Assembly (NCBI GenBank): GCA_017539105.1
Contig: JAFYHQ010000009.1
Span: 1-64,000 of the forward strand
Length of the DNA: 64,000 nucleotides
From: Erysipelotrichaceae bacterium
GTDB lineage: Bacteria; Bacillota_I; Bacilli_A; Erysipelotrichales; Erysipelotrichaceae
Reading direction: 5' to 3'
Shown: positions 1 through 64,000 of the stretch, in pieces
How positions within the stretch are numbered: position 1 is the first letter of the stretch
How the letters are laid out: each line of letters starts with the position of its first letter
Notes under the pieces: generated by a model
What the model saw: only the letters and a program-made list of their open reading frames with translations
The model's database searches: none
What the model was told of the DNA's origin: nothing
Made by a program: the position numbers and the translations under genes

Positions 1-1
1 C

Positions 2-295
2 GTCACCACAGGCACCTCTTCCACCACCTTCTCTCCGAACGGCACCTGCACCAGGGAACAGATCGTCACCTTCCTGTACCGTGCCGCTTCCCTGAACGGA
101 ACGCCGTCCTATACGCCGAAAGAAATGAATTTCAGCGATGTCCAGGATCCTTCGAAATACTACTATGAACCGATCCTCTGGGCATATTCCCAAGATATTA
201 CCACCGGTATCAGCAAGACCGAATTCGACGTAGGCAACACCTGTATCCGTGCGATGATCGTCACATTATTGAAGCGATACGACGAGATGCGCTGA
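2..295 (+). CDS. SLH-domain surface protein, C-terminal fragment
   Basis: The window opens inside this gene; 97 C-terminal residues remain, ending at the TGA at 293-295. They contain the end of one S-layer homology repeat (TTFSPNGTCTREQIVTFLYR) and a further, more diverged repeat (FSDVQ..YYYEPILWAYSQDITTGIS...CIRAMIVTLLKRY). SLH repeats normally come in threes and bind pyruvylated secondary cell-wall polymer, so this is likely the wall-binding end of an exported protein. The last repeat has MIVTLLKR where MVTFLWR-type sequence is usual. No N-terminal domain is visible, so the protein's function is unknown. No strong terminator follows; a weak hairpin (GAACT/AGTTC, 298-310) sits just after the stop. 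Confidence 0.8.
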   Translation, partial: VTTGTSSTTFSPNGTCTREQIVTFLYRAASLNGTPSYTPKEMNFSDVQDPSKYYYEPILWAYSQDITTGISKTEFDVGNTCIRAMIVTLLKRYDEMR

Positions 296-337
296 CAGAA
301 CTGCAAGTTCATCGTTTCTCTTTCAGAAGACTTGCTT

Positions 338-343
338 TATAAT
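338..343 (+). promoter_or_regulatory. Putative -10 box 8 nt before the start at 352
   Basis: TATAAT lies eight bases before the ATG at 352, so a start site seven bases downstream of the box would leave a leader of about two nucleotides. No good -35 is visible at 16-18 bp. A minimal GGA five bases before the ATG is the only ribosome-binding candidate. The box match is seen; leaderless initiation is inference. Confidence 0.4.
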
Positions 344-351
344 GGATTCGT

Positions 352-687
352 ATGAAAAAGAAATATGCCAGCATCGGTCTGAACTATGACCTGATCATCG
401 ATAAGTATCCCGATGTGAATGAATATGAAGAAATCGTCAACGCCTATCTGGACGACACGTTTTTTCATGAAATCAGAGAGATGCTGGAAGAAGAAGACTA
501 TGCCATGGCCAAAGATGCGGTCAAGGGATTGTATATTCTCGCAGGCGAATTGTATCTGTATCCTTTGTATGAGAAACTTTTGGAACTCTATGAAGATCTG
601 GAGTACGAAACATACAAGGATGTCGATGAACATTATCAGGATATGATCGGGACTTATGATAAGGTCCGGGGGATCTTCCATGTATGA
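352..687 (+). CDS. Small HPt-like helical protein lacking the phospho-histidine
   Basis: A 111-residue acidic, mostly helical protein. The middle (YAMAKDAVKGLYILAGELYL) has the layout of a histidine phosphotransfer (HPt) domain: KDAVKG aligns with the usual AHxLKG and is followed by a small-residue/G turn and an LxxLYExLxELYEDLE helix. The histidine position is occupied by Asp, so it could not relay phosphate in the usual way. HPt membership is judged from the pattern alone and is tentative. Its last 8 bp overlap the preferred mnmG start, so the two genes are probably co-transcribed and translationally coupled. No kinase or response regulator is nearby. Confidence 0.75.
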   Translation: MKKKYASIGLNYDLIIDKYPDVNEYEEIVNAYLDDTFFHEIREMLEEEDYAMAKDAVKGLYILAGELYLYPLYEKLLELYEDLEYETYKDVDEHYQDMIGTYDKVRGIFHV

Positions 688-2548
688 CTGTGTCGTCGTA
701 GGCGCAGGCCATGCGGGTTGCGAAGCGGCGCTGTCTCTGGCTCATGCAGGGAAAGAGACCGTTCTGATTACGATCGCTTTGAATCATATCGCCAAGATGC
801 CATGCAACCCTTCGGTAGGAGGTCCTGCCAAGGGGATCGTGGTACGGGAGATCGATGCTTTGGGCGGGGTCATGCCTAAGGTGGCGGACAAGACGGCGCT
901 GCAGTTTAAGATGCTGAATACGACCAAAGGTCCGGGCGTCTGGAGCATGCGTGTGCAGTCGGATAAGCTGGCTTATTCCCGGATGATGCGGGAGATCTGT
1001 ATGAATACAGATCATCTGACAGTCATCGAGAGCATCGTGGAGGAATTGGTCTGTGAGGATCAGTCTTTCAGTGCAGTCATTCTTGAAGACGGACGCAGGA
1101 TCGACGCGAAAGCGTGCATCCTGACGACAGGAACCTATATGGCTTCGACCGTCATGATCTCATCGGAAGTACGTCCGGAGGGTCCGGATGGGGATCGCAC
1201 TACCGGTAATCTGAGTGAATCTTTAAGAAATCTGGGGATACGGCTGTTCCGGTTGAAGACCGGTACGCCTCCGCGTATCCTGACTTCTTCAATTGATTTT
1301 TCAAAAACGAAATATGAAGCAGGCAGCGATGAGTTCCTGCATTTTGCTGAAGAAACAAAACCGGAAGATGTCCTGTCTCCTGAAGAACAGGTTCCGTGTT
1401 ATCTGACTTATACCAGCCCATCGACATTGGATATCATTCATGCGAATCTGAATCGTTCTTCGATGTATTCCGGAGTGGTCAAGGGGGTAGGTCCGCGCTA
1501 CTGTCCTTCCATCGAAGACAAGGTTGTCCGTTTCTCGGATAAGCCGCGGCATCAGCTTTTCCTGGAACCGGAATCTCTGGAGCTTCCTACGACCTATGTA
1601 CAGGGCTTTTCTACTTCGATGCCCAGGGATGTGCAGGAGCAGATGGTTCATTCCGTGATCGGTCTGGAAAACGCAGAGATCGTCAAATACGCTTATGCGA
1701 TCGAATATGATGCAGTCGATCCTTTGCAGGTCAAACTGAATTTGGAACTGAAAGACATCAGCAATCTTTTCATTTCCGGACAGATCCTGGGAACCTCGGG
1801 TTACGAGGAAGCGGCAGGACTGGGCCTGATGGCAGGCATCAATGTGCGCAGGAAACTGGATGGGGAAGAACCGTTCGTATTAAAGAGAGATGAAGCCTAT
1901 ATCGGAGTCATGATCGACGATCTCATTACGAAAGGTACCAAAGAGCCATACCGTCTGCTGACCTCAAGAGCGGAATACCGATTATTGTTAAGACATGACA
2001 ACGCCGACCAAAGATTGCTGAAGTACGGCTACGAAAATCACCTGATCAGCGAAGAAAGATATCAGCGCTATCAGGAAAAGATGCAGAAGATCTCGGAAAT
2101 GAAAGAACTGCTTCAGGAAACGAAAATTGACAAAGAGACCGGGGTCAACGATTATCTGGAAAGTCTCGGTTATGAGAATGAGGAAGGTTCCCATAACGCT
2201 TATGAACTGCTGAAACGTCCGCAGGTCGAATTATCTTCTCTGCTGGATCTGATGCATATCGGATACGACAAAGAAATCGCCAGACAAGTTGAGATCGAAG
2301 TCAAGTATGAAGGATATATACGGAAGGCCAGAAAGGAAGCCGACCGGATGCTGAAGATGGACAACGTGCGCCTGCCGGAAGATATTGATTATCTGCATTT
2401 CGATAATCTTGCCCTGGAAGCAAGACAGAAACTGGATAAGATACGTCCTTCCTCCCTGGGGCAGGCTTCCCGTATCTCGGGAATCAATCCCAGCGACATC
2501 CAGGTACTGGCAATCTATCTGAAACAAAGAAAAACAATGAAAGAGTAA
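680..2548 (+). CDS. mnmG: tRNA uridine-5-carboxymethylaminomethyl synthesis enzyme MnmG (GidA)
   Basis: FAD-dependent subunit of the MnmE-MnmG complex, which installs the (carboxymethyl)aminomethyl group at U34 of tRNAs that read split codon boxes. The 622-residue product (from 680) matches the family length of about 620-630. It begins with the dinucleotide-binding loop VVVGAGHAGCEAA and continues with the GidA signatures CNPSVGGPAKG and TTGTYM. The C-terminal helical region holds KYEGYIRKA and the terminal SGINPSDI. The ATG at 680 is preferred over an upstream in-frame start at 656 because GGGGGA lies seven bases before it and the protein then starts directly at the FAD fold. In many Firmicutes mnmG sits next to rsmG; here about 9 kb of other genes intervene, and mnmE is not in the window. 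Confidence 0.96.
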   Translation: MYDCVVVGAGHAGCEAALSLAHAGKETVLITIALNHIAKMPCNPSVGGPAKGIVVREIDALGGVMPKVADKTALQFKMLNTTKGPGVWSMRVQSDKLAYSRMMREICMNTDHLTVIESIVEELVCEDQSFSAVILEDGRRIDAKACILTTGTYMASTVMISSEVRPEGPDGDRTTGNLSESLRNLGIRLFRLKTGTPPRILTSSIDFSKTKYEAGSDEFLHFAEETKPEDVLSPEEQVPCYLTYTSPSTLDIIHANLNRSSMYSGVVKGVGPRYCPSIEDKVVRFSDKPRHQLFLEPESLELPTTYVQGFSTSMPRDVQEQMVHSVIGLENAEIVKYAYAIEYDAVDPLQVKLNLELKDISNLFISGQILGTSGYEEAAGLGLMAGINVRRKLDGEEPFVLKRDEAYIGVMIDDLITKGTKEPYRLLTSRAEYRLLLRHDNADQRLLKYGYENHLISEERYQRYQEKMQKISEMKELLQETKIDKETGVNDYLESLGYENEEGSHNAYELLKRPQVELSSLLDLMHIGYDKEIARQVEIEVKYEGYIRKARKEADRMLKMDNVRLPEDIDYLHFDNLALEARQKLDKIRPSSLGQASRISGINPSDIQVLAIYLKQRKTMKE

Positions 2549-2574
2549 AGCGTGAAATGAAAGGAACTACTGAT

Positions 2575-5481
2575 ATGGTTCTATCAAAACTGGCTGCATG
2601 CTTCAAGGAAGACGCAAATAAGAAACAGTATTATATCGCATATACGGTCTTGTTTTTGATCTGCGTTTTCTTCTGTTTCTCATGGTTCTTTTTATCGGGA
2701 AGATCTCTCATCTGGTTCCCGGATGGATGGCACCAGCATTTCCGGGCTTTGGTATACTATGCCCAGTATCTGCGAAGCATCGTCCGGAGCCTGCTGGTTG
2801 ATCATAAGCTTGTCATCCCCAATTGGGATTTCTGCATCGGAGAAGGAAGCGATGTCCTCAGAACCATGCACTACTATGTGATGGGTGACCCGATCACGTT
2901 GCTGTCTGTGTTTGTACCAACCGTCCTGATGAATCATTTTTATTCCGCATCCTGCATCCTGCGTTTGTATCTTGCGGGAATCGCTTTTTCACAGTTGTGT
3001 TTCGGAACCGGCTTGAAAAACAGACACGGGATCCTGGCGGGAGCGCTGTCTTATGTCTTTTGCATGTGGGGCATCTACAACGCGGCAAGGCATCCGTATT
3101 TCCTGAATCCGATGATCTATTTTCCGTTGCTGATCCTTGGGATGGAGAAAATCATCCGCAAAGAAAACGCCGTGCTGTTTATCCTGATCGTTACGGTTTC
3201 GGCTGTCAGCAACTTTTATTTCTTTTACGTCATCGTGATCCTGGCGATCATATATGCGCTGATTCGCGTCTTTGGCATATATGGGAAGAATGTGAAAGAA
3301 GGATTCCTGACGATCATCCGTATCGGAATCTATGCGCTGATCGGCGTTGCCCTTGCCGGTTTTCTGTTTTTGCCGGTATTGATGGCGTTTCTGGAAGACA
3401 GCAGACTGTCCCTGTCGCAGCCGTTCTATCTGTTCTATCCGTTGTATTATTACAGTCAGCTGCCTGGCATTGCCGTTTCGAACAAGGTTTCCTACTGGTT
3501 CGTGCTGGGACTGACTGCTCCGGCTCTTCTTTCCGTTTTCCTGCTTTTCAGCGAACGGAAGAAAAACGGATTATTGAAAACGCTGTTTCTGGCTTGTGTC
3601 GTGATCACGCTTTTTCCGATATTCGGCAGGATCCTGAATGGCATGTCATATATGACGAACCGCTGGGTTTGGGCGTTCGTTCTGTTGTGTACATACATTC
3701 TGGCTGTGCAGTGGGAAGATCTTTTATCCGTAACAAAGCGCAGATGGCTGTTTCTGGCGATATCGGCCTTTGTCTTTTACATTGCCTGCCTGCATTTCGA
3801 CAAGTCCCGCAGTGAGGCGGTATTTTCCGCAACCACGCTCTTATTCGTTGCGCTGATGATCCTGAGAGAAAAAACAGACAATGAAACATATCCCGCAGAT
3901 ATCCGCTCCCTGTTGCTGATCGGGATCGTGATCCTGTGTGTCGTAAACACTGCTCTGTGGCAGTTTTCTCCTGCCGCTGACAACTATGTGTCTGAATTCG
4001 AAGAAAACGATAAATTATGGATCGAATGGTCAAACAATGAAACAACAGTCATCAAAGAGATTTCGGATTCTTCCTATACCCGTTATTCCGGCAGAAAGAT
4101 CAATGTAAACGCAGGCGTATCCGAACGGCTGTCAAATACGGGTTATTACTGGACGATCAGCAATCCTTATGTGAATGATTACCGAAGCAATCTGCAGATG
4201 GCGGAACAGTCGATTCACGACTATACCGGATATGACGATCGTACGGCTCTTCTGGCGCTGGCTTCCGTTCAGTATTTTACCGTACCAAAAGAAAACGAAG
4301 AGCCGAAAGGCCTGCCTTATGGCTATGAACTGATCGATACTTTCGATGCGAATGTATCATTGGCATCGCAGATCAAAAAACTGGAGAAAGAGCTGTCTGT
4401 CGATAAACTGACGAACGGACAATCGTCAAAAATCGAAAACGCTATATCGAACAAATATCTTGTCTATAAGAACGACTATACTCTTCCGCTCGGGTACTGT
4501 TACGATGCCCAGATCTCTTTGGATCAGTGGGAAGCGTTGAATCCGGTTCAGAAACAGGAAAGCCTGCTGAGCGCAGCAGTTACGGAAACGAAACAAGGAA
4601 AGCTTCCGGAATATTCCGATTTCTCAGAAGATTATCTCGTTCCTTTCCAGGTTCAATGCGTGGGAAAAGAAATCAGCAAGTCGGGTTCCGATTATATCTG
4701 CACGGCAAACAACACAAAGATCACCGTTACATTCGATGAGCTGCTGCAGAACGGAGAAATCTATATCGGATTTGAAGGACTGGACTTTACGGCAACGATG
4801 GAATATGACCTGTATTTTGGCGATGAATCCGTCGATCCTTTGAACCTTTACAACAGAACGAACTGGGATCTGTTAGCCAAAGACCGGCAGATCTCCATCA
4901 AAAGAAGCAAGGATTACCAAAACCCCATCAGCAAGCTCATTCTGACGATCGACGCATCGAACGGCGTGGAGAAGACGCTTACATATCTGCAGCCGGGCGC
5001 GCCTTTTTCTTCCGGCAGACATGACTTCATTGTGAACCTGGGTTATACCACCGAAGAAGTGAACAGCGTAACGATCACGCTGCCTTCCAGAGGCATTTAT
5101 CATCTGGACGATCTTAAGGTCTATCGCGTATCGATGGAAGGATATGAGGAAAAGATCGGACAGTTACAGAAAGATACCCTGAAAGAGATCCGTTTGGATA
5201 CGGATGCGATTTATGGGAAGCTGGATATCGATTCAGAGAAAATCCTGTGTATCGCTACCCCATATTCCGAAGGATGGACAGGTTCCATCGATGGCACGGA
5301 AGCGGAAGTATTCTGCGTCAACGATCACTATCTGGGAATGCTGGTTCCGGCAGGATCCCATGAGATCTCTTTGCACTACAGAACTCCATACAGAACAGCG
5401 GGATTATTGCTGTCGCTGGCTGGCGCAGCGGGACTTCTTGCCGTCTGGATACTGGAACGCAAAAAAAGAGACCATAAGTAA
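2575..5481 (+). CDS. YfhO-family membrane glycosyltransferase (GT-C type)
   Basis: About 968 residues. The N-terminal half carries a dozen or so hydrophobic segments; the C-terminal half is a long polar, beta-rich region followed by one more membrane helix and a KKRDHK tail. YfhO proteins are GT-C enzymes thought to move sugars from undecaprenyl-phosphate sugar onto lipoteichoic or wall polymers outside the membrane. The early extracellular loop FPDGWHQHFRALVYYAQYL, with its Asp, and the GEGSD...YYVMGDP stretch are the family's conserved region. A second member of the family is at 30724, with matching motifs. The ATG at 2575 has AAAGGA at a good distance; an in-frame ATG at 2557 has none. It follows mnmG closely and is probably in the same transcript. 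Confidence 0.85.
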   Translation: MVLSKLAACFKEDANKKQYYIAYTVLFLICVFFCFSWFFLSGRSLIWFPDGWHQHFRALVYYAQYLRSIVRSLLVDHKLVIPNWDFCIGEGSDVLRTMHYYVMGDPITLLSVFVPTVLMNHFYSASCILRLYLAGIAFSQLCFGTGLKNRHGILAGALSYVFCMWGIYNAARHPYFLNPMIYFPLLILGMEKIIRKENAVLFILIVTVSAVSNFYFFYVIVILAIIYALIRVFGIYGKNVKEGFLTIIRIGIYALIGVALAGFLFLPVLMAFLEDSRLSLSQPFYLFYPLYYYSQLPGIAVSNKVSYWFVLGLTAPALLSVFLLFSERKKNGLLKTLFLACVVITLFPIFGRILNGMSYMTNRWVWAFVLLCTYILAVQWEDLLSVTKRRWLFLAISAFVFYIACLHFDKSRSEAVFSATTLLFVALMILREKTDNETYPADIRSLLLIGIVILCVVNTALWQFSPAADNYVSEFEENDKLWIEWSNNETTVIKEISDSSYTRYSGRKINVNAGVSERLSNTGYYWTISNPYVNDYRSNLQMAEQSIHDYTGYDDRTALLALASVQYFTVPKENEEPKGLPYGYELIDTFDANVSLASQIKKLEKELSVDKLTNGQSSKIENAISNKYLVYKNDYTLPLGYCYDAQISLDQWEALNPVQKQESLLSAAVTETKQGKLPEYSDFSEDYLVPFQVQCVGKEISKSGSDYICTANNTKITVTFDELLQNGEIYIGFEGLDFTATMEYDLYFGDESVDPLNLYNRTNWDLLAKDRQISIKRSKDYQNPISKLILTIDASNGVEKTLTYLQPGAPFSSGRHDFIVNLGYTTEEVNSVTITLPSRGIYHLDDLKVYRVSMEGYEEKIGQLQKDTLKEIRLDTDAIYGKLDIDSEKILCIATPYSEGWTGSIDGTEAEVFCVNDHYLGMLVPAGSHEISLHYRTPYRTAGLLLSLAGAAGLLAVWILERKKRDHK

Positions 5482-5539
5482 CGGAACCGTATACGAAATA
5501 ACGACGAAAGCATAACGGTTTTCTTTCGCGTAAGAAAAA

Positions 5540-5566
5540 GGCATGACACTTAGTCATGCCTGATTT
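5540..5566. terminator. Bidirectional rho-independent terminator
   Basis: Perfect 8-bp stem GGCATGAC/GTCATGCC with a 5-nt loop. It is followed by TGATTTTTATTTC on the plus strand and preceded by AAAAA, which reads as a T-run on the minus strand. It sits between the convergent YfhO (plus) and M16C peptidase (minus) genes and can serve both. Confidence 0.85.
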
Positions 5567-8461
5567 TTATTTCATGAGACTGATGATTTCCGTAAGCTGA
5601 TCCTTGCATTTTTCGATCGCTTCTTTGTTTCCTACGATACAGACATTGTCGATCTCATTGACTTTATCGAAGTATGGGATCGTTTCCCTGAGATCATTCA
5701 TGGTCGTATTCAGGATCTGTTCATAGATCTTCTGTTTATCGTCATAGGTGATATCGATGAGATATTCCAGATCACCTGCGCGGATCGAGGATTTGACCGA
5801 CATGTACGGATCGAAATCGCCGGTCGTACCGACGATATAGTTCTCGATGCTGTCCGTATGATCCAGGAAATCGGAAATATATTGCGGTGTCGCTTCATAG
5901 ATCCGTAAAGAATTGACCGGAGACGGATCGCGGTAGGAATAGAAACTTGCCTGCTTATTGTTTCCGCAACGGAAACCGCAGCCGTAAGCACCGTTCTTTA
6001 CCCTTATTTCATTCCACAGATAGTCATAAGTCAGGATATTCGACAGCACCTGCATGACGCCTTGCTTATCGATTTCTTCCTTCAGGGAAGCGGATTTCGC
6101 GGCATAGGATACATTGGAAGGCACGACGATGCCTTCTTTGCGATGTCCCAGAGGAATGATCCTGACTGTTTCGCCGATTGTGCCATCCGGTGCAGTATCC
6201 AATAATTCTTTGAGATACAGTTCTTCGTTGGTTCCTGCCACGGATAACGTATATCTTTCTTTGATGAAGAGCTTCTTGCGCAGATCTTTCAAAGCCTGGA
6301 GGAACGTTTCTTTTCTTTCCTCGAAATGATCATCCAGTTCTTTCAGATATTTATATGCTTCATAGCCTGCATAGTATTCGGAGATCATTGCGGTCCCGGA
6401 AGAGTAGGTGGAAGCTCTTAATAAAGCCAGAGAATGTCCTGCGTTGATGTAAGCCTGTTCCAAGGCAAAGATATTCTGCTTCAAGATGTCATGGATCGCT
6501 TTCTCATCGCTGAAGTCCGTTTCATAGATGATTTCTTTGACCAATTTCAGGGCTTCTTCATCGTTGCGGTTGAGGTTGGACCAGATCACGGCGATATTGT
6601 TTCGCGGTTCTTCGTTTTGGAAAGAAACGGCAGGCGTGAAGCTTGTGTAGAAATCGCCCAGGATGCTCTTGGTCAGACGGTTCAGGGTCAATGGATCGTA
6701 ATGCGTCGTTCTCAGTTTGCCCAGCAGCGACAGCATCTGTGACAGATATGTGTAATCTTCCAGAGCCAGATCGTTTGCTTCCAGAAAGAGACTCAGATAA
6801 GAGATGCCTTCCGTTTCCTGATCGTGGGTCAGAACGGTATTGTTTCCATATTTCGCAGCTTTGACCGGATAAGCGGTCACTGTCTTTTTCAGATCTTCAA
6901 GATGCAGCTTCGGCAACGTTTCTTTCTGCTCCGGAGTGTCGGAAGACATCTGCCAGGCAGAGAAATCTTCGTTCATTTTCAGGATCTCCTGCTTCTGTTC
7001 CTCAGACCAGCTTTCATAGATCTTCGCAAGCTTTTCTTTTTCGTTTCGCTGCTTCTGTTCCCCTAAGGTATTGGAAGGCTTCAGAAGAACTTTGGCGCAA
7101 TGCCTGCTGTGAAGGATTGTATCATTAAGCAGATCTTCATAATAGCTTGTATGAATCTTTTCTCTTAAACTGTTGAAGAGTTCCGTGAAACAGATGCTTC
7201 GCATCGGATCGCCCCCATAGAGCCAGCTGTCCAGACTGCTTAACGCGAAAACCAGACCTTTCGGCGCTCCGCCGAAATCCCGTTCTTTCGCTTTGAATTC
7301 CCGCTGGTTCAGCACGGCTTCCAGCTCTTCCTTATCCAGACCGTTCTTTACGATATCTTCCAGCAGTTGTCTGATCGTATGATCGATCTCTTCTTCTTTT
7401 TCCAGGTCGGTATTGATCACATCGATCTCTACATAAGGCTGCAGGATCCCATCCTGGATATCGAAATAGACGTCTTCGCCCAGACCCTTGCTTAAGATGG
7501 CCTGCTTCAAAGGAGATTCGTTTCTGGCACATAAGAGAGAAGAAATCAAAGAGAAAGCCATATTCTTCTCATAGTCATCGAAAGCGGAGACCACATAGCC
7601 ATATGCGATCTGGGCTTTCCCTGCAGGATCCTGTCCGGCAGCGATCTCATAGTCTTTGATGACTTTTTCTGCGACGACTGGTTCCTGCTTATTGATCGAA
7701 ACACCGTTGTTTTTCTTATCGTAATGCTGAAGATACTCTTCATCGATGATAGACAGTATCTTATCGATCTCCATATCCCCATCAAGAAAGATATAGGCAT
7801 TGTCCGGAGCATAGTATTTCGCATGCGCTGCGCAGAAGTCCTCATAGCTCAGATCCGTGATATGATCGGGATCCCCTCCGGATTCATTGCCATAGCAGTT
7901 GTCCGGGAATAAAGCGTGCATCATATAACGCATACGCAGAGAATCCGGAGAAGAGAAAGCGCCTTTCATCTCGTTGAAGACGACGCCTTTATACGTAGGC
8001 TCTTCGCCTTCCTTCGTCTCATAGTGCCAGCCTTCCTGATAGAAGACATAAGGCTTCTCGACCGCCAAAGGCGCAAAGACCGCGTCAAGATAGACTCGCA
8101 TCAGGTTGATGAAATCCTGATCGTTTCTGGAACTGACGGGATAGACGGTCTTGTCCGGGAAGGTGATCGCATTCAGGAAGGTCTGCAGCGAGCCTTTCAG
8201 AAGATCCACGAAGGGTTCCTTGACCGGATACTTGTGCGAGCCGTTCAATACGGAATGTTCGAGGATATGGAACACACCCGTATCATCGACCGGCGTGGTT
8301 TTAAATGCGATCGAAAACGTCTTGTTTTCATCGGCGCGTTTCAGCCAGATGGCTTTGGCTCCGCTCTTTTCGTGAATGAATTCATAAATATCGGCTTTCA
8401 GTTCATCGGCATGTCTGACATTGATGATCCTGAAACCGTGGATACTGTCATTGATGTTCAT
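5567..8461 (-). CDS. M16C zinc metalloprotease (presequence protease/insulinase family)
   Basis: A 964-residue two-half M16C peptidase, the usual length for the presequence-protease/Cym1-like branch. The inverted zinc motif HILEH is at residues 65-69, and the third zinc ligand is likely the Glu in GVVFNEMKGAFSSP about 80-90 residues on. The C-terminal half has the degenerate repeat and an R/Y-type substrate-binding region (RVKNGAYGCGFRCG). Such enzymes degrade unfolded peptides inside a closing chamber. No signal peptide is seen, so it is probably cytoplasmic. In-frame ATGs also exist at 8497 and 8476, but the one at 8461 has GGGGGA about 7 nt upstream and starts at the conserved N-terminus. 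It is alone on the minus strand, facing the YfhO gene. Confidence 0.92.
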   Translation of the reverse strand: MNINDSIHGFRIINVRHADELKADIYEFIHEKSGAKAIWLKRADENKTFSIAFKTTPVDDTGVFHILEHSVLNGSHKYPVKEPFVDLLKGSLQTFLNAITFPDKTVYPVSSRNDQDFINLMRVYLDAVFAPLAVEKPYVFYQEGWHYETKEGEEPTYKGVVFNEMKGAFSSPDSLRMRYMMHALFPDNCYGNESGGDPDHITDLSYEDFCAAHAKYYAPDNAYIFLDGDMEIDKILSIIDEEYLQHYDKKNNGVSINKQEPVVAEKVIKDYEIAAGQDPAGKAQIAYGYVVSAFDDYEKNMAFSLISSLLCARNESPLKQAILSKGLGEDVYFDIQDGILQPYVEIDVINTDLEKEEEIDHTIRQLLEDIVKNGLDKEELEAVLNQREFKAKERDFGGAPKGLVFALSSLDSWLYGGDPMRSICFTELFNSLREKIHTSYYEDLLNDTILHSRHCAKVLLKPSNTLGEQKQRNEKEKLAKIYESWSEEQKQEILKMNEDFSAWQMSSDTPEQKETLPKLHLEDLKKTVTAYPVKAAKYGNNTVLTHDQETEGISYLSLFLEANDLALEDYTYLSQMLSLLGKLRTTHYDPLTLNRLTKSILGDFYTSFTPAVSFQNEEPRNNIAVIWSNLNRNDEEALKLVKEIIYETDFSDEKAIHDILKQNIFALEQAYINAGHSLALLRASTYSSGTAMISEYYAGYEAYKYLKELDDHFEERKETFLQALKDLRKKLFIKERYTLSVAGTNEELYLKELLDTAPDGTIGETVRIIPLGHRKEGIVVPSNVSYAAKSASLKEEIDKQGVMQVLSNILTYDYLWNEIRVKNGAYGCGFRCGNNKQASFYSYRDPSPVNSLRIYEATPQYISDFLDHTDSIENYIVGTTGDFDPYMSVKSSIRAGDLEYLIDITYDDKQKIYEQILNTTMNDLRETIPYFDKVNEIDNVCIVGNKEAIEKCKDQLTEIISLMK

Positions 8462-8497
8462 AAGTTGATCCCCCATCACCAAGATTATATCACGCAT

Positions 8498-8520
8498 AAA
8501 AAAAGCCGCATTTCTGCGAC
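8498..8520 (-). terminator. Terminator of the lipoprotein gene
   Basis: On the minus strand, GTCGCA/TGCGGC (one G-U pair) around a GAAA loop is followed by seven T residues. It lies directly after the stop of the lipoprotein gene and before the M16C start, so the two minus-strand genes are probably separate transcription units. Confidence 0.8.
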
Positions 8521-8529
8521 TCTTGTCTC

Positions 8530-9324
8530 TTATTTGACGCCCGGTTCTCCGTCATCGAAACGGTAGACGATGCTTGAAAGATTGTTGTGATTCTCGCGGT
8601 CTCCCGTCGTATAACGGATCAGCAGGTAATTGCCTTTGCTGTCTTTGCGCGATTCGATGGCTTTGACCTCATAGGCATTGCTGATGATGCCCCTGGTATC
8701 GGGATCGGCTTCCGGATAGATCATGATCTGCGGATCGCTTTCCTCATCATCGATGTATTCCAGGATGTAGACTTCTTCCTCGCCATCCCCGTTGCCATCC
8801 CAGCTGAACTGTCCGTCGCTGTAGTTCAGGAACGTCACATTATCGCTGTCATAGTCCTGGGAATCCGTATCATAGACCAGATGATCCGGGATATCTTTCA
8901 TCAGACGCTGCAGGATCGATACTTCCTTGACCGGGAAATAGGTTCCATCCGATATGAAATAAGCCGTCGTTTCAAAGTACAGATTCACATGATCTCCATC
9001 CGGAAAAAACATGCTGAAGTAGATCGTTCCGTCTTCGATCGAAAGATCTCCGACCGGTTCGGATACGACGATATCCAGTTTCGCCAGTTCCTCGCAGACG
9101 ATACGGATCATATCTTCTTCAACGATCGTGCCATCCACGCTGTTGGCGACAAAATAATGAATGTAAGTCGGAAGCTTCTCTCCTGCTTCGATCTGGCTCA
9201 TCAGGGTCGTTCCGTCTTTCTCATCGATGTAGCTGTATAAAGACTGGGTCTGTTCCGTCTTTTTGCCGTTGCAGGCTGTAAACATAAGCAGGATGCTTAC
9301 TATCAGTAAAATCTTGTTTTTCAT
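8530..9324 (-). CDS. Putative lipoprotein of unknown function
   Basis: A 264-residue protein with a lipoprotein signal peptide: MKNK, a hydrophobic core ILLIVSILLMF, then a TAC lipobox with Cys18, predicting lipidation and anchoring on the outer face of the membrane. The mature part is acidic (many D/E pairs) and appears to hold two alpha/beta segments: one around IVEEDMIRIVCEELAKLDIVVS, which slightly resembles GerMN-type modules, and one of beta strands ending near RYTTGDRENHNNLSSIVYRF. I do not recognise a specific family. GAGGT nine bases before the ATG supports the start. It diverges from thyA across a 93-bp gap. Confidence 0.8.
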   Translation of the reverse strand: MKNKILLIVSILLMFTACNGKKTEQTQSLYSYIDEKDGTTLMSQIEAGEKLPTYIHYFVANSVDGTIVEEDMIRIVCEELAKLDIVVSEPVGDLSIEDGTIYFSMFFPDGDHVNLYFETTAYFISDGTYFPVKEVSILQRLMKDIPDHLVYDTDSQDYDSDNVTFLNYSDGQFSWDGNGDGEEEVYILEYIDDEESDPQIMIYPEADPDTRGIISNAYEVKAIESRKDSKGNYLLIRYTTGDRENHNNLSSIVYRFDDGEPGVK

Positions 9325-9388
9325 ATCTTTTTACCTCAATAAACATTTTAGCGCATAATTAACGCACAATTATGGAATATTCTTAGTA

Positions 9389-9394
9389 TATAAT
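9389..9394 (+). promoter_or_regulatory. -10 box of the thyA promoter
   Basis: TATAAT with a predicted start near 9401, giving a short leader of about 17 nt that contains GAGGCGG about ten bases before the thyA ATG. The -35 at 17 bp (ACAATT) is weak. Confidence 0.55.
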
Positions 9395-9417
9395 TGTAAT
9401 GAGGCGGTATAGAAATA

Positions 9418-10296
9418 ATGAAACAATACTTGGATTTGTGCCGATATGTTTTAGAAAACGGCGAAAAGAGAGAAGACAGGACCGGTACGGGAACGATTTC
9501 CGTGTTCGGTTATCAGATGCGTTGCAACCTGGAGGAAGGATTTCCTTTGCTTACGACAAAGAAAGTGTTCCATCGGGGGATCTTCGAGGAACTGCTGTGG
9601 TTCTTAAAAGGGGAGACCAACATCCGTCCTTTGGCGTTAAAGAACGTCAAGATCTGGAACGACTGGCCATATGCGAAATATAAGGCATCCGCGGAGTATC
9701 AGGGCGAGACCATGGAAGAATTCATCCAGAAGATCTGCAATGACGAAGCTTTTGCGGAAAAATGGGGCGATCTGGGTCCGGTCTATGGGAAACAGTGGCG
9801 CAATTTCGATGACCGGGGAGTGGACCAAATCACGCAGCTCATCGAAAATCTGAAGAACGATCCGTTCTCGAGAAGACATCTCGTGGTTGCCTACAATCCG
9901 GCGCAGGTCGAGGATATGGCGTTGCCTCCCTGCCACGCGTTCTTCCAGTTCTATGTGAGCGCAGACAAGAAGAAACTGTCCTGCCAGCTTTATCAGCGTT
10001 CGGCGGATCTGTTTTTAGGTGTTCCGTTCAATATCGCTTCCTACAGTTTATTGCTGGCGATGGTCGCACAGGTTTGCGGCTATGAGCCTTACGAGTTCGT
10101 ACATACCTTCGGGGATACCCATATCTATCTCGATCATATCGATCAGATCAAGGAACAGCTTGCCAGAGAACCAAAAGCTTTGCCTAAACTGTGGCTGAAC
10201 CCGGAAGTGAAAGATATCTTTGCGTTTACGATGGATGACATCAAGGTCCTGGACTATGATCCATGGCCTCCGATCAAAGGAAAGGTTTCCGTATGA
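9418..10296 (+). CDS. thyA: Thymidylate synthase ThyA
   Basis: Converts dUMP to dTMP using methylenetetrahydrofolate, releasing dihydrofolate. The 292-residue product has the standard ThyA architecture: the N-terminal RTGTGT phosphate-binding loop, the Trp-rich LWFLKGETN segment, the active-site cysteine (Cys172) in [17 protein letters not shown] and RSAD(L)[11 protein letters not shown], and the HTFGDTHIY dUMP-contact region. Its stop overlaps the folA start (ATGA), so thymidylate synthesis and recycling of its dihydrofolate product are coupled in one operon. Confidence 0.98.
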
Positions 10297-10766
10297 TCAG
10301 TTTTTCTGTTGCCATCGATCCCAAGAAAGGCATCGGATACCGGAATGTCCTGCCTTGGCATATCAAAGAGGAACTGCAGGTATTCAAGCGGAATACCTTA
10401 TACAAGCATATCGTCATGGGTCAGACGACTTTTGACAATCTTCCTGGCAAACTGAAGGATCGTTATATCACGGTCGTTTCTTTGGATCCCGATTATCATC
10501 CCGAGGATGTGGAGATCTATCATGATCTGATCGCTTTCCTGAAGGAACACGAGAACGATGAAGAAGAATACATCATCTGCGGCGGAGCTTCCATCTTTCG
10601 TCAGGCTTATCCTTATGCGAAGAAAGCCTATGTCTCTTTCATCAAGAAAGAATATGAAGTGGATACTTATTTCGATGTCTTCGATCTGAACGACTGGAAG
10701 ATCGCCGAAGAAGAAGACCACGAAGAGTTCATATACCGCTTGCTGATAAGAAAAGAAAATGTCTGA
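10293..10766 (+). CDS. folA: Dihydrofolate reductase FolA
   Basis: NADPH-dependent reduction of dihydrofolate to tetrahydrofolate, regenerating the cofactor used by ThyA. The 157-residue product starts [26 protein letters not shown], with the Met20-loop region and LPWH; the acidic residue of helix B, FKRNT, VMGQTTF (NADPH site) and IICGGASIF follow in the expected order. The start is the ATG overlapping the thyA stop; an earlier in-frame start would add ten residues that do not belong to the fold. The last 8 bp overlap tcdA. Confidence 0.96.
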
Positions 10767-11481
10767 AAAATACATTAGACTGGAAATGCTGCTGGGAGAA
10801 GCAGCGATGCGAAAACTGGCTGCTTCTACGGTAGCCGTTTTTGGCGTGGGAGGTGTCGGTTCCTATGTTGTAGAGTCCCTGGCAAGAAGCGGAGTGGGCC
10901 ATCTGGTTCTGATTGATAACGATGAAGTCGTCTTAAGCAATTTCAATCGGCAGATCATGGCGAACGAGGATACTTTGGGATCTTCGAAAGTCAGAGCGAT
11001 GGCGGACAGGATACATAATATCGATCCAAAGATCCAAGTCGATGTCTATGAAATGTTTTATCTGCCGGAAAAAGCAGAAGAAATACCATTTGATTCTTTT
11101 GATTACATCGTGGATGCGATCGATACGGTGACAGCCAAGATCGACCTCGTTCTACAGGCTCAGAAACACGCCGTACCGCTGATTTCCGCAATGGGGTGCG
11201 GTAACAGGGTCGATCCTTCCAAACTCGTCTGTACGGACCTTTCTAAGACCTGTAACGATCCTTTGGCCAAGATCATGCGCAAGGAACTCAAAGAACGGGG
11301 AATCCATCATCTGAAAGTCGTTTATTCACCGGAACAACCGATGAAACCACTGAAAGAAATCAAAGAAGAAGGCTCTGTACGCAGAAGCACCCCGGGATCC
11401 TCCATCTTCGTCCCTGCCAGCGCCGGACTTCTGATCGGATCCATCGTCGTACGGGAACTGATCCAAGACATTGAATTATAA
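10759..11481 (+). CDS. tcdA: tRNA threonylcarbamoyladenosine dehydratase TcdA (ThiF/E1-like)
   Basis: ATP-dependent enzyme that cyclises t6A37 of ANN-reading tRNAs to ct6A. The 240-residue product has the E1/MoeB fold: GVGGVGSYVVESLARSG nucleotide loop (about residues 29-45), LIDNDEVVLSNFNRQ, DAIDTVTAKIDL and the TcdA-type SAMGCGNRVDPSK. The C-terminal GSSIFVPASAGLLIGSIVV is family-typical. It is the third gene of a thyA-folA-tcdA operon. The stop codon region (11479-11481) overlaps the palindromic site at 11480-11493. Confidence 0.93.
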   Translation: MSEKYIRLEMLLGEAAMRKLAASTVAVFGVGGVGSYVVESLARSGVGHLVLIDNDEVVLSNFNRQIMANEDTLGSSKVRAMADRIHNIDPKIQVDVYEMFYLPEKAEEIPFDSFDYIVDAIDTVTAKIDLVLQAQKHAVPLISAMGCGNRVDPSKLVCTDLSKTCNDPLAKIMRKELKERGIHHLKVVYSPEQPMKPLKEIKEEGSVRRSTPGSSIFVPASAGLLIGSIVVRELIQDIEL

Positions 11482-11493
11482 ATCCCGGGAAAT
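11480..11493. promoter_or_regulatory. Candidate Noc-binding site (NBS)
   Basis: AAATCCCGGGAAAT matches the Bacillus subtilis NBS consensus ATTTCCCGGGAAAT (as I recall it) at 12 of 14 positions, with a perfect TCCCGGGA core. It lies 30 bp upstream of the -10 box of the rsmG-noc-parA-parB operon, whose second gene encodes a protein with Noc-type recognition residues. Match and position are seen; binding is inference. Confidence 0.6.
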
Positions 11494-11524
11494 AAAATAC
11501 TAACAAAATCGTTTTGTTTGCGGA

Positions 11525-11530
11525 TATAAT
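11525..11530 (+). promoter_or_regulatory. -10 box immediately upstream of rsmG
   Basis: TATAAT ends six bases before the rsmG ATG (11537), so the predicted +1 coincides with the A of the start codon. No Shine-Dalgarno sequence is present. The -35 region is poor (AACAAA at 17 bp). See the finding on leaderless starts. Confidence 0.5.
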
Positions 11531-11536
11531 TGATTT

Positions 11537-12232
11537 ATGACCATAAAGGAACTGGAAGAGCGTCTAAAGGAAAGAGGGATCGTTCTAACCCCGCGGATGG
11601 CGGAACAGCTGGACTGTTACGCTGTTTTTCTCAAGGAATACAATGAGAAGGTCAATCTTACCGCCATTACGGACTATGATGAGATCATCGATAAACATTT
11701 CTATGATTCCCTGCTGGCAGCGGATGGAAACATGTCGGGAACGCTGGTTGATGTCGGAACGGGCGCGGGATTCCCGGGCGTCGTGCTGAAGATCGTTTTC
11801 CCCGATCTGCATGTCATCCTGTTGGAACCTTTACTGAAACGCTGCGTCTTCCTGGAATTATTGATCGAAAAGCTGGAACTGCAAGGCATCGAAGTCGTAC
11901 GGGTAAGAGGCGAAGAATACAGCCTCGCCCACAGAGAAGAATATGACTATGTCACGGCACGGGCCGTCACCGGCATGAATAAGCTGATCGAAATCTGCGG
12001 TGCCATGGTCAGAATGAACGGATACTTTATCGCCATGCGAGGCAAAGATGGCGTCACGGAACTGGAAGAAGCCAGCAAGGCTATCACAGCGATGGGCTTC
12101 GAGCAGAAAGCGCTCCGTGAGGAAGAACTGGGGGGCCATGAACAGCGTGTCATCGCCTATTTACAAAAAATTCGTAAGACCCCATTAAAGTATCCCAGGA
12201 AATATAATATAATGAAAAAGGAACCTCTATGA
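11537..12232 (+). CDS. rsmG: 16S rRNA (guanine527-N7)-methyltransferase RsmG (GidB)
   Basis: SAM-dependent methyltransferase that makes m7G527 in 16S rRNA; loss gives low-level streptomycin resistance in other bacteria. The 231-residue product has an N-terminal helical part (LTPRMAEQLDCYAVFLKEYNEKVNLTAI), then IIDKHFYDSLLA and the SAM-binding DVGTGAGFPGVVLKI near residues 72-86. VILLEPLLKRCVFL and the TARAV motif follow. No ribosome-binding site precedes the ATG. The gene is followed directly by noc, as in other Firmicutes; the noc ATG overlaps its 3' end. Confidence 0.95.
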   Translation: MTIKELEERLKERGIVLTPRMAEQLDCYAVFLKEYNEKVNLTAITDYDEIIDKHFYDSLLAADGNMSGTLVDVGTGAGFPGVVLKIVFPDLHVILLEPLLKRCVFLELLIEKLELQGIEVVRVRGEEYSLAHREEYDYVTARAVTGMNKLIEICGAMVRMNGYFIAMRGKDGVTELEEASKAITAMGFEQKALREEELGGHEQRVIAYLQKIRKTPLKYPRKYNIMKKEPL

Positions 12233-12978
12233 AGAAAGAGATCGTAAGAATCAAACTGGATAAAATCATCCCGAATACCAATCAGCCTCGCTTGGATTTT
12301 TATGATGATTCGATCAAAGGACTGGCGGAATCGATCCGGCAGAACGGATTGCTGCAGCCGGTCACGGTACGTAAGAAGGGCGACAAGTATGAACTGATCG
12401 CAGGCGAGAGGAGATACCGTGCGTGCCTGCTGAATGGCGCCAAGGATATCGAAGCGATCGTCATGGAATCGACAGATGAAGAATCCGCGAAACTGGCTCT
12501 GATCGAGAACCTGCAGCGGGAAGATCTCAATGCCATCGAACAGGCCATGGCCATGAAACGCATCATGCGGATCGAGGATCTCACGCAGAACGAACTGGCA
12601 GACCGTTTAGGCTACAAACAGTCGACCGTCGCCAATAAGCTGCGTCTTTTGAAACTGCCTGACTACATCAAGAAAGCGATCTCCTCGGGCACGATCACGG
12701 AACGCCATGCCAGGGCATTATTAAACGTACCGGAAGACAAGCTGGAAGAAGTCTTCCTGACCATCACCAACCGGAAATACAACGTCTCCAAGACGGAAGA
12801 ATACATCAAACAGCTCACGGAACGGTCAAAGAACCGCGGTGTCTCGAACAATCTGCGTATCGGGATCAATACGATCAGCGAAGCGTTTGAACTGTGCAAG
12901 AAATCGGGAATCGATGCGGATATGCAGGTAACGGAATACGAAGACAATGTCAAGATCGTCATCCGGATGAAGAAATAG
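12229..12978 (+). CDS. noc: Nucleoid occlusion protein Noc (ParB paralogue) without the N-terminal membrane helix
   Basis: A 249-residue ParB-family CTP-switch protein. It has the N-terminal CTP-binding domain (GERRYRA and ENLQREDL boxes) and an HTH with GYKQSTVANKLRLLKLP and TITERHARAL. The Q, K and R in these stretches sit where Noc differs from ParB (Q173/K179/R201 in the published specificity work, as I recall), so it should read NBS rather than parS. Bacillus Noc starts with a short amphipathic helix that binds membrane and blocks division; here the protein starts straight at MKKEIVRIKLDKIIPN, with no such helix. It has an AAGGAA ribosome-binding site, overlaps rsmG, and lies 8 bp from parA. 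Confidence 0.88.
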   Translation: MKKEIVRIKLDKIIPNTNQPRLDFYDDSIKGLAESIRQNGLLQPVTVRKKGDKYELIAGERRYRACLLNGAKDIEAIVMESTDEESAKLALIENLQREDLNAIEQAMAMKRIMRIEDLTQNELADRLGYKQSTVANKLRLLKLPDYIKKAISSGTITERHARALLNVPEDKLEEVFLTITNRKYNVSKTEEYIKQLTERSKNRGVSNNLRIGINTISEAFELCKKSGIDADMQVTEYEDNVKIVIRMKK

Positions 12979-12986
12979 GAGAAGCA

Positions 12987-13769
12987 ATGGCCAAGATTAT
13001 CGCAATCGCCAATCAGAAAGGCGGCGTAGGCAAGACCACCACCAGCATCAATCTGGCGGCAGGACTGGCTTACTCAAATAAAAAAGTGCTCCTGGTGGAC
13101 TTTGACCCGCAAGGCAATGCCACTCAGGGCGTCGGACATCGGGTAGGGTTGAACGACCTGACCATTTATGATGCCATTTTAGGTGATACGGATGTCAGAG
13201 AATGTATCAAGACCCTGTCCAAGCCTCCGCTTGATCTCTTGCCTGCCAATATCGCGTTGGCCGGAGCCGATCTGGAACTGGCAAAAATCGAGGATCACCG
13301 TGAGAGTCTCCTGAAAGAAACCCTGAAACCGATTACGGATCAGTACGACTACATCATCGTCGACTGTCCGCCATCCCTTGGACTGATCAACACGAATGCC
13401 CTGACGGCTGCCGATTCGGTCCTGATCCCGGTACAAAGCGAATACTATGCTTTGGAAGGAATCACGCAGCTGCTGCAGACGATACGTCTGGTACAGAAGC
13501 TCTTCAATCCGCAGCTGAAGATCGAAGGCGTCCTGGTCACGATGTACGATGCCAGAACCAATCTCTCGGAAGAAGTCGGACAGGAGATCAGGAAACACTT
13601 CAAGGAAAAAGCCTACAAGACTTACATTCCTCGCAACGTGAAACTCTCGGAAGCCCCTAGCGCCGGTTTGTCGATCTATGATTACGCTTTGAATTCCGAA
13701 GGCGCCAAAGCTTATGTCGCTTTAACCAGAGAGGTCATGGCAGCGAATACGGAGAGAAAACATGGCTAA
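12987..13769 (+). CDS. parA: Chromosome partitioning ATPase ParA (Soj)
   Basis: A 260-residue deviant Walker-A ATPase that binds DNA nonspecifically as an ATP dimer and works with ParB in origin segregation and replication control. The P-loop NQKGGVGKTTT is at residues 9-19, followed by VDFDPQGNAT and the Walker B/switch VDCPPSLGLIN. The C-terminal ARTNLSEEVGQEIRKHF and IPRNVKLSEAPS are standard. The ATG at 12987 has AGGAG just upstream; an open reading continuation to 12894 is noc sequence in another frame. It ends inside the parB start (8-bp overlap). Confidence 0.97.
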   Translation: MAKIIAIANQKGGVGKTTTSINLAAGLAYSNKKVLLVDFDPQGNATQGVGHRVGLNDLTIYDAILGDTDVRECIKTLSKPPLDLLPANIALAGADLELAKIEDHRESLLKETLKPITDQYDYIIVDCPPSLGLINTNALTAADSVLIPVQSEYYALEGITQLLQTIRLVQKLFNPQLKIEGVLVTMYDARTNLSEEVGQEIRKHFKEKAYKTYIPRNVKLSEAPSAGLSIYDYALNSEGAKAYVALTREVMAANTERKHG

Positions 13770-14628
13770 GAAGAAATCACTGAACAAAGGTTTGAGCGAG
13801 ATCTTCGGTGCGGATATCGATTCGTTCATCAATGATGTGGCATCGGGAGATCAGCGCACTGCCTCAAGCGCAAGCGAGATCGATATCGGTAAAATCAGGC
13901 CGAACCCCTATCAGCCACGAAAAGCTTTCGATGACAAGGGTCTGGAAGAACTGGCCGCCTCCATCCGGGAGAACGGCGTATTCCAGCCGGTCCTGGTCAG
14001 GGAATCGATCGGAGGCTATGAACTGGTTGCGGGCGAACGGAGACTGCGTGCTTCCAAACTGGCAGGCAAACAGACGATCCCGGCGATCGTTGTAGATTTC
14101 AATGATCAGCAGGTCATGGAAGTGTCCCTGCTGGAAAACATTCAAAGAAAAGACCTTACGCCGATCGAAGAAGCGAATGCCTACGATCAGCTGATCAAGA
14201 AATTCGGCTACACCCAGGAACAGCTGGCGAAGCGTCTGGGGAAATCCCGTACGAATGTGACGAATCTCCTGAGACTCTTGAATCTTCCGGACAAGGTCAG
14301 AAAGATGGTCGATGAGGGAAAACTGTCTTATGGCCAGGCAAGAACGCTGCTTGCCGTGGAAGACGAAGAAAAGATGCTCAGGATCGCTGAAAAGACCATC
14401 GAAGAAGGTCTCAGTGTCAGACAGCTCGAAAAGCTCTGCAGCAAGCCTCAGAAAGGCCCTAAAAAAGAACCGAAAGAAACGGATCCCTTCATGGAAGACG
14501 TCAGGATCCGAATGCAGCGCAGATTCGCGACAAAAGTAGAGATACAGAACAAAAGCATTATCATCAGGTATAATGATACCGATGATCTGAATCGCATATT
14601 AGAGATTATGGGAGTCATAGAAGAATAA
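13762..14628 (+). CDS. parB: Chromosome partitioning protein ParB (Spo0J)
   Basis: A 288-residue CTP-dependent DNA clamp that loads at parS. The basic N-terminus (MAKKKSLNKGLSEIF) is the usual ParA-stimulating segment. The CTP-binding domain has NPYQPRKAF, GERRLRAS and ENIQRKDL. The HTH reads GKSRTNVTNLLRLLNLP and LSYGQARTLL, with Arg and Gly at the positions that mark ParB rather than Noc. The C-terminal dimerisation domain ends the protein. I did not find a parS palindrome in this window by eye. Start supported by GGAGAG eight bases upstream. Confidence 0.96.
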   Translation: MAKKKSLNKGLSEIFGADIDSFINDVASGDQRTASSASEIDIGKIRPNPYQPRKAFDDKGLEELAASIRENGVFQPVLVRESIGGYELVAGERRLRASKLAGKQTIPAIVVDFNDQQVMEVSLLENIQRKDLTPIEEANAYDQLIKKFGYTQEQLAKRLGKSRTNVTNLLRLLNLPDKVRKMVDEGKLSYGQARTLLAVEDEEKMLRIAEKTIEEGLSVRQLEKLCSKPQKGPKKEPKETDPFMEDVRIRMQRRFATKVEIQNKSIIIRYNDTDDLNRILEIMGVIEE

Positions 14629-14643
14629 AGGAAGGATAACAAT

Positions 14644-15816
14644 ATGGCAGAAAATGAAGAAAAAATCGTATTGACGTTAGGACAGGAAGCAGTCGCTGAA
14701 GAAGAGACGGAAACCGAAGCCGTCGAAGAAGAAAAACCGCATGCGAGCGTACCGGTATCGGATATCGTAAGCCACGCGAAACTGGATGATTCCGGTTTAT
14801 CTGACGAAGAAAAGAAGATGGTTTCCGATTTCTCGAAACAGATCGATATCATGGAAACCAATTCGATCCTGCAGTATGGCGCAACCGCCCAGACGAAAGT
14901 CGCGGACTTCTCCGAGACCGCATTGAAGAATGTAAGAACCAAGGATATCGACACGATCGGCGATACCTTGCTGGATCTGGTATCGGAATTAAGAAACTTC
15001 GATATCGATGAAAAAGACGGTTTCTTTACGAAACTGTTCAAGAAAGGTTCCAACTCCATCAATGACGTCAAAGCGAAATACGACAACGCAAACGTGAATG
15101 TCGACAAGATCGTCAAGATTTTGGAGAATCATCAGATCACATTGATGAAGGATATCAACCTGCTGGATCAGCTTTATGAAAAGAACCTGGTCAACTTCAA
15201 GGAACTGACCATGTATATCCTGGCAGGCTATCAGAGACTGGAAGAAATCAAAAGCAATGAGCTTCCGGCCACTTTGAAGAAAGCCGAAGAAACCGGTTTA
15301 CCGGAAGATGCGCAGGCAGCCAACGACCTTTCCGAAGCGATCACCCGTTTCGAGAAGAAGCTGCATGACCTGGAACTGACCAGAACGGTCTCCATCCAAA
15401 TGGCTCCGCAGATCCGCCTGGTCCAGAACAACGATACGCTGATGACGGAAAAGATCCAGTCCACGCTGGTCAATACCATTCCTCTGTGGAAGTCGCAGAT
15501 GCTGATCGCGTTAGGCATCGCGCATTCCAAGGAAGCCGTCAAGGCCCAGAACGAAGTCTCCGAGATGACCAACAAGATGCTGAAGCAGAATGCCGAGAAT
15601 CTGAAGATGGCGACCATCGAGACCGCGAAAGAGTCCGAGAGAGGCATCGTCGATATCGAAACTCTGACCGAAACCAACAAGAAGCTGATCGAAACGCTGG
15701 AAGAAGTCAAGCGTATCCAGATCGAGGGCAGAGAGAAGCGTGTCGCTGCGCAGCAGGAACTGCGTCGTATCGAAGCCGAACTGCAGAAAGAACTTACGGA
15801 CGTCGTAAACAAATAA
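14644..15816 (+). CDS. TelA-family (toxic anion resistance) protein
   Basis: A 390-residue soluble, highly charged protein of the TelA/KlaA family, first linked to tellurite resistance and now viewed as a general stress or envelope factor of unknown mechanism. The first 40 residues are acidic and low complexity (EEETETEAVEEEK). The remainder is long helices with coiled-coil character, including the family region SIQMAPQIRLVQNNDTLMTEKIQSTLVNTIPLWKSQM and a C-terminal EVKRIQIEGREKRVAAQQELRRIEAEL helix. It lies 15 bp after parB with its own GGAAGG site, so it is the last gene of the rsmG-noc-par operon and ends at a strong terminator. Confidence 0.9.
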   Translation: MAENEEKIVLTLGQEAVAEEETETEAVEEEKPHASVPVSDIVSHAKLDDSGLSDEEKKMVSDFSKQIDIMETNSILQYGATAQTKVADFSETALKNVRTKDIDTIGDTLLDLVSELRNFDIDEKDGFFTKLFKKGSNSINDVKAKYDNANVNVDKIVKILENHQITLMKDINLLDQLYEKNLVNFKELTMYILAGYQRLEEIKSNELPATLKKAEETGLPEDAQAANDLSEAITRFEKKLHDLELTRTVSIQMAPQIRLVQNNDTLMTEKIQSTLVNTIPLWKSQMLIALGIAHSKEAVKAQNEVSEMTNKMLKQNAENLKMATIETAKESERGIVDIETLTETNKKLIETLEEVKRIQIEGREKRVAAQQELRRIEAELQKELTDVVNK

Positions 15817-15821
15817 TAATT

Positions 15822-15851
15822 AAGATGGATCTTACGATCCATCTTTTTTAA
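15822..15851 (+). terminator. Terminator of the rsmG-noc-par-telA operon
   Basis: Perfect 10-bp stem AAGATGGATC/GATCCATCTT with a TTAC loop, followed by TTTTTA. Confidence 0.92.
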
Positions 15852-15945
15852 TTGATAAATAAAACAACCCTTTCGAATTGCCCTCAACATTTCTATTATC
15901 TCACATTTCTTCCAAGAAAAACAGACTGTTATTTTTCTGCAGAAT

Positions 15946-15954
15946 TGTTAAGAT
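15946..15954 (+). promoter_or_regulatory. Extended -10 promoter of the structured RNA
   Basis: TGTTAAGAT is an extended -10 (TG, one base, TAAGAT) with CTGTTA 17 bp upstream as a weak -35. The predicted start is about 15961, giving a transcript of about 350 nt up to the terminator at 16278-16308. Confidence 0.5.
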
Positions 15955-16024
15955 GAAAGTGTAAAGAGAAGACCAATAATGAAAGATCTGCGAAGGCGCA
16001 GATAAATGTTAGGAGGATTTAATA

Positions 16025-16054
16025 ATGAAGGAGATCTTGAAAGAAATTCATTGA
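16025..16054 (+). CDS. Nine-codon ORF (possible leader peptide) inside the structured RNA
   Basis: ATG to TGA encodes MKEILKEIH. A full AGGAGG Shine-Dalgarno sequence lies eight bases upstream (16011-16016), stronger than that of most real genes in the window. The stop codon ends two bases before the first strand of the pseudoknot. This layout suggests translation could affect the RNA fold. Translation itself is unproven. Confidence 0.35.
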   Translation: MKEILKEIH

Positions 16055-16277
16055 TCCCTCATTGACTTGTGATCAGCGGGTCAATGAGGAGTAACCGGCT
16101 GATCAGAAGGAAAAATCCGAATAAGACAGATTGAAAGCATTACTGATCTGTATATCGGATGTGAAACACCTTCAGTTGTTTCAATATCAGATATATATAC
16201 TTTAAATAAAGCATAAAGAGTTATCCCATATAACTATAGCTGCATAAGGCAGCGTGCGAAAACAACGTGAAACGTTC

Positions 16278-16308
16278 AAACTACCGGAGAAGCATTTCCG
16301 GTAGTTTT
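16278..16308 (+). terminator. Terminator ending the structured RNA
   Basis: AAACTACCGGA pairs with TCCGGTAGTTT (11 bp) around a short loop and runs into TTTTTG. Confidence 0.9.
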
Positions 16309-16353
16309 TGTTTCACTAATAATAAAAAATAGTGTATTTAAAGAAATATCGTG

Positions 16354-16359
16354 TATAAT
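16354..16359 (+). promoter_or_regulatory. -10 box of the tRNA-Val gene
   Basis: TATAAT ends nine bases before the first base of the tRNA, giving a 5' leader of only about three nucleotides. The -35 is not convincing. Confidence 0.5.
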
Positions 16360-16368
16360 ATTTAGTGC

Positions 16369-16444
16369 GGACACTTAGCTCAGTTGGGAGAGCACCTCCT
16401 TGACGTGGAGGGGGTCAGGGGTTCGAGTCCCTTAGTGTCCACCA
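16369..16444 (+). tRNA. tRNA-Val, anticodon GAC
   Basis: Complete cloverleaf: acceptor GGACACT/AGTGTCC, D-arm GCTC-AGTTGGGA-GAGC, anticodon stem CCTCC/GGAGG with loop TTGACGT (anticodon GAC, reads GUC and GUU), variable loop GGGTC, T-arm AGGGG-TTCGAGT-CCCTT, discriminator A and an encoded CCA (16442-16444). It is followed by its own terminator and stands alone. Confidence 0.97.
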
Positions 16445-16455
16445 TTAGAAAACAG

Positions 16456-16476
16456 AAGCCTTATATAGGCTTTTTA
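16456..16476 (+). terminator. Terminator after tRNA-Val
   Basis: AAGCC/GGCTT stem with a TTATATA loop, followed by TTTATTAT. Short but well placed, 11 bp after the CCA. Confidence 0.7.
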
Positions 16477-16579
16477 TTATACATTGCTGATTTGGGAACA
16501 TTTCTGGGAACAGAGAGGTCTTTTATCATTCGTTTTTATATAATAGAAATGATAAAAACTTGTTGTCAGGAGGATATTT

Positions 16580-17491
16580 ATGGAATGGGAAGTTAGGATC
16601 ATTGAGTGGATACAGAGCAATCTTGGCTTTCTGGGCACGCATTTCGCTTATCTGTTTTCGTTTGTCGGCGGTGAGATGGGCATGATGGTCCTGCTGGTCG
16701 TCGTGCTGTTCTGCTGGAAGAAGGAAGTGGGACAGAAGCTGGCACTGGTCATTGCTTCGGTGCATACATGGCTTTCTTTGATCAAGGCTGCCGTGCTGCG
16801 TTTGCGGCCATATATGGAGTATCCCGACAGAGTGAAAGCACTGGCGCCCGTGAATTCCGAAGCATCACTGACGGATGTCGCCGCACAAGGCTATTCTTTC
16901 CCAAGCATGCATAGCGGAGCGACAGCAGCTTCTTATTTTACGCTGGCGCGTGAAATCAAGAAGAAATGGTTCTGGATCTTTGCGTCTGTTTTGATCTTCC
17001 TGGTAGGATTTTTCCGTGTTGTAACAGGCAATCATTATCCGACGGATGTGCTCGCGGGCTGGACACTGGGCTTTGCGACGATAGGCGTGCTGGATCTGCT
17101 GGAAAAACATGTGAAGAACTACTGGATCCGCAATCTGATCCTTTTGGCAACGACATTGCCGGGACTGTTCTATGTCAGTACGGATGATTATTACACATCG
17201 CTGGGCTTGCTGGTGGGGGTGATCGTTGCGATCCCGTTTGAGCAGAAATACGTGAAATACGAGGATACCCGGAATATCCCGGCGATGATCCTTCGGACGC
17301 TGGGAGGCTTCGCGTTGTATTTCGGTTTGAATACATTACTTAAGATGCCGTTCAGTTCTGATTTTCTTGAGAGCGAGACGCTGATCGCTTTCCTGGTCAG
17401 GACTGCCAGATATGCCATCATCATGTTTGTGATCGTCGGTGTCTATCCGAAGGTATTCCCTTTGTTTGAGAAGATTAGAAAAAGCAAGTAA
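16580..17491 (+). CDS. PAP2-superfamily membrane phosphatase
   Basis: A 303-residue membrane protein with the three PAP2 active-site blocks: KAAVLRLRPY (KxxxxxxRP), PSMHSG (PSxH) and RVVTGNHYPTDVLAGW (RxxxGxHxxxDxxxG). These make a phosphohistidine-type phosphatase facing the outside, usually acting on undecaprenyl pyrophosphate, phosphatidylglycerophosphate or related lipids. The extra C-terminal helices (to about residue 300) make it longer than minimal BcrC/PgpB enzymes. AGGAGG eight bases before the ATG and TATAAT at 16539-16544 support the start. Recycling of the lipid carrier would fit the large glycan locus downstream, but this is only context. Confidence 0.9.
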   Translation: MEWEVRIIEWIQSNLGFLGTHFAYLFSFVGGEMGMMVLLVVVLFCWKKEVGQKLALVIASVHTWLSLIKAAVLRLRPYMEYPDRVKALAPVNSEASLTDVAAQGYSFPSMHSGATAASYFTLAREIKKKWFWIFASVLIFLVGFFRVVTGNHYPTDVLAGWTLGFATIGVLDLLEKHVKNYWIRNLILLATTLPGLFYVSTDDYYTSLGLLVGVIVAIPFEQKYVKYEDTRNIPAMILRTLGGFALYFGLNTLLKMPFSSDFLESETLIAFLVRTARYAIIMFVIVGVYPKVFPLFEKIRKSK

Positions 17492-17531
17492 GGCAAAAGC
17501 AATACATATATCTATAGATCAAGTATCAGAA

Positions 17532-17555
17532 AAATCGCAAATGTGCGGTTTTTTT
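17532..17555 (+). terminator. Terminator after the PAP2 gene
   Basis: AAATCGCA/TGCGGTTT, an 8-bp stem with one G-U pair and an AATG loop, followed by a T-run. It is directly followed by copy A of the 30-bp direct repeat. Confidence 0.75.
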
Positions 17556-17584
17556 GTAGGAATTTCGGTTTTTCCTGTGAATAA
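17555..17584 (+). repeat. 30-bp direct repeat, copy A
   Basis: Starts TGTAGGAATTTCGG and ends TGTGAATAA. It is identical to copy B at 18062-18091 except for one C/T difference. Both copies sit immediately after a terminator with an AAATCGCA-type stem. The copies are 507 bp apart and bracket the HigA-like gene. Confidence 0.9.
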
Positions 17585-17697
17585 AGGACGAATGTCTGAT
17601 CATCAGTTATATACCTGTTTTACGTATACATATGCAACGGGTATAATAAAGGAGAAATGTTTTGTTATGATTATGTGATTATCATTAGGAGATAGAC

Positions 17698-18009
17698 ATG
17701 GCAAAAACGATTGAAACACCGAAGATCAGCGAAATATTATGGGAAGAATTTATGAAACCATTAGATATTTCTGCCTATAAGTTGGCGCACGACATTGATG
17801 TTCCTGTTTCCAGGATTCAGGATCTTCTGCATGACAGAAGAAAGATAAGCGTCGATACATCATTGAGGCTGGCAAAATATTTTGGCGTATCGGACCGTTA
17901 TTTTCTTGATTTACAGAATGATATCGATATCAGAAACATGAAGACCGAACTGGAGGAAGAACTTGAAAGAATCCGGCCGATCGTTCAAAAAACAGAAATG
18001 CCGGTATAA
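17698..18009 (+). CDS. HigA-like XRE-family regulator/antitoxin, orphan
   Basis: A 103-residue protein with an HTH-XRE fold of the HigA antidote family: LDISAYKLAHDIDVPVSRIQDLLHDRRKISVDTSLRLAKYFGVSDRYFLDLQNDIDI is the family's typical DNA-binding core (helices at about residues 24-80). A charged C-terminal helix follows. HigA normally follows a HigB RNase gene; no HigB-like frame is present on either side, so it is an orphan regulator or the survivor of a lost module. It has AGGAG seven bases upstream and TATAAT at 17642-17647, with TTATATACC...GGTATAATA around the promoter as a possible operator. Confidence 0.88.
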   Translation: MAKTIETPKISEILWEEFMKPLDISAYKLAHDIDVPVSRIQDLLHDRRKISVDTSLRLAKYFGVSDRYFLDLQNDIDIRNMKTELEEELERIRPIVQKTEMPV

Positions 18010-18032
18010 AACGATAATGAAACCGATGTCTG

Positions 18033-18060
18033 AAAATCGCAAAAGCGATTTTTTATTTTC
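18033..18060 (+). terminator. Terminator after the HigA-like gene
   Basis: Perfect 8-bp stem AAAATCGC/GCGATTTT with an AAAA loop and a TTTATTTTC tail. Confidence 0.85.
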
Positions 18061-18061
18061 A

Positions 18062-18091
18062 TGTAGGAATTTCGGTTTTTTCTGTGAATAA
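18062..18091 (+). repeat. 30-bp direct repeat, copy B
   Basis: Second copy of the repeat at 17555-17584 with a single mismatch; again directly after a terminator. Confidence 0.9.
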
Positions 18092-18129
18092 TGATATGAA
18101 GGCTATGAAGAAGCCATTTCGAAAAAATG

Positions 18130-18153
18130 AACTGTCAGAAAAGACAGTTTTTT
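18130..18153 (+). terminator. Terminator or attenuator just upstream of the adhesin gene
   Basis: AACTGTC/GACAGTT stem followed by TTTTT, ending 15 bp before the adhesin ATG and 4 bp before its AAGGGGG ribosome-binding site. Unless the adhesin promoter overlaps this hairpin, transcription must pass through it, so it may act as an attenuator. Confidence 0.6.
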
Positions 18154-18167
18154 AAAAGGGGGAAATC

Positions 18168-21110
18168 ATGAATCATATCAGGAAAAGCGTAGTGGCTGCT
18201 GCAACATTGCTGATGCTGGCGATGGGTATGGGAACCATATACGCGGATGAGAAAGAAACTACGGAAAGCGATTCGCATATTGCGTCTTATGTGTTTGTTC
18301 TGGATGATGGGACTGCGGTGCCGGAAGAGGTATCGCGTTTTGTTCCGGAAAGAAAAACAGGTTTGAAAGACGGGGATGTCATTGAAAACGAAGCGCAGCC
18401 GGATATCGTAACGAATGATTATGTCTATTCGTTTGTGAAGTGGGATCAGGATTCCTATACGGTAGCGGATTCTGATGTGGTCTTTACAGGAACGTGGACA
18501 AGAAGAAAAAGACTGAAGAGCAGCGATATGAGAACCGAGGAACTGAATCTTCATGCTGCAAATGAAACCGGCAGGCCGTCTTCCACAGACTTTCAGACTT
18601 TGCGTTGGGATGATTTCGGAGCTTCCTGCTGGGGTACGTTTGAAGATGGAACGAGATATTATCCTTCGCTCTTTTTCGTTGCTTATGAAAGAGAAAACGG
18701 TCTGTTGAAAGATCGTAAGATCTGTTTCTGTGTCCAGCACGGCTATTCGTTCTGTACCGATGGGCATACGATTTACGATGTCAGCAGCATCGATGAATAT
18801 CCTCTGCTTACGGAAAGCAACAAGACGAAGATCGTCCGTATCGCTTCCTATGCGTTGAAACAGAAGAATATGTACTGGAGAGATGCCAGCGGCAGCCAGT
18901 CAGGAAAATGGATGAATATCGAAGAAGCTTTGGCAGCCCAGATCGCCATCTGGATGGTTGCGGGAGACAATGGCAATTCCACGGGTCAAAGAAGACTGAC
19001 GATGCAGGAGTGCAGCACGTTGGATATCGGCTACATCAATTCCAGAGCGTCTTACTACTATAACACCGTTGCGAACCAGGAAACATCCGATGGCATTCAT
19101 CTGGAACAGGCATTGTATTCCGGCAGGGTCGGGCAGGTCTTTAAAATCGGCAAGATCGATGATCCATCCGGTGCGACGATTACGTTATCCGACGGTGTCG
19201 TTTTCTGCGATGCGGAAGGCAATGAAAGATCTTCTATCCAGTGGGATGGAAAGTACTTCTACATCAAAACGACAAAAGCGATGAAGAATGCGACCCAGAC
19301 GATCGAAGCGCTTCCTTCGGGCCAGCAGGAGGCTCTTTTCCTGGAACATCCTACGGCGCAGAATATGATCATCGCAGGCGCTTTCGTTTCAAAGGCAAGC
19401 TTCAAGGTCACGGCGATACAGCTGGAACTGAGCGTTCTGAAAGTGCCTGCGCAAAGCGATTTCGATTATCTTCATGAATGCCCGAACAGTTATTCTTTGT
19501 CGGGGGCAGTCTATGGCGTGTATCGTGACAGGGAATGCAGCGATCTGATAGAAACGCTGACGACAGACAGCGAGGGTAGAACGCCGAAGATGTATTTCGA
19601 TGAAGAAGGGACTTATTACGTGAAAGAGATCGCTTCTTCCTCGGGTTATGCGTTGGATGCGACGGTATATACCGCGATAATCACAAACGACAGGGAGTGT
19701 GTCATAACTTCTACGGAACCGCCTTTGAATGATCCGATCCGTCTCAGTCTGATCAAAAAGAACGCGAAAGACGAAACAAAGGTTCGTTATCTTGATACGG
19801 CAGAGTTTACTTTGCGATACTATGATACCCAAGAAGATGACTTATCGGATCTGGAGCCGAAATACGAGTGGGTATTCAAAGCGGCTTATTCTGATAATAA
19901 TGAAGCAGAAGTCTTGTTCGATGAAGCGCATTTCGTGTGCGGAGACGAGCTTCTTCTGAATGACTATGGAGACTTTTTTCTTCCGTTAGGAACGTTTACG
20001 ATACAGGAAACAAAAGCTCCGCAGACATATCTGATCGATGAAACCGTTTATATCGGTCACATCGTTGAAGAAAACGATAAAGCGGTCATTCATTATGTCA
20101 ACGAAGAAGACTGGGAATATCTGAAAGCAGAGAACGAGAGCCTGATACAGACGGAACGGGAGGCGATACAAACGATCGCTTCCTTCAGGGAAAACGGTGA
20201 AAACCATTATCCCGCAGATGGATTTGCGACGGTCATGGATACAGTGATTTATGATTACCTTGTTCCGGGGCAGTCTTATACGCTGGCAGCCAAGCTTGCG
20301 GATAAGGAAACGGGAGAAATCATGTTGATGAACCGCAAGGAATTCGTTCCTTCCAAAGAGAGCGGCAGCGTACTAGTGAAGGTTGGAGAGATGGATCTGA
20401 CAGATCTGGCCGGTTCCTCTTATGTGTGCTACGAATATCTTTATGTAACGGAAAAGATCACGGAATTTACGAACGATTTGAACGAACTGGATGAGGAAGT
20501 CCTGAAGGAATATCTGGTGACTTGCCACGAAGATCCAGAGGATGAGGAGCAGACGCTTTCTGTGGACGATCTGTATTCCGCTGCTTTTGTCTTGTATAAG
20601 ATCGGCGACAACAGGCAGGAAAACAGACTTTCAGGGGCCTACTTCGATGTTTCGACGAAGAGGACACGAAGGGATGGATCGCTCGTTGAAAGAAAACTTG
20701 GAACTTTTGTGACAGGAGGGATCTATGCCGAAGATGAAGAGCCGTTTACTTTGCATGTCTATTCAGATGAAAAGATGACAAAGAAGGTCGGTTCCTATGA
20801 ATCCAGACATGACAGCAGGTTCAAGAAACAGGCGGTGACGATTCTTGATCTGGATGACGGGGTCTATTATGTGAAGAAGAACGATGAAGAAGGTTGCGAT
20901 ATTTATCATATCGGTAAAGGGATGATCTATCTTCCGGATCAGGAAGAGGATACGGAAATTACCTTCAAGGAACTGATCGCTCCGATCGGTTACGCAGTCG
21001 AACCGAAACCTTTCACTATGACGGTCGGTCATGATGACAGGATCAGGAAGGTAGAGAACTATCGTGCGAATTACCTGCTGTATATTCCTGTCACGGGAAG
21101 GGATGCGTGA
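18168..21110 (+). CDS. Thioester- and VaFE/SpaA-type surface adhesin with truncated sorting signal
   Basis: A 980-residue exported protein. A signal peptide is clear (MNHIRKSVVAAATLLMLAMG...YADE). Residues ~140-290 look like a thioester domain: a Cys in CFCVQHGYSF and a Gln in AAQIAIWM fit the Cys-Gln internal thioester pair that covalently captures host amines. SpaA/Cna_B-type beta modules follow (around SLSGAVYGVYRD...EEGTYYVKEIASSSGYAL, and others near 860-960). One VaFE-type repeat is at about 680-770 (DTVIYDYLVPGQSYTLAAKL...KEFVPS...YEYLYV). The C-terminus is YIPVTGRDA: an LPxTG-like motif with no hydrophobic helix or basic tail after it. A class B sortase gene follows 10 bp later. Confidence 0.85.
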   Translation: MNHIRKSVVAAATLLMLAMGMGTIYADEKETTESDSHIASYVFVLDDGTAVPEEVSRFVPERKTGLKDGDVIENEAQPDIVTNDYVYSFVKWDQDSYTVADSDVVFTGTWTRRKRLKSSDMRTEELNLHAANETGRPSSTDFQTLRWDDFGASCWGTFEDGTRYYPSLFFVAYERENGLLKDRKICFCVQHGYSFCTDGHTIYDVSSIDEYPLLTESNKTKIVRIASYALKQKNMYWRDASGSQSGKWMNIEEALAAQIAIWMVAGDNGNSTGQRRLTMQECSTLDIGYINSRASYYYNTVANQETSDGIHLEQALYSGRVGQVFKIGKIDDPSGATITLSDGVVFCDAEGNERSSIQWDGKYFYIKTTKAMKNATQTIEALPSGQQEALFLEHPTAQNMIIAGAFVSKASFKVTAIQLELSVLKVPAQSDFDYLHECPNSYSLSGAVYGVYRDRECSDLIETLTTDSEGRTPKMYFDEEGTYYVKEIASSSGYALDATVYTAIITNDRECVITSTEPPLNDPIRLSLIKKNAKDETKVRYLDTAEFTLRYYDTQEDDLSDLEPKYEWVFKAAYSDNNEAEVLFDEAHFVCGDELLLNDYGDFFLPLGTFTIQETKAPQTYLIDETVYIGHIVEENDKAVIHYVNEEDWEYLKAENESLIQTEREAIQTIASFRENGENHYPADGFATVMDTVIYDYLVPGQSYTLAAKLADKETGEIMLMNRKEFVPSKESGSVLVKVGEMDLTDLAGSSYVCYEYLYVTEKITEFTNDLNELDEEVLKEYLVTCHEDPEDEEQTLSVDDLYSAAFVLYKIGDNRQENRLSGAYFDVSTKRTRRDGSLVERKLGTFVTGGIYAEDEEPFTLHVYSDEKMTKKVGSYESRHDSRFKKQAVTILDLDDGVYYVKKNDEEGCDIYHIGKGMIYLPDQEEDTEITFKELIAPIGYAVEPKPFTMTVGHDDRIRKVENYRANYLLYIPVTGRDA

Positions 21111-21120
21111 TTGAAGCATC

Positions 21121-22212
21121 ATGTCAGAATATATGCCGAAGCACGGAAGACCGGAAACATCTCAGGAAAAGCAAAAAAGAAGCGCTTTGTCGTACGAAAG
21201 GAATATGGAAGAATCGATCGGATATGATCAGATCATGGAACCGTCGTTCCTGGAGAATATCGTCTGGATCGATGTGGAAGACGACGAAGAAATTTTGTTT
21301 CCGGAAGCATCGAACGATACCGGGCAGACACAATGCGCAAAAGCCGTTCCCGTTCCGGTCAAACCGAAAAGAAAACGGCTAGGCATCTTCCTGATGTGCG
21401 GGGTGTTGCTGATAATGATAGTTCTGCTGTTTCAAGACGCAACGGGTTCAGGATCGAACCAGCAGGATACGGATCCTTCTTTTGATCCGATGCCCGAGAA
21501 ACTAAAAAAGCTTTGGGCAGCCAGCCATTCGATCAATGGTGATTATATCGGACAGATCATCTTTGATTCGGGACTTGCCGATCTGGCGATCGTTCAAGCC
21601 GATGATGTCTATCAGGAAGATGGAACCATGTATGAATTCTATACGCAGAACGGGCTCAGAGTGAAAGATCCTACGGAGTATTGCGGGAACGATGTCTATA
21701 TCTGGTCGGATTGGAGAACGCACCGGTATGACGGGTACGCGGAAGATGGCGCTGTCTTTCTCGATTACAGGAACAGTCCGGATGATCAGAATTTGATCCT
21801 CTATGGGCATCATATCGCCAGAGACTTTGATGAGAAAGGCGATAAAGAATTCACTCCTTTGGATGTCTTTCTGAATGAAGAGAACTATGAATCAAACAAA
21901 TCGCTGAAACTGGTTCTGAATCATGAAATCAGGGAATATGAAGTCGCTAGAGTCTTTACGATCGATGTATATGACGAGAAAGAGATACAGGTCGTGAGAA
22001 CGGACTTTGATCATGATCTTTCCGGAAATGATGATCCCGGTTTCCTAGAGAACTATCTGTCCCTGATCGATACGTTAGAAGCCTATCCCATTGACACGAA
22101 ACTATCAGACGATGACAGATTCCTCACGCTCATCACCTGCATCCAGCATCAGCCTCAGTATCGGCAAGTCGTGCTTTGCAAAGAAACGAAGACCAAAAAA
22201 TATGACGGATAA
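21121..22212 (+). CDS. srtB: Class B sortase
   Basis: A 363-residue transpeptidase. An unusually long acidic cytoplasmic part of about 85 residues precedes a single membrane helix (GIFLMCGVLLIMIVLLF), and the catalytic domain lies outside. Active-site His is in LILYGHHIARDF, Cys in TLITCIQHQ and Arg in YRQVVLCK; the long insert between His and Cys is typical of class B. Its gene is 10 bp downstream of the adhesin, so it probably anchors that protein or cuts it. The usual class B motifs are NPQTN-like, whereas the adhesin ends in IPVTG; the pairing is therefore inferred from position. Confidence 0.9.
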   Translation: MSEYMPKHGRPETSQEKQKRSALSYERNMEESIGYDQIMEPSFLENIVWIDVEDDEEILFPEASNDTGQTQCAKAVPVPVKPKRKRLGIFLMCGVLLIMIVLLFQDATGSGSNQQDTDPSFDPMPEKLKKLWAASHSINGDYIGQIIFDSGLADLAIVQADDVYQEDGTMYEFYTQNGLRVKDPTEYCGNDVYIWSDWRTHRYDGYAEDGAVFLDYRNSPDDQNLILYGHHIARDFDEKGDKEFTPLDVFLNEENYESNKSLKLVLNHEIREYEVARVFTIDVYDEKEIQVVRTDFDHDLSGNDDPGFLENYLSLIDTLEAYPIDTKLSDDDRFLTLITCIQHQPQYRQVVLCKETKTKKYDG

Positions 22213-22237
22213 AAGAATCATAAAAACAGATTCCTTT

Positions 22238-22271
22238 AATGTACATAAAAATGTATAATAATGTACATAAA
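22238..22271 (+). promoter_or_regulatory. Promoter and paired operators of the toxin-antitoxin operon
   Basis: The 12-mer AATGTACATAAA occurs at 22238-22249 and again at 22260-22271, 22 bp apart (two helical turns), each built on the palindrome ATGTACAT. A TATAAT -10 box (22254-22259) lies between them. This is the layout expected for autorepression by an antitoxin-toxin complex. Confidence 0.7.
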
Positions 22272-22283
22272 GGAGTAAATAAT

Positions 22284-22502
22284 ATGACACAAGTTAGTAT
22301 CACTGAATTCAGGAATCATATTAAAAAGTATAGTGAACTTGTCCGGGAACAGGATTTTGAAGTCGTGAATCGGGGGGAAGTCGTATTTGTTGTCAAGAGT
22401 CCGAAATCGAATAAAGAAGATGCTTTCAACGCGTTGATGGGAGCTGTAAAATCTGATATCGCATATGAGGATATCCTGGAAAAGAAGGTTGTTGAATTAT
22501 GA
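22284..22502 (+). CDS. Phd/YefM-family antitoxin
   Basis: A 72-residue protein. The N-terminal MTQVSITEFRNHIKKYSELVREQDFEVVNRGEVVFVVKSP is the Phd/YefM DNA-binding fold (Lys/Glu-rich, with the RGE/VVFVV strand). The acidic C-terminus (SDIAYEDILEKKVVEL) would wrap the toxin. The ATG at 22284 follows AAAGGAG; an upstream in-frame ATG at 22239 lies inside the operator and is unlikely. It overlaps the PIN gene by 4 bp. Confidence 0.88.
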   Translation: MTQVSITEFRNHIKKYSELVREQDFEVVNRGEVVFVVKSPKSNKEDAFNALMGAVKSDIAYEDILEKKVVEL

Positions 22503-22903
22503 AGGTTCTGATTGATACGTGCGTGTCTCTTGATTTTATTCAGCAAAGAGAGCCTTTCTTTGAAGATGCGAAGAAACTGTTTGAAGCAGTCAGAAACGAA
22601 GAGATCGAAGGCTATATCACGGTAAAATCCCTGATGGATATCCACTATGTTATAAAACATATCCTGCATGACGAGAAAGCGGTTAGAACGATATTAGAAA
22701 ATCTGCTTGTTCTGATGAAGCTGCTTGATTCTTCAGCAAACGATGCCGCGGCCGCATTGCATTCCAACGTGACAGATTATGAAGACGCGCTGATGGCTGA
22801 AACAGCCGTTTCAAAAGGAATGGATCATATCGTAACAAGAAACATCAGGGATTATAAAAACGCAGCGATCGCTGCGCTGATGCCGGGAGAACTGATCGGA
22901 TAA
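22499..22903 (+). CDS. PIN-domain toxin (VapC-like ribonuclease)
   Basis: A 134-residue PIN protein. Acidic active-site residues are visible: Asp6 in VLIDTCVSLDF, the central acidic pair in VTDYEDALMAETA (about 97-101), and the late Asp in RNIRDYKNA. These coordinate Mg2+/Mn2+ for RNA cleavage. It is co-translated with the Phd-type antitoxin through an ATGA overlap, so it is the toxin of the pair. The target RNA cannot be read from sequence. Confidence 0.88.
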   Translation: MKVLIDTCVSLDFIQQREPFFEDAKKLFEAVRNEEIEGYITVKSLMDIHYVIKHILHDEKAVRTILENLLVLMKLLDSSANDAAAALHSNVTDYEDALMAETAVSKGMDHIVTRNIRDYKNAAIAALMPGELIG

Positions 22904-22929
22904 TCCTGTTTCCTGATTATCTTTATATT

Positions 22930-23232
22930 TCAAACAAAGCGGAAGGATCCGTTTTGTTTTTGACGCAGATGATCTGCCTGAATCACCGTGTCCTGATATC
23001 GCCCCTGTTTAAGATCCACCAGCATGACATGGTTTTGCCCCAGAAAGAAGAAGATCAGTTCATAGATGTCATCGGTGACTTTTGTGAGTTCATAGGTCGT
23101 CAAGATTTCAGAATCCGATGCCTGCCTGTTTAACAGGAAATAGAACCTGTTTCTGTCATCTTCCGTGCCATATTCGGCAATCTTTCCGGTGAAGCAATTC
23201 TCTTCCGGCGAGAATAATCGTATGTTTTGCAT
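22930..23232 (-). CDS. Small protein of unknown function
   Basis: A 100-residue, mostly soluble protein; I recognise no family. It has alternating beta-type stretches (RNRFYFLLNRQ, DIYELIFFFLGQNHVMLVDLKQGRY), no signal peptide and no long helix. AAAGGATC lies a good distance before the ATG, which supports it as real. It converges with the toxin-antitoxin operon, and its last codons are inside the shared terminator hairpin. Confidence 0.65.
   Translation of the reverse strand: MQNIRLFSPEENCFTGKIAEYGTEDDRNRFYFLLNRQASDSEILTTYELTKVTDDIYELIFFFLGQNHVMLVDLKQGRYQDTVIQADHLRQKQNGSFRFV
22932..22961. terminator. Terminator of the toxin-antitoxin operon overlapping the convergent gene
   Basis: AAACAAAGCGGA pairs with TCCGTTTTGTTT (12 bp, one G-U) around an AGGA loop, with further T residues on the plus strand. 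The stem includes the last codons of the minus-strand gene. A similar ACGGA-AGGA-TCCGT hairpin recurs at 29657-29672. Confidence 0.8.
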
Positions 23233-23345
23233 ATGTGATCCTTTCTATATTCTGATAATAATCGATCTGTATGTATCTGATATTAAGTATAATGTATGAA
23301 AAACTGTCATGCGTAATCGTTTTGATGTAGAATAGAATACAGAAA

Positions 23346-23421
23346 GGGGTTTTAGCTCAGCTGGGAGAGCGCATGGTTCGCAATCATGAGGTCACGGGTT
23401 CGATCCCCGTAAGCTCCACCA
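23346..23421 (+). tRNA. tRNA-Ala, anticodon CGC
   Basis: Complete cloverleaf: acceptor GGGGTTT/AAGCTCC (two G-U pairs), D-arm GCTC-AGCTGGGA-GAGC, anticodon stem CATGG/TCATG with loop TTCGCAA (anticodon CGC, reads GCG only), T-arm ACGGG-TTCGATC-CCCGT, discriminator A and an encoded CCA (23419-23421). TAGAAT at 23333-23338 is a plausible -10 with a start just before the tRNA. A dedicated GCG-reading alanine tRNA is not found in all Firmicutes. Confidence 0.96.
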
Positions 23422-23431
23422 TAGAAAGATC

Positions 23432-23456
23432 AGAGGTCGTCAGACCTCTTTCTTGT
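23432..23456 (+). terminator. Terminator after tRNA-Ala
   Basis: Perfect 7-bp stem AGAGGTC/GACCTCT with a GTCA loop, followed by TTCTTGTT. Confidence 0.85.
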
Positions 23457-23514
23457 TGCGTGAGAATACTGCTGTTTGTAGTAGAATAATAATGATGAAC
23501 GATGGGGACAACAT

Positions 23515-25833
23515 ATGAATATCATTGAAATCAGAGATCATGTTTTTCTTTTGAATACTTTGCATACTTCTTATCTGTTTAAGGTCAATGAACACAATCA
23601 TCTGGAACACATTCATTACGGCTGCAAAGCGCTGCTGGAAGACCAGGATGCGTTAAGCGTCAAGCACTGGACAGGCTATGGCACGACCATCATGTATGAT
23701 GAGAAGGATCAGACCTATTCCCTGGATCATATCCCGTTGGAATATGGAACGTATGGAAAAGGGGACCTGAGGGAAGCTTCGGTTGAAGTGGAATGCAAGG
23801 ATTCCTATACACTTGATCTGACTTACGATTCTTATGAGATCATCGATGGCGATACGGTCATTGAAGGCTTGCCGAATGCCTATAGCTGCGACAAGACTTT
23901 GCTGGTGCATATGAAGGATATCCACAACGGTATCTGTCTCGATCTCTATTACGGGATCTATTACGATACGGATGTCATCAGCAGACGCTGCGTACTGATC
24001 AATCGTTCCGGTTCGACGATCGTTTTGCATAAGCTGCTTTCCTACTGCCTGGATCTGAGCGAAAACGATCTGACTCTGATGTCATTCACCGGTGCCTGGA
24101 ACAAGGAGGCGCATCTGACGGAAACGGATCTGGAGAGAGGGAAACAGGTGATCGAATCACGCAGCGGTTTTTCCGGAAACAAGACCAATCCGGGTTTCAT
24201 CGTCCGGAAAGACAATGCTACGGAATGCAACGGGAAAGCTTGGGGTTTCAATCTGATCTATAGCGGAAATCATTATTCTTCCGTGGCAAAAGACGAGTAT
24301 GGCGTTTTACGTATCCAGGGCGGGATCAATCCGGAACGTTTTGAATTGAAGCTGAAGAACAAGGAGAGTTTCTCTTCTCCGGAGGCGGTTCTGACTTATA
24401 CGGATCAGGGTCTGAATGATCTGTCTGCCCATTTCCATGATTTTGTCAACGAACATATCGTGCGTTCCGATTGGAAGAAGAAAGAACGCCCGATCCTGAT
24501 CAATTCCTGGGAAGCGTTCGGCATGAAGTTCACGAAAGATTCCTTGCTGAAACTGGCGCAGAACGCGAAAGATATGGGGATCGAGATGTTTGTGCTGGAT
24601 GACGGCTGGTTCGGCCGAAGAGACAGCGACCTGAGAGGTCTGGGCGACTACAACTGCAACCGCAAGAAGATCCCGGGAGGCATCAAGTCATTAAGCAAGA
24701 GCATCCATGACATGGGCATGCTGTTTGGCATCTGGGTGGAACCGGAAGCGATCAATCCGAATTCCGCATTATATGAGAAACATCCGGAATATGCCTTGAA
24801 TGAGAATGAAAGAGGATTGCTGCTGGGCAGGCATGAACTGCTGATGGATCTGAGCAGTCAGGAAGTCAGAGACTATATCGTAGAGAATGTTACAAAACTG
24901 ATCGATGAGAACGATGTCGATTATATCAAGTGGGATATGAACCGGCTGATGTCTTCTTTGAGCGGCGCAGCGAATCACGAATACATCAAAGGATTGTATG
25001 AAGTGCTGGATCGCATCTTTATCCAGCGCCCATGGGTCCTGCTGGAATCCTGCAGTTCCGGAGGCAACCGCTTCGACCTGGGCATGTTGTGCTACAGCCC
25101 GCAGATCTGGGCATCCGATGATACCGATCCGATCGAACGGCTGGATATACAGAAAGGGTTATCCTATCTCTATCCGGTTTCTACGATGGGTGCGCATGTT
25201 TCGGCTTCGCCGCATTCCATGACATTCAGAAGCACGCCGCTGGAGACCCGTTTCCATGTCGCGGCATTCGGCGCTTTCGTTTATGAACTGGATCTGGGTT
25301 CGATCAGTTCCTTGTCTAAAAAAGAGATCAAGGAACAGGTTTCCTACTATAAGCAGCATCGTTCCACCTTCCAGTTTGGACGTTTCTATCGCATCGATGA
25401 AGAGAGCGATTATGAAGTGTTCGAGGTACAGAACGAAGAAGAAACGATCGTAGCGAAATTCCGTCGTATGGTTCATGCGGTTCCTTATTTCGATAAACTC
25501 AATGCCTATGGCTTGAAAGAAGACAAGGTCTATACGATCGATGCAAGAGAGTTCAGCCATAACATCAAGAAGTTCGGCAATCTTTTGAATTATGTCGTAC
25601 CGGTCCGATTGAATGCGGAAGGATTGCTGGTACATTCCGTGAGCAAGCGCAGAGGTTTCAAGGAAGGCACGCAGAATTACCGCGCTTCCGGCAGGGCGTT
25701 GCGTTACGGCATCAATTTAAACAACCTGTTCCTGGGATCCGGTTTTGATAAGCATCTCAGGCTGTCTCTGGACTATGGTTCAGATATGTTTTTGATCAAG
25801 GAGGTCAACAATGAATCAGGAAAAGAAGAATAA
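23515..25833 (+). CDS. GH36 alpha-galactosidase
   Basis: Hydrolyses terminal alpha-1,6-galactose from melibiose, raffinose and related sugars. The 772-residue product has the GH36 N-terminal beta domain (to about residue 320), then the TIM barrel with FVLDDGWFGRR. The nucleophile Asp474 is in YIKWDMNR, with SCSSGGNRFD and the acid/base region ASDDTDPIERL (about 534-544) after it. No signal peptide, so it acts on imported sugar. GGGGAC eight bases before the ATG supports the start. The downstream GPH symporter overlaps it by 23 bp and is surely co-expressed. No regulator gene is adjacent. Confidence 0.95.
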   Translation: MNIIEIRDHVFLLNTLHTSYLFKVNEHNHLEHIHYGCKALLEDQDALSVKHWTGYGTTIMYDEKDQTYSLDHIPLEYGTYGKGDLREASVEVECKDSYTLDLTYDSYEIIDGDTVIEGLPNAYSCDKTLLVHMKDIHNGICLDLYYGIYYDTDVISRRCVLINRSGSTIVLHKLLSYCLDLSENDLTLMSFTGAWNKEAHLTETDLERGKQVIESRSGFSGNKTNPGFIVRKDNATECNGKAWGFNLIYSGNHYSSVAKDEYGVLRIQGGINPERFELKLKNKESFSSPEAVLTYTDQGLNDLSAHFHDFVNEHIVRSDWKKKERPILINSWEAFGMKFTKDSLLKLAQNAKDMGIEMFVLDDGWFGRRDSDLRGLGDYNCNRKKIPGGIKSLSKSIHDMGMLFGIWVEPEAINPNSALYEKHPEYALNENERGLLLGRHELLMDLSSQEVRDYIVENVTKLIDENDVDYIKWDMNRLMSSLSGAANHEYIKGLYEVLDRIFIQRPWVLLESCSSGGNRFDLGMLCYSPQIWASDDTDPIERLDIQKGLSYLYPVSTMGAHVSASPHSMTFRSTPLETRFHVAAFGAFVYELDLGSISSLSKKEIKEQVSYYKQHRSTFQFGRFYRIDEESDYEVFEVQNEEETIVAKFRRMVHAVPYFDKLNAYGLKEDKVYTIDAREFSHNIKKFGNLLNYVVPVRLNAEGLLVHSVSKRRGFKEGTQNYRASGRALRYGINLNNLFLGSGFDKHLRLSLDYGSDMFLIKEVNNESGKEE

Positions 25834-27169
25834 GTACTTTTTTGGCATGGGAACGATTGGAAGAGACATGTTCTATGCGTTCGAAGCGAACGCGATGATC
25901 TACTTCCTTTCCAATATCCTCGAACTGCCTTTGACGACGTTTGCGATGGTTTCGCTGGTCCTGACGGTATTGCGGGTGTTCGATGCCTTGAACGACCCGA
26001 TCACGGGGCTGGTCATCGATAACGTGCGTTCCCCTTGGGGCAAATACAAGCCGCCGATGCTGATCGGAGCGCTTCTGGCGGTCATCTTCTATCTGATCAT
26101 GTTTGCGGACTTTGGGTTTACAGATATCCGTTTCGTCATCATTTTCGGTGTCGCCTACATCATGTGGGATATCTCCTACGGCATCAACGATATCGCTTAC
26201 TGGTCCATGATGCCTTCTCTGACACTGGATCAGAAAAAGCGGGAAGACTATGGCGCTTTCGCGCGTATCTGTGCCAATGTCGGCATGTATATCGTGATGG
26301 TCGGTTATCCTTCCTTTACGGAAATGCTGGGAGGAGGCAAGACCGGTTATTTTGCTTTGGCGGTCATCGTTTCGGTACTGATGATCTTCTTTCAGTGCTT
26401 CACGGTATTCGGCGTCAAAGAGAATAAAGAAATGTTCAAGGAAGAGGAACAGACTTCCTTGAAAGAGATGTTTGAAGTACTGTTCAAGAACGATCAGCTG
26501 ATGTGGACGACGCTGTCGATGGCTTTGTTTACGATCGGTTATGTATCTACCACGAATTTCGCGCTGTACTATATGCAGTATATCTATGGAGATATCGACA
26601 AGTATGCGATCCTGGCGGCTGCCTGCGGTGTAGCCCAGCTTGCGGCGCTGATCATTTTCCCGTTGATTTCGAAACATTTCAAGCGCAAGACGTTCTATAT
26701 GATTTCTACGATCATCGTGCTGATCGGTTATGCGATGTTCTTCTTTGCGGACCATTCCTTACTGATGATTGCGGTGTCGGCGATCGTGATCTTTATCGGA
26801 GAGGCATTCATACAGCTGCTGATGCTGATGTTCCTGTCGGATACGATCGAATACGGACAGTGGAAACTGGGCAAGCGGAACGATTCCATCACCTTCTCGA
26901 TCCAGCCTCTCATCAACAAGATCGGCGGAGCCATGGCGACGGCTGTCGTTTCCATCACTCTGATCATTACGGGAATCAAGAAAGGCGATGTCGCTGCCGA
27001 ATCGATCGACAGCATGGGCAAACTCTTGTTCAAGAACTCAATGCTGGTGATTCCGCTGATCCTGATCGTGCTTGGTTATTTCGTCTATGCGAAGAAATTC
27101 AAGCTGGATGAGGAATATTATGCGCAGATCGTTGAAGAACTGAAAGAACGCGGCGATGTCGCGGAATAA
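25811..27169 (+). CDS. GPH-family sugar:cation symporter (MelB/LacS-like)
   Basis: A 452-residue, 12-helix transporter of the glycoside-pentoside-hexuronide:cation family. The N-terminal GMGTIGRDMFYAFEANAMIYF, DALNDPITGLVIDN and GKYKPPMLIG segments hold the conserved Asp/Lys-Tyr residues of MelB-type cation and sugar binding; the late DTIEYGQWKLGKRND motif is diagnostic. It lacks a C-terminal IIA domain, so it is MelB-like rather than full LacS-like. AGGAGGT lies within the end of the alpha-galactosidase gene. Context points to melibiose or raffinose-type galactosides as the cargo. Confidence 0.93.
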   Translation: MNQEKKNKYFFGMGTIGRDMFYAFEANAMIYFLSNILELPLTTFAMVSLVLTVLRVFDALNDPITGLVIDNVRSPWGKYKPPMLIGALLAVIFYLIMFADFGFTDIRFVIIFGVAYIMWDISYGINDIAYWSMMPSLTLDQKKREDYGAFARICANVGMYIVMVGYPSFTEMLGGGKTGYFALAVIVSVLMIFFQCFTVFGVKENKEMFKEEEQTSLKEMFEVLFKNDQLMWTTLSMALFTIGYVSTTNFALYYMQYIYGDIDKYAILAAACGVAQLAALIIFPLISKHFKRKTFYMISTIIVLIGYAMFFFADHSLLMIAVSAIVIFIGEAFIQLLMLMFLSDTIEYGQWKLGKRNDSITFSIQPLINKIGGAMATAVVSITLIITGIKKGDVAAESIDSMGKLLFKNSMLVIPLILIVLGYFVYAKKFKLDEEYYAQIVEELKERGDVAE

Positions 27170-27184
27170 AAGGAGTTTTCACTT

Positions 27185-27694
27185 ATGCCCTGGTATGTAG
27201 CCTGTTACCTGATCGGCGCATTGGCTGCGGTGGTCCTGTCGACGATCGGCCACGCGAAAAAGAACGAAAGCCTGCAGATGATCGCGGCTGTCATCAGCCT
27301 GATTTCCGGTGTGCTGCTGGGAATCGGCATTTTCGGTACGGATATGGGTGCCGGTCATTATGCGTATTATGTCAATGGCGTACGTGTCGCTTCGGGCGTG
27401 ATGGCTTTCTTTGAAGCCATTGCGATCGCTATCATCCTTGGCGCTTTCCCAAACCTGTTGGGCATGTTCCTGGGTTCGCTGCCTTTTTATTTTAAGCGCA
27501 GTCCAAGCGGCAAGGCTTCGGTTGGGATCAAGGCATTGTGCATTTTCTTTCTGGCGGAGGGAATCCTTGGTTTCATCGTTGCGGTGATCCTGGCGATTGC
27601 CAGAAAGAATGTTTCTGCCGCTTTGCCGGGAATCGTGATGTCGCTGATCATGTTCGGGATCGGCTTATTCATCAAGAAGAAATGGAATATCTGA
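27185..27694 (+). CDS. Small membrane protein of unknown function
   Basis: A 169-residue protein with about five hydrophobic segments, starting MPWYVACYLIGALAAVVLS and ending GIVMSLIMFGIGLFIKKKWNI. I do not recognise a family; Gly-rich helices (GVLLGIGIFGTDMGAG) suggest close helix packing. It lies 15 bp after the symporter with AAAGGAG before the ATG, so it belongs to the galactoside operon. Confidence 0.75.
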   Translation: MPWYVACYLIGALAAVVLSTIGHAKKNESLQMIAAVISLISGVLLGIGIFGTDMGAGHYAYYVNGVRVASGVMAFFEAIAIAIILGAFPNLLGMFLGSLPFYFKRSPSGKASVGIKALCIFFLAEGILGFIVAVILAIARKNVSAALPGIVMSLIMFGIGLFIKKKWNI

Positions 27695-27696
27695 TC

Positions 27697-27927
27697 ATGA
27701 AAACGATCGATGAGATTCAGGAAGAATATCCTGCGGATTATATCTTTACGACAGAAGAATTCGAGGAACTGATGCATCCGGATGAGGACGGATTCAGCGA
27801 GATCGAATTTATCGATTCGTTCGGTTATTTCCATGACGGATATGAACTGACGGAAATCAGTGTCGATCCTTATACGTTTGACGAATATAAAGACAAGTAT
27901 CCTTACGTTGTCTGGCGGAAAGTATAA
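27697..27927 (+). CDS. Small acidic protein of unknown function
   Basis: A 76-residue protein (MKTIDEIQEEYPADYIFTTE...YKDKYPYVVWRKV), rich in Asp, Glu, Tyr and Phe, with no signal or membrane segment. It starts 2 bp after the preceding stop; an in-frame ATG at 27682 would add five residues and overlap that gene. The ribosome-binding site is weak for either start, so expression is likely by coupling. No family recognised; it ends 15 bp before a strong terminator. Confidence 0.65.
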   Translation: MKTIDEIQEEYPADYIFTTEEFEELMHPDEDGFSEIEFIDSFGYFHDGYELTEISVDPYTFDEYKDKYPYVVWRKV

Positions 27928-27941
27928 AAAAACAGAGATAT

Positions 27942-27974
27942 AAAAAAGTGATCTTCATTGAAGATCACTTTTTC
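27942..27974. terminator. Bidirectional terminator
   Basis: AAAAAAGTGATCTTC pairs with GAAGATCACTTTTT across an ATT loop, giving A/T-rich flanks that work in both directions. The stem contains the stop codon of the convergent minus-strand gene. Confidence 0.9.
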
Positions 27975-29173
27975 TTCAGTTCATGCCATCCGTCCGGGAC
28001 GTAATCGTCGTAATAGTGTTCCGTACCGAAGTGGACGGTATTATCCAGATTGTTTTCGAAGACCCGATCTGCCCGATTGGAGTATTCGACTTCGCTTCCA
28101 TCGGAACGCATATAGGTTTCTACGCCCATCATCGATTCATGACGCATGCGCTGTATCCTGTCATCCAGGCTTTCCTGCTGGGACGATCCGAGATTGAAAC
28201 GCATGTCGTTCTGCGCCATCTGCTGATTGAGATTTGCATGGAATCGATCCAGATCCTGACTGAGAGAATCTCTCATACGCTCCGCAGCCGCCCAGCGCTG
28301 GTTGTGCTGTGCCCATGTGGAATCGATGATGGCTTGGGTTTCTGCTGTCTTCATCCGTGCCATCTGCGCCTGCTGCTGGGAGACCTGTTGCCGGATCTGC
28401 TCGGCATAGGACAGGACTTCCGGTGTGAGATCGACCGTGTCGACGAAATTCATGAAAGTCGCAAGATCTTCTTTCTTATCGCTGATCATGTAGGTGATGA
28501 AAGGAACGGTCCAGCTCGCATGAGAAGCGATCGTACCGAAAACGTTTTGGGCATAGCCGAACGCTTCGTTCGAGAGATTTTCCTGAACGACCGGCGGTCC
28601 TTTCAGGAGATTGAATTCCATGCCGAAACGACAGAAACAGACTGCAAGGATCTTTCCCTCGTCTTCATAAACACCCATGCCGCCATCGAACAGGTAGTTT
28701 CGGATGATTCCCGATACCGGGAACGATGAGACCGTGGCGGCGATCTGAATCTCCTGGACTGTTTTCTGGATATCGGTATCGAATGCCTTTCTGGCTTTTT
28801 CTGTCAGACGATCAGAAAGATTGTAATACTGCGTTCCCTGGACTTCCTTCTGCAGGATGCTTGCGGCAGTTCGATCCAGATCGGTCTTGATGTCGTAAAG
28901 CTGGGCATAATACTGTCCGCTTTCGTTCTGCTGACCATCCTGCGGTCTGAATCTCTGGAAAAAACCGTTCTGATTCCCTTTATTCAGGATATAGACGTTT
29001 CCGGTCTGGTAATACATTGCACAGCCGTCTTTGCAGGCTCTGCCATAGACTCGCAGGATCCGGTTGTTGGGATACTGCTCCAGGTTCATGCATGCTTCGC
29101 TGGTAAAGCCTTCCGGGACTTCTGCTTTCAGCAGGGCTTGTCCGGTATTTCTGTCATTGAATGTCATCTGCAT
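27965..29173 (-). CDS. 402-residue soluble protein of unknown function
   Basis: No family recognised. The N-terminal third is beta-rich with several Cys (SEACMNL, GRACKDGCAMYYQ, CFCRFGMEF). The middle is a helix-rich segment, and residues about 260-340 are Gln-rich coiled coil (QIRQQVSQQQAQMARMKTAE and following). The end is acidic and aromatic (YYDDYVPDGWHELKKK). No signal peptide. A good AAAGGAG precedes the ATG. It stands alone on the minus strand between two terminators, so it is a single-gene unit. Confidence 0.75.
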   Translation of the reverse strand: MQMTFNDRNTGQALLKAEVPEGFTSEACMNLEQYPNNRILRVYGRACKDGCAMYYQTGNVYILNKGNQNGFFQRFRPQDGQQNESGQYYAQLYDIKTDLDRTAASILQKEVQGTQYYNLSDRLTEKARKAFDTDIQKTVQEIQIAATVSSFPVSGIIRNYLFDGGMGVYEDEGKILAVCFCRFGMEFNLLKGPPVVQENLSNEAFGYAQNVFGTIASHASWTVPFITYMISDKKEDLATFMNFVDTVDLTPEVLSYAEQIRQQVSQQQAQMARMKTAETQAIIDSTWAQHNQRWAAAERMRDSLSQDLDRFHANLNQQMAQNDMRFNLGSSQQESLDDRIQRMRHESMMGVETYMRSDGSEVEYSNRADRVFENNLDNTVHFGTEHYYDDYVPDGWHELKKK

Positions 29174-29266
29174 CTTTCTGTCTCCTTTATCTTCTCAGAC
29201 ATTTCTTCCATTCCCATTCTACAATAAGGAATCACAGGAAGTCATTGATTTCTGATCTGAGAAGCA

Positions 29267-29295
29267 TTGTCCTGACGATCGTATAAAGGTATCAT
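29267..29295 (+). promoter_or_regulatory. Candidate promoter with +1 at the DUF4186 start codon
   Basis: TTGTCC, 17 bp, TATCAT; the predicted start coincides with the A of the ATG at 29302. An alternative -10 TATAAA (29282-29287) would give an 8-nt leader. AAAGG lies 12 nt before the ATG, which is far for a ribosome-binding site. Confidence 0.4.
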
Positions 29296-29301
29296 GGAAC
29301 T

Positions 29302-29655
29302 ATGCAGACGATCAGCGAGGCATTAATGAAACTGCAGAAATCTTCGTTCCGTTCCCGTTTTCATTTGAATGACGAAGACAGAGAATACATCCGGGAAAAA
29401 GGAAGAGAACTCATCGAAAACCATGCCCGGGATTTTGTCAGAGAGAAACTGGCTCCTGCGGATCCTGTCAACGATGGGAAACAGACGCCAATGAAGGGGC
29501 ATCCCGTATTCAAAGCGATGCATGCGACAGCGTGCTGCTGCAGAGGCTGCCTGAACAAGTGGTATCATGTGCCTATGCATCAGGCATTGACAAAACAGCA
29601 GCAAGAAAAGATCGTACACCTGCTGATGGCCTGGATCGATGAACAGTATGAATAA
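29302..29655 (+). CDS. DUF4186 family protein
   Basis: A 117-residue protein whose sequence fits DUF4186: LxxLQKSSFRSRFHLNDEDREYIREKG, ENHARDFVREKLAPADPVNDGKQTPMKGHPVF, then ATACCCRGCLNKWYHVP. The fixed Cys/His cluster (CCCRGC) suggests metal binding. The family's role is unknown; it often appears as a lone gene in anaerobes. It is flanked by a terminator shared with the convergent acyltransferase. Confidence 0.85.
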   Translation: MQTISEALMKLQKSSFRSRFHLNDEDREYIREKGRELIENHARDFVREKLAPADPVNDGKQTPMKGHPVFKAMHATACCCRGCLNKWYHVPMHQALTKQQQEKIVHLLMAWIDEQYE

Positions 29656-29656
29656 A

Positions 29657-29680
29657 AACGGAAGGATCCGTTATTTATTT
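29657..29680. terminator. Bidirectional terminator
   Basis: AACGGA/TCCGTT with an AGGA loop; ATTTATTT follows on the plus strand and TTTTTATT on the minus strand. It serves the convergent DUF4186 and acyltransferase genes. Confidence 0.75.
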
Positions 29681-30664
29681 GACTCTGATCTGTTTCCTGA
29701 TCTGATTGTTGATGAGATAAATGAGATAGGCGCAAACCGTCGTTATAACTAACACGATCAGATTGCCGGCAATGACCGGCAGTTCTTTGAAAGCATCTTC
29801 AAGGACTTGGAATATCCTCTCCTGGATGCAATAGAATTCAAACGTGAATGTTCCATAGAAGTCCAGGATCCTGTGAGGGATGTAATCGAATAGTTTGCTT
29901 AATAGAAGAATCGATGAGAGGGAGATCATCATGTATGGGAATAACGCATAGGAGTGCGGCAGGAACAGAAGAAGATCGCCTTCCTTGATGCGGATCGACA
30001 GATACATTCCCACCGCCAGCAAGACGATGGCAATTCCGTAGAGAATGACCGATTCGCATTTCTCGTGCTTCTGCAAAAAAAGATTCGCATAGATCCCGAT
30101 CAGAAAGATCGGAACACGATTGAAAAAGATATATGCCCAGTCGTTCACATGGCCATTCGGCAGGCAAATGATCACCAGCCAGATCAGGATGACGCACAAA
30201 GTAAACAAGCCCTGAGATTTTGCCTTCATGAAACGTTTGTAATAGAACGGAAAACACAGATACAGAAGCAGGATCGCATAAGCGAACCAGAGATACCTGT
30301 TCATGGCTCCGCTGAAGAAATAGAAACCGCTGATGGCTTTGATCACATGCGCCGGATCGCTGCGATTGATGATCGCAAATACGATATCGGCAATGATGAC
30401 CGGAATTACAATGCGCTTGAGACGCCGGAGGATGAATTCTTTGTAGGAGGAAGAATTCTTCCATGAATTCACCAGTCCCATTCCGGAAAGAAAAAGAAAA
30501 ATATCGACGCCGACATCGCCGTACTTGCGGATAAAGTTCTCTATTTCATACAGGCCCGGTACATCGGCGAACACGGCTCTCCAGCCATGAAAGGCATAGA
30601 TGATAAGAGCAGCGAAACCAAAAAGCGCTTTCCGGTTCCTGTTGATCATATTCTGGATGTCCAT
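29675..30664 (-). CDS. Membrane acyltransferase (acyltransferase-3/OafA-like)
   Basis: About 329 residues with ten hydrophobic segments. It has the acyltransferase-3 layout: an early conserved segment (NRNRKALFGFAALIIYAFHGWRAVF, His in YAFHGW), then GVDIFLFLSGMGLVNSW and an Arg-rich cytoplasmic loop (FILRRLKRIVIPVI). Such proteins move acetyl or similar groups onto surface sugars. The ATG at 30664 is chosen: a TATAAT ends nine bases before it and no ribosome-binding site supports the upstream in-frame start at 30694. It diverges from the second YfhO gene. Confidence 0.85.
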   Translation of the reverse strand: MDIQNMINRNRKALFGFAALIIYAFHGWRAVFADVPGLYEIENFIRKYGDVGVDIFLFLSGMGLVNSWKNSSSYKEFILRRLKRIVIPVIIADIVFAIINRSDPAHVIKAISGFYFFSGAMNRYLWFAYAILLLYLCFPFYYKRFMKAKSQGLFTLCVILIWLVIICLPNGHVNDWAYIFFNRVPIFLIGIYANLFLQKHEKCESVILYGIAIVLLAVGMYLSIRIKEGDLLLFLPHSYALFPYMMISLSSILLLSKLFDYIPHRILDFYGTFTFEFYCIQERIFQVLEDAFKELPVIAGNLIVLVITTVCAYLIYLINNQIRKQIRVK

Positions 30665-30687
30665 ACTATGTATATTATATTCTATTT

Positions 30688-30716
30688 TTGACAAATACAG
30701 TATCTGAAGGTAATCT
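30688..30716 (+). promoter_or_regulatory. Candidate promoter of the second YfhO operon
   Basis: A perfect -35 TTGACA (30688-30693), a 17-bp spacer and a weak TAATCT -10 (30711-30716). The predicted start is 30723-30724, at the GTG start codon. On the opposite strand TATAAT at 30679-30674 would serve the divergent acyltransferase. Confidence 0.45.
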
Positions 30717-30723
30717 AGAAGGT

Positions 30724-33378
30724 GTGATAAAGAAGCAGAAAAACCTGAACTATTATCTGATATACAGCCTGCTGTTTGTGGTAACGAGTCTGGCTGTTTT
30801 CAGTTATTTTTATCTGAATGGAAAGACGCTGATTTCCCATGGGGATGGCATCCGTCAGCACTATAAGGTATTTGTCTATTTTGCGGACTATCTGAAGCAG
30901 ATCATCAGGAATCTGTTTACGGAACATAGGCTGATCCTGCCGCAATGGGATTTCAATATCGGAGAAGGATCGGATATCCTGGCTTCGATGCATTACTATG
31001 CGATCAACGACCCATTCACTTTCCCGGTCCTTCTGGTTCCGGAAAGATATGTCTATCTGTATTTTCAGTTCGTATCTGTCCTGAAGATCTATCTGGCGGG
31101 ACTGGTTTTCGTTCATCTGTGTCTGTATACGAAGAAAGAAAACATCTATGCGGTCCTTTCCGGAAGCATGATTTATGTGTTCTGTTACTGGGTATTGCTG
31201 AATATAACCAAGCATACGTTCTTCCTGACGCCGATGCTGTGTCTGCCACTGATCATTTTAGGCGTTGAGAAAGTCATAAGAGAAGACAAGACGAAACTGT
31301 TCCTGTGGTCGGTATTCCTGTGTGCGATCAGCCAGATCTATTTCTTCTACATGATCGTGATCATGACGGTATTGTATGTGGCGATCCGTGCCTTGACGCT
31401 GTATCAGAAGGATGTGAAACGGATGTTTCTTCTTGTCTGGAAACTGTTGGTTCCGGCAGTACTGGCAGTGGGTATGGCGGCGGTGGTCGTCGCTCCGATG
31501 GTGTATGTCCTGCTCAGCAATGGCAGGATCGGTGTCGACTATGCGTTGCATCTGTTCTATGAACGTTTCTATTATGAAAGGCTGTTTACCGTCCTGCTGG
31601 CAGATGATTATCCCGACTGGCTGTGCATGGGTTTTGCCGCACCGGTGATCCTTTCGTTCCTGCTTTGTTTCAAAAACATCCGGAAGGACCCGTTCCTTGC
31701 ATCGATCAATATTGCTGTCATCCTGTTCATGCTGTTTCCGGTTTTCGGGAAGATCTTCAATGGCATGGGCTATGTCGTCAACCGCTGGAGTTTTGCGATC
31801 GCTCTGGTTGCCGCATATACGTTTGTCTGTGAATATGAAGAGTTCGTTCCGCAGAAGAAACTGCTGCTGATCGCGGTACCTGTATTCATTCTGGCGGGCA
31901 TGGTTTCCGCCTGGTCAAGGACTCTGCGTGTCATCGTGCCATGCGTCTTCGCTCTGGCATATACCTGCTGCCTGTTCCTGAAGTCGAAATACCGGGAAGC
32001 GTTGCTGCTTGCTTTGGTCGTGCTGAATATCTGCTTCAATGCGGATCATGTCTATTCGATACGAGGCAGCGACAAGCGTTCCATTTCCAGCATCAGCGTA
32101 TCGCAGGCGCAGAATGTGGTACAGGAAAACGAAGCATATGAACTGAAGCAGTATCTGAAGGAAAACGGGATCGATGGACAAATCAAGTATTCCGGCAGCG
32201 ATCTGAATGACAACGTCTCGATGCTGAATGATCTTTCAAGCACCAACTATTATTTCTCGCTGGCCAATCCGTTCATCGCGTCGATGCGCAGCAAGCTTGG
32301 CTTGTGCGAATATTCCATGTATCGTTTCTATAGCCTGGATCAGAGAGGAACTTTGCTGAGCCTGGGGAATGTCCGTTATTATCTGACGCCGGAAGGCTAT
32401 GATGATCTTTTGCCTTACGGCTATGTGTATGTCAAGACCTTGAATGGCTATGATCTCTATGAAGATACGAATGCGTTGCCTCTGGCTTATACCTATGCGA
32501 ATGCGATATCTTATGAGAAATGGGATGCCATGGATCCGGTCATGAAAGAAGAAGCCATGATGCAGGCGATCGTCATCGATGAGGGAAATGACGATGTGGA
32601 TCTTCCTTGCGAGGAACTGCCTTATACGGTCACATATGATGAAGGCATAGAAACTGCGGAATACGGTTTCAATGCGACAGAAGATAAAGCGACCGTTCAT
32701 CTTCAGTTTGCAGCCAAGGCGAACTGCGATTATTATCTTTCCATTCATGGCTTGGATTATTGGGATGGCAGGGACTATTACGATGAAACGCTGGCGGATG
32801 TGGAGATCACAGTGAAAGCAAACGACCGTTCCAGGATCATCGAGTATCATACCAATGAATATGAGTTCTATAACGGGCGCCATGATTATGTCGCTTATCT
32901 GGGCTATTATGAAGACGGCCTGAAGGAATTGGCCATGGAACTGTCCAATGCCGGGATGTACAGCTATGCGAAACTGTCCGTGATCTGTGTGGATCGGACG
33001 GGATATGCCGACAGGATGAAGGAACTTGGAAAAGTCCATCCGGAAGAGATCGTTTTCGGTACCGACGAGATCAGCTGCAGGATAACAGCCGATGAAGAAA
33101 GATACATGCTGCTGAGTGTGCCGTATGCGGAAGGATGGAAGGCTTATGTGGATGGAAAGGAAACGGAAGTCCTGCGGGCCAACGAATGCTACATGGCGAT
33201 CAGACTGGATAAGGGAACGCATGAAGTGAAACTGACCTATGAGACGCCTTATCTGAAGCTTGGGGCTTTGATCAGTGCCGTATCGCTGGTTGCGGTGATC
33301 GCTTATATGGCGATGCAACGCCGTAGAAACAGGATAGAAAAATTGAAACAGGATAATGAAGCGAGGAAGAAGCTATGA
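30724..33378 (+). CDS. YfhO-family membrane glycosyltransferase (GT-C type), second copy
   Basis: About 884 residues, same architecture as the protein at 2575: N-terminal multi-helix domain, extracellular beta-rich half, final membrane helix, basic tail. The matched early motif is SHGDGIRQHYKVFVYFADYLKQI...PQWDFNIGEGSDILASMHYYAINDP. The starting codon is uncertain: a GTG at 30724 is chosen; a TTG at 30688 in the same frame is part of the -35 element. It is coupled to the DltA-like gene by an ATGA overlap, so it likely glycosylates the same polymer or lipid-linked sugar that the Dlt-like system decorates. Confidence 0.85.
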   Translation: MIKKQKNLNYYLIYSLLFVVTSLAVFSYFYLNGKTLISHGDGIRQHYKVFVYFADYLKQIIRNLFTEHRLILPQWDFNIGEGSDILASMHYYAINDPFTFPVLLVPERYVYLYFQFVSVLKIYLAGLVFVHLCLYTKKENIYAVLSGSMIYVFCYWVLLNITKHTFFLTPMLCLPLIILGVEKVIREDKTKLFLWSVFLCAISQIYFFYMIVIMTVLYVAIRALTLYQKDVKRMFLLVWKLLVPAVLAVGMAAVVVAPMVYVLLSNGRIGVDYALHLFYERFYYERLFTVLLADDYPDWLCMGFAAPVILSFLLCFKNIRKDPFLASINIAVILFMLFPVFGKIFNGMGYVVNRWSFAIALVAAYTFVCEYEEFVPQKKLLLIAVPVFILAGMVSAWSRTLRVIVPCVFALAYTCCLFLKSKYREALLLALVVLNICFNADHVYSIRGSDKRSISSISVSQAQNVVQENEAYELKQYLKENGIDGQIKYSGSDLNDNVSMLNDLSSTNYYFSLANPFIASMRSKLGLCEYSMYRFYSLDQRGTLLSLGNVRYYLTPEGYDDLLPYGYVYVKTLNGYDLYEDTNALPLAYTYANAISYEKWDAMDPVMKEEAMMQAIVIDEGNDDVDLPCEELPYTVTYDEGIETAEYGFNATEDKATVHLQFAAKANCDYYLSIHGLDYWDGRDYYDETLADVEITVKANDRSRIIEYHTNEYEFYNGRHDYVAYLGYYEDGLKELAMELSNAGMYSYAKLSVICVDRTGYADRMKELGKVHPEEIVFGTDEISCRITADEERYMLLSVPYAEGWKAYVDGKETEVLRANECYMAIRLDKGTHEVKLTYETPYLKLGALISAVSLVAVIAYMAMQRRRNRIEKLKQDNEARKKL

Positions 33379-34883
33379 TTCATAATGTATTACAACTTTT
33401 AGAGAAAAACGCGATCAGCGATCCGGAGAAGATCGCTTTACGGGATGAAAACGATTCCGTGACCTATCGGGAATATCATGAATATACCCGCAGGATCGGT
33501 ACATATATCGCTCATCGCTGCAATTGCAGAAACAAGCCGGTTGCCGTATTTATCGATCGTACGATCCATTCCATCATGTCTTTCATGGGAATTGCCTACA
33601 GCGGGAATTTCTATGTCCCGATCGATCCGACGATGCCTAAGGACAGGATCGATCTGATTTTTGGAACCTTGAATCCAGTGATGATCATTGCCTGCGGAAC
33701 AAACGCTTTGACCGAAGAATACGATACGGTTCCATTCACAGAAGCTGCAGAAGCCAAGATCGATGAACTTCTACTGAAAACGATCCGGGAGGATTCCCTG
33801 GATGTCGATCCTTTGTATTCCATCTTCACTTCAGGATCGACCGGTGTTCCGAAAGGCGTCCTGACCAGCCACCGCTCGGTGCTTGACCTGGTAGGAGCAT
33901 TCCAGGATGCGTTTTCTTTCCCGAAAGAGAGCGTCTTTGGCAATCAGGCTCCCTTTGATTTTGATGGCAGCAACAAGGATATCTATAACGCGTTGAATTG
34001 CGGAGGAACGGTACAGATCGTTCCTAAGAAATATTTCAAGATGCCGAAGCTTCTGGTCGATTTCCTGAGAGACAGAAAGGTGACCTCGCTCATCTGGGTG
34101 GTCTCCGCGTTGAGGATCGTTGCGGACTTCCAGGCATTGGATGAGGCAGAACCTTTGAATCTGGAAAACGTCATGTTTTCGGGAGAAGTCATGCCTGTCA
34201 AATCGCTGAATTACTGGATGGAACACGTTCCAGGAGCAAGATATGTCAATCTCTACGGGCCTACGGAAATCACCTGCAACTGCAGCTACTACGTTGTCGA
34301 ACGCAGATACGCCAACGATGAAACGCTGCCGATCGGCAAGGCCTTCCGTAACAGCAGAGTGTTCCTGATGAACGAACAGGGACAGAAGATCACCGAAAAG
34401 AATCAGATGGGCGAAATCTGTGTCGCAGGAAGCTGTCTGGCATTGGGATACTGGAACGCTCCTGAAGTTACAAGCAGAGCGTTCATCAATGATCCGATGG
34501 TTCCGGAGTATTCCGCCAGGATCTACAAGACAGGCGATCTGGGCTTTTATAATGACAGGAACGAACTGATGTTCGTATCCCGAAAGGATAACCAGGTCAA
34601 GCATATGGGCCACAGGATCGAGCTGGGCGAGATCGAAGTCGCTTTGAATTCGATCGATCTGATCACGATTGCCTGCTGCGTATATGACAAGGAACATGAA
34701 AAGATCGTCTGTTTCTATCAGTCGAAGGAAGCGGACCAGGAAAGACAGATCGCTTTGGAGATGATGAAGAAACTGCCGAAATACATGTGCCCGAACGTCT
34801 ATATCCGTTACGATCGTCTGCCTATGAACAAGAATGGAAAAATCGATCGCGTCAAATTGAAAGAAAGCCTGAAGGAACAATAA
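33375..34883 (+). CDS. DltA-like aminoacyl/acyl-adenylating enzyme
   Basis: A 502-residue adenylation-domain enzyme of the D-alanine:carrier-protein ligase type: it activates an acid with ATP and loads it on a carrier protein. Core motifs are YSIFTSGSTGVPKGV (phosphate loop), FDFDGSNKDIY, NLYGPTEIT, YKTGDLG and the catalytic lysine in MNKNGKIDR. Where DltA proteins have FCGEVLP, with a Cys implicated in D-Ala selection, this one has FSGEVMP, so its substrate may not be D-alanine. A terminator follows, and the carrier protein starts from a separate promoter. Confidence 0.88.
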   Translation: MIHNVLQLLEKNAISDPEKIALRDENDSVTYREYHEYTRRIGTYIAHRCNCRNKPVAVFIDRTIHSIMSFMGIAYSGNFYVPIDPTMPKDRIDLIFGTLNPVMIIACGTNALTEEYDTVPFTEAAEAKIDELLLKTIREDSLDVDPLYSIFTSGSTGVPKGVLTSHRSVLDLVGAFQDAFSFPKESVFGNQAPFDFDGSNKDIYNALNCGGTVQIVPKKYFKMPKLLVDFLRDRKVTSLIWVVSALRIVADFQALDEAEPLNLENVMFSGEVMPVKSLNYWMEHVPGARYVNLYGPTEITCNCSYYVVERRYANDETLPIGKAFRNSRVFLMNEQGQKITEKNQMGEICVAGSCLALGYWNAPEVTSRAFINDPMVPEYSARIYKTGDLGFYNDRNELMFVSRKDNQVKHMGHRIELGEIEVALNSIDLITIACCVYDKEHEKIVCFYQSKEADQERQIALEMMKKLPKYMCPNVYIRYDRLPMNKNGKIDRVKLKESLKEQ

Positions 34884-34895
34884 TTTTCAGTCAGA

Positions 34896-34928
34896 ACCTG
34901 CCCAAGAAATTGTGACAGGTTTTTTTGT
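34896..34928 (+). terminator. Terminator after the DltA-like gene
   Basis: AACCTG/CAGGTT stem with a 15-nt loop, then TTTTTGTTT. It separates the adenylating enzyme from its presumed carrier-protein operon. Confidence 0.75.
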
Positions 34929-34967
34929 TTCCGCATGCGGGCATATATTTTATTTATTTTTTTAAAG

Positions 34968-34996
34968 TTGTTTATTTAGAAAGACAACGATATAAT
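34968..34996 (+). promoter_or_regulatory. Promoter of the carrier-protein/heptose operon
   Basis: TTGTTT, 17 bp, TATAAT; predicted start near 35003. The 79-nt leader contains two adjacent hairpins: GGATGC/GCATCC (35028-35042) and GCATC/GATGC (35044-35056). Because both use GATGC and GCATC, the strands can swap partners. AAAGGA precedes the carrier-protein ATG. Confidence 0.7.
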
Positions 34997-35081
34997 TATC
35001 GATGTAATGTTACGATGTTTTTGTGTTGGATGCGAAGCATCCGGCATCGCAGATGCATAAACTGTATGAAAGGATGAAACT

Positions 35082-35312
35082 ATGGATCAACTGATAGAAA
35101 TCATGAGCAGAATCAGACCGGATATCGACTTTATGACAGCGACTACGCTGATCGACGACGACTTGCTGGATTCGTTCGATATCATCGCTATCGTAGGCGA
35201 AGTGAATCATGAATTCGATGTGGAAATCAATGTGAATGACCTACTTCCGGAAAACTTCAATTCCGCTAGCGCTTTATATGAACTGATCAAGAAACTGCAA
35301 GAAGAAGACTGA
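35082..35312 (+). CDS. DltC-like acyl/aminoacyl carrier protein
   Basis: A 76-residue acidic four-helix carrier protein. The phosphopantetheine attachment Ser is in DDDLLDSFDIIAIVGEVNHEFDVEI, close to the DltC motif (LDSF) and not to the fatty-acid ACP motif (DSLD). It would carry the residue activated by the enzyme at 33375 to the membrane acyltransferase that follows 2 bp later. First gene of the long operon starting near 35003. Confidence 0.92.
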   Translation: MDQLIEIMSRIRPDIDFMTATTLIDDDLLDSFDIIAIVGEVNHEFDVEINVNDLLPENFNSASALYELIKKLQEED

Positions 35313-35314
35313 TA

Positions 35315-36880
35315 ATGAATGTTGCTTCTTTCTTATTTCTTTTCTTTGTTGCTGCGGTCGTTTTTGCGTACTACTGTGTTCCGCCGCGGCACCGATGGCT
35401 GGTGTTACTGGCTGCCAGTATCTTTTTTTATTGCACCTATGGCATCCCGCATGTCGCCTATCTGATCATCAGCAGCCTGATCATTTTTTTTGGCGCTCTT
35501 GCGATGCAGAAAGCATCATCGCAATACGCAAACGAAAGCGCATCGCTGGATAAACAAGAGAAGAAACAACGGAAAGAAGCGTTAAAGAAGAAGAAAAAGA
35601 AGATCTCAAGGATCGCGATCGCGATCGTCCTGGGCGTATGGATCGTATTGAAATATACGAATTTCATGATTTCCAACATCAATGCCTTCCTGCCCGGGGA
35701 CGGCATATCTTACGTCTCGTGGATCATGCCGCTTGGCATTTCTTTCTATACGTTCGATCTTTTGGGATATCTGATCGATGTCTATCGGGACAAATATGAA
35801 GCAGAAACCGATTATCTGCGTTTCCTGACTTATGTTTCCTTTTTCCCGCACATCATCCAGGGGCCATTCAGCCGTTACGATGACCTTGGCAGGCAGCTGA
35901 AGCAGGAACATCGTTTTTCTTACGATCAGCTGATGGAAGGAGCGACCCGTATCCTGTGGGGTTTTTTCAAGAAGCTGGTCGTTGCGGATAAGCTGGCAGT
36001 CATGATCGCTGCGATCAAATCGTCCTACACGGAGCGTCCCGCAGTCTTTCTGGTGTTTGCTTTCCTGATGTATTCTTTTCAGCTGTATGCCGATTTTACG
36101 GGATATATGGATATCATGAGCGGCATCAGCCATATCCTGGGGATCAAACTGGCGGAGAATTTCAGACAGCCTTATCTGTCTAAAACGGTCGATGAATTCT
36201 GGCGCCGCTGGCATATCACTTTGGGAGAGTGGTTCCGGGATTACGTATTCTATCCGCTTTCCATGAACAGCATGGCATACAAGGTTGCGAATTACGCCAG
36301 AAGCCATTGGGGAAACAAAGCGGCAAAACTGCTGCCTAGCTATATTGCGCTGTTCTTTGTATGGGGAGCGACCGGACTGTGGCATGAGGCGGACTGGAAG
36401 TATGTGCTCTGGGGATATGTGAATATGCTGATAATCATGTATTCCATGCAGTTTGCGGATACCCATCTGAAAATCAGGCAGCGTCTGCATATCAAGGAAG
36501 ACAGCCTGTTCTGGAATCTGTTCTGTATCGTCCGGACTTTTGTTCTGATTTCTTTTGTCCGTATCTTTTCCGGTTCGGAAAGCATCACGGCTGCCATTTC
36601 TTATCTCAGATATCTTTTCTCAGGCAGTCTTTTCGTTGCTGTTCCTCTGTCAGAACTGTTTGTGGAACTGAAAACAAGCGAAATGATCGTGATCATCGTC
36701 GGCATCATCATGATGATCGCTGCCGATATATGGAATGAAAAGGGGCAGTGGAACGACATCAGGCAGAAATGTCCGATGCTGCTGCGTAACGGCATACTGG
36801 CTATGCTGATCATTTCGATCATCCTGTTCGCGGGAGGAGAGAATGATCTGCTGGGAGGTTTCATGTATGCGCGATTCTAG
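35315..36880 (+). CDS. MBOAT membrane acyltransferase (DltB/AlgI-like)
   Basis: A 521-residue membrane-bound O-acyltransferase. Conserved blocks are MPLGISFYTFDLLGYLIDVYR, QGPFSRYDDL, the FRQPYLSKTVDEFWRRWHITLGEWFRDYVFYPL segment and ATGLWHEADWKYVLWG, whose His is the catalytic residue. A Lys-rich cytoplasmic stretch is near residues 80-100. It should take the thioester from the adjacent carrier protein and pass the group across the membrane to an extracellular hydroxyl, as DltB does for teichoic acids. The 3' end overlaps the next gene. Confidence 0.92.
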   Translation: MNVASFLFLFFVAAVVFAYYCVPPRHRWLVLLAASIFFYCTYGIPHVAYLIISSLIIFFGALAMQKASSQYANESASLDKQEKKQRKEALKKKKKKISRIAIAIVLGVWIVLKYTNFMISNINAFLPGDGISYVSWIMPLGISFYTFDLLGYLIDVYRDKYEAETDYLRFLTYVSFFPHIIQGPFSRYDDLGRQLKQEHRFSYDQLMEGATRILWGFFKKLVVADKLAVMIAAIKSSYTERPAVFLVFAFLMYSFQLYADFTGYMDIMSGISHILGIKLAENFRQPYLSKTVDEFWRRWHITLGEWFRDYVFYPLSMNSMAYKVANYARSHWGNKAAKLLPSYIALFFVWGATGLWHEADWKYVLWGYVNMLIIMYSMQFADTHLKIRQRLHIKEDSLFWNLFCIVRTFVLISFVRIFSGSESITAAISYLRYLFSGSLFVAVPLSELFVELKTSEMIVIIVGIIMMIAADIWNEKGQWNDIRQKCPMLLRNGILAMLIISIILFAGGENDLLGGFMYARF

Positions 36881-38168
36881 AGTGTTGCTCAAGAGAGTCT
36901 TATCGATCCTGGAGATCGTTTTGATCACGGCTGTGACAGCTTTCCTATTGGGCAGAGCCCTGACTCCGGTCACTTATGCCGACTATTTCAACCATGAGAT
37001 GGATCTCCTGGAAGAATCCGGGGAAGAGATCGATCTGCTGTTTGTCGGATCTTCCAGAATCTATAACAGTATCGATACGCGGATCATGGAAGAAGAACTG
37101 GGCTTGGATAATGTCGTCGATGCGTCGACGGCTTCCCAAACGATCTCCGGCTCCTACTACATGATCAAGGACATGATCGAGCGTCTGAAACCGAAAAAGA
37201 TCATCCTCGGTCTGACTTGCGATGAAATGGTGGATGAAGAAAAGGCGCAGGCAATGCTGCTGGTGATCGACCGGCTGTCCTTAAGAAACAAGTTGGAGAT
37301 GTTCCGTCACTGCTTCTATGGAAGCGATCTTCTCTATATGCTGGATCTCTACCGCTATCGCGATAATCTTGATGATATCTTTGCCAATATCCAGGCAAGA
37401 AAAGAACTGGTCGAAAACGATTATGTCCAGGAAGACGATGGCGTTGCGTATTACTGCTACAAGGGTTTCGTCTATGCGCATGGATCGATAAAGACCGGCA
37501 ATGTGCCGATGTATACGAAACTGGTTTTTTCCGAAGATGCGATTCTGGATAGAAATGTCGAATATCTGAACAAGTGCATCGAGTTATGCAAGGAAAACGG
37601 GGTCGAACTGGAACTGTTTTCCGCACCTACGACGGTCATGCGCATGTATTATACGGATCATTATGATGAAGCAGTTGAATATTATCAGAAGGTAGCGGAT
37701 GAGAATGGTCTGGTTTATCACAATCTGAATTATCTGGTGGATCGGGAGACGTTCCTGCCGGATGAGATGATGTGCGATTACAGCCATACCAATGGCGAAG
37801 GCGCGAAACTTGTCAGCAAGCTGTTTGCTGAAATTCTGAAAAAGGAAGAAGCCGGAGAGGATGTATCAGAATACTTCTATCCGACGTTTGAAGCGTTCTG
37901 CGAAAGCGTACATCGTATCGTTGCGGTCGACGCCAAGATCAGGAAAGAAGGGGATGCGTATGATCTTGAACTGCGCAGTCTGCAGAACCCCGGCGTCAAA
38001 GTACTGTATCAGGTGGAAACGGAAAACGGCGAGGTCCTGATTCCTTGGACGGAAGAAACCCATCACACCATCAGCAAGCTTACCGGCCAGATCAAGGTCG
38101 TTGCCCGCAGCGGGGATGATGATCTTGGCAGGGCTTATCAGGTTTATGATCTGAGCAATTATGAATAG
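36867..38168 (+). CDS. DltD-like SGNH-fold membrane-anchored protein
   Basis: A 433-residue protein with one N-terminal membrane helix and an extracellular SGNH/GDSL-type domain. The Ser block is DLLFVGSSRIYNSI and the Asp-His block CDYSHTNGEGAKLVS. This arrangement is that of DltD and of AlgJ/AlgX-type partners of MBOAT proteins, which complete transfer of the acyl group outside the cell. The C-terminal ~90 residues form an extra beta domain. The ATG at 36867 has GGGAGG eight bases upstream and overlaps the MBOAT gene by 14 bp. Confidence 0.85.
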   Translation: MRDSRVLLKRVLSILEIVLITAVTAFLLGRALTPVTYADYFNHEMDLLEESGEEIDLLFVGSSRIYNSIDTRIMEEELGLDNVVDASTASQTISGSYYMIKDMIERLKPKKIILGLTCDEMVDEEKAQAMLLVIDRLSLRNKLEMFRHCFYGSDLLYMLDLYRYRDNLDDIFANIQARKELVENDYVQEDDGVAYYCYKGFVYAHGSIKTGNVPMYTKLVFSEDAILDRNVEYLNKCIELCKENGVELELFSAPTTVMRMYYTDHYDEAVEYYQKVADENGLVYHNLNYLVDRETFLPDEMMCDYSHTNGEGAKLVSKLFAEILKKEEAGEDVSEYFYPTFEAFCESVHRIVAVDAKIRKEGDAYDLELRSLQNPGVKVLYQVETENGEVLIPWTEETHHTISKLTGQIKVVARSGDDDLGRAYQVYDLSNYE

Positions 38169-38202
38169 AAATCGCAGGAAATGGCGTAAATAGGAGAAGG
38201 AT

Positions 38203-39090
38203 ATGTATTCGATCATTGGCGCAAATGGTTATTTAGGAAGCTATGTACAGAAGATCATCCTCGAGGAAACAGACGAGGATCTTCTTTGTGTGGATCTGAA
38301 TATCGAAGAAGATACGGAACGCGTGAAGTGGTACCGATGCGATATCACCGATCCGGATGCGGTCGATGAACTGCTGCATGTTCTGGAAGGCTATGAGGAT
38401 CTTAAGATCGTCTATCTGGCTGCCTATCACAATCCGGATCTGGTGGAAAAGAATCGGGAATTTGCCTGGAAGGTCAATGTGATCTCGTTGCGTTATTTCA
38501 TCGAACACTGTCCGTTCGCAAAAGATATCTACTATGTCTCTACGGATAGCGTCTATGGAGAGAGCGTAGACAGATATCATTTCAAGGAAGGGGATCCTTT
38601 GCATCCGGTCAACTTCTATGGAGAGAATAAAGTGGCTGCTGAGGGGATCATGCTGGAGAACGGAAGACATGTCGTGCGTTTTCCATTCCTGATCTCGCCA
38701 AGTCTGGCGAAGAAGCCGCATTTCTACGATCAGATCGTTCAATCGTTAAGAGAAGGAAAACCGTTCGAGATGTATGCGGATTCCTACCGTTCTTCCTTGT
38801 CGTTTGAGAATGTCGCAAGACTGCTGATCGCTTTGATCGAACACGGCAATACCGAACCGATCGTCAATGTATGCGGAGATCAGGATCTTTCCAAATACGA
38901 TGTAGGGAAACTCATCGCATCAAGAGAAGGACTGGATCCCGAACTGATCGTTCCGATCACGATGGATAAGAAAATGGCAGGCTTTGAGACGAAGCGGGCG
39001 ACGAGTACGCTGATGGACAATGCACTGCTGAAAAAAATCCTGGATCTAGATTTTGTGGATATATTCGAGAAACCAAGGTACAAAGAATGA
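38203..39090 (+). CDS. NAD(P)-dependent sugar reductase/epimerase (extended SDR)
   Basis: A 295-residue extended SDR with the nucleotide loop IIGANGYLGS near residue 4, LAAYHNPD, the STDSVYGE segment and the catalytic YGENK. It is close in style to dTDP-4-dehydrorhamnose reductases and to the 4-keto-heptose reductases of 6-deoxyheptose pathways. Together with the GDP-sugar dehydratase at 41983 and the cupin at 43011, it could finish a GDP-6-deoxy-heptose. That role is inferred from neighbours. It overlaps the next gene by 4 bp. Confidence 0.85.
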   Translation: MYSIIGANGYLGSYVQKIILEETDEDLLCVDLNIEEDTERVKWYRCDITDPDAVDELLHVLEGYEDLKIVYLAAYHNPDLVEKNREFAWKVNVISLRYFIEHCPFAKDIYYVSTDSVYGESVDRYHFKEGDPLHPVNFYGENKVAAEGIMLENGRHVVRFPFLISPSLAKKPHFYDQIVQSLREGKPFEMYADSYRSSLSFENVARLLIALIEHGNTEPIVNVCGDQDLSKYDVGKLIASREGLDPELIVPITMDKKMAGFETKRATSTLMDNALLKKILDLDFVDIFEKPRYKE

Positions 39091-40328
39091 AATGCGTAAT
39101 AATGGCCGGAGGCAAGGGGACCAGGATCAGTTCTCTGGTTTCCGACATTCCCAAGCCGATGATACCGATCGATGGAACGCCTCTTCTGGAAAGGGAGATA
39201 CTTTCGCTTCGCGATCAGGGGATCACGGATTTTATCATTACCGTTTCTCATCTTTCTGAAACGATCATGGATCATTTCGGCAATGGCCATGATCTGGGTG
39301 TAAAGATCTCTTATTTCGAAGAGAAAACGCCTTTAGGCAATGCCGGAGCTTTGTTTCAGATGAAAGATCAGCTGACGGAAGATTTTCTTCTGATCAACGG
39401 AGATGTGCTGTTTGATATCGATGTGAATCGTTTCATCCGCTTCCATCAGGAAAAGAACGCTCTGGTCAGTTTGTTTACGCATCCGAATGATCATCCTTAT
39501 GACAGCGGACTGATCATTACCGATGAAGATGACAGGGTCATCGCCTGGCTGGCGAAAGAAGATGAACGTCCCCTGTACTATCAGAACAAGGTCAATGCCG
39601 GTCTGCATATCCTTTCTCCGGAAGTCTTGAAGAAGGAAATCCGGAAAGAGAAAATCGACCTGGATCGGGATGTCTTGAAACCGTTATGCGGGGACAGGAT
39701 GTATGCCTACAGTTCCAGCGAGTATGTCAAAGACATGGGCACGCCGGAACGCTATGAGATGGTCTGCAGAGATTATTTGAACGGAAAGGTCAGTGCGAGA
39801 TCTTTGCGCAACAAGCAGAAGGCCATCTTCCTGGATCGCGATGGGACCATCAATCATTTCGTGGGATTCTTAAGGAATATCGATGAGATGGAACTGAACC
39901 CTCATTCCGCGGAAGCGATACGGAAAATCAATGCTTCCGGATATCTCTGTATCGTCATCACCAATCAGCCGGTGATCGCAAGAGGGGAAGTCACGTTTGA
40001 AGAACTGAGAAACATTCACAACAAGCTGGAGACTCTCCTGGGAAACGAAGGAGCTTATCTTGATGGATTGTATTTCTGTCCGCATCATCCTGATCAGGGA
40101 TATGAAGGAGAGATCAAAGAACTGAAGATCGACTGCGACTGCCGCAAACCGAAACCGGGCATGTTTTTTAAGGCAAGAGATGCCTACAATATCGATCTGT
40201 CTGCTTCCTATATGATCGGCGACAGCGACAACGATGTCCTGGCAGGTAGTAATGCAGGCTGCAAATGTATTAAAATAGAGAGAGATGGCAATCTTTTAAG
40301 TGCCGTCAACGAAATCATAGGAGACTGA
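39087..40328 (+). CDS. HddC-GmhB fusion: heptose-1-P guanylyltransferase plus heptose bisphosphate phosphatase
   Basis: A 413-residue two-domain protein. Residues 1-~235 are a sugar nucleotidyltransferase (MAGGKGTRISSLVSDIPKPMIPI, NGDVLFDID, NAGLHIL) of the HddC type. Residues ~244-413 are a HAD phosphatase of the GmhB type: FLDRDGTINHF, ITNQPVIARG, the zinc-loop cysteines and histidines FCPHHPD...DCDCRKPKPG, and GDSDNDVLAG. These are the two non-adjacent steps, phosphatase and guanylylation, of GDP-D-glycero-alpha-D-manno-heptose synthesis. The kinase and isomerase follow directly, so all four activities are in three genes. Confidence 0.9.
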   Translation: MKCVIMAGGKGTRISSLVSDIPKPMIPIDGTPLLEREILSLRDQGITDFIITVSHLSETIMDHFGNGHDLGVKISYFEEKTPLGNAGALFQMKDQLTEDFLLINGDVLFDIDVNRFIRFHQEKNALVSLFTHPNDHPYDSGLIITDEDDRVIAWLAKEDERPLYYQNKVNAGLHILSPEVLKKEIRKEKIDLDRDVLKPLCGDRMYAYSSSEYVKDMGTPERYEMVCRDYLNGKVSARSLRNKQKAIFLDRDGTINHFVGFLRNIDEMELNPHSAEAIRKINASGYLCIVITNQPVIARGEVTFEELRNIHNKLETLLGNEGAYLDGLYFCPHHPDQGYEGEIKELKIDCDCRKPKPGMFFKARDAYNIDLSASYMIGDSDNDVLAGSNAGCKCIKIERDGNLLSAVNEIIGD

Positions 40329-40329
40329 A

Positions 40330-40977
40330 ATGAAAGAAACCGTGAAAGTTGTATTGAATGAGCTGATGGAACGTTATTCCAGACTGGAAGTCTGTAAAAA
40401 AGAGATCGAGGATGCTTATTTCATTCTGAAAGAAGCATATGATCATGGAAAGAAACTGCTGATTGCCGGCAATGGCGGTTCGGCTGCCGATAGCGAGCAT
40501 ATCGCAGGAGAACTGATGAAGCGTTTCAAGCTTGCCCGTCCGGTAACGGAAGAATTCGCTCAGAAAATGATGGCGATCGATGAAAAACGCGGTGAAAAGC
40601 TGGCGAAAGAACTGGAACGTCCGTTAAGAACGATCCCGTTGACTTCGCATCTTTCGATCACGACAGCCTATATGAATGACGCGGATGCGAAAGGCGTTTA
40701 TGCGCAGCAGGCTCTTGGCTATGGCGACGAAGGCGATGTCCTGCTGGCAATCTCCACTTCCGGGAATTCAGAGAATATCGTCAATGCCTGTGTGGTAGCG
40801 AAAGCTTTGGGCATGAAGATCATCGCTCTGACCGGTGAGAAATCCTGTCTGCTGCAGAATTATGCCGATGTCTGTATCATGGTTCCGGAAACGGATACTT
40901 TCAAGGTACAGGAACTGCATCTTCCGGTCTATCATGCGTTATGCCTGATGCTGGAAACAAACTATTTTGGAAAATGA
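40330..40977 (+). CDS. gmhA: Sedoheptulose-7-phosphate isomerase GmhA
   Basis: A 215-residue SIS-domain protein that converts sedoheptulose 7-phosphate to D-glycero-D-manno-heptose 7-phosphate, the first step of nucleotide-heptose synthesis. Motifs are LLIAGNGGSAADSEHIAGELMKRF, then ISTSGNSENIVNA and a late QELHLPVYHALC with the metal- or substrate-binding His/Glu residues. A stretch of about 30 residues (VTEEFAQKMMAIDEKRGEKLAKEL) lengthens the loop after the first motif. It has GGAG before the ATG and sits 1 bp after the fusion gene. Confidence 0.93.
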   Translation: MKETVKVVLNELMERYSRLEVCKKEIEDAYFILKEAYDHGKKLLIAGNGGSAADSEHIAGELMKRFKLARPVTEEFAQKMMAIDEKRGEKLAKELERPLRTIPLTSHLSITTAYMNDADAKGVYAQQALGYGDEGDVLLAISTSGNSENIVNACVVAKALGMKIIALTGEKSCLLQNYADVCIMVPETDTFKVQELHLPVYHALCLMLETNYFGK

Positions 40978-40978
40978 T

Positions 40979-41986
40979 ATGATCATCACAAAAACCCCGT
41001 TCAGGATGTCTTTCTTTGGAGGAGGGACAGATCTTAGAGAGTTTTTTGAAAAGTACGAGGGAGCGGTATTGTCCTCGACTTTTGATAAGTATTGTTACGT
41101 GACAGTAAGACATTTGCCACGTTTTTTTGATTATAAGAATCAGATCACCTATTCCAGGATCGAAAGAGTATCCGGCGTGGATGCGATCGAACACCCCCTG
41201 GTACGTAATGCGATGAAGTATCTGGATATGCATGAACTGATCGTGACGTATGATGCCGATCTTCCGGCGAGAACAGGCCTGGGGACCAGCTCTTCGTTTG
41301 CGGTAGGTCTTTTGAATGCGTTCCATTGCCTGAAGGGAAAGAAGAAAGACAAACAGACCCTGGCGGATGAAGCGATCTATGTCGAACGGGTTCTGTGTAA
41401 TGAATCGGGGGGCTTGCAGGATCAGGTGGCTGCTTCTTTTGGCGGTTTGAACCGGATCGATTTCAAGAAAGACGGTTATACCGTGACACCGATCGTGATT
41501 TCCGAACAGAGAAAGAAAGCCTTGAATGACAGCCTGCTGCTGTATTTTACGGGTTTCTCCCGTTTCTCTGCGGATATCCAGGATGATACGAAGAAGAATA
41601 TCGGAAACAATACGGAAACCTTGCTGAAAATGAAAGCGATGGTTGATGAAGCCGAGGAAATATTAAAAGATGAGACACGGGATCTGGATGATTTCGGAAG
41701 ACTGCTGGATGAATCCTGGCGGCTGAAGCGGACGACTGGTTCCAAGATCAGCAATTCCCAGATCGATACGATCTATGAGAAAGCTCTCAAATCAGGCGCT
41801 TTGGGAGGAAAACTGCTGGGCGCGGGCGGAGGCGGATTCATGCTGTTCTACGTGCCGCAGGAAAAGCAGGAAGGCTTCAGGAAGGAATTCTCGGATCTGC
41901 TGCCTGTGCCGTTCCATTTCGAAAACGAAGGCACGGCCGTCATCTATTACGTACCGGAAGAATATGAACAGGAGGAAACGTTATGA
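40979..41986 (+). CDS. hddA: D-glycero-alpha-D-manno-heptose 7-phosphate kinase HddA
   Basis: A 335-residue GHMP kinase that phosphorylates C1 to give the alpha-1,7-bisphosphate. It begins MIITKTPFRMSFFGGGTDLREFFE, has the ATP loop PARTGLGTSSSFAVGLLNAF and ends with the GHMP C-terminal motif GGKLLGAGGGGFMLFY. HddA and not HldE-type chemistry implies the alpha anomer and GDP activation, consistent with the fused HddC domain. The ATG at 40979 is preferred to an in-frame TTG at 40967. It overlaps the next gene by 4 bp. Confidence 0.92.
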   Translation: MIITKTPFRMSFFGGGTDLREFFEKYEGAVLSSTFDKYCYVTVRHLPRFFDYKNQITYSRIERVSGVDAIEHPLVRNAMKYLDMHELIVTYDADLPARTGLGTSSSFAVGLLNAFHCLKGKKKDKQTLADEAIYVERVLCNESGGLQDQVAASFGGLNRIDFKKDGYTVTPIVISEQRKKALNDSLLLYFTGFSRFSADIQDDTKKNIGNNTETLLKMKAMVDEAEEILKDETRDLDDFGRLLDESWRLKRTTGSKISNSQIDTIYEKALKSGALGGKLLGAGGGGFMLFYVPQEKQEGFRKEFSDLLPVPFHFENEGTAVIYYVPEEYEQEETL

Positions 41987-43011
41987 ATGCATTGATCACC
42001 GGCATTACCGGCATGGTCGGTTCCCATCTGGCCGATTATCTTTTAGAAAATACCGATTGGGATATCTACGGCGTCTGCCGCTGGCGTTCCCCTTTGGATA
42101 ATGTCGAACATCTCCTGGATCGGGTCAACAGAAAAGACCGTGTCTTCTTTGATTATGCCGATCTGAACGACGAGATCTCTCTGATCAACGTACTGAAAAA
42201 GGTACAGCCCGACTATATCTTCCATCTGGCTGCCCAATCTTATCCGCAGACCAGTTTCACGGCACCGATCGATACGCTGAATACGAATATCCTCGGTACC
42301 TGCAGACTTCTGGAAGCGGTAAGGGTGGTAAAGGAACAGTATCCGACTTACAGCCCTGTGATCCATGTCTGCGCCTCCAGCGAAGTCTTCGGACGCATCC
42401 CGCCGGAACAGAAACCGGAAGACGGGATCAACGAAGAATGCCGTTTCCATCCCGCTTCTCCTTATGCGATCTCCAAGGTCGGAACGGACCTGTTAGGCAG
42501 ATACTATGCGGAAGCCTACGACATGACGGTCATGACGACCAGAATGTTTACCCATACCGGACCGAGAAGAGGCGATGTCTTCCATGAGTCCACGTTTGCG
42601 AAACAGATCGCGATGATCGAAGAAGGTCTGATCGAACCGGTAGTCAAGGTAGGTAATCTGCATTCTCTTCGTACCTATGCGGATGTCAGGGATGCGGTGA
42701 GAGCGTACTACATGCTAGTGACGATCGATCCGATTCCGGGCGAATACTATAATATCGGCGGTTCCTATACCTGCGAGGTAGGAGATACGCTGGAAACCTT
42801 GCTGTCCTATTCTACGATGAAGGATCAGATCAAGGTCGAAGTCGATCCTGAAAGATTAAGACCGATCGATGCGGATCTGCAGATCCCGGACTGCCGGAAA
42901 TTCAAGGCCCATACCGGCTGGGAACCGGAGATCCCTTACGAGAAGACGATGCATGATCTTCTCGACTACTGGCGCGATAGGGTCAAGAAAGGAAAGTTCT
43001 TAACAAGATAA
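41983..43011 (+). CDS. GDP-sugar 4,6-dehydratase (GDP-mannose/GDP-heptose type)
   Basis: A 342-residue extended SDR of the GDP-mannose 4,6-dehydratase group: GITGMVGSHLADYLL at the N-terminus, LAAQSYPQTSF, CASSEVFG and the catalytic YAISKVGTDLLGRYYAE. The R/H-rich substrate loop is TGPRRGDVFHESTFAKQI. Given the GDP-heptose genes immediately upstream, the likely substrate is GDP-D-glycero-D-manno-heptose, as for DmhA of 6-deoxyheptose pathways; GDP-mannose remains possible. AGGAGG precedes its ATG. Confidence 0.9.
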   Translation: MNALITGITGMVGSHLADYLLENTDWDIYGVCRWRSPLDNVEHLLDRVNRKDRVFFDYADLNDEISLINVLKKVQPDYIFHLAAQSYPQTSFTAPIDTLNTNILGTCRLLEAVRVVKEQYPTYSPVIHVCASSEVFGRIPPEQKPEDGINEECRFHPASPYAISKVGTDLLGRYYAEAYDMTVMTTRMFTHTGPRRGDVFHESTFAKQIAMIEEGLIEPVVKVGNLHSLRTYADVRDAVRAYYMLVTIDPIPGEYYNIGGSYTCEVGDTLETLLSYSTMKDQIKVEVDPERLRPIDADLQIPDCRKFKAHTGWEPEIPYEKTMHDLLDYWRDRVKKGKFLTR

Positions 43012-43370
43012 TGCTGATTGAATTTGTGAAACCTGATTTTACCTTTGAAAACGAAGCCGGTTCCTTGAACCAGCTGGTTCATGATGGCTGGAAACAGGTG
43101 AATGCGATCGTTTCCGTGAAGGATTCAATTCGCGGCGGGCATTATCACAAATACAGCAAGGAGTGTTTCTATGTCATCTCGGGAAGTTTCAGGCTGATCG
43201 TCTGGAAGGATGACATCAGAGAAGAATATGAAATCAAGCAGGGGGATATGTTTATCATCCCTGAATATGTCTATCATTCGTTTGAATACCATGAGGATAC
43301 GTATCTGGTGGGAATGTATGACAATGGCGTGGAACTGGAAGACGGTTCCAAAGATATCTGGAGTGCGTGA
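43011..43370 (+). CDS. Cupin-fold sugar epimerase/isomerase candidate
   Basis: A 119-residue single-domain cupin. The core GGHYHKYSKECFYVISGSFRLIVW matches the first cupin motif as found in nucleotide-sugar isomerases (FdtA/WxcM type) and 4-keto-heptose epimerases, and IKQGDMFIIPEYVYHSFEY is the second motif. The His residues are in place for a catalytic base. Its position after a GDP-sugar 4,6-dehydratase suggests it epimerises or isomerises the 4-keto product. The exact reaction cannot be decided from sequence. Confidence 0.8.
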   Translation: MLIEFVKPDFTFENEAGSLNQLVHDGWKQVNAIVSVKDSIRGGHYHKYSKECFYVISGSFRLIVWKDDIREEYEIKQGDMFIIPEYVYHSFEYHEDTYLVGMYDNGVELEDGSKDIWSA

Positions 43371-43972
43371 TGAGTGATTATATCTTTCTTTTTGATTTGG
43401 ATTCAACGATGACCAAGAAAGAGATCCTGCCGGAGATTTCGGTGCTGATCGGTCGGGAAAAAGAGATCCGGGCGGTCACGGAGTCGACGATGAAGGGGGA
43501 GATCCCTTTTGAGGAGTCTTTTTTAAAGCGGGTAAAGATCCTGAGTCAGATTTCAGTAAAAACAGTAAACAAGCTGGTCAGCGAGATCCCTTTGAACGAA
43601 GAGATCGTCCGTTTCATGATGGAGAATCATGACCGGTGCTATGTCGTGACGGGAAATCTGGATATCTGGATCAGCGGTCTGATGAATAAGCTGGGAATGA
43701 TGGATCACTGCCTTTGTTCGACAGCCAGAGATGACAACGATACGGTCGGCGAAGTGCTGACCATCCGGAATAAATATGCGACAGCGAAGAGTTTCAAGGA
43801 ACCGCTGGTCGTGATCGGCGATGGGGACAACGATTCGGAAATGGCCGCGCAGGCGACCATTGCGATAGGATACGGCGGTGTACGTCCGATCGCTCCATCT
43901 CTGCTGAATGTGATCGATTATGCGTTCTATGACGAAGACAAGTGTGCGGCTTTCTTAAGGGGGCTTTTATGA
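43370..43972 (+). CDS. HAD-superfamily phosphatase (SerB-like)
   Basis: A 200-residue HAD phosphatase. Motif I is FLFDLDSTMTKKEILPE (nucleophile Asp), motif II VVTGN, motif III/IV a Lys and GDGDNDSEMA. The cap region resembles phosphoserine phosphatase, with an E/I-rich segment after motif I. Embedded between sugar-nucleotide genes and a LicC-like nucleotidyltransferase, it probably acts on a small phosphomonoester used for glycan decoration and not in serine synthesis. Start: ATG overlapping the previous stop by one base. Confidence 0.85.
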   Translation: MSDYIFLFDLDSTMTKKEILPEISVLIGREKEIRAVTESTMKGEIPFEESFLKRVKILSQISVKTVNKLVSEIPLNEEIVRFMMENHDRCYVVTGNLDIWISGLMNKLGMMDHCLCSTARDDNDTVGEVLTIRNKYATAKSFKEPLVVIGDGDNDSEMAAQATIAIGYGGVRPIAPSLLNVIDYAFYDEDKCAAFLRGLL

Positions 43973-44610
43973 TAACGAATAAGACAGTCATCATCAGCTG
44001 TGCCGGCATGGGCACCAGACTGGGGATCGGTTCGACGAAAGCCCTGGTCGATATCTGCGGAAAACCGATGATCATAAGACAGCTGGAAATGCTGGATGAA
44101 GTGGAAGATGTGCGTATCGTGGTCGGTTATCAGGCCCAGAAGGTCATCGATGTGGCCAAGGAATACCGCAAAGATCTTACTTTCTGTTTCAACTACAACT
44201 ATAAGACCACCGGAACGGCTGCGAGTTTCTCCAAAGCTTTGCTGTGCGCAAAAGAACTGGTCGTTTCCCTGGATGGCGATCTTTTGGTCAATCCCCAGGA
44301 TATGAAAGCTTTCATTCATGACAATGAAGAAAAGATCGGCGGATGCATTCCCGGTACGGATGATCCGGTACTGATGCAGCTGAACGAGAAAAAAGAAGTC
44401 ATTGCTTTTTCCAGAGAGAAGGGCGATCTGGAATGGACAGGTCTCTCTCAGGTCAGGAGAGAACGTCTGACTCCGGATGACAGGCATCTGTACTTCATGC
44501 TGGAGCCGCTGCTTCCGTTGAAGACGCAGTTTGTTAGAACCAGAGAGATCGATACTTATAACGATTACGAAGAAGCGATCGCCTGGTTCAGCAGAGGCTG
44601 CATAGATTGA
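43969..44610 (+). CDS. Nucleotidyltransferase (LicC-like)
   Basis: A 213-residue MobA/LicC-type NTP transferase: SCAGMGTRLGIGSTKALVDICGKPMI, then VVGYQAQKVIDVA and SLDGDLLV (metal-binding Asp). The size and the LicD gene just downstream resemble the licC-licD pair that activates phosphocholine with CTP and transfers it to sugars. No choline kinase or transporter is in the window, so the activated alcohol is unknown. GGGGG precedes the ATG at 43969, which overlaps the HAD gene by 4 bp. Confidence 0.85.
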   Translation: MITNKTVIISCAGMGTRLGIGSTKALVDICGKPMIIRQLEMLDEVEDVRIVVGYQAQKVIDVAKEYRKDLTFCFNYNYKTTGTAASFSKALLCAKELVVSLDGDLLVNPQDMKAFIHDNEEKIGGCIPGTDDPVLMQLNEKKEVIAFSREKGDLEWTGLSQVRRERLTPDDRHLYFMLEPLLPLKTQFVRTREIDTYNDYEEAIAWFSRGCID

Positions 44611-44619
44611 GAGGTGTTT

Positions 44620-45531
44620 ATGAAAGATTATATTTATGAACGTTTTCCTGCTTCTTTCTTTGAAGAAGAAACAAGATGCGATTATGTGATATCGGAAGAT
44701 CAGAAAAAACTCTGGGCTGTGGAGCTGGATATGCTGAATCATCTGCTGGATGTCTGCAAGAAACATGACATTCAGATGTTCGTCTATGCAGGAACCATGC
44801 TGGGTGCCGTCCGGCATAACGGTTTCATTCCCTGGGATGACGACATGGATTTCTTTCTGACCAGGGAGAATTATGAAAAACTGCGCAAGGTCGCTCCGGA
44901 AGAGTTCAAGGAACCTTATTTCTTTCAGAATGCCAGAACAGACCGGCAGTTCTTTATCGGTTATTCCAGGCTGCGTAACAGCGATACGACGGGCATACTG
45001 CGATGGGAAAAATCGCTTGACTACAACAATGGCATCTATCTGGATCTCTTTGTGATGGATGCGTTCATCAATGACAGGAAACTGGTCACGAAACAGCGCA
45101 GGAAGGCAAAATTCCTGGGCAAGCTGATGGAACACTACTATGCGACGACGGAACACAGGAATCTGGGCCAGCGCATCATTCTGAAACTGTACCAGAATAC
45201 CTTCTGCAAGCTTGTTCCTTATGATCGTCTGATGGAGAAATACGATCAGACTTTACGCATGTATGAAGGCAAGACCGATCTGTATGCGATGCTGACCCAT
45301 AACGACAGCTTCGACAACTGGTTCTCGAAAGAAGACGTATCCGAGACGATTTGGATGGACTATGAGAACATCAAGGTCCCGGTTCCGAAGAACTATGACA
45401 AAATGCTGAAGATACAGTTCGGCGATTATATGAAGCTCCCGCCGGTCGAAGAAAGAGGCTTCTGGCATGGGGATAATATCACTTATGATCCCGATACGCC
45501 TTACAAGGATTACATCAGGGAACATCAATGA
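44620..45531 (+). CDS. LicD-family phosphotransferase
   Basis: A 303-residue LicD protein with the family core CKKHDIQMFVYAGTMLGAVRHNGFIPWDDDMDFFLTRENYEKL and a downstream YLDLFVMDAF. LicD enzymes transfer a phospho-alcohol (phosphocholine in pneumococcus) from a CDP-activated donor to a sugar; the DDDMD acidic cluster binds metal. The N-terminal ~35 residues are extra. It is 9 bp after the LicC-like gene, which likely makes its donor. A second LicD is at 49165. GAGAGGTG precedes the ATG. Confidence 0.9.
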   Translation: MKDYIYERFPASFFEEETRCDYVISEDQKKLWAVELDMLNHLLDVCKKHDIQMFVYAGTMLGAVRHNGFIPWDDDMDFFLTRENYEKLRKVAPEEFKEPYFFQNARTDRQFFIGYSRLRNSDTTGILRWEKSLDYNNGIYLDLFVMDAFINDRKLVTKQRRKAKFLGKLMEHYYATTEHRNLGQRIILKLYQNTFCKLVPYDRLMEKYDQTLRMYEGKTDLYAMLTHNDSFDNWFSKEDVSETIWMDYENIKVPVPKNYDKMLKIQFGDYMKLPPVEERGFWHGDNITYDPDTPYKDYIREHQ

Positions 45532-46523
45532 GGATCATCATTTTATCGGAACAGAAATCATATATTAAAAAAGGCGCCAGCGCTCCGCAGATCAAAGGAC
45601 AGGAGCAGGCTTTTCTGATGGAAGAGGGTGTCGGTATCGTTTATAAGAATATCGTCATCAAGAATCTCAACCGTATCCTGAAGAAGCTGCATCTTCCGAT
45701 TCTATACGAATCCTGGGCAACGAAGAAACACGAAGACAGCGTTTTTCTTTATGTGACGATGAATCTGCCTTATCTGAAGGAGAACGCCTATCTTCTCAAG
45801 AAACTGAAAGCCTCCGGAAACAAAACCGCGATCTTCTGCTACGACTGCTGGGAACCGGAATTCCAGGATTGGGAGAAGGTCATCGACGAGATCGGGATCG
45901 ATTATCTGTTCTTTGGCTACAAAAAATCTGCGGAATATTTCAAGGAAACCGGACATGATTCCTACTGGGTACCTTTGAGTGCCGACTTCCGCATCTTCAA
46001 GCCAAGAGACGAGAAGAAAACAAGAATGTTCATGCAGATGGGCAGAAGAAATGATGATCTGCATGAAAAGATCCTGGCTTATCTGAAACAGCATGGCTTG
46101 GAGGATACAAGAGACAACTATGTCTATCGAAAAGACCGCAATGAAATGATCTATCCGGATATCCATGAACTGGCCAGAGAAATCAATAAAACGAAATATT
46201 TCGTCTGCGTACCGAAGTCCTATGAGAACTTCAAACGGACCGGAGCGATCTCCGAGACGATCTGCCGCTACTATGAAGCCATGGCATCCAAGACGATGAT
46301 CATCGGGATGAAACCGGATACTTTCGATGAGCTGTTCCCATACAAGGCGATGATCAGCTTCAACAACAATGAGGATTTCAACGAAGCCATCGATTACTAT
46401 GAGAAGCATCAGGAGGAATATAATGCCATCCTGGATAAGAATTACGACTATGTCATGAAACATCATACCTGGGGGAATCGGATCCGGCAGATGCTGGATA
46501 TCATCAACGGGGTGAACGCATGA
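45528..46523 (+). CDS. Glycosyltransferase, GT-B fold (family-1-like)
   Basis: A 331-residue protein with a weakly conserved N-terminal Rossmann part and a clearer C-terminal half: YFVCVPKSYENFKRTGAISETICRYYEAMASKTMIIGMKPD, whose E(x)xA arrangement is the sugar-nucleotide binding motif of GT-B retaining enzymes, and a final helix HHTWGNRIRQMLDII. Donor and acceptor are unknown. Coupled on both sides by 4-bp overlaps. Confidence 0.75.
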   Translation: MRIIILSEQKSYIKKGASAPQIKGQEQAFLMEEGVGIVYKNIVIKNLNRILKKLHLPILYESWATKKHEDSVFLYVTMNLPYLKENAYLLKKLKASGNKTAIFCYDCWEPEFQDWEKVIDEIGIDYLFFGYKKSAEYFKETGHDSYWVPLSADFRIFKPRDEKKTRMFMQMGRRNDDLHEKILAYLKQHGLEDTRDNYVYRKDRNEMIYPDIHELAREINKTKYFVCVPKSYENFKRTGAISETICRYYEAMASKTMIIGMKPDTFDELFPYKAMISFNNNEDFNEAIDYYEKHQEEYNAILDKNYDYVMKHHTWGNRIRQMLDIINGVNA

Positions 46524-47614
46524 GATATCTGTACTATGGAAATTCCGCATATCAGCTTCTGAATATCCTGAATCTGCATCATCAGCGTCAGAACGGTTTT
46601 GAAAGCATTCCAAACTATGAAGCCGATCTGATCATGCAGGATTCATTTGATGGCGTGAAAGAGTTGTGTGAAATCGTAAAGGGGCAGAAAATCTTCAAGA
46701 CTGTCAGGCTGGCAGGCAAGAAAGATACGCAGGGGAGTATCCCTGTTTTGTCTTCTTTAACGGATATCGTTTTTCCGAAGCGTTATCTGTCCCGTTACTA
46801 TCAGATCAATGATGCGAAGGATCTTTACGATGTGATCGCCACACCGAAATTCATGCCGCTGATCGCCGCGATCTGGCAGCTGAATCCTAAAGCGGAGTTG
46901 CATCTTCTGGAGGATGGGGCAGGAAGCTATTTTTCTTATTTCGATCTGGAGATGCGTTCCAAGTCCTACAAGTGGTTCTATAAGCTGTTCAATCATGGCA
47001 AAGATTTCTATGCCTACAAGAAGATCTATATCAATGAGCCCGATCTGTATTTCAGGGAAGACAAGGATAAAGTCGTTCCGATCCCGAAGTTTGATAAGGA
47101 TCACCTGAAAGAGGTACAGAAGCTGTTCCGGGACTTCCTGATCGATTATCCGAAGCAGATCGATATCTACTGGCTCTCGCAGAATCTGAGCAAGCGCAAG
47201 GGAAAACAAAGCTTCGATTGCGAAGAAGCTTTACAGAGTCTGGAACGCTATCCGGACAGGGTATTATACTGCCCGCATCCGCGCAATCCCGAAAACGATA
47301 CGATCTTCTTAAGCAGCGATCCGAAGCAGATCTGGGAACTGCAGGTCCTCAACACGAAACAGATTGAAAAGAAGCTGATCATTTCCATCCATTCCACGGC
47401 CTGTCTGACTCCGAAGATCCTCTTCGATAAGGAACCATATGTGATCCTGCTATACAGGATCGTCATAGAGCATGACTGGAAATACTTTGAAATGATGGAA
47501 AAAGTTATCGAAGCCTTCATCCGTAAGCACCGCGATCCAGATAAGGTCATGATTCCATCAACATTGGAAGAATACGAAGAATGTCTCAAACGATTCCTTG
47601 CTTCCGGAAAGTAA
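46520..47614 (+). CDS. GT52-like (sialyltransferase-type) glycosyltransferase
   Basis: A 364-residue protein. It starts RYLYYGNSAYQLLNILNLHHQ, has HLLEDGAGSYFSY in the middle and YCPHPRN followed by IHSTACLTPKILFD near the end. The D/E-D-G and HP motifs and the H-S-T segment are the layout of CMP-sialic-acid-type transferases of families GT52/GT80. No CMP-sialate synthesis genes lie in the window, so another donor or a distant locus must be assumed. Last gene before the Wzx; assignment moderate. Confidence 0.65.
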   Translation: MRYLYYGNSAYQLLNILNLHHQRQNGFESIPNYEADLIMQDSFDGVKELCEIVKGQKIFKTVRLAGKKDTQGSIPVLSSLTDIVFPKRYLSRYYQINDAKDLYDVIATPKFMPLIAAIWQLNPKAELHLLEDGAGSYFSYFDLEMRSKSYKWFYKLFNHGKDFYAYKKIYINEPDLYFREDKDKVVPIPKFDKDHLKEVQKLFRDFLIDYPKQIDIYWLSQNLSKRKGKQSFDCEEALQSLERYPDRVLYCPHPRNPENDTIFLSSDPKQIWELQVLNTKQIEKKLIISIHSTACLTPKILFDKEPYVILLYRIVIEHDWKYFEMMEKVIEAFIRKHRDPDKVMIPSTLEEYEECLKRFLASGK

Positions 47615-47625
47615 GCAAGTATAAT
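47598..47625 (+). promoter_or_regulatory. Candidate promoter with +1 at the Wzx start codon
   Basis: TTGCTT, 16 bp, TATAAT (47620-47625); the predicted start is 47632, one base before the ATG at 47633. No ribosome-binding site lies in the 18-bp gap after the preceding stop. Confidence 0.5.
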
Positions 47626-47632
47626 AGTGATT

Positions 47633-49168
47633 ATGAAAAAAAGTAGAACACAAAGGGCTTTACTCTCCGTAGCGACAAGCCTGATGAGCGAAGGTGTAGC
47701 ACTGATCTGCGGTCTGGTCGTCCCCCAGATGATTTTGACGACCTATGGTTCCGTCTATAACGGGATCACGCAGTCCATCACTCAGTTCATTTCTTATATT
47801 TCATTGATGAAAGCAGGCATCGGCGGTGCGACCGCGGTTGCTTTGTATAAGCCTCTGGCGGAAAACAACACGCAGGAGATCAGCGAAGTCCTGGCTTCGA
47901 CTGAGAAGTTCATGCGCAAGATCTCGCTGATTTTCATCCTATTTATCGCGTCTCTGTCGATCATTTATCCGACTTTTATCGTCAAGGAATATGACTGGTG
48001 GTTTACGGCTTCTCTGATCTTTATCATCGCCATTTCCACGTTTGGCCAGTACTATTTCGGTTTTACTTATCAGACTTTATTGGCAGCCGATCAGAAGGAC
48101 TACATTACAGGCACCTTGGATATCATTACGACGATCATGAATACGATCGTTGCGATCATCCTCATCAACAATAATTTCTCTTTGCATATCGTGAAACTGG
48201 GAAGCTCCCTGGTGCATCTGTTTACGCCATTGTTCCTGTATTTCTATTGCAGGAAGAAGTATCATATCATTTCCAGAATCAAGCCTTCGGAAGACCGTAT
48301 CCCGCAGAAATGGGATGCTGCCGCGCATGAAGTCGCTTCCTTCGTCAACAATAATACGGATGTCGTCATCCTGACGCTGTTTGCGACGATCCCGGAAGTT
48401 TCCGTTTATACCGTTTATCATTACGTCATCGCGAACCTGAAGAAGATCGTTACCAAATTCACGATCGGCTTCGGCAGTGCGTTCGGCGATATGTATGCGC
48501 GTAACGAGATCGAACTGATGCATACCAATCTGAGCATCTTCGAGCTGATCATCTATTCGTTTACTTCCGTGCTGTATTCGGTGACGCTGGTCATGATGCT
48601 GCCGTTTGTGGCGATCTATACCAGGAAGGTCACGGACATCGAATACATCCGTCCGTTATTTTCGTTCCTGCTGATCCTGGGCGGCGTTTTCAACTGTTTC
48701 CGTGTGCCTTACCGGGTCATTACGATTGCGGCAGGGCATTATAAACAGACCAGGAATGGCGCCATTACGGAAGCGGTGCTGAATATCGTCGTATCGGTGG
48801 TCGGCGTCATCCTGTTTGGACTGATCGGTGTCGCGCTGGGCTCGCTGGTAGCCATGGCGTTCCGTACCCTGCAGTATGTGATCTATCTTTCCAACAACAT
48901 CATGTATCGCGATATCCGCTATTTTATGAAGCACGCATTCCTTTGTTTCGCGATCATGGTTGCGGTTTATTTCATTGCCCAGCTCTATATCCCTGCGACC
49001 ATGGATTCCTGGCTCACCTGGATCCTTTATGCGTCGGTCACGACCATCATCGCGATGATCCTTACGCTGGTTACAGACTACATTTTCTATAAAGAAGATT
49101 TGTTTAATTTCATCAACAAACTCAAGAGAAACTTTTTAAGCCGTTTCCTGAAGAAAAAAGAAGCATGA
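47633..49168 (+). CDS. Wzx-type polysaccharide flippase (MOP superfamily)
   Basis: A 511-residue membrane protein with 12-14 helices. It opens KKSRTQRALLSVATSLMSEGVALICGLVVPQMIL and has the MOP-type YNGITQSITQFISYISLMKAGIGGATAVALYKPL. Such proteins flip undecaprenyl-linked sugar units across the membrane. An in-frame GTG two codons earlier is unlikely. It is one of two flippases in the window (the other at 63026), which suggests two exported glycans or a split locus. Overlaps the second licD gene by 4 bp. Confidence 0.9.
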   Translation: MKKSRTQRALLSVATSLMSEGVALICGLVVPQMILTTYGSVYNGITQSITQFISYISLMKAGIGGATAVALYKPLAENNTQEISEVLASTEKFMRKISLIFILFIASLSIIYPTFIVKEYDWWFTASLIFIIAISTFGQYYFGFTYQTLLAADQKDYITGTLDIITTIMNTIVAIILINNNFSLHIVKLGSSLVHLFTPLFLYFYCRKKYHIISRIKPSEDRIPQKWDAAAHEVASFVNNNTDVVILTLFATIPEVSVYTVYHYVIANLKKIVTKFTIGFGSAFGDMYARNEIELMHTNLSIFELIIYSFTSVLYSVTLVMMLPFVAIYTRKVTDIEYIRPLFSFLLILGGVFNCFRVPYRVITIAAGHYKQTRNGAITEAVLNIVVSVVGVILFGLIGVALGSLVAMAFRTLQYVIYLSNNIMYRDIRYFMKHAFLCFAIMVAVYFIAQLYIPATMDSWLTWILYASVTTIIAMILTLVTDYIFYKEDLFNFINKLKRNFLSRFLKKKEA

Positions 49169-49947
49169 TAGAACTGACCCTGGAAGAATGCAAGAAGATA
49201 TCGCTGGATATCCTGATCGATATCGCCGGTTTCTGTGACAGACATGATCTCACATATTTTTTGAGTGTCGGGACTTTGCTGGGAGCGGTAAGGCATCAGG
49301 GTTATATTCCCTGGGATGATGACATCGATATCATGATGCCAAGACCGGACTATATCCGTCTGTTAAACGAATATGACGGCCCATACAAGATCCTGAAGCC
49401 AAGCGCAGGACTTTTGTATTATGCCAAGGCCTACGATCCAAAAACCGTTAAATATGAAGCCGATACGGACTACAAGAAAAACAAACCGATTGGCGTGGAT
49501 ATCGATATCTTTCCGCTGGATGGGATCGTGAACGATCAGAAGGTCATCGATAAGCTTTATAAGAAAGAGTGTTTCCTGGAGATGCTGCTGAGACTCTCGA
49601 ATCAGCCGATCTTCTTACGCAAGAATCCTCTGAAAGCGATCTTCCGTATCATTCCGCGCATCATCGGAAGCAAGAATCTTGTTCGCATGATTGAAAAGAA
49701 TGCAATGACCTATGATTACGACAAGAGCGATTATGTCATCCGCATGCGCTGGTCGCCGAACGGGTTTACCGGCGCTTTGCCGAAGGAAGTCTATGAGAAA
49801 GCAGAGGGACAGTTCGAGGGACATACTTTCTGCATTCCCAAAGGATACGATGCGTTTTTGACCGCGTTCTTTGGCGATTATATGACCATCCCGGAAGAAG
49901 AAGACCGGGTGACGCACAGTTTCAAGTGCTACAGGATCGAAGAATGA
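49165..49947 (+). CDS. LicD-family phosphotransferase, second copy
   Basis: A 260-residue LicD protein with the core DILIDIAGFCDRHDLTYFLSVGTLLGAVRHQGYIPWDDDIDIMMPRPDY and VDIDIFPLDGI. It is shorter than the first LicD and only moderately similar, so it probably acts on a different sugar or position. It ends FGDYMTIPEEEDRVTHSF, a C-terminal motif common in the family. Coupled by 4-bp overlaps to the Wzx before it and the GT4 after it. Confidence 0.9.
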   Translation: MIELTLEECKKISLDILIDIAGFCDRHDLTYFLSVGTLLGAVRHQGYIPWDDDIDIMMPRPDYIRLLNEYDGPYKILKPSAGLLYYAKAYDPKTVKYEADTDYKKNKPIGVDIDIFPLDGIVNDQKVIDKLYKKECFLEMLLRLSNQPIFLRKNPLKAIFRIIPRIIGSKNLVRMIEKNAMTYDYDKSDYVIRMRWSPNGFTGALPKEVYEKAEGQFEGHTFCIPKGYDAFLTAFFGDYMTIPEEEDRVTHSFKCYRIEE

Positions 49948-51059
49948 AAACGAAGGTCGTAGAATTTATCGGAAGGATACAGGATGGCGGAGCGGAGACC
50001 CTGGTGAAGGACTATGCTTTGCTGCTGGATAAAGAGCTTTTCGATGTGACGGTCCTGTGCGAAGATTACGTGCCGGAGTCCAATGTCTATAAGCAGATGG
50101 TCGGCAACGGCGTGAAGATCGTCGCCATGTATGAACCATCGTTTTTTGTGAATAAAGTCCTGGCAAGACTGCTGGGAAAGAAATATGTCGCGGGTCTGTT
50201 CCGTAAGGCAATCAGGCAGCTGAAGCCGGATGTGATCCATACGCATCTGGAACTGCTGGAAGTGCTTTATCATGCCAGAGACTGTCTGGATGGAATCAGG
50301 CTCCTTTTTACCTGCCACAATCCGCCTGAGATGCTGATCGGCGATCAGAGACCTGCCGAACGGGATGCCTGCAGGTATCTCTTGGATCACAATGGTCTGC
50401 AGATCATCGCTTTGCATCGGGATATGGCCGATGAGATCAACGAAATGTTTGGTATCGATAACTGTGCAATCATCCGCAACGGTATCGACTTCGCGAAATT
50501 CCGTGATGTCGCGGAAGACAGACATGTGATACGTCAGGAACTGGGAATCGGTGACAGTACCTATGTGATCGGCCAGATCGGCCGTTTCACGTACCAGAAG
50601 AATCCGGAATTTACCGTGCAGGTATTTAACAAACTTCTCGAAACGAAGGAAGATGCCTGCCTCTTGCTGATAGGAAGAGGAAAACAGGAAAACGAACTGC
50701 GTCAGCTCATCCGCGATCTGCAGATCGAAGACAAAGTCAAAATACTGATCAGTCGCGACGATATTCCGCGTCTCTTGAAGGCGATGGATGTCTTTATCCT
50801 GCCTTCCCGTTTCGAGGGATTCGGTATCGTGCTGATCGAAGCGCAGGTCGCAGGACTGCCTTGCGTAGTCTCCGATCAGGTTCCTCAAGAAGCCTACCAG
50901 AGCCCTCATATCACCCGTCTGAGTCTCGATGATGATATGAAAGTCTGGGTCGAAGCTTTGCTGGATCCGAAAGGCAACATCGATCATTACGGCAATCTCG
51001 ATGATTACGATATGCATAAAGAGATCCGTAATCTGGAAAAGCTTTACCTAAAAAAATAA
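49944..51059 (+). CDS. GT4-family glycosyltransferase
   Basis: A 371-residue GT-B enzyme. It starts VVEFIGRIQDGGAETLVKDYALLL (a Gly-rich acceptor loop), has NGIDFAKF, GQIGRFTYQKNPEF, then LLIGRG and the donor-binding PSRFEGFGIVLIEAQVAGLPCVVSD (EGFG...E). Very similar in type to EpsF/capsular GT4 enzymes. It is the last forward gene of this operon; its stop lies within the terminator hairpin shared with the reverse-strand operon. Confidence 0.9.
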   Translation: MKTKVVEFIGRIQDGGAETLVKDYALLLDKELFDVTVLCEDYVPESNVYKQMVGNGVKIVAMYEPSFFVNKVLARLLGKKYVAGLFRKAIRQLKPDVIHTHLELLEVLYHARDCLDGIRLLFTCHNPPEMLIGDQRPAERDACRYLLDHNGLQIIALHRDMADEINEMFGIDNCAIIRNGIDFAKFRDVAEDRHVIRQELGIGDSTYVIGQIGRFTYQKNPEFTVQVFNKLLETKEDACLLLIGRGKQENELRQLIRDLQIEDKVKILISRDDIPRLLKAMDVFILPSRFEGFGIVLIEAQVAGLPCVVSDQVPQEAYQSPHITRLSLDDDMKVWVEALLDPKGNIDHYGNLDDYDMHKEIRNLEKLYLKK

Positions 51060-51075
51060 GCTCCGAAGAGCTTAT
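51051..51075. terminator. Terminator between convergent glycan operons
   Basis: ATAAGCTC/GAGCTTAT, 8 bp with a CGAA tetraloop. On the minus strand it is followed by a run of T residues, so it mainly ends the reverse operon; both stop codons touch the stem. Confidence 0.75.
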
Positions 51076-52211
51076 CAGTTGTATTGATCGAAGTGATCCA
51101 TCATCAGATAGTATGGTTTTGGATCATCGGGATCGTAATAGAATGTCACATCCGTTTTCTTGAAATCATAGAGCCATTGAGCCTGAGAGATCATGCCGCC
51201 ATTGACTCTTTTTTCATAATCGACCGGTTCATTCATGCCCGTGTAGTTTTCAGGAATCACAGGAGTTTCGGAAACGATCTCACCCTTCAGCATCGACTTC
51301 ATCCAGTCTACGATGATCGGCTGTTTCAGGAATACGGTCGGATAGGACCATGGCGAATTACGAAAATTGATTTCGCCGAAGTATAGCGTATCATCCTGAT
51401 CGATCAGGAATTCGACTTCGAAGATGCCTTCGAATCCGATTTCTGCAAAGACTTCCGACAGTTTCCGGTTGATCTCTTCTTTGTCTGCGTTGTGTACCGT
51501 GAAATACGGGCTGTAGTAGCCTTTGATCAGGTAGTTGTAGGTCATGGCAACGCCATAGTATGCCTTCCTGCCATGATCGATCACATAACCTTCCATGGCA
51601 TATTCGTTTTTCTTGTCGATGTATTTCTGCAGGATAACTTCCGGAGTCTTGATGGAAGCGTAGGCTTTTTTCAGTTCCTCTTCGTTTTCGCAGATGAAGA
51701 CATCGGATTTCCATCCGCCGATGACCGGAGAAATGGACTTGGTGATGACGGGATAGACAAGATCTTCCGGAATCGTGCCATTTGGCACACGTTTCGTTTC
51801 AAGGACATTCAAGCCATGCTTACGGGCGATTTCCAGGATCCTTGACTTATCCATGTATTCGATGATCCCATCCATTTTTCCTGCGTTGAAAACGATGAAA
51901 TGATTCTTGAGCTCTTCATAGTGGCGATCCAGATAGGCGATCGTCTTGTCGTCGCCGGTCAGCACGAAAGGTTTCGGTTCTTCGTTGCCATATTCTTTCA
52001 GAAGGAACTCATAAGCTTCCTCGACGCTTTCTACGTAGTGGCATACGGAAACATAACGGCTGGAAGAAGCGATCTTGCCTTTGCCTTTGATGGCGATATA
52101 GATCGGATCGATCCCATTCTTTCCTAAACCGCGGATCATGCTGAGAGGATTATAGTGTTCGATGGAAACGAGAATGACCAGATGTCCATCGAGGCGATTG
52201 TTTGCATTCAT
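51075..52211 (-). CDS. ATP-grasp ligase (D-aspartate-ligase-like)
   Basis: A 378-residue ATP-grasp enzyme. The N-terminal GHLVILVSIEHYNPLSMIRGLGKNGIDPIYIA part, the central ATP-binding PVITKSISP...VILQKYIDKKNEYAMEGYVID and the Mg-binding GIFEVEFLIDQDDTLYFGEINFRNSPWSY are in order. The layout resembles D-aspartate ligases and other amino acid ligases that join a carboxylate to an amine. It is last in a three-gene operon after a GT4 and a PIG-L deacetylase, so ligation to a freed sugar amine is a plausible job. AAGGAG precedes the ATG. Confidence 0.85.
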   Translation of the reverse strand: MNANNRLDGHLVILVSIEHYNPLSMIRGLGKNGIDPIYIAIKGKGKIASSSRYVSVCHYVESVEEAYEFLLKEYGNEEPKPFVLTGDDKTIAYLDRHYEELKNHFIVFNAGKMDGIIEYMDKSRILEIARKHGLNVLETKRVPNGTIPEDLVYPVITKSISPVIGGWKSDVFICENEEELKKAYASIKTPEVILQKYIDKKNEYAMEGYVIDHGRKAYYGVAMTYNYLIKGYYSPYFTVHNADKEEINRKLSEVFAEIGFEGIFEVEFLIDQDDTLYFGEINFRNSPWSYPTVFLKQPIIVDWMKSMLKGEIVSETPVIPENYTGMNEPVDYEKRVNGGMISQAQWLYDFKKTDVTFYYDPDDPKPYYLMMDHFDQYN

Positions 52212-52220
52212 GCGGACTCC

Positions 52221-52883
52221 TTACAGGCTGAAATTCTTGTCGAAAGTAGATTCGATACGCAGTACCTCGAAGGCTTCGGCATACTTCTTGCCGATCTCAT
52301 AGCCTCTGAAACCGCAACGCGCATGCACGCCGTCGATCCAGTCTTCGCCGCCGAATTTGTGGTATTCCGACTTGTGTTCACGCAAAGATGCGATCTTCTG
52401 CTCGATGGTTGAACTGATGTCGACATAGAGCTGCGGCTTGAAGGCCACATAGGATCTCCCCGATGGAGAGATCGGTTCATAGAAGAAGATCGTATTCCTT
52501 CTGCGGGCCGCGGAAATCGTGGCATTGCTGACGCCGGCGTGTGCTTGATGGGTATCGAACGGATGATGGGTGAAGATGATATCGGGATCATAGTCGCTGA
52601 TGCAGACATCGATCGCATTGACCACGTCGGAGGTCCAAGGGATATCTTTGGTCGGGAAGTCGAGGATCTCGATGTCGGTGATGCCAAGGGTATTCAAGGC
52701 TTTCGTGCCTTCTTCGACCGCAAGCTCATCGGATCGCTGCACCTTTCCTTCTTTGTTCGTATAACCGGATTTGCTCATGATAAGCACTTTGACGTCATGG
52801 CCATTCTCTACCGCCTTGCACAGCGTTCCGCCGCAGGCGATTTCGATGTCATCCAGATGTGCTCCGATTGCCAGTATTTTCAT
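52221..52883 (-). CDS. PIG-L/LmbE-family N-deacetylase
   Basis: A 220-residue zinc deacetylase. The zinc/catalytic block is AIGAHLDDIEIACGGTL (AHxDD) and the second metal block FTHHPFDTHQAHAGV (HxxH). Members remove N-acetyl from GlcNAc in glycolipids, bacillithiol/mycothiol precursors and antibiotics. The neighbours (GT4, ATP-grasp) suggest the substrate is a GlcNAc-type residue of the surface glycan or its lipid-linked precursor. It is 12 bp after the GT gene and 9 bp before the ligase gene. Confidence 0.9.
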   Translation of the reverse strand: MKILAIGAHLDDIEIACGGTLCKAVENGHDVKVLIMSKSGYTNKEGKVQRSDELAVEEGTKALNTLGITDIEILDFPTKDIPWTSDVVNAIDVCISDYDPDIIFTHHPFDTHQAHAGVSNATISAARRRNTIFFYEPISPSGRSYVAFKPQLYVDISSTIEQKIASLREHKSEYHKFGGEDWIDGVHARCGFRGYEIGKKYAEAFEVLRIESTFDKNFSL

Positions 52884-52895
52884 AATAATCTCCTT

Positions 52896-54107
52896 CTATT
52901 CGGTTTCGAGTACCTCTTTGTACAGATCGATATACTCCTGATATTTATCATACATGTTGAAGTGATGCGCGCGCTTCAGGCACGATTCTTTCGTGTATGG
53001 TTTTGTTTCGCAGATCCTGTAGATCTCTTTCTCGAGCGCGTCGATGTCTCCCATCGGGACTGCCGAACCGCAGGTCTCGTCGATGACTTCCGCACAGCCT
53101 CCGGTATCATAAGTCAGCAGCGGGATTCCGCAGGCGATCGCTTCCATGTTGACGGTCGGGAAGTTGTCATCCGTCGTCGGATTCACGAAGACATCGGCTG
53201 CCGAATAGATCTCGGCGAGTTCTTTCTGGTTCTGGGTGCGATGGATGGAAATGATGTTGTCAGGCAGCAGCTTATCCGTTTCTTCGTTCGTGCCAACCAT
53301 GACGATACGGTAATCATCCGGAAGACGTTTGGCCAGTTCCAGAAAAACATAGAGGCCTTTGCAGGTATCCCACCAGTAGGCAACGCCAAGGACGATGTGT
53401 TTGCCCTGAAGCTGATGCTTCTCGATAAAATCGGAATCGGTCGGTTGAAAGATATCGAGATTGATGCCGTTGTTGATGACGCGAATCGGATGATGGTCTT
53501 TGAACAGAGAGATCCTTACCAGATCGGACAGCCACCTGGATGGCGTAACGATGGTCATCCTATCCAGGCTGTTGTAGATCTGTTTCCTTTCTTTCCAGAT
53601 TCTGGCGCTTGGGTCGAACACAAGGGTCGGCGGGAAGAAGTCACGATGCGGACAGCTGCCGCAGCCATCTCTCCATTTCTCGCAACGGAACTGCGCGCAC
53701 CTTCCGGTAAATGCCCAGTTGTCATGCATGGTCCAGATGACCGGTATTTCGTTTTTTCTCAGATAAGAAAAAAACATCCGGATATTGAGATAGTTCTCAC
53801 ATAAGGAATGGATATGGATCAGATCAGGCTTGAGCTTTTTCAGCTTACGGATAAAAAGCCAGGTATTAATCACGTTGAAACAGCCGTTCAATCCTGTCAG
53901 AAAGGCCAGACGTTCGGAAACGACCCGATCCAGCCAGGTTCCGATGTAGATCTGGTCCTCGTATTTATACTTCAGACCGAAACGGGAACGGCGGCAGCAG
54001 GTGTAGACTTTCAGATCCTGTTTCCTGGCGGCAGCGGCGATATTCAATACCACGTTTCCGGTAGAAGCATAGTTGTTGCTGTTGACCTCAACCACGGTTT
54101 TCATCAT
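52896..54107 (-). CDS. GT4-family glycosyltransferase
   Basis: A 403-residue GT-B enzyme. It has an N-terminal NSNNYASTGNVVLNIAAAARKQ loop, the Cys/Trp-rich TMHDNWAFTGRCAQFRCEKWRDGCGSCPHR segment typical of WcaC/colanic-acid-type transferases, VINNGINLDIF, and the donor site NPTTDDNFPTVNMEAIACGIPLLTYD. It starts with two adjacent ATGs (54107 and 54104) and no ribosome-binding site; a TATAAT ends just upstream. First gene of the reverse operon, diverging from an acyltransferase gene only 31 bp away. Confidence 0.9.
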   Translation of the reverse strand: MMKTVVEVNSNNYASTGNVVLNIAAAARKQDLKVYTCCRRSRFGLKYKYEDQIYIGTWLDRVVSERLAFLTGLNGCFNVINTWLFIRKLKKLKPDLIHIHSLCENYLNIRMFFSYLRKNEIPVIWTMHDNWAFTGRCAQFRCEKWRDGCGSCPHRDFFPPTLVFDPSARIWKERKQIYNSLDRMTIVTPSRWLSDLVRISLFKDHHPIRVINNGINLDIFQPTDSDFIEKHQLQGKHIVLGVAYWWDTCKGLYVFLELAKRLPDDYRIVMVGTNEETDKLLPDNIISIHRTQNQKELAEIYSAADVFVNPTTDDNFPTVNMEAIACGIPLLTYDTGGCAEVIDETCGSAVPMGDIDALEKEIYRICETKPYTKESCLKRAHHFNMYDKYQEYIDLYKEVLETE

Positions 54108-54111
54108 TGTT

Positions 54112-54131
54112 ATTATACATCATGTTATAAT
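54112..54131. promoter_or_regulatory. Face-to-face divergent promoters in a 31-bp gap
   Basis: Reverse promoter: TATAAT at 54117-54112 with ATTACA 17 bp upstream (54140-54135); predicted start 54105, between the two ATGs at 54107 and 54104. Forward promoter: TATAAT at 54126-54131 with an extended -10 TG (54123-54124); predicted start 54138, next to the ATG at 54139. The reverse -35 overlaps the forward start codon, so the two promoters should interfere. Confidence 0.65.
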
Positions 54132-54138
54132 CTGTGTA

Positions 54139-55206
54139 ATGAAACGCTATTCCCCTGAACAGGACAGGAAGAAACGGATCGAATGGGTCGATATCGCCAA
54201 GTTTATCGGCATCTTTTTTGTGATGCTGAGTCATTTCGAGTCTTGTCCGTCATTTCTGAGGGAATTTTTTACGCCATTCTATCTGGCCATTTTCTTTTTC
54301 TGTTCCGGTTTCACTTACCGTCATAAAGAAGGCTTCTTTGATTTCTTCAAAAAGAAAGTCCGGCAGCTGGTCCTGCCATGGTTCATTTACAGCAATCTGA
54401 ATATCATCCTGTCGAATATCCTTTCTTTCAAGGAACATGCCAGTGATTTCAAGACGGAACTGTTCAGGAATCTGTTGCAGATAAGATACTATGACGAGCG
54501 TCTGTGGTTCATTCCTGCGCTGTTCTCGGCTTATCTGGTATTCTATTTCGTGATCCGTTGGTATGAGAAGAAACAGGAGAAAGGGCAGCTTCTGCTGCTG
54601 TGTGCGGTGCTGGCTTTCTTGAGAAAGATCTACAAGCAGTTCATGGACCCGGAACTGCTGCCTTGGAAATTGATCAATCTGCCTTGGCATATCGACTACA
54701 TCCCGACCGCCATGCTGTTTATGGTGCTGGGTTATCTGTTCAGAGATACAGAAACATCTTTTGATGAGAAACTGGATTGGAAGAAGAAACTGCTGATCGT
54801 AGCGGCTTATCTCTTCCTTGTCTACTATCCTTATGTCACAGGCGTTTCCTTTGCCTGGTTCCTTGATTTTTTCTATGATCATATCTGTCATATCCTGGGA
54901 ATCATTCTTGTTGTCATGGCCGCAAAGAAGACCCCTGCAAACAGACTCCTGCTTTATATCGGAAGCAATACCCTGATTTATTTCTGTCTGCACAATAAAG
55001 CGATCACCGCCCTGGAAGCATGCTTCAGGCATTTTGTGTCCGGACCGTATCAAAGCCTTGCCGCAAACCCTTTGCTGTCAGCGCTCTTCTGTTTCGCGAT
55101 GACGGCTGTCGTAGCACTGATTCTGCTGATTCCGACGATGTTTATCAACCGATATCTGCCATGGACGGTCGGAAGAACAGCGAGCCGGAAAGATCCCGGA
55201 CAATAA
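54139..55206 (+). CDS. Membrane acyltransferase (acyltransferase-3 family)
   Basis: A 355-residue, ten-helix acyltransferase. The N-terminal motif RIEWVDIAKFIGIFFVMLSHFESCPSF (with the active-site-type His in LSHF) and FYLAIFFFCSGFTYRHKEG match the family, which O-acetylates or otherwise acylates exported sugars. The C-terminus is short and basic. The ATG at 54139 is chosen because the open frame upstream crosses the divergent gene's start and the promoter. No ribosome-binding site; see the divergent promoter entry. Confidence 0.87.
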   Translation: MKRYSPEQDRKKRIEWVDIAKFIGIFFVMLSHFESCPSFLREFFTPFYLAIFFFCSGFTYRHKEGFFDFFKKKVRQLVLPWFIYSNLNIILSNILSFKEHASDFKTELFRNLLQIRYYDERLWFIPALFSAYLVFYFVIRWYEKKQEKGQLLLLCAVLAFLRKIYKQFMDPELLPWKLINLPWHIDYIPTAMLFMVLGYLFRDTETSFDEKLDWKKKLLIVAAYLFLVYYPYVTGVSFAWFLDFFYDHICHILGIILVVMAAKKTPANRLLLYIGSNTLIYFCLHNKAITALEACFRHFVSGPYQSLAANPLLSALFCFAMTAVVALILLIPTMFINRYLPWTVGRTASRKDPGQ

Positions 55207-55224
55207 ACACAAAAAACGACTGCT

Positions 55225-55253
55225 TTGTTATAAAAAGTAATATGTTGTAAAAT
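55225..55253 (+). promoter_or_regulatory. Candidate promoter with +1 at the pglF-like start codon
   Basis: TTGTTA (55225-55230), 17 bp, TAAAAT (55248-55253). The predicted start is 55260, exactly the A of the ATG. AAAGG is only one base from the ATG and could not serve as a normal ribosome-binding site. Confidence 0.6.
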
Positions 55254-55259
55254 AAAGGC

Positions 55260-57200
55260 ATGAGCAAAACTCGTGCTTTTTATATTGAACATTGGAAGGT
55301 CATTGCGCTCTTTCTGATCATATATGATTTCGTAACGATCTGTTTTTCTTATTTCTTCGGATTATGGCTGCGTTTCGATTTCCGCTATCTGTCGATTCCG
55401 CAGGCTTATCTTCTTGTTTACTACAAATTCATCATTCCGTTTGCGATCCTGAGCATCGTGATCTACTGGTTCATGAAACTCTATCGCAGCATCTGGCGTT
55501 TTGCGAGCTACAATGAACTGATCAATATCGCGATCGCGACATTTACATGCGGCATTCTGAATTTCGTTCTGACCCGTCTGTTCGGGGCAAGAATGCCAGG
55601 TTCCTATCATGTGATCGGTTTCCTCCTGCAAGCGATGTTTGCGGCAGTCATCCGTTTTTCGTATCGTTTCGTGATCCTGCTGAAACGTCAGCAAAGAAAT
55701 AACAAGAACAATACCAATGTCATGCTGATCGGAGCGGGCGATGCGGGCCTGACGATCCTGCGCGACATCAACAAGAATATGGATTCGACGGCGAAAGTCG
55801 TCTGCATCATCGATGACAATACCAACAAGTTCGGCCGTTACATCGATGGCGTGCCGGTTGTCGGCGGCAGAGACGATATCCTGAAGAATGTCGAGAAATA
55901 CAATATCAGCAAGATCTATTATGCGATCCCATCCAGCACGAATGCGCAGAAAAGGGATATCCTGAATATCTGCCGGGAAACGGGCTGCGAGATCAAGGTA
56001 CTGCCTGGCATTCAGCAGATCGTCAATGGCGATGTTTCTGTCAGCATGATGAAGAGCGTCGCGATCGAAGACCTGTTGGGAAGAGATGTGGTCAATGTCA
56101 ATAACGAGGAGATCGCGGATTTTGTCAGGGATAAGGTCGTCATGGTCACAGGCGGAGGCGGTTCCATCGGTTCGGAACTCTGCCGTCAGATCAGCAAGCA
56201 TCATCCGAAGCAGCTGATCATTTTCGAGATCTACGAGAACAACGCCTATGACATTCAGCAGGAACTCAAGCGCGATCATCCGGAACTGGATCTGGTCGTG
56301 CTGATCGGTTCCGTGAGAGACTCCAAGCGGATCGACCAGGTATTCGACCGTTACCGTCCGCAGATCGTCTATCATGCGGCAGCCCATAAACATGTTCCGC
56401 TGATGGAAGCTTCGCCTTGCGAAGCCATCAAAAACAATACGATCGGCACTTTCAAGACGGCGTATGCCGCTACCAAATATGGTACGGAACGTTTCGTTCT
56501 GATTTCTACGGATAAGGCTGTCAATCCTACCAATATCATGGGTGCCTCCAAGCGCATGTGCGAAATGGTCATTCAGACGTTCGCGAAACTGATCCAAAAC
56601 AAGGAAACGGAAAAACTGGCGGTCGTCGAAGACTGTTTCTCGGAAGTGAGTGCCGATCATCTGGAAAGCCGGACGGAATTTGTCGCGGTACGTTTCGGGA
56701 ATGTTCTGGGTTCCAACGGTTCCGTCATTCCTCTGTTCAAGAAACAGATCGAAGCAGGCGGTCCTGTCACGGTCACTCATCCGGACATCATCCGTTACTT
56801 CATGACCATTCCGGAAGCGGTATCGCTGGTCCTGCAGGCGGGGGTCTATGCCAAGGGCGGAGAGATTTTCATCCTGGATATGGGCGAGCCGGTCAAGATC
56901 GATACTTTGGCCCGCAACCTGATCAAACTCTCGGGATTCAAACCGGATGAGGATATCAAGATCGTTTATACCGGACTCAGACCCGGGGAAAAACTGTATG
57001 AAGAAAAACTGATGGATGCCGAAGGAAACAAGAAGACGGAGAATGATCTGATCTATATCGGAGAGCCGTTGGATATCGATGAGGACAGATTCCTGAAACA
57101 GCTGAAAGAACTCTATGAAGCATCCTATGACAATGATGAAGAACGACTGCTGAAACTATCGGCAGAAACCGTCCCGACATATACAAGAAACGAGGAATAG
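55260..57200 (+). CDS. UDP-GlcNAc 4,6-dehydratase, membrane type (PglF/WbpM/CapD-like)
   Basis: A 646-residue protein with four N-terminal membrane helices (to about residue 130), a first Rossmann domain (MLIGAGDAGLTILRDI) and the catalytic SDR domain: MVTGGGGSIGSELCRQI, HAAAHKHVPLMEASP, STDKAVNPTNIMGASKRMCEM (Met in place of the usual Tyr, as in the family) and RFGNVLGSNGSVIPLFKKQI. It converts UDP-GlcNAc to the 4-keto-6-deoxy sugar, the first step to UDP-bacillosamine or related sugars. Head of an operon that runs off the window; the next gene is the matching aminotransferase. Confidence 0.93.
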   Translation: MSKTRAFYIEHWKVIALFLIIYDFVTICFSYFFGLWLRFDFRYLSIPQAYLLVYYKFIIPFAILSIVIYWFMKLYRSIWRFASYNELINIAIATFTCGILNFVLTRLFGARMPGSYHVIGFLLQAMFAAVIRFSYRFVILLKRQQRNNKNNTNVMLIGAGDAGLTILRDINKNMDSTAKVVCIIDDNTNKFGRYIDGVPVVGGRDDILKNVEKYNISKIYYAIPSSTNAQKRDILNICRETGCEIKVLPGIQQIVNGDVSVSMMKSVAIEDLLGRDVVNVNNEEIADFVRDKVVMVTGGGGSIGSELCRQISKHHPKQLIIFEIYENNAYDIQQELKRDHPELDLVVLIGSVRDSKRIDQVFDRYRPQIVYHAAAHKHVPLMEASPCEAIKNNTIGTFKTAYAATKYGTERFVLISTDKAVNPTNIMGASKRMCEMVIQTFAKLIQNKETEKLAVVEDCFSEVSADHLESRTEFVAVRFGNVLGSNGSVIPLFKKQIEAGGPVTVTHPDIIRYFMTIPEAVSLVLQAGVYAKGGEIFILDMGEPVKIDTLARNLIKLSGFKPDEDIKIVYTGLRPGEKLYEEKLMDAEGNKKTENDLIYIGEPLDIDEDRFLKQLKELYEASYDNDEERLLKLSAETVPTYTRNEE

Positions 57201-57202
57201 AT

Positions 57203-58486
57203 ATGGAAAGAAAACCATTAGAGAAAAGAGTGTTTCTGGCGACTCCTACGATGCATGGCGAGGAACAGAAGTATATCAATGAAGCTTTTGATACCAACTG
57301 GGTCACGACCGTAGGCAAGAATATCGATGAAGTTGAGAAAGAAATGGCCGAATATCTCGGCGTAAAATATGCCGTAGCCTTGAGCTCGGGGACCGGCGCG
57401 CTGCATCTGGCGACTAAGCTGGCGGGAGAGAAACTCTATGGTCAGGCGAAGCCGAATGAAGGCGTCCTGTCAGGGAAGAAAGTCTTTGCGACGGATATGA
57501 CGTTCGATGCTTCGATCAATCCGATCGCTTATGAGGATGGGGAAGCGATCTTTATCGACAGCGAATATGATACCTGGAATACCGATCCTCAAGCGTTAAA
57601 GAAAGCGATCGAGATGTATCCGGAAGTGAAACTCTATGTGATGGTTCATCTCTATGGAACACCGGGTAAGGCAGAAGAAATAAAGAAACTTTGCGATGAA
57701 CACGGGATCATCATCATCGAGGATGCCTGTGAATCGTTAGGGGCAAGATATAAGCTGAATGGGGAATGGGTCGAGACAGGCACTTTGGGTTCCTACAACT
57801 GTATCTCGTTCAATGGAAACAAGATCATTACGGGATCCAGCGGAGGCATGTTTCTGACAGACAGTAAAGATGATGCCGACAAGGTCCGCAAATGGAGCAC
57901 CCAGTCCAGGGAAGCGGCCCCATGGTACCAGCATGAAGAGGTCGGCTACAACTACCGCATGTCCAATATCATTGCGGGCATTGTGAGAGGCCAGTTCCCT
58001 TATCTGAAGGAACATATCGCTTTGAAGAGAGCGATCTATGAACGATACAAGGAAGGTCTCAAAGATCTTCCGGTCAGGATGAATCCGTATGATGCGGAAA
58101 AGAGCGAGCCGAACTTCTGGCTGAGCTGTCTGATCATCGACGAAGACGCCATGTGTGAACAGGTACGTGACGACCAGAAAGCGCTGTATGTCCATGAGAA
58201 GGGCAAGTCCTGTCCGACGGAGATCCTGGAGACGCTGGCTTCCTGCAACATCGAGGGCCGTCCGATCTGGAAACCGATGCATCTGCAGCCGATCTATCGG
58301 AACAATGCCTTCGTGACTGTCAACGGCAACGGACGCGGCCAAAGCAATGCCTACATCGATAAGGGCAAGAAACTGGACGTAGGACTGGATATCTTCTCCA
58401 GAGGCTTGTGCCTTCCTTCCGATATCAAGATGACTGCCGAAGAGCAGCAGATCGTCATCGACGTCATCAAGAGCTGTTTTGAGTAA
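57203..58486 (+). CDS. DegT/DnrJ-family sugar aminotransferase (PglE-like)
   Basis: A 427-residue PLP enzyme of the DegT/DnrJ/EryC1/StrS family. ALSSGTGALHLA binds PLP phosphate, IIIEDACESLGARY holds the PLP-ring Asp, and the Schiff-base Lys is in SFNGNKIITGSSGGM. It most likely aminates the 4-keto product of the upstream dehydratase (PglE reaction). An insert of about 15 residues follows HLATK (EKLYGQAKPNEGVLSGKKVF), as in other PglE-type enzymes of Firmicutes. GAGGA precedes the ATG. Confidence 0.93.
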   Translation: MERKPLEKRVFLATPTMHGEEQKYINEAFDTNWVTTVGKNIDEVEKEMAEYLGVKYAVALSSGTGALHLATKLAGEKLYGQAKPNEGVLSGKKVFATDMTFDASINPIAYEDGEAIFIDSEYDTWNTDPQALKKAIEMYPEVKLYVMVHLYGTPGKAEEIKKLCDEHGIIIIEDACESLGARYKLNGEWVETGTLGSYNCISFNGNKIITGSSGGMFLTDSKDDADKVRKWSTQSREAAPWYQHEEVGYNYRMSNIIAGIVRGQFPYLKEHIALKRAIYERYKEGLKDLPVRMNPYDAEKSEPNFWLSCLIIDEDAMCEQVRDDQKALYVHEKGKSCPTEILETLASCNIEGRPIWKPMHLQPIYRNNAFVTVNGNGRGQSNAYIDKGKKLDVGLDIFSRGLCLPSDIKMTAEEQQIVIDVIKSCFE

Positions 58487-59092
58487 ATGTATAAGAACTG
58501 TCTGAAAAGAGTATTTGATTTCCTGTTATCGCTGATCGCGCTGATCCTTTTATCACCGCTTTTTCTGGTACTCATCGTATTGGGAAGGATCAAGATGAAA
58601 GGGAATCCCTTCTTTACCCAGGAGAGACCCGGCAAGGATGGCAAGATCTTCAGGCTCATCAAATTCCGCAGCATGACCGAGGAAAAAGATGAGAACGGAA
58701 ACTATCTTCCGGATGAGATACGCCTGAATAGATATGGCAAGAAACTCAGAAGCAGTTCCTTGGATGAACTTCCGGAACTGCTCAATATCCTGAAGGGAGA
58801 TATGGCCATCGTAGGGCCAAGACCCCTGCTGGTACAGTATCTGCCTTTGTATAACGAGGAACAGAGACACCGTCACGATGTGCGTCCGGGACTGACCGGT
58901 CTGGCGCAGGTCAATGGCAGGAATCTTCTGTCTTGGGATGATAAATTCAAGTATGATCTCATGTACGTGAATAATATCACTTTGCTGGGAGATCTCGGGA
59001 TCATCTTAAAGACGGTGAAGAATGTCCTGAAACATGAAGGGATCAATGCGGAAGGTTCATCGACGGCGGATCTTTTTACGGGGAATAACTGA
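58487..59092 (+). CDS. Initiating phosphoglycosyl transferase (PglC-like)
   Basis: A 201-residue monotopic sugar-phosphate transferase. One re-entrant N-terminal hydrophobic helix (FDFLLSLIALILLSPLFLVLIVL) is followed by the conserved RPGKDGKIFRLIKFRSM, the LDELPELLNILKGDMAIVGPRPLL block and RPGLTGLAQVNGRN. It would move a phospho-sugar, here most likely diNAc-bacillosamine phosphate, to undecaprenyl phosphate and so start the glycan. The short form lacks the extra membrane domain of WbaP/WcaJ. The ATG follows the previous stop with no gap. Confidence 0.94.
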   Translation: MYKNCLKRVFDFLLSLIALILLSPLFLVLIVLGRIKMKGNPFFTQERPGKDGKIFRLIKFRSMTEEKDENGNYLPDEIRLNRYGKKLRSSSLDELPELLNILKGDMAIVGPRPLLVQYLPLYNEEQRHRHDVRPGLTGLAQVNGRNLLSWDDKFKYDLMYVNNITLLGDLGIILKTVKNVLKHEGINAEGSSTADLFTGNN

Positions 59093-59095
59093 TTT

Positions 59096-59689
59096 ATGAA
59101 TAAGAAACTGGTCATTTATGGCGCTAGCGGTCACGGGAAGGTGGCAGCGGATATCGCCAGACTTAACGGCTATGAAGAGATCATCTTCTATGATGATGAT
59201 TTAGGCAAGTCCGTTCTCGGTCCGTATCAGGTCATTCATGATTTCAAGGGATATGAGGATTATGATCTTTTTATCGCGATCGGAGACAACGCGACCAGGG
59301 AAAAGATCTCGTTAAGAATGAAAAAAGAGATCATCACGCTGGTCCATCCGGCCGCGGTCATCGCCGAAGATGTGACGATTGGCAAGGGTGTCGTGGTCAT
59401 GGCAAAAGCCGTCGTCAATTCCGGAACCGTACTGAGAGACGGGGTCATCGTGAATACCTGCGCTTCGATCGATCACGACAATCGGATCAATGAATATGTC
59501 CATATTTCGGTCAATGCCCATACGGCAGGAACCGTAACGATCGGAAAACGCACGTTCATCGGAATGAGCGTTTCCATCATAAACAATATTACGATCTGCG
59601 AGGATGCCCTGATTGGTGCAGGCGCACTGGTCGTCGATGATATCAGGGAGGCGGGTACCTATATCGGTATTCCGGCAAAGAAGAAATGA
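59096..59689 (+). CDS. Sugar O/N-acetyltransferase (PglD-like)
   Basis: A 197-residue two-domain protein: an N-terminal Rossmann-like sugar-nucleotide binding part (KKLVIYGASGHGKVAADIARL) and a left-handed beta-helix with hexapeptide repeats (VHPAAVIAEDVTIGKGVVVMAKAVVNSGTV...IGAGALVVDDI). The general base His is in CASIDHDN. It acetylates the C4 amine made by the aminotransferase, giving UDP-diNAc-bacillosamine. The set PglF-E-C-D is complete in one operon. Confidence 0.93.
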   Translation: MNKKLVIYGASGHGKVAADIARLNGYEEIIFYDDDLGKSVLGPYQVIHDFKGYEDYDLFIAIGDNATREKISLRMKKEIITLVHPAAVIAEDVTIGKGVVVMAKAVVNSGTVLRDGVIVNTCASIDHDNRINEYVHISVNAHTAGTVTIGKRTFIGMSVSIINNITICEDALIGAGALVVDDIREAGTYIGIPAKKK

Positions 59690-60768
59690 AGATCCTGATC
59701 CTCGCAAACAACGATGTGGGATTATATAAATTCCGTGGAGAACTGCTGGAAAAGATGCTGGCAGAGAAACACGAAGTTTTTATTTCGCTTCCAAACGGAT
59801 CCTTCGTGCCGAAGATGATCGTAATGGGCTGTGTCTTTCTGGATACGCCGATCGAACGGAGAGGCACAAACCCGCTAAAAGATCTCTCACTGATGAATCA
59901 TTACAGAAAACTATTAAGAGAAATAAAACCGGATGTGGTGCTGACATATACGATCAAGCCGAACGTCTATGGCGGAATGGCCTGCCAGCTGGAGAAGGTT
60001 CCTTACATCGCCAATGTGACCGGTCTTGGCTCCGCAGTAGAGAACGGCGGCATCCTGCAGACCATCACTTCCATCCTGTACAGGATGGGTCTGAAAAAAG
60101 CGAAGAAGATCTTCTTTCAGAATGAAGCAAATCTTGATTTCATGAAAGAAAAAGGGATCGTCAAAGACCGCTATGAACTGATTCCCGGTTCCGGGGTGAA
60201 TCTCAGCCGTTTCACACCTGCAGAACTACCCAAGAAGGATACGATCGATTTTGTCTACGTCGGAAGAATGATGAAAGAGAAGGGTTTCGAGCTCTATCTG
60301 CAGGCTGCCCAGACAATCAGGGAAAAGTATCCTCAGACCCGTTTCCACTTGTGCGGAGACGATGAGGACAACTACAGGGAACTGGTAAAAGAACTGGAAG
60401 AAAAAGGGATCGTCATCTGTCATGGCAGAGTCGATGACATGGCTTCGATCTATCAGATGATCGACTGTACCGTGCATCCGACTTATTACCCGGAAGGCAT
60501 GTCCAATGTGCTTCTGGAATCTCTGGCCTGCGGAAGGCCGATCATTACGACGGACCGTCCCGGCTGCAGGGAGATCGTCGATGACGGGATCAACGGTTTT
60601 GTGGTGAAACAGAGAGATCTTGGAGATCTGATCGATAAGATCGAAAGATTCATCTTATTAAGTCCGAAAGAACGGAAACAGTTGGGCATCAACGGACGCA
60701 AGAAAGTAGAGGAACAGTTCGATCGCAATATCGTGATCGATAAATATCTGGAAGCGATTTATGAGTAA
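59686..60768 (+). CDS. GT4-family glycosyltransferase (PglA/WbnH-like)
   Basis: A 360-residue GT-B enzyme. It begins LILANNDVGLYKFRGELLEKMLAEKHEV, has TIKPNVYGG and NVTGLGSAVENGG, which are characteristic of PglA-type transferases that add the second sugar to the diNAc-bacillosamine lipid, then PGSGVNLSRF, VGRMMKEKGF and PTYYPEGMSNVLLESLACGRP. Coupled to pglD by a 4-bp overlap. Donor likely a UDP-HexNAc by family. Confidence 0.92.
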   Translation: MKILILANNDVGLYKFRGELLEKMLAEKHEVFISLPNGSFVPKMIVMGCVFLDTPIERRGTNPLKDLSLMNHYRKLLREIKPDVVLTYTIKPNVYGGMACQLEKVPYIANVTGLGSAVENGGILQTITSILYRMGLKKAKKIFFQNEANLDFMKEKGIVKDRYELIPGSGVNLSRFTPAELPKKDTIDFVYVGRMMKEKGFELYLQAAQTIREKYPQTRFHLCGDDEDNYRELVKELEEKGIVICHGRVDDMASIYQMIDCTVHPTYYPEGMSNVLLESLACGRPIITTDRPGCREIVDDGINGFVVKQRDLGDLIDKIERFILLSPKERKQLGINGRKKVEEQFDRNIVIDKYLEAIYE

Positions 60769-61861
60769 ACCGGTAAAAGTTTTGGAAATGATCGCAAGCC
60801 TTACTTATGGAGGCTCTCAGGCGATGATCGTGAATCTGTGCAAAGCAATGGATCAGAAGAAGGTGCATTGCGATTTTATCATCGATCATCCGGAGCTTTC
60901 AGGCATGGCGGATATCATCGAATCGTTAGGATCGAAGATCTATGTGATGCCTACATTCAAGGGAACCAATGTCAGAGAGATCAAAGAAGCCTGGGACCGT
61001 TTCTTTACGGAACATCCCGACTATCAGATCCTGCATTCTCATTCCAGAAGCTATGCGTCTTTGTATCTTCCGATTGCCAGGAAGCATGGCTTGAAAACGG
61101 TCATTCATTCCCATAACACTTCCAATGGAAAGGGGATCGCTTCGCTTGCGAAGAACGTGCTGCAGTATCCGCTGCGTTATCAGGCGGACCAGTACATCGG
61201 CTGTTCCAGGGAAGCGGGAGAATGGCTCTTTGGCGAAAAGATCGTCAACGGGGACCATTTCCATGTCCTGAACAACGCCATCGATACCGACCGTTTTACC
61301 TTCAACAGGAAGATCCGCGAGGAATACCGGAAGATGTTCGGCTTGACGGAGGAAAAGGTCTTCATTCAGGTCGGAAGGATGGATACACAGAAGAATCACC
61401 TGTTCATGTTGGAAACATATGCGGAATATTTGAAAGAAGACAGGAACAGTCATCTGTTTCTGGTAGGCAATGGGGAACTGCGGCAGGATATTGATCGCAG
61501 GATCAGTGAATTGGATCTTGTGGATCATGTCACGATCCTGGAATACCGGAACGATGTGGAGAAACTCCTGCAGATGGCAGACTGCTTCCTGATGCCTTCT
61601 CTGTTCGAAGGATTGAGCGTCGCTGCCGTCGAAGCGCAGGCTACCGGCATCCGCTGTCTGTTAAGTAATCGATGCGATGAGAATGTCAATATCACGGGTC
61701 TGTGCAGTTTTCTTCCGTTGGAAATCCCTGTCTGGGTCGAAGCGATGAAAGAGGATTTCACATTGCGGCGCGATACGAAAGAAGATATAATCAAGGCTGG
61801 CTTCGATGTCCATGCGACAGCGAAATGGCTGGAAGATTTTTATGGGAGTATCGTTGAATGA
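60761..61861 (+). CDS. GT4-family glycosyltransferase
   Basis: A 366-residue GT-B enzyme: IASLTYGGSQAMIVNLCKAM (acceptor loop), LHSHSRSYASLYLPIARKHGLKTVIHSHNTS, NNAIDTDRF, VGRMDTQKNHLFM and the donor site PSLFEGLSVAAVEAQATGIRCLLS. It is like the capsular and exopolysaccharide EpsF-type family. Donor and linkage unknown. 8-bp overlap with the preceding gene and a 4-bp overlap with the polymerase. Confidence 0.9.
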   Translation: MSKPVKVLEMIASLTYGGSQAMIVNLCKAMDQKKVHCDFIIDHPELSGMADIIESLGSKIYVMPTFKGTNVREIKEAWDRFFTEHPDYQILHSHSRSYASLYLPIARKHGLKTVIHSHNTSNGKGIASLAKNVLQYPLRYQADQYIGCSREAGEWLFGEKIVNGDHFHVLNNAIDTDRFTFNRKIREEYRKMFGLTEEKVFIQVGRMDTQKNHLFMLETYAEYLKEDRNSHLFLVGNGELRQDIDRRISELDLVDHVTILEYRNDVEKLLQMADCFLMPSLFEGLSVAAVEAQATGIRCLLSNRCDENVNITGLCSFLPLEIPVWVEAMKEDFTLRRDTKEDIIKAGFDVHATAKWLEDFYGSIVE

Positions 61862-63033
61862 AACGGATCTGGTCTGACAACAAGTATCTGGATCTCCTGA
61901 TCGACATCCTGATTTTCCTGACGGGAATCAACTTTTTGCATTACGGCCAGCTGATCCTGCCGATCATCTGTTTCCTGCTGTTTATCGATCACAAGCTTGT
62001 TTTCCATGTGCATGATCCATTCGTATTCATCGCGCTGTGTCTGTTTGCGGTCAGTTTCTATGCGTTCTCGAATAAAGATTTCTATGCCGTGATGGGTTTT
62101 ACCTGTCCGATGGCTTACTATATCGGAAGCAATATGCGTCATCCGAATGAGGATAACGTAAAGAAGATCATCTATCTCCTTGCCTTAAGCATGGGCTTTC
62201 ATATCATACTCAGCAGCATCTATGAGTTCATCGTCCACGGTTCCCAGGGTTTCTTCCATTCCGGGACCCATTACGATATCTGGACCAGAGAGAAGATCTC
62301 CAATACGGCGACCGCATTGAATATCGATCTGCTGGCAGGATGTCTGTATTATCTGTTTTTTCATGAGAAGGATAAGAAGATCCGATCTCTGAGTTTCTTT
62401 GTATTCGTGACGGCAATGTTTTATCTGGTCGTGATCGGACGCCGTACGCCGTTCATGATGCTGGGGATCGCTTTCGTTCTGTCTTTCTTCTATGAAGTGT
62501 TCATTTTGAAAAGCGGTTCGAAACAGCTGAGAAAGAGTTTCCTGCTGCTGACAGGGATCCTTGTGCTGATCGTAGGCGGTCTGATCGTTTTCTATTCGTT
62601 CGATCTGTTTGGCTGCCGCGATTTTCTGGATAACTACTACATCATACAGAAGTTCTCCCAGCATTTCTTAAGCGACAAGCGGATCGAGCTGTATCTCGGG
62701 GCGCTGCGTCTGATGCCTGGGCACTTATGGGGCCATCAGGAAATCAGTACGATCCTGGAAGGGCAGGTCCATGACTTCTGGATCGACATCTACGACTATG
62801 CGGGGATCGTCAGCTATCTATTGATGTTGCTGTATTCATTTCTGTTTGTGCGGGATGTCTGGCGTTTCTATACATGCGCATCGGTGAAACAGGACTGCAA
62901 GATCCTGATGGTGGGCGTATTGTCCTGTATCGTCATTCAGATGTTTCTGGAACCGATCATGACAGGAGCTTCGTTGTTCCTTCTGATCGGCATCATCATC
63001 CATGGCTTGCTGGAGGGGCTGATCCATGAGTAA
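61858..63033 (+). CDS. Wzy-like polysaccharide polymerase (O-antigen ligase/polymerase family)
   Basis: A 391-residue membrane protein with about ten helices and one large polar loop (roughly 260-310: FGCRDFLDNYYIIQKFSQHFLSDKRIELYLGALRLMPGHLWGHQEI), where Wzy/WaaL proteins carry their catalytic His/Arg residues; here HLWGHQE and the later GQVHDFWIDIYDYAG resemble that region. It probably polymerises flipped repeat units outside the membrane. Sequence conservation is low in this family, so the call rests on topology, loop motif and position between GT and Wzx genes. Confidence 0.82.
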   Translation: MKRIWSDNKYLDLLIDILIFLTGINFLHYGQLILPIICFLLFIDHKLVFHVHDPFVFIALCLFAVSFYAFSNKDFYAVMGFTCPMAYYIGSNMRHPNEDNVKKIIYLLALSMGFHIILSSIYEFIVHGSQGFFHSGTHYDIWTREKISNTATALNIDLLAGCLYYLFFHEKDKKIRSLSFFVFVTAMFYLVVIGRRTPFMMLGIAFVLSFFYEVFILKSGSKQLRKSFLLLTGILVLIVGGLIVFYSFDLFGCRDFLDNYYIIQKFSQHFLSDKRIELYLGALRLMPGHLWGHQEISTILEGQVHDFWIDIYDYAGIVSYLLMLLYSFLFVRDVWRFYTCASVKQDCKILMVGVLSCIVIQMFLEPIMTGASLFLLIGIIIHGLLEGLIHE

Positions 63034-64000
63034 CAGGAAAGTCGTCATCAACGCTTCCTGGATCATGGTTGGCCGCATCTTCCAGTTGGCGCTGACCTTC
63101 ATTACCACGATGCTGGTAACGAGATATCTCGGTCCGACGGAATATGGAAAGATCACTTATGTCTATTCCTATATCCAGCTCTTTCTGCCGCTGTGCGCTT
63201 TAGGCATGAATGATATCGCTGTCAAAGAACTGGTCGATGACAGGGAACGCAACGACGAGATCCTTGGTACGATGATCGTTCTCAGGCTGATTGCTTCTCT
63301 GGTTTCCATGCTTTGTTCGATCGGACTGGTATCAATACTGAACGACGGAAAGACATACATCATCATTGCAACATTGCAGTCCATCGGACTGATGTTTCAG
63401 TCCTTCGATGGGATCATGTATTTCTATCAGTCGAAACTGCTTTCCAAGAAAAGCGGACTGGTCTATGCATCGTCTTATGTGATCACTTCGATCATCCGGA
63501 TCATCGGTATCGTATTGAAACGGGATTATCGTTTCTTTGCCTTGGCGATGTCGCTGGATTTTGTCGTGATCGCGATCCTGCTTCTGACGGTCTATAAGAA
63601 AGATGGGCATGGTTTCAGGGTATCCAAGACGATGGCGAAACGGCTGCTGGAAAAGAGCCGCTACTATATCTTTGCGGGACTGCTGGTCGTCATTTACGGC
63701 AAAGTGACGGATACGCTTCTTCTGGGCAAGATGGTCAATGAAACCAGTGTCGGCTATTATGCCGCGGCAACGATGCTCTGCAACGCATGGCCTTTCGTTC
63801 TGACCGCCATCATCGATTCCTTGAGTCCCGTCATCATCGATACGCACAAGAGCGATCATGAGGCATTCGAAAAGAAGCTGAAACAGCTCTATGCCATCAT
63901 TTTCTATATCAGCGTCCTGGCTGCAGTCATGATCACGCTGCTTTCCAGGATCATCATACTGATCATCTATGGAGCAGAATACATCGAAGCATCCGTGCCG
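63026..64000 (+). CDS. Wzx-type polysaccharide flippase, second copy, 3' end outside window
   Basis: 325 codons are present before the window ends. It starts RKVVINASWIMVGRIFQLALTFITTMLVTRYLGPTEYGKITYVYSYIQLF, the standard polysaccharide-transport N-terminus with RYLGPxxYG, and continues with repeated helix pairs. It belongs to the same MOP superfamily as the protein at 47633 but to a different branch. It should flip the lipid-linked unit made by the PglC/PglA-type enzymes upstream. 8-bp overlap with the polymerase gene. Confidence 0.92.
   Translation, partial: MSNRKVVINASWIMVGRIFQLALTFITTMLVTRYLGPTEYGKITYVYSYIQLFLPLCALGMNDIAVKELVDDRERNDEILGTMIVLRLIASLVSMLCSIGLVSILNDGKTYIIIATLQSIGLMFQSFDGIMYFYQSKLLSKKSGLVYASSYVITSIIRIIGIVLKRDYRFFALAMSLDFVVIAILLLTVYKKDGHGFRVSKTMAKRLLEKSRYYIFAGLLVVIYGKVTDTLLLGKMVNETSVGYYAAATMLCNAWPFVLTAIIDSLSPVIIDTHKSDHEAFEKKLKQLYAIIFYISVLAAVMITLLSRIIILIIYGAEYIEASVP

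Follow-up and report, generated by a model that had tools for sequence, protein, structure and literature searches.

Locus and predicted transcripts

The element lies in the window, that is, the whole 64 kb stretch of DNA analysed, and its core is a long RNA predicted on the plus strand at about 15961-16311, the 5' end being placed from the -10 box and the 3' end from the terminator. The extended -10 box TGTTAAGAT (15946-15954) precedes the conserved 5' end of the RNA, GUGUAAAGAG, which is followed by the hairpin ATCTGCG-AAGG-CGCAGAT (15986-16003), by the Shine-Dalgarno (SD) sequence AGGAGG (16011-16016) and by a nine-codon mini-ORF, here called alpha, which encodes MKEILKEIH* (ATGAAGGAGATCTTGAAAGAAATTCATTGA, 16025-16054) and bears an internal SD-like AAGGAG at codons 2-3. 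An H-type pseudoknot starts two nucleotides after the alpha stop codon; its 10-bp stem S1 pairs 16057-16066 with 16080-16089 and its 8-bp stem S2 pairs 16070-16077 with 16098-16105. Further downstream the plus strand holds the sequence GAATAAGACAGATTG (16119-16133; GGAGGATAGACCAACAG in sister species), recognised in the genus alignment as the decayed counterpart of a 3' motif of other genera, a hairpin AGTTATCCCATATAACT (16219-16235) also present in several species of the genus, and an intrinsic terminator (16278-16311) formed by 13 bp at 16278-16307 and a T-run. The window contains a single copy of the RNA with a single module, in the order promoter, hairpin, AGGAGG, alpha ORF, pseudoknot and terminator. 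The extended -10 box, SD sequence, nine-codon ORF, pseudoknot and terminator had been described in an earlier note on this DNA, and each of them was found at the place assigned to it.

The calculated folding energy of the element was -104.3 kcal/mol with a z value of -6.0, and none of 100 shuffled sequences showed a value as low. We infer that the long RNA is transcribed from the predicted promoter, giving a stand-alone molecule of about 350 nt. As for the features that define a dual-function small RNA, the ORF is conserved and the RNA has a predicted promoter and terminator of its own.

The -35 region of the promoter contains the palindrome AACAGACTGTT (15920-15930), shared with a second promoter on the opposite strand, whose -10 box (GATAAT on the minus strand, conserved as ATTAT(A) at a distance of 25-30 nt to the left of the palindrome centre) occurs at 15895-15900. 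In 74 distinct promoter regions the AG.CT of the palindrome is invariant and its centre is located 24-30 nt from the -10 box on both sides. The predicted divergent mini-transcript, 5'-AUGUUGAGGGCAAUUCGAAAGGGUUGUUUUAU (15858-15890, minus strand), consists of a 5' tail UGUUGAGGG, a hairpin and a U-run. Among 81 family promoters, the minus-strand start reads UGUUGGG or similar in 60 and is directly followed by a terminator-like hairpin in 62, compared with 4% in shuffled sequences, and a hairpin in this position implies a transcript of 25-30 nt. The bidirectional promoter is thus predicted to drive this short terminated transcript to the left and the long RNA to the right. Pairing between the divergent mini-RNA and the long RNA was rejected, as the only match seen by eye in the window comprised six pairs and was absent from other genera. 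The length of about 350 nt given for the RNA in the earlier note holds, but the limits of the unit had to be revised; since the promoter and the conserved divergent mini-transcript belong to it, the whole unit extends over about 15858-16311.

Distribution and gene neighbourhood

Homologues were detected by DNA and pattern searches in 20 of the 36 species of the genus, many of the genomes being incomplete assemblies of uncultured species. A pattern consisting of an SD sequence, MKEIL(x)EI and a stop codon was searched in 84,980 species genomes and returned 34 DNA stretches, all from Erysipelotrichaceae. When the 3' motif, which reads GAGGnnAGACCAATGGAC in other genera, was searched alone, with no ORF information, 65 of 268 family genomes were matched versus about 17 hits for a reversed control, and most of the matches had the mini-ORF upstream, the same architecture being recovered. 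The arrangement occurs in at least 11 genera (g1, g10, g17, g20, g30, g31, g35, g37, g44, g48 and g58). No homologues were found outside the Erysipelotrichaceae in the sampled rest of the class or in viral contigs, plasmids and phages. The matches that class-wide pattern searches gave in other families were rejected, being gene starts or positions inside genes, as was a phage, plasmid or viral origin, given that nothing there matched the element and the plasmid matches were tRNA.

A cross-genus model, R1, was built from 42 copies of other genera and none from the genus of the window; it is a sequence-only model, since RNAalifold found no common pair in its alignment. Its sole match in the 64 kb was 15920-16065 (E=1e-10), which includes the palindrome, and it also found relatives in the genus. 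Together with the 3'-motif search, this model shows homology independently of the patterns used for collecting. The element gave no match to Rfam 15 (RNase P, SRP, T-box, 6S, raiA, ROOL, GOLLD and others) either in the window or in 18 relatives, in agreement with the earlier claim that it belongs to no known class. Matches at threshold were two tRNAs and one SAM riboswitch, all outside the element, and raising the limit to E = 10 added only matches far below the gathering scores. The riboswitch (L042:443-527) lies upstream of one RNA copy in genome G025. The literature searched yielded no paper on the alpha peptides or the 3' motif, and no such element emerged from the parts of recent genome-wide structured-RNA screens reached by keyword look-ups.

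Flanking genes differ from species to species even within the genus. In the nearest species (L002), telA still lies upstream, another gene lies downstream and the matching tRNA is found on another contig. The reading of the locus as a free RNA gene is borne out by these changing neighbours; the meaning that had been attached to the par operon/telA or tRNA-Val neighbourhood is not, since this context is not conserved. No downstream gene is common to the genera, those of g1, g20, g35 and g58 being all different, and in most copies a strong terminator precedes any gene. As gene context is not conserved, the RNA mostly appears to stand alone. The only genera with a common downstream gene are g31 and g48, where the RNA and its terminator lie just upstream of a Xaa-Pro aminopeptidase gene at about 16 loci; in g31, nudC is often divergent. 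Of the g35 copies, two continue into the genes for a lipoprotein and for a small secreted protein; copy 1 of L146 continues into a gene for a small protein, and a decayed copy (L255:1207-1836, minus strand) leads a gene whose score exceeds the curated cut-off of the geobacillin-26 bacteriocin family. These copies, with those of g31 and g48, indicate that the unit can act as a cis leader or did so in the past.

Some further features were recorded near the copies. A stretch of about 4.2 kb in g35 (L220, 561-4770) contains four 3'-motif copies around amidohydrolase, lipoprotein and small secreted protein genes. About 320 nt after the alpha start in L010 there is an ORF whose start resembles a GG leader and which contains many LTNxSLI-type repeats; it is perhaps a modified-peptide precursor. 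In the window itself, inspection by eye revealed a gene for a large surface protein with pilin-like repeats and, after it, a sortase-like gene (18168-22212), and then a gene pair resembling a Phd-type antitoxin and a PIN-domain toxin (22239-22903).

Coding and covariation signals

The alpha set comprised 115 modules with 79 distinct ORFs, its collection having begun from patterns. The ORFs are 8-10 codons long and their consensus is M[KR][KE][VI]L[LK][EN][YIF] with up to two more residues. Across the 79 distinct sequences all six Leu codons are used at codon 5 while the peptide is kept, and synonymous changes are also seen among the codons for Ile, Val and Tyr, indicating that the frame is under coding selection; synonymous variation occurs both within the genus and across genera. 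The RNAs contain one to four modules, two being common and four alpha ORFs being found in L097, and the tandem copies encode near-identical peptides.

Constraint at the nucleotide level was also observed. The Glu at codon 3 is encoded by GAG in 52 of 52 ORFs and the Glu at codon 7 by GAA in 63 of 63, the GAG share of Glu codons in the genes of the window being 26%. Codons 2-4 agree with AAGGAGGU at 6-7 of 8 positions in 74 of the 79 ORFs, with a mean match of 6.71 versus 6.12 (sd 0.08) for random synonymous codons. An internal contact with the anti-SD sequence would be the simplest reading of this constraint. Programmed frameshifting was rejected because slippery codons are not kept across ORFs, and stop-codon read-through or bypassing because the inspected sequences show neither a downstream frame that is conserved nor a landing codon that matches.

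A hairpin begins within 8 nt of the alpha stop codon in 99% of the modules (median 2 nt; mean z -3.4). In the genus alignment, which contained 21 sequences and 15 pseudoknot pairs, 97.7% of the cells are paired; lack of stem conservation among relatives had been named in the earlier note as part of the refuting outcome, and the two pseudoknot stems are conserved. Changes on both sides occur in 10 of the 15 pairs, S1 showing covariation and S2 having 7 of its 8 pairs changed in this way. None of 500 shuffles reached the observed value in any of five measures, and the signal was destroyed when the partners were shifted by one to three columns. In other genera the partner of the hairpin loop is a strand immediately 5' of a GAGG further downstream. 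The outer position of this S2 shows all four Watson-Crick pairs (UGCAGA/UCUGCA, GGCAGA/UCUGCC, CGCAGA/UCUGCG and AGCAGA/UCUGCU), and more distant versions of the pairing differ throughout. When partners were swapped across genera, the observed score was reached by 11 of 20000 permutations with 24 distinct classes and by 0 of 20000 with all 66 sequences. The earlier claim of a real structure is therefore upheld by the fold and by covariation both in the genus and across genera. Between the alpha start and CCUCAU a pairing is possible but unsupported, since the columns involved never vary in the genus, and it was not retained as a demonstrated switch.

The region downstream of S2 has, across genera, the layout GAGG, AGACCA, AUGGAC, where a second mini-ORF, beta, begins with MD. 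Its length ranges from 2 to 13 codons; in 36 of 63 cases it has exactly five, and in 84% the stop is reached within eight codons, compared with 62% and 44% for the other frames. In many sequences, not in all, the S2 strand also joins a local hairpin over the beta SD. In g58 the sequence GAGGAyArACCAATGGA is found repeatedly, immediately behind a promoter, where it forms the start region of short ORFs (L249, minus strand, at about 2846; L250 at about 2425; L252 at about 2112), with HTH+TPR or TPR regulators adjoining; these sites may be ordinary gene starts or may share a regulator with the RNA family.

Since relatives in at least 11 genera keep both peptide and fold, we consider it almost certain, on the comparative evidence, that the element represents an undescribed RNA family with a coding alpha ORF and a pseudoknot. 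The mini-ORF and pseudoknot of the earlier description stand, while the tandem modules, the second mini-ORF, the bidirectional promoter, the divergent transcript and the leader copies had been missed.

Proposed switch, alternatives and significance

With a coding mini-ORF, the translation-dependent folding envisaged in the earlier note becomes plausible. Our best explanation, which taken in full we regard as having about an even chance, is that the stand-alone RNA would act as a ribosome-operated switch. The bidirectional promoter would give rise to a stand-alone RNA with one to four modules, each composed of an SD sequence, an alpha ORF and the stop-adjacent stem S1 of a hairpin or pseudoknot. 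A ribosome footprint spans the sequence just beyond the stop codon; because the alpha stop abuts S1, the ribosome terminating on alpha would have to cover the 5' strand of this stem, and the internal SD-like sequence at codons 2-4 would probably retain it there. The departure of the ribosome would allow S1 to form, and then S2, so that alpha translation and pseudoknot folding should not take place at the same time. The 3' strand of S2 lies, in most genera, immediately 5' of the beta SD and overlaps the rival local hairpin there, and alpha translation would in this way determine which state the 3' half adopts. As found in the window, the RNA keeps the alpha-pseudoknot half in a compact H-type form and has lost beta. 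The output would for the most part act in trans or reside in the RNA itself, and some copies would serve as cis leaders; the main form is taken as a trans-acting or self-contained RNA since most copies end in a terminator and have no common gene. As to the separate parts, ribosome gating may hold or fail with similar probability, while an output mainly in trans is put forward tentatively, the balance leaning against it.

Several observations count against the switch. Convincing S2 was not found in a few copies (L233 and L237), the local hairpin rivalling S2 is missing in g20 and g58, and conservation of the beta peptide was not found beyond MD. The genus alignment shows beta to have been lost from the window copy, and no match was obtained in 16 of the 36 genomes of the genus, many of them incomplete.

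The loci upstream of the Xaa-Pro aminopeptidase gene, the g35 copies, copy 1 of L146 and the decayed geobacillin-26 copy would all fit a cis-acting leader of the uORF attenuator type, in which mini-ORFs and pseudoknot govern either read-through into the next gene or its translation, and stand-alone copies have this gene behind the terminator or have lost it. We consider this unlikely, since no downstream gene is shared among genera or even within the genus of the window, most copies have their strong terminator before any gene, and the next gene in the window is a tRNA with its own -10-like TATAAT. Alternatively, the alpha peptide might itself be the product, for example a short intracellular or signalling peptide encoded in one to four copies per RNA, the folds only tuning translation and stability. 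Its conservation through synonymous codon change, the near-identical tandem copies and the regulators adjoining related 3' motifs in g58, which are of the peptide-binding kind, agree with a micropeptide gene; such a gene, however, requires neither the nucleotide constraint at codon 3 nor the stop-to-stem spacing and covarying pseudoknot, and no export signal is visible on the peptide, which makes this account quite improbable.

A ribosome or anti-SD decoy, whose tandem SD-rich mini-ORFs would load and hold ribosomes and lower the free 30S subunits, would be in line with the two strong SD-like sequences per module, the frequent internal match to AAGGAGGU and the tandem modules. The single-copy, single-module RNA of the window speaks against it, as do the very high expression that would be needed and the peptide conservation and S2 that it leaves unexplained, and we hold it to be very unlikely. 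We give almost no credence to the idea that the structure arose by chance or that a known class, for instance a tmRNA variant, went unrecognised, in view of the covariation, the coding signal, the cross-genus homology and the lack of any Rfam match; moreover, canonical tmRNA was found elsewhere in relatives, over cut-off in 11 of 13 genomes.

The proposed ribosome-operated switch can be compared with known systems. Like tmRNA, the RNA combines a short internal ORF and pseudoknots within about 350 nt, but it has no tRNA-like domain and has its own SD and AUG; ARAGORN detected no tmRNA in the window, and the genus encodes a canonical tmRNA separately. RNAIII, SgrS and SR1 are likewise regulatory RNAs that also encode a small peptide; their peptides are longer and not repeated, and they have no stop-adjacent pseudoknot or tandem modules. 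Pseudoknot switches of the repY-repZ type occur in IncI-alpha, IncB and IncL/M plasmids, where the second ORF encodes the replication protein and the loop is the target of an antisense RNA. The source papers on the repY-repZ leader of IncI plasmids are cited in PMC10724649. Both systems contain a short leader ORF whose ribosome remodels the RNA, as predicted here from synonymous conservation, SD and stop, and a pseudoknot in which a hairpin loop pairs with a strand beside a second SD, seen here across genera, the genus of the window having the compact H-type. Unlike the plasmid system, our locus is chromosomal with no plasmid match, no replication initiator lies downstream and no protein gene follows most copies, the second ORF has only 2-13 codons, and there is no loop-complementary antisense, the predicted conserved divergent transcript lying upstream of the loop without overlapping it. 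The switch would thus be close in logic to the repY-repZ leader, minus the regulated gene. The uORF motifs of genome-wide screens, namely odc1, uORFC-6-1 and uORFC-13-1 (PMC8632094) and ilvB and fthC (PMC11109978), share a conserved micro-ORF of about 10 codons within a conserved fold beside a terminator. They are defined by a fixed downstream gene, which the mostly stand-alone RNA reported here does not have, and none is reported from Erysipelotrichaceae with the alpha peptide.

Small-protein surveys usually apply a length limit that leaves out ORFs of 8-10 codons, and the RNA is absent from Rfam, which explains how a family present in at least eleven gut-bacterial genera went unnamed until now. 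Since the coding signal, the internal SD-like constraint and the covarying pseudoknot all fall within about 100 nt, the module provides a clean test bed for ribosome-driven RNA remodelling. The copies located before bacteriocin-like and secreted-protein genes in some genera suggest a regulatory part able to move between genes. A new class of regulators, made of stand-alone tandem micro-ORF/pseudoknot RNAs with terminating ribosomes as the moving part and a divergent transcript of 25-30 nt made from the shared palindromic promoter, is a possibility that we would advance with some reserve, and there is a real chance that this RNA family forms a class of its own.
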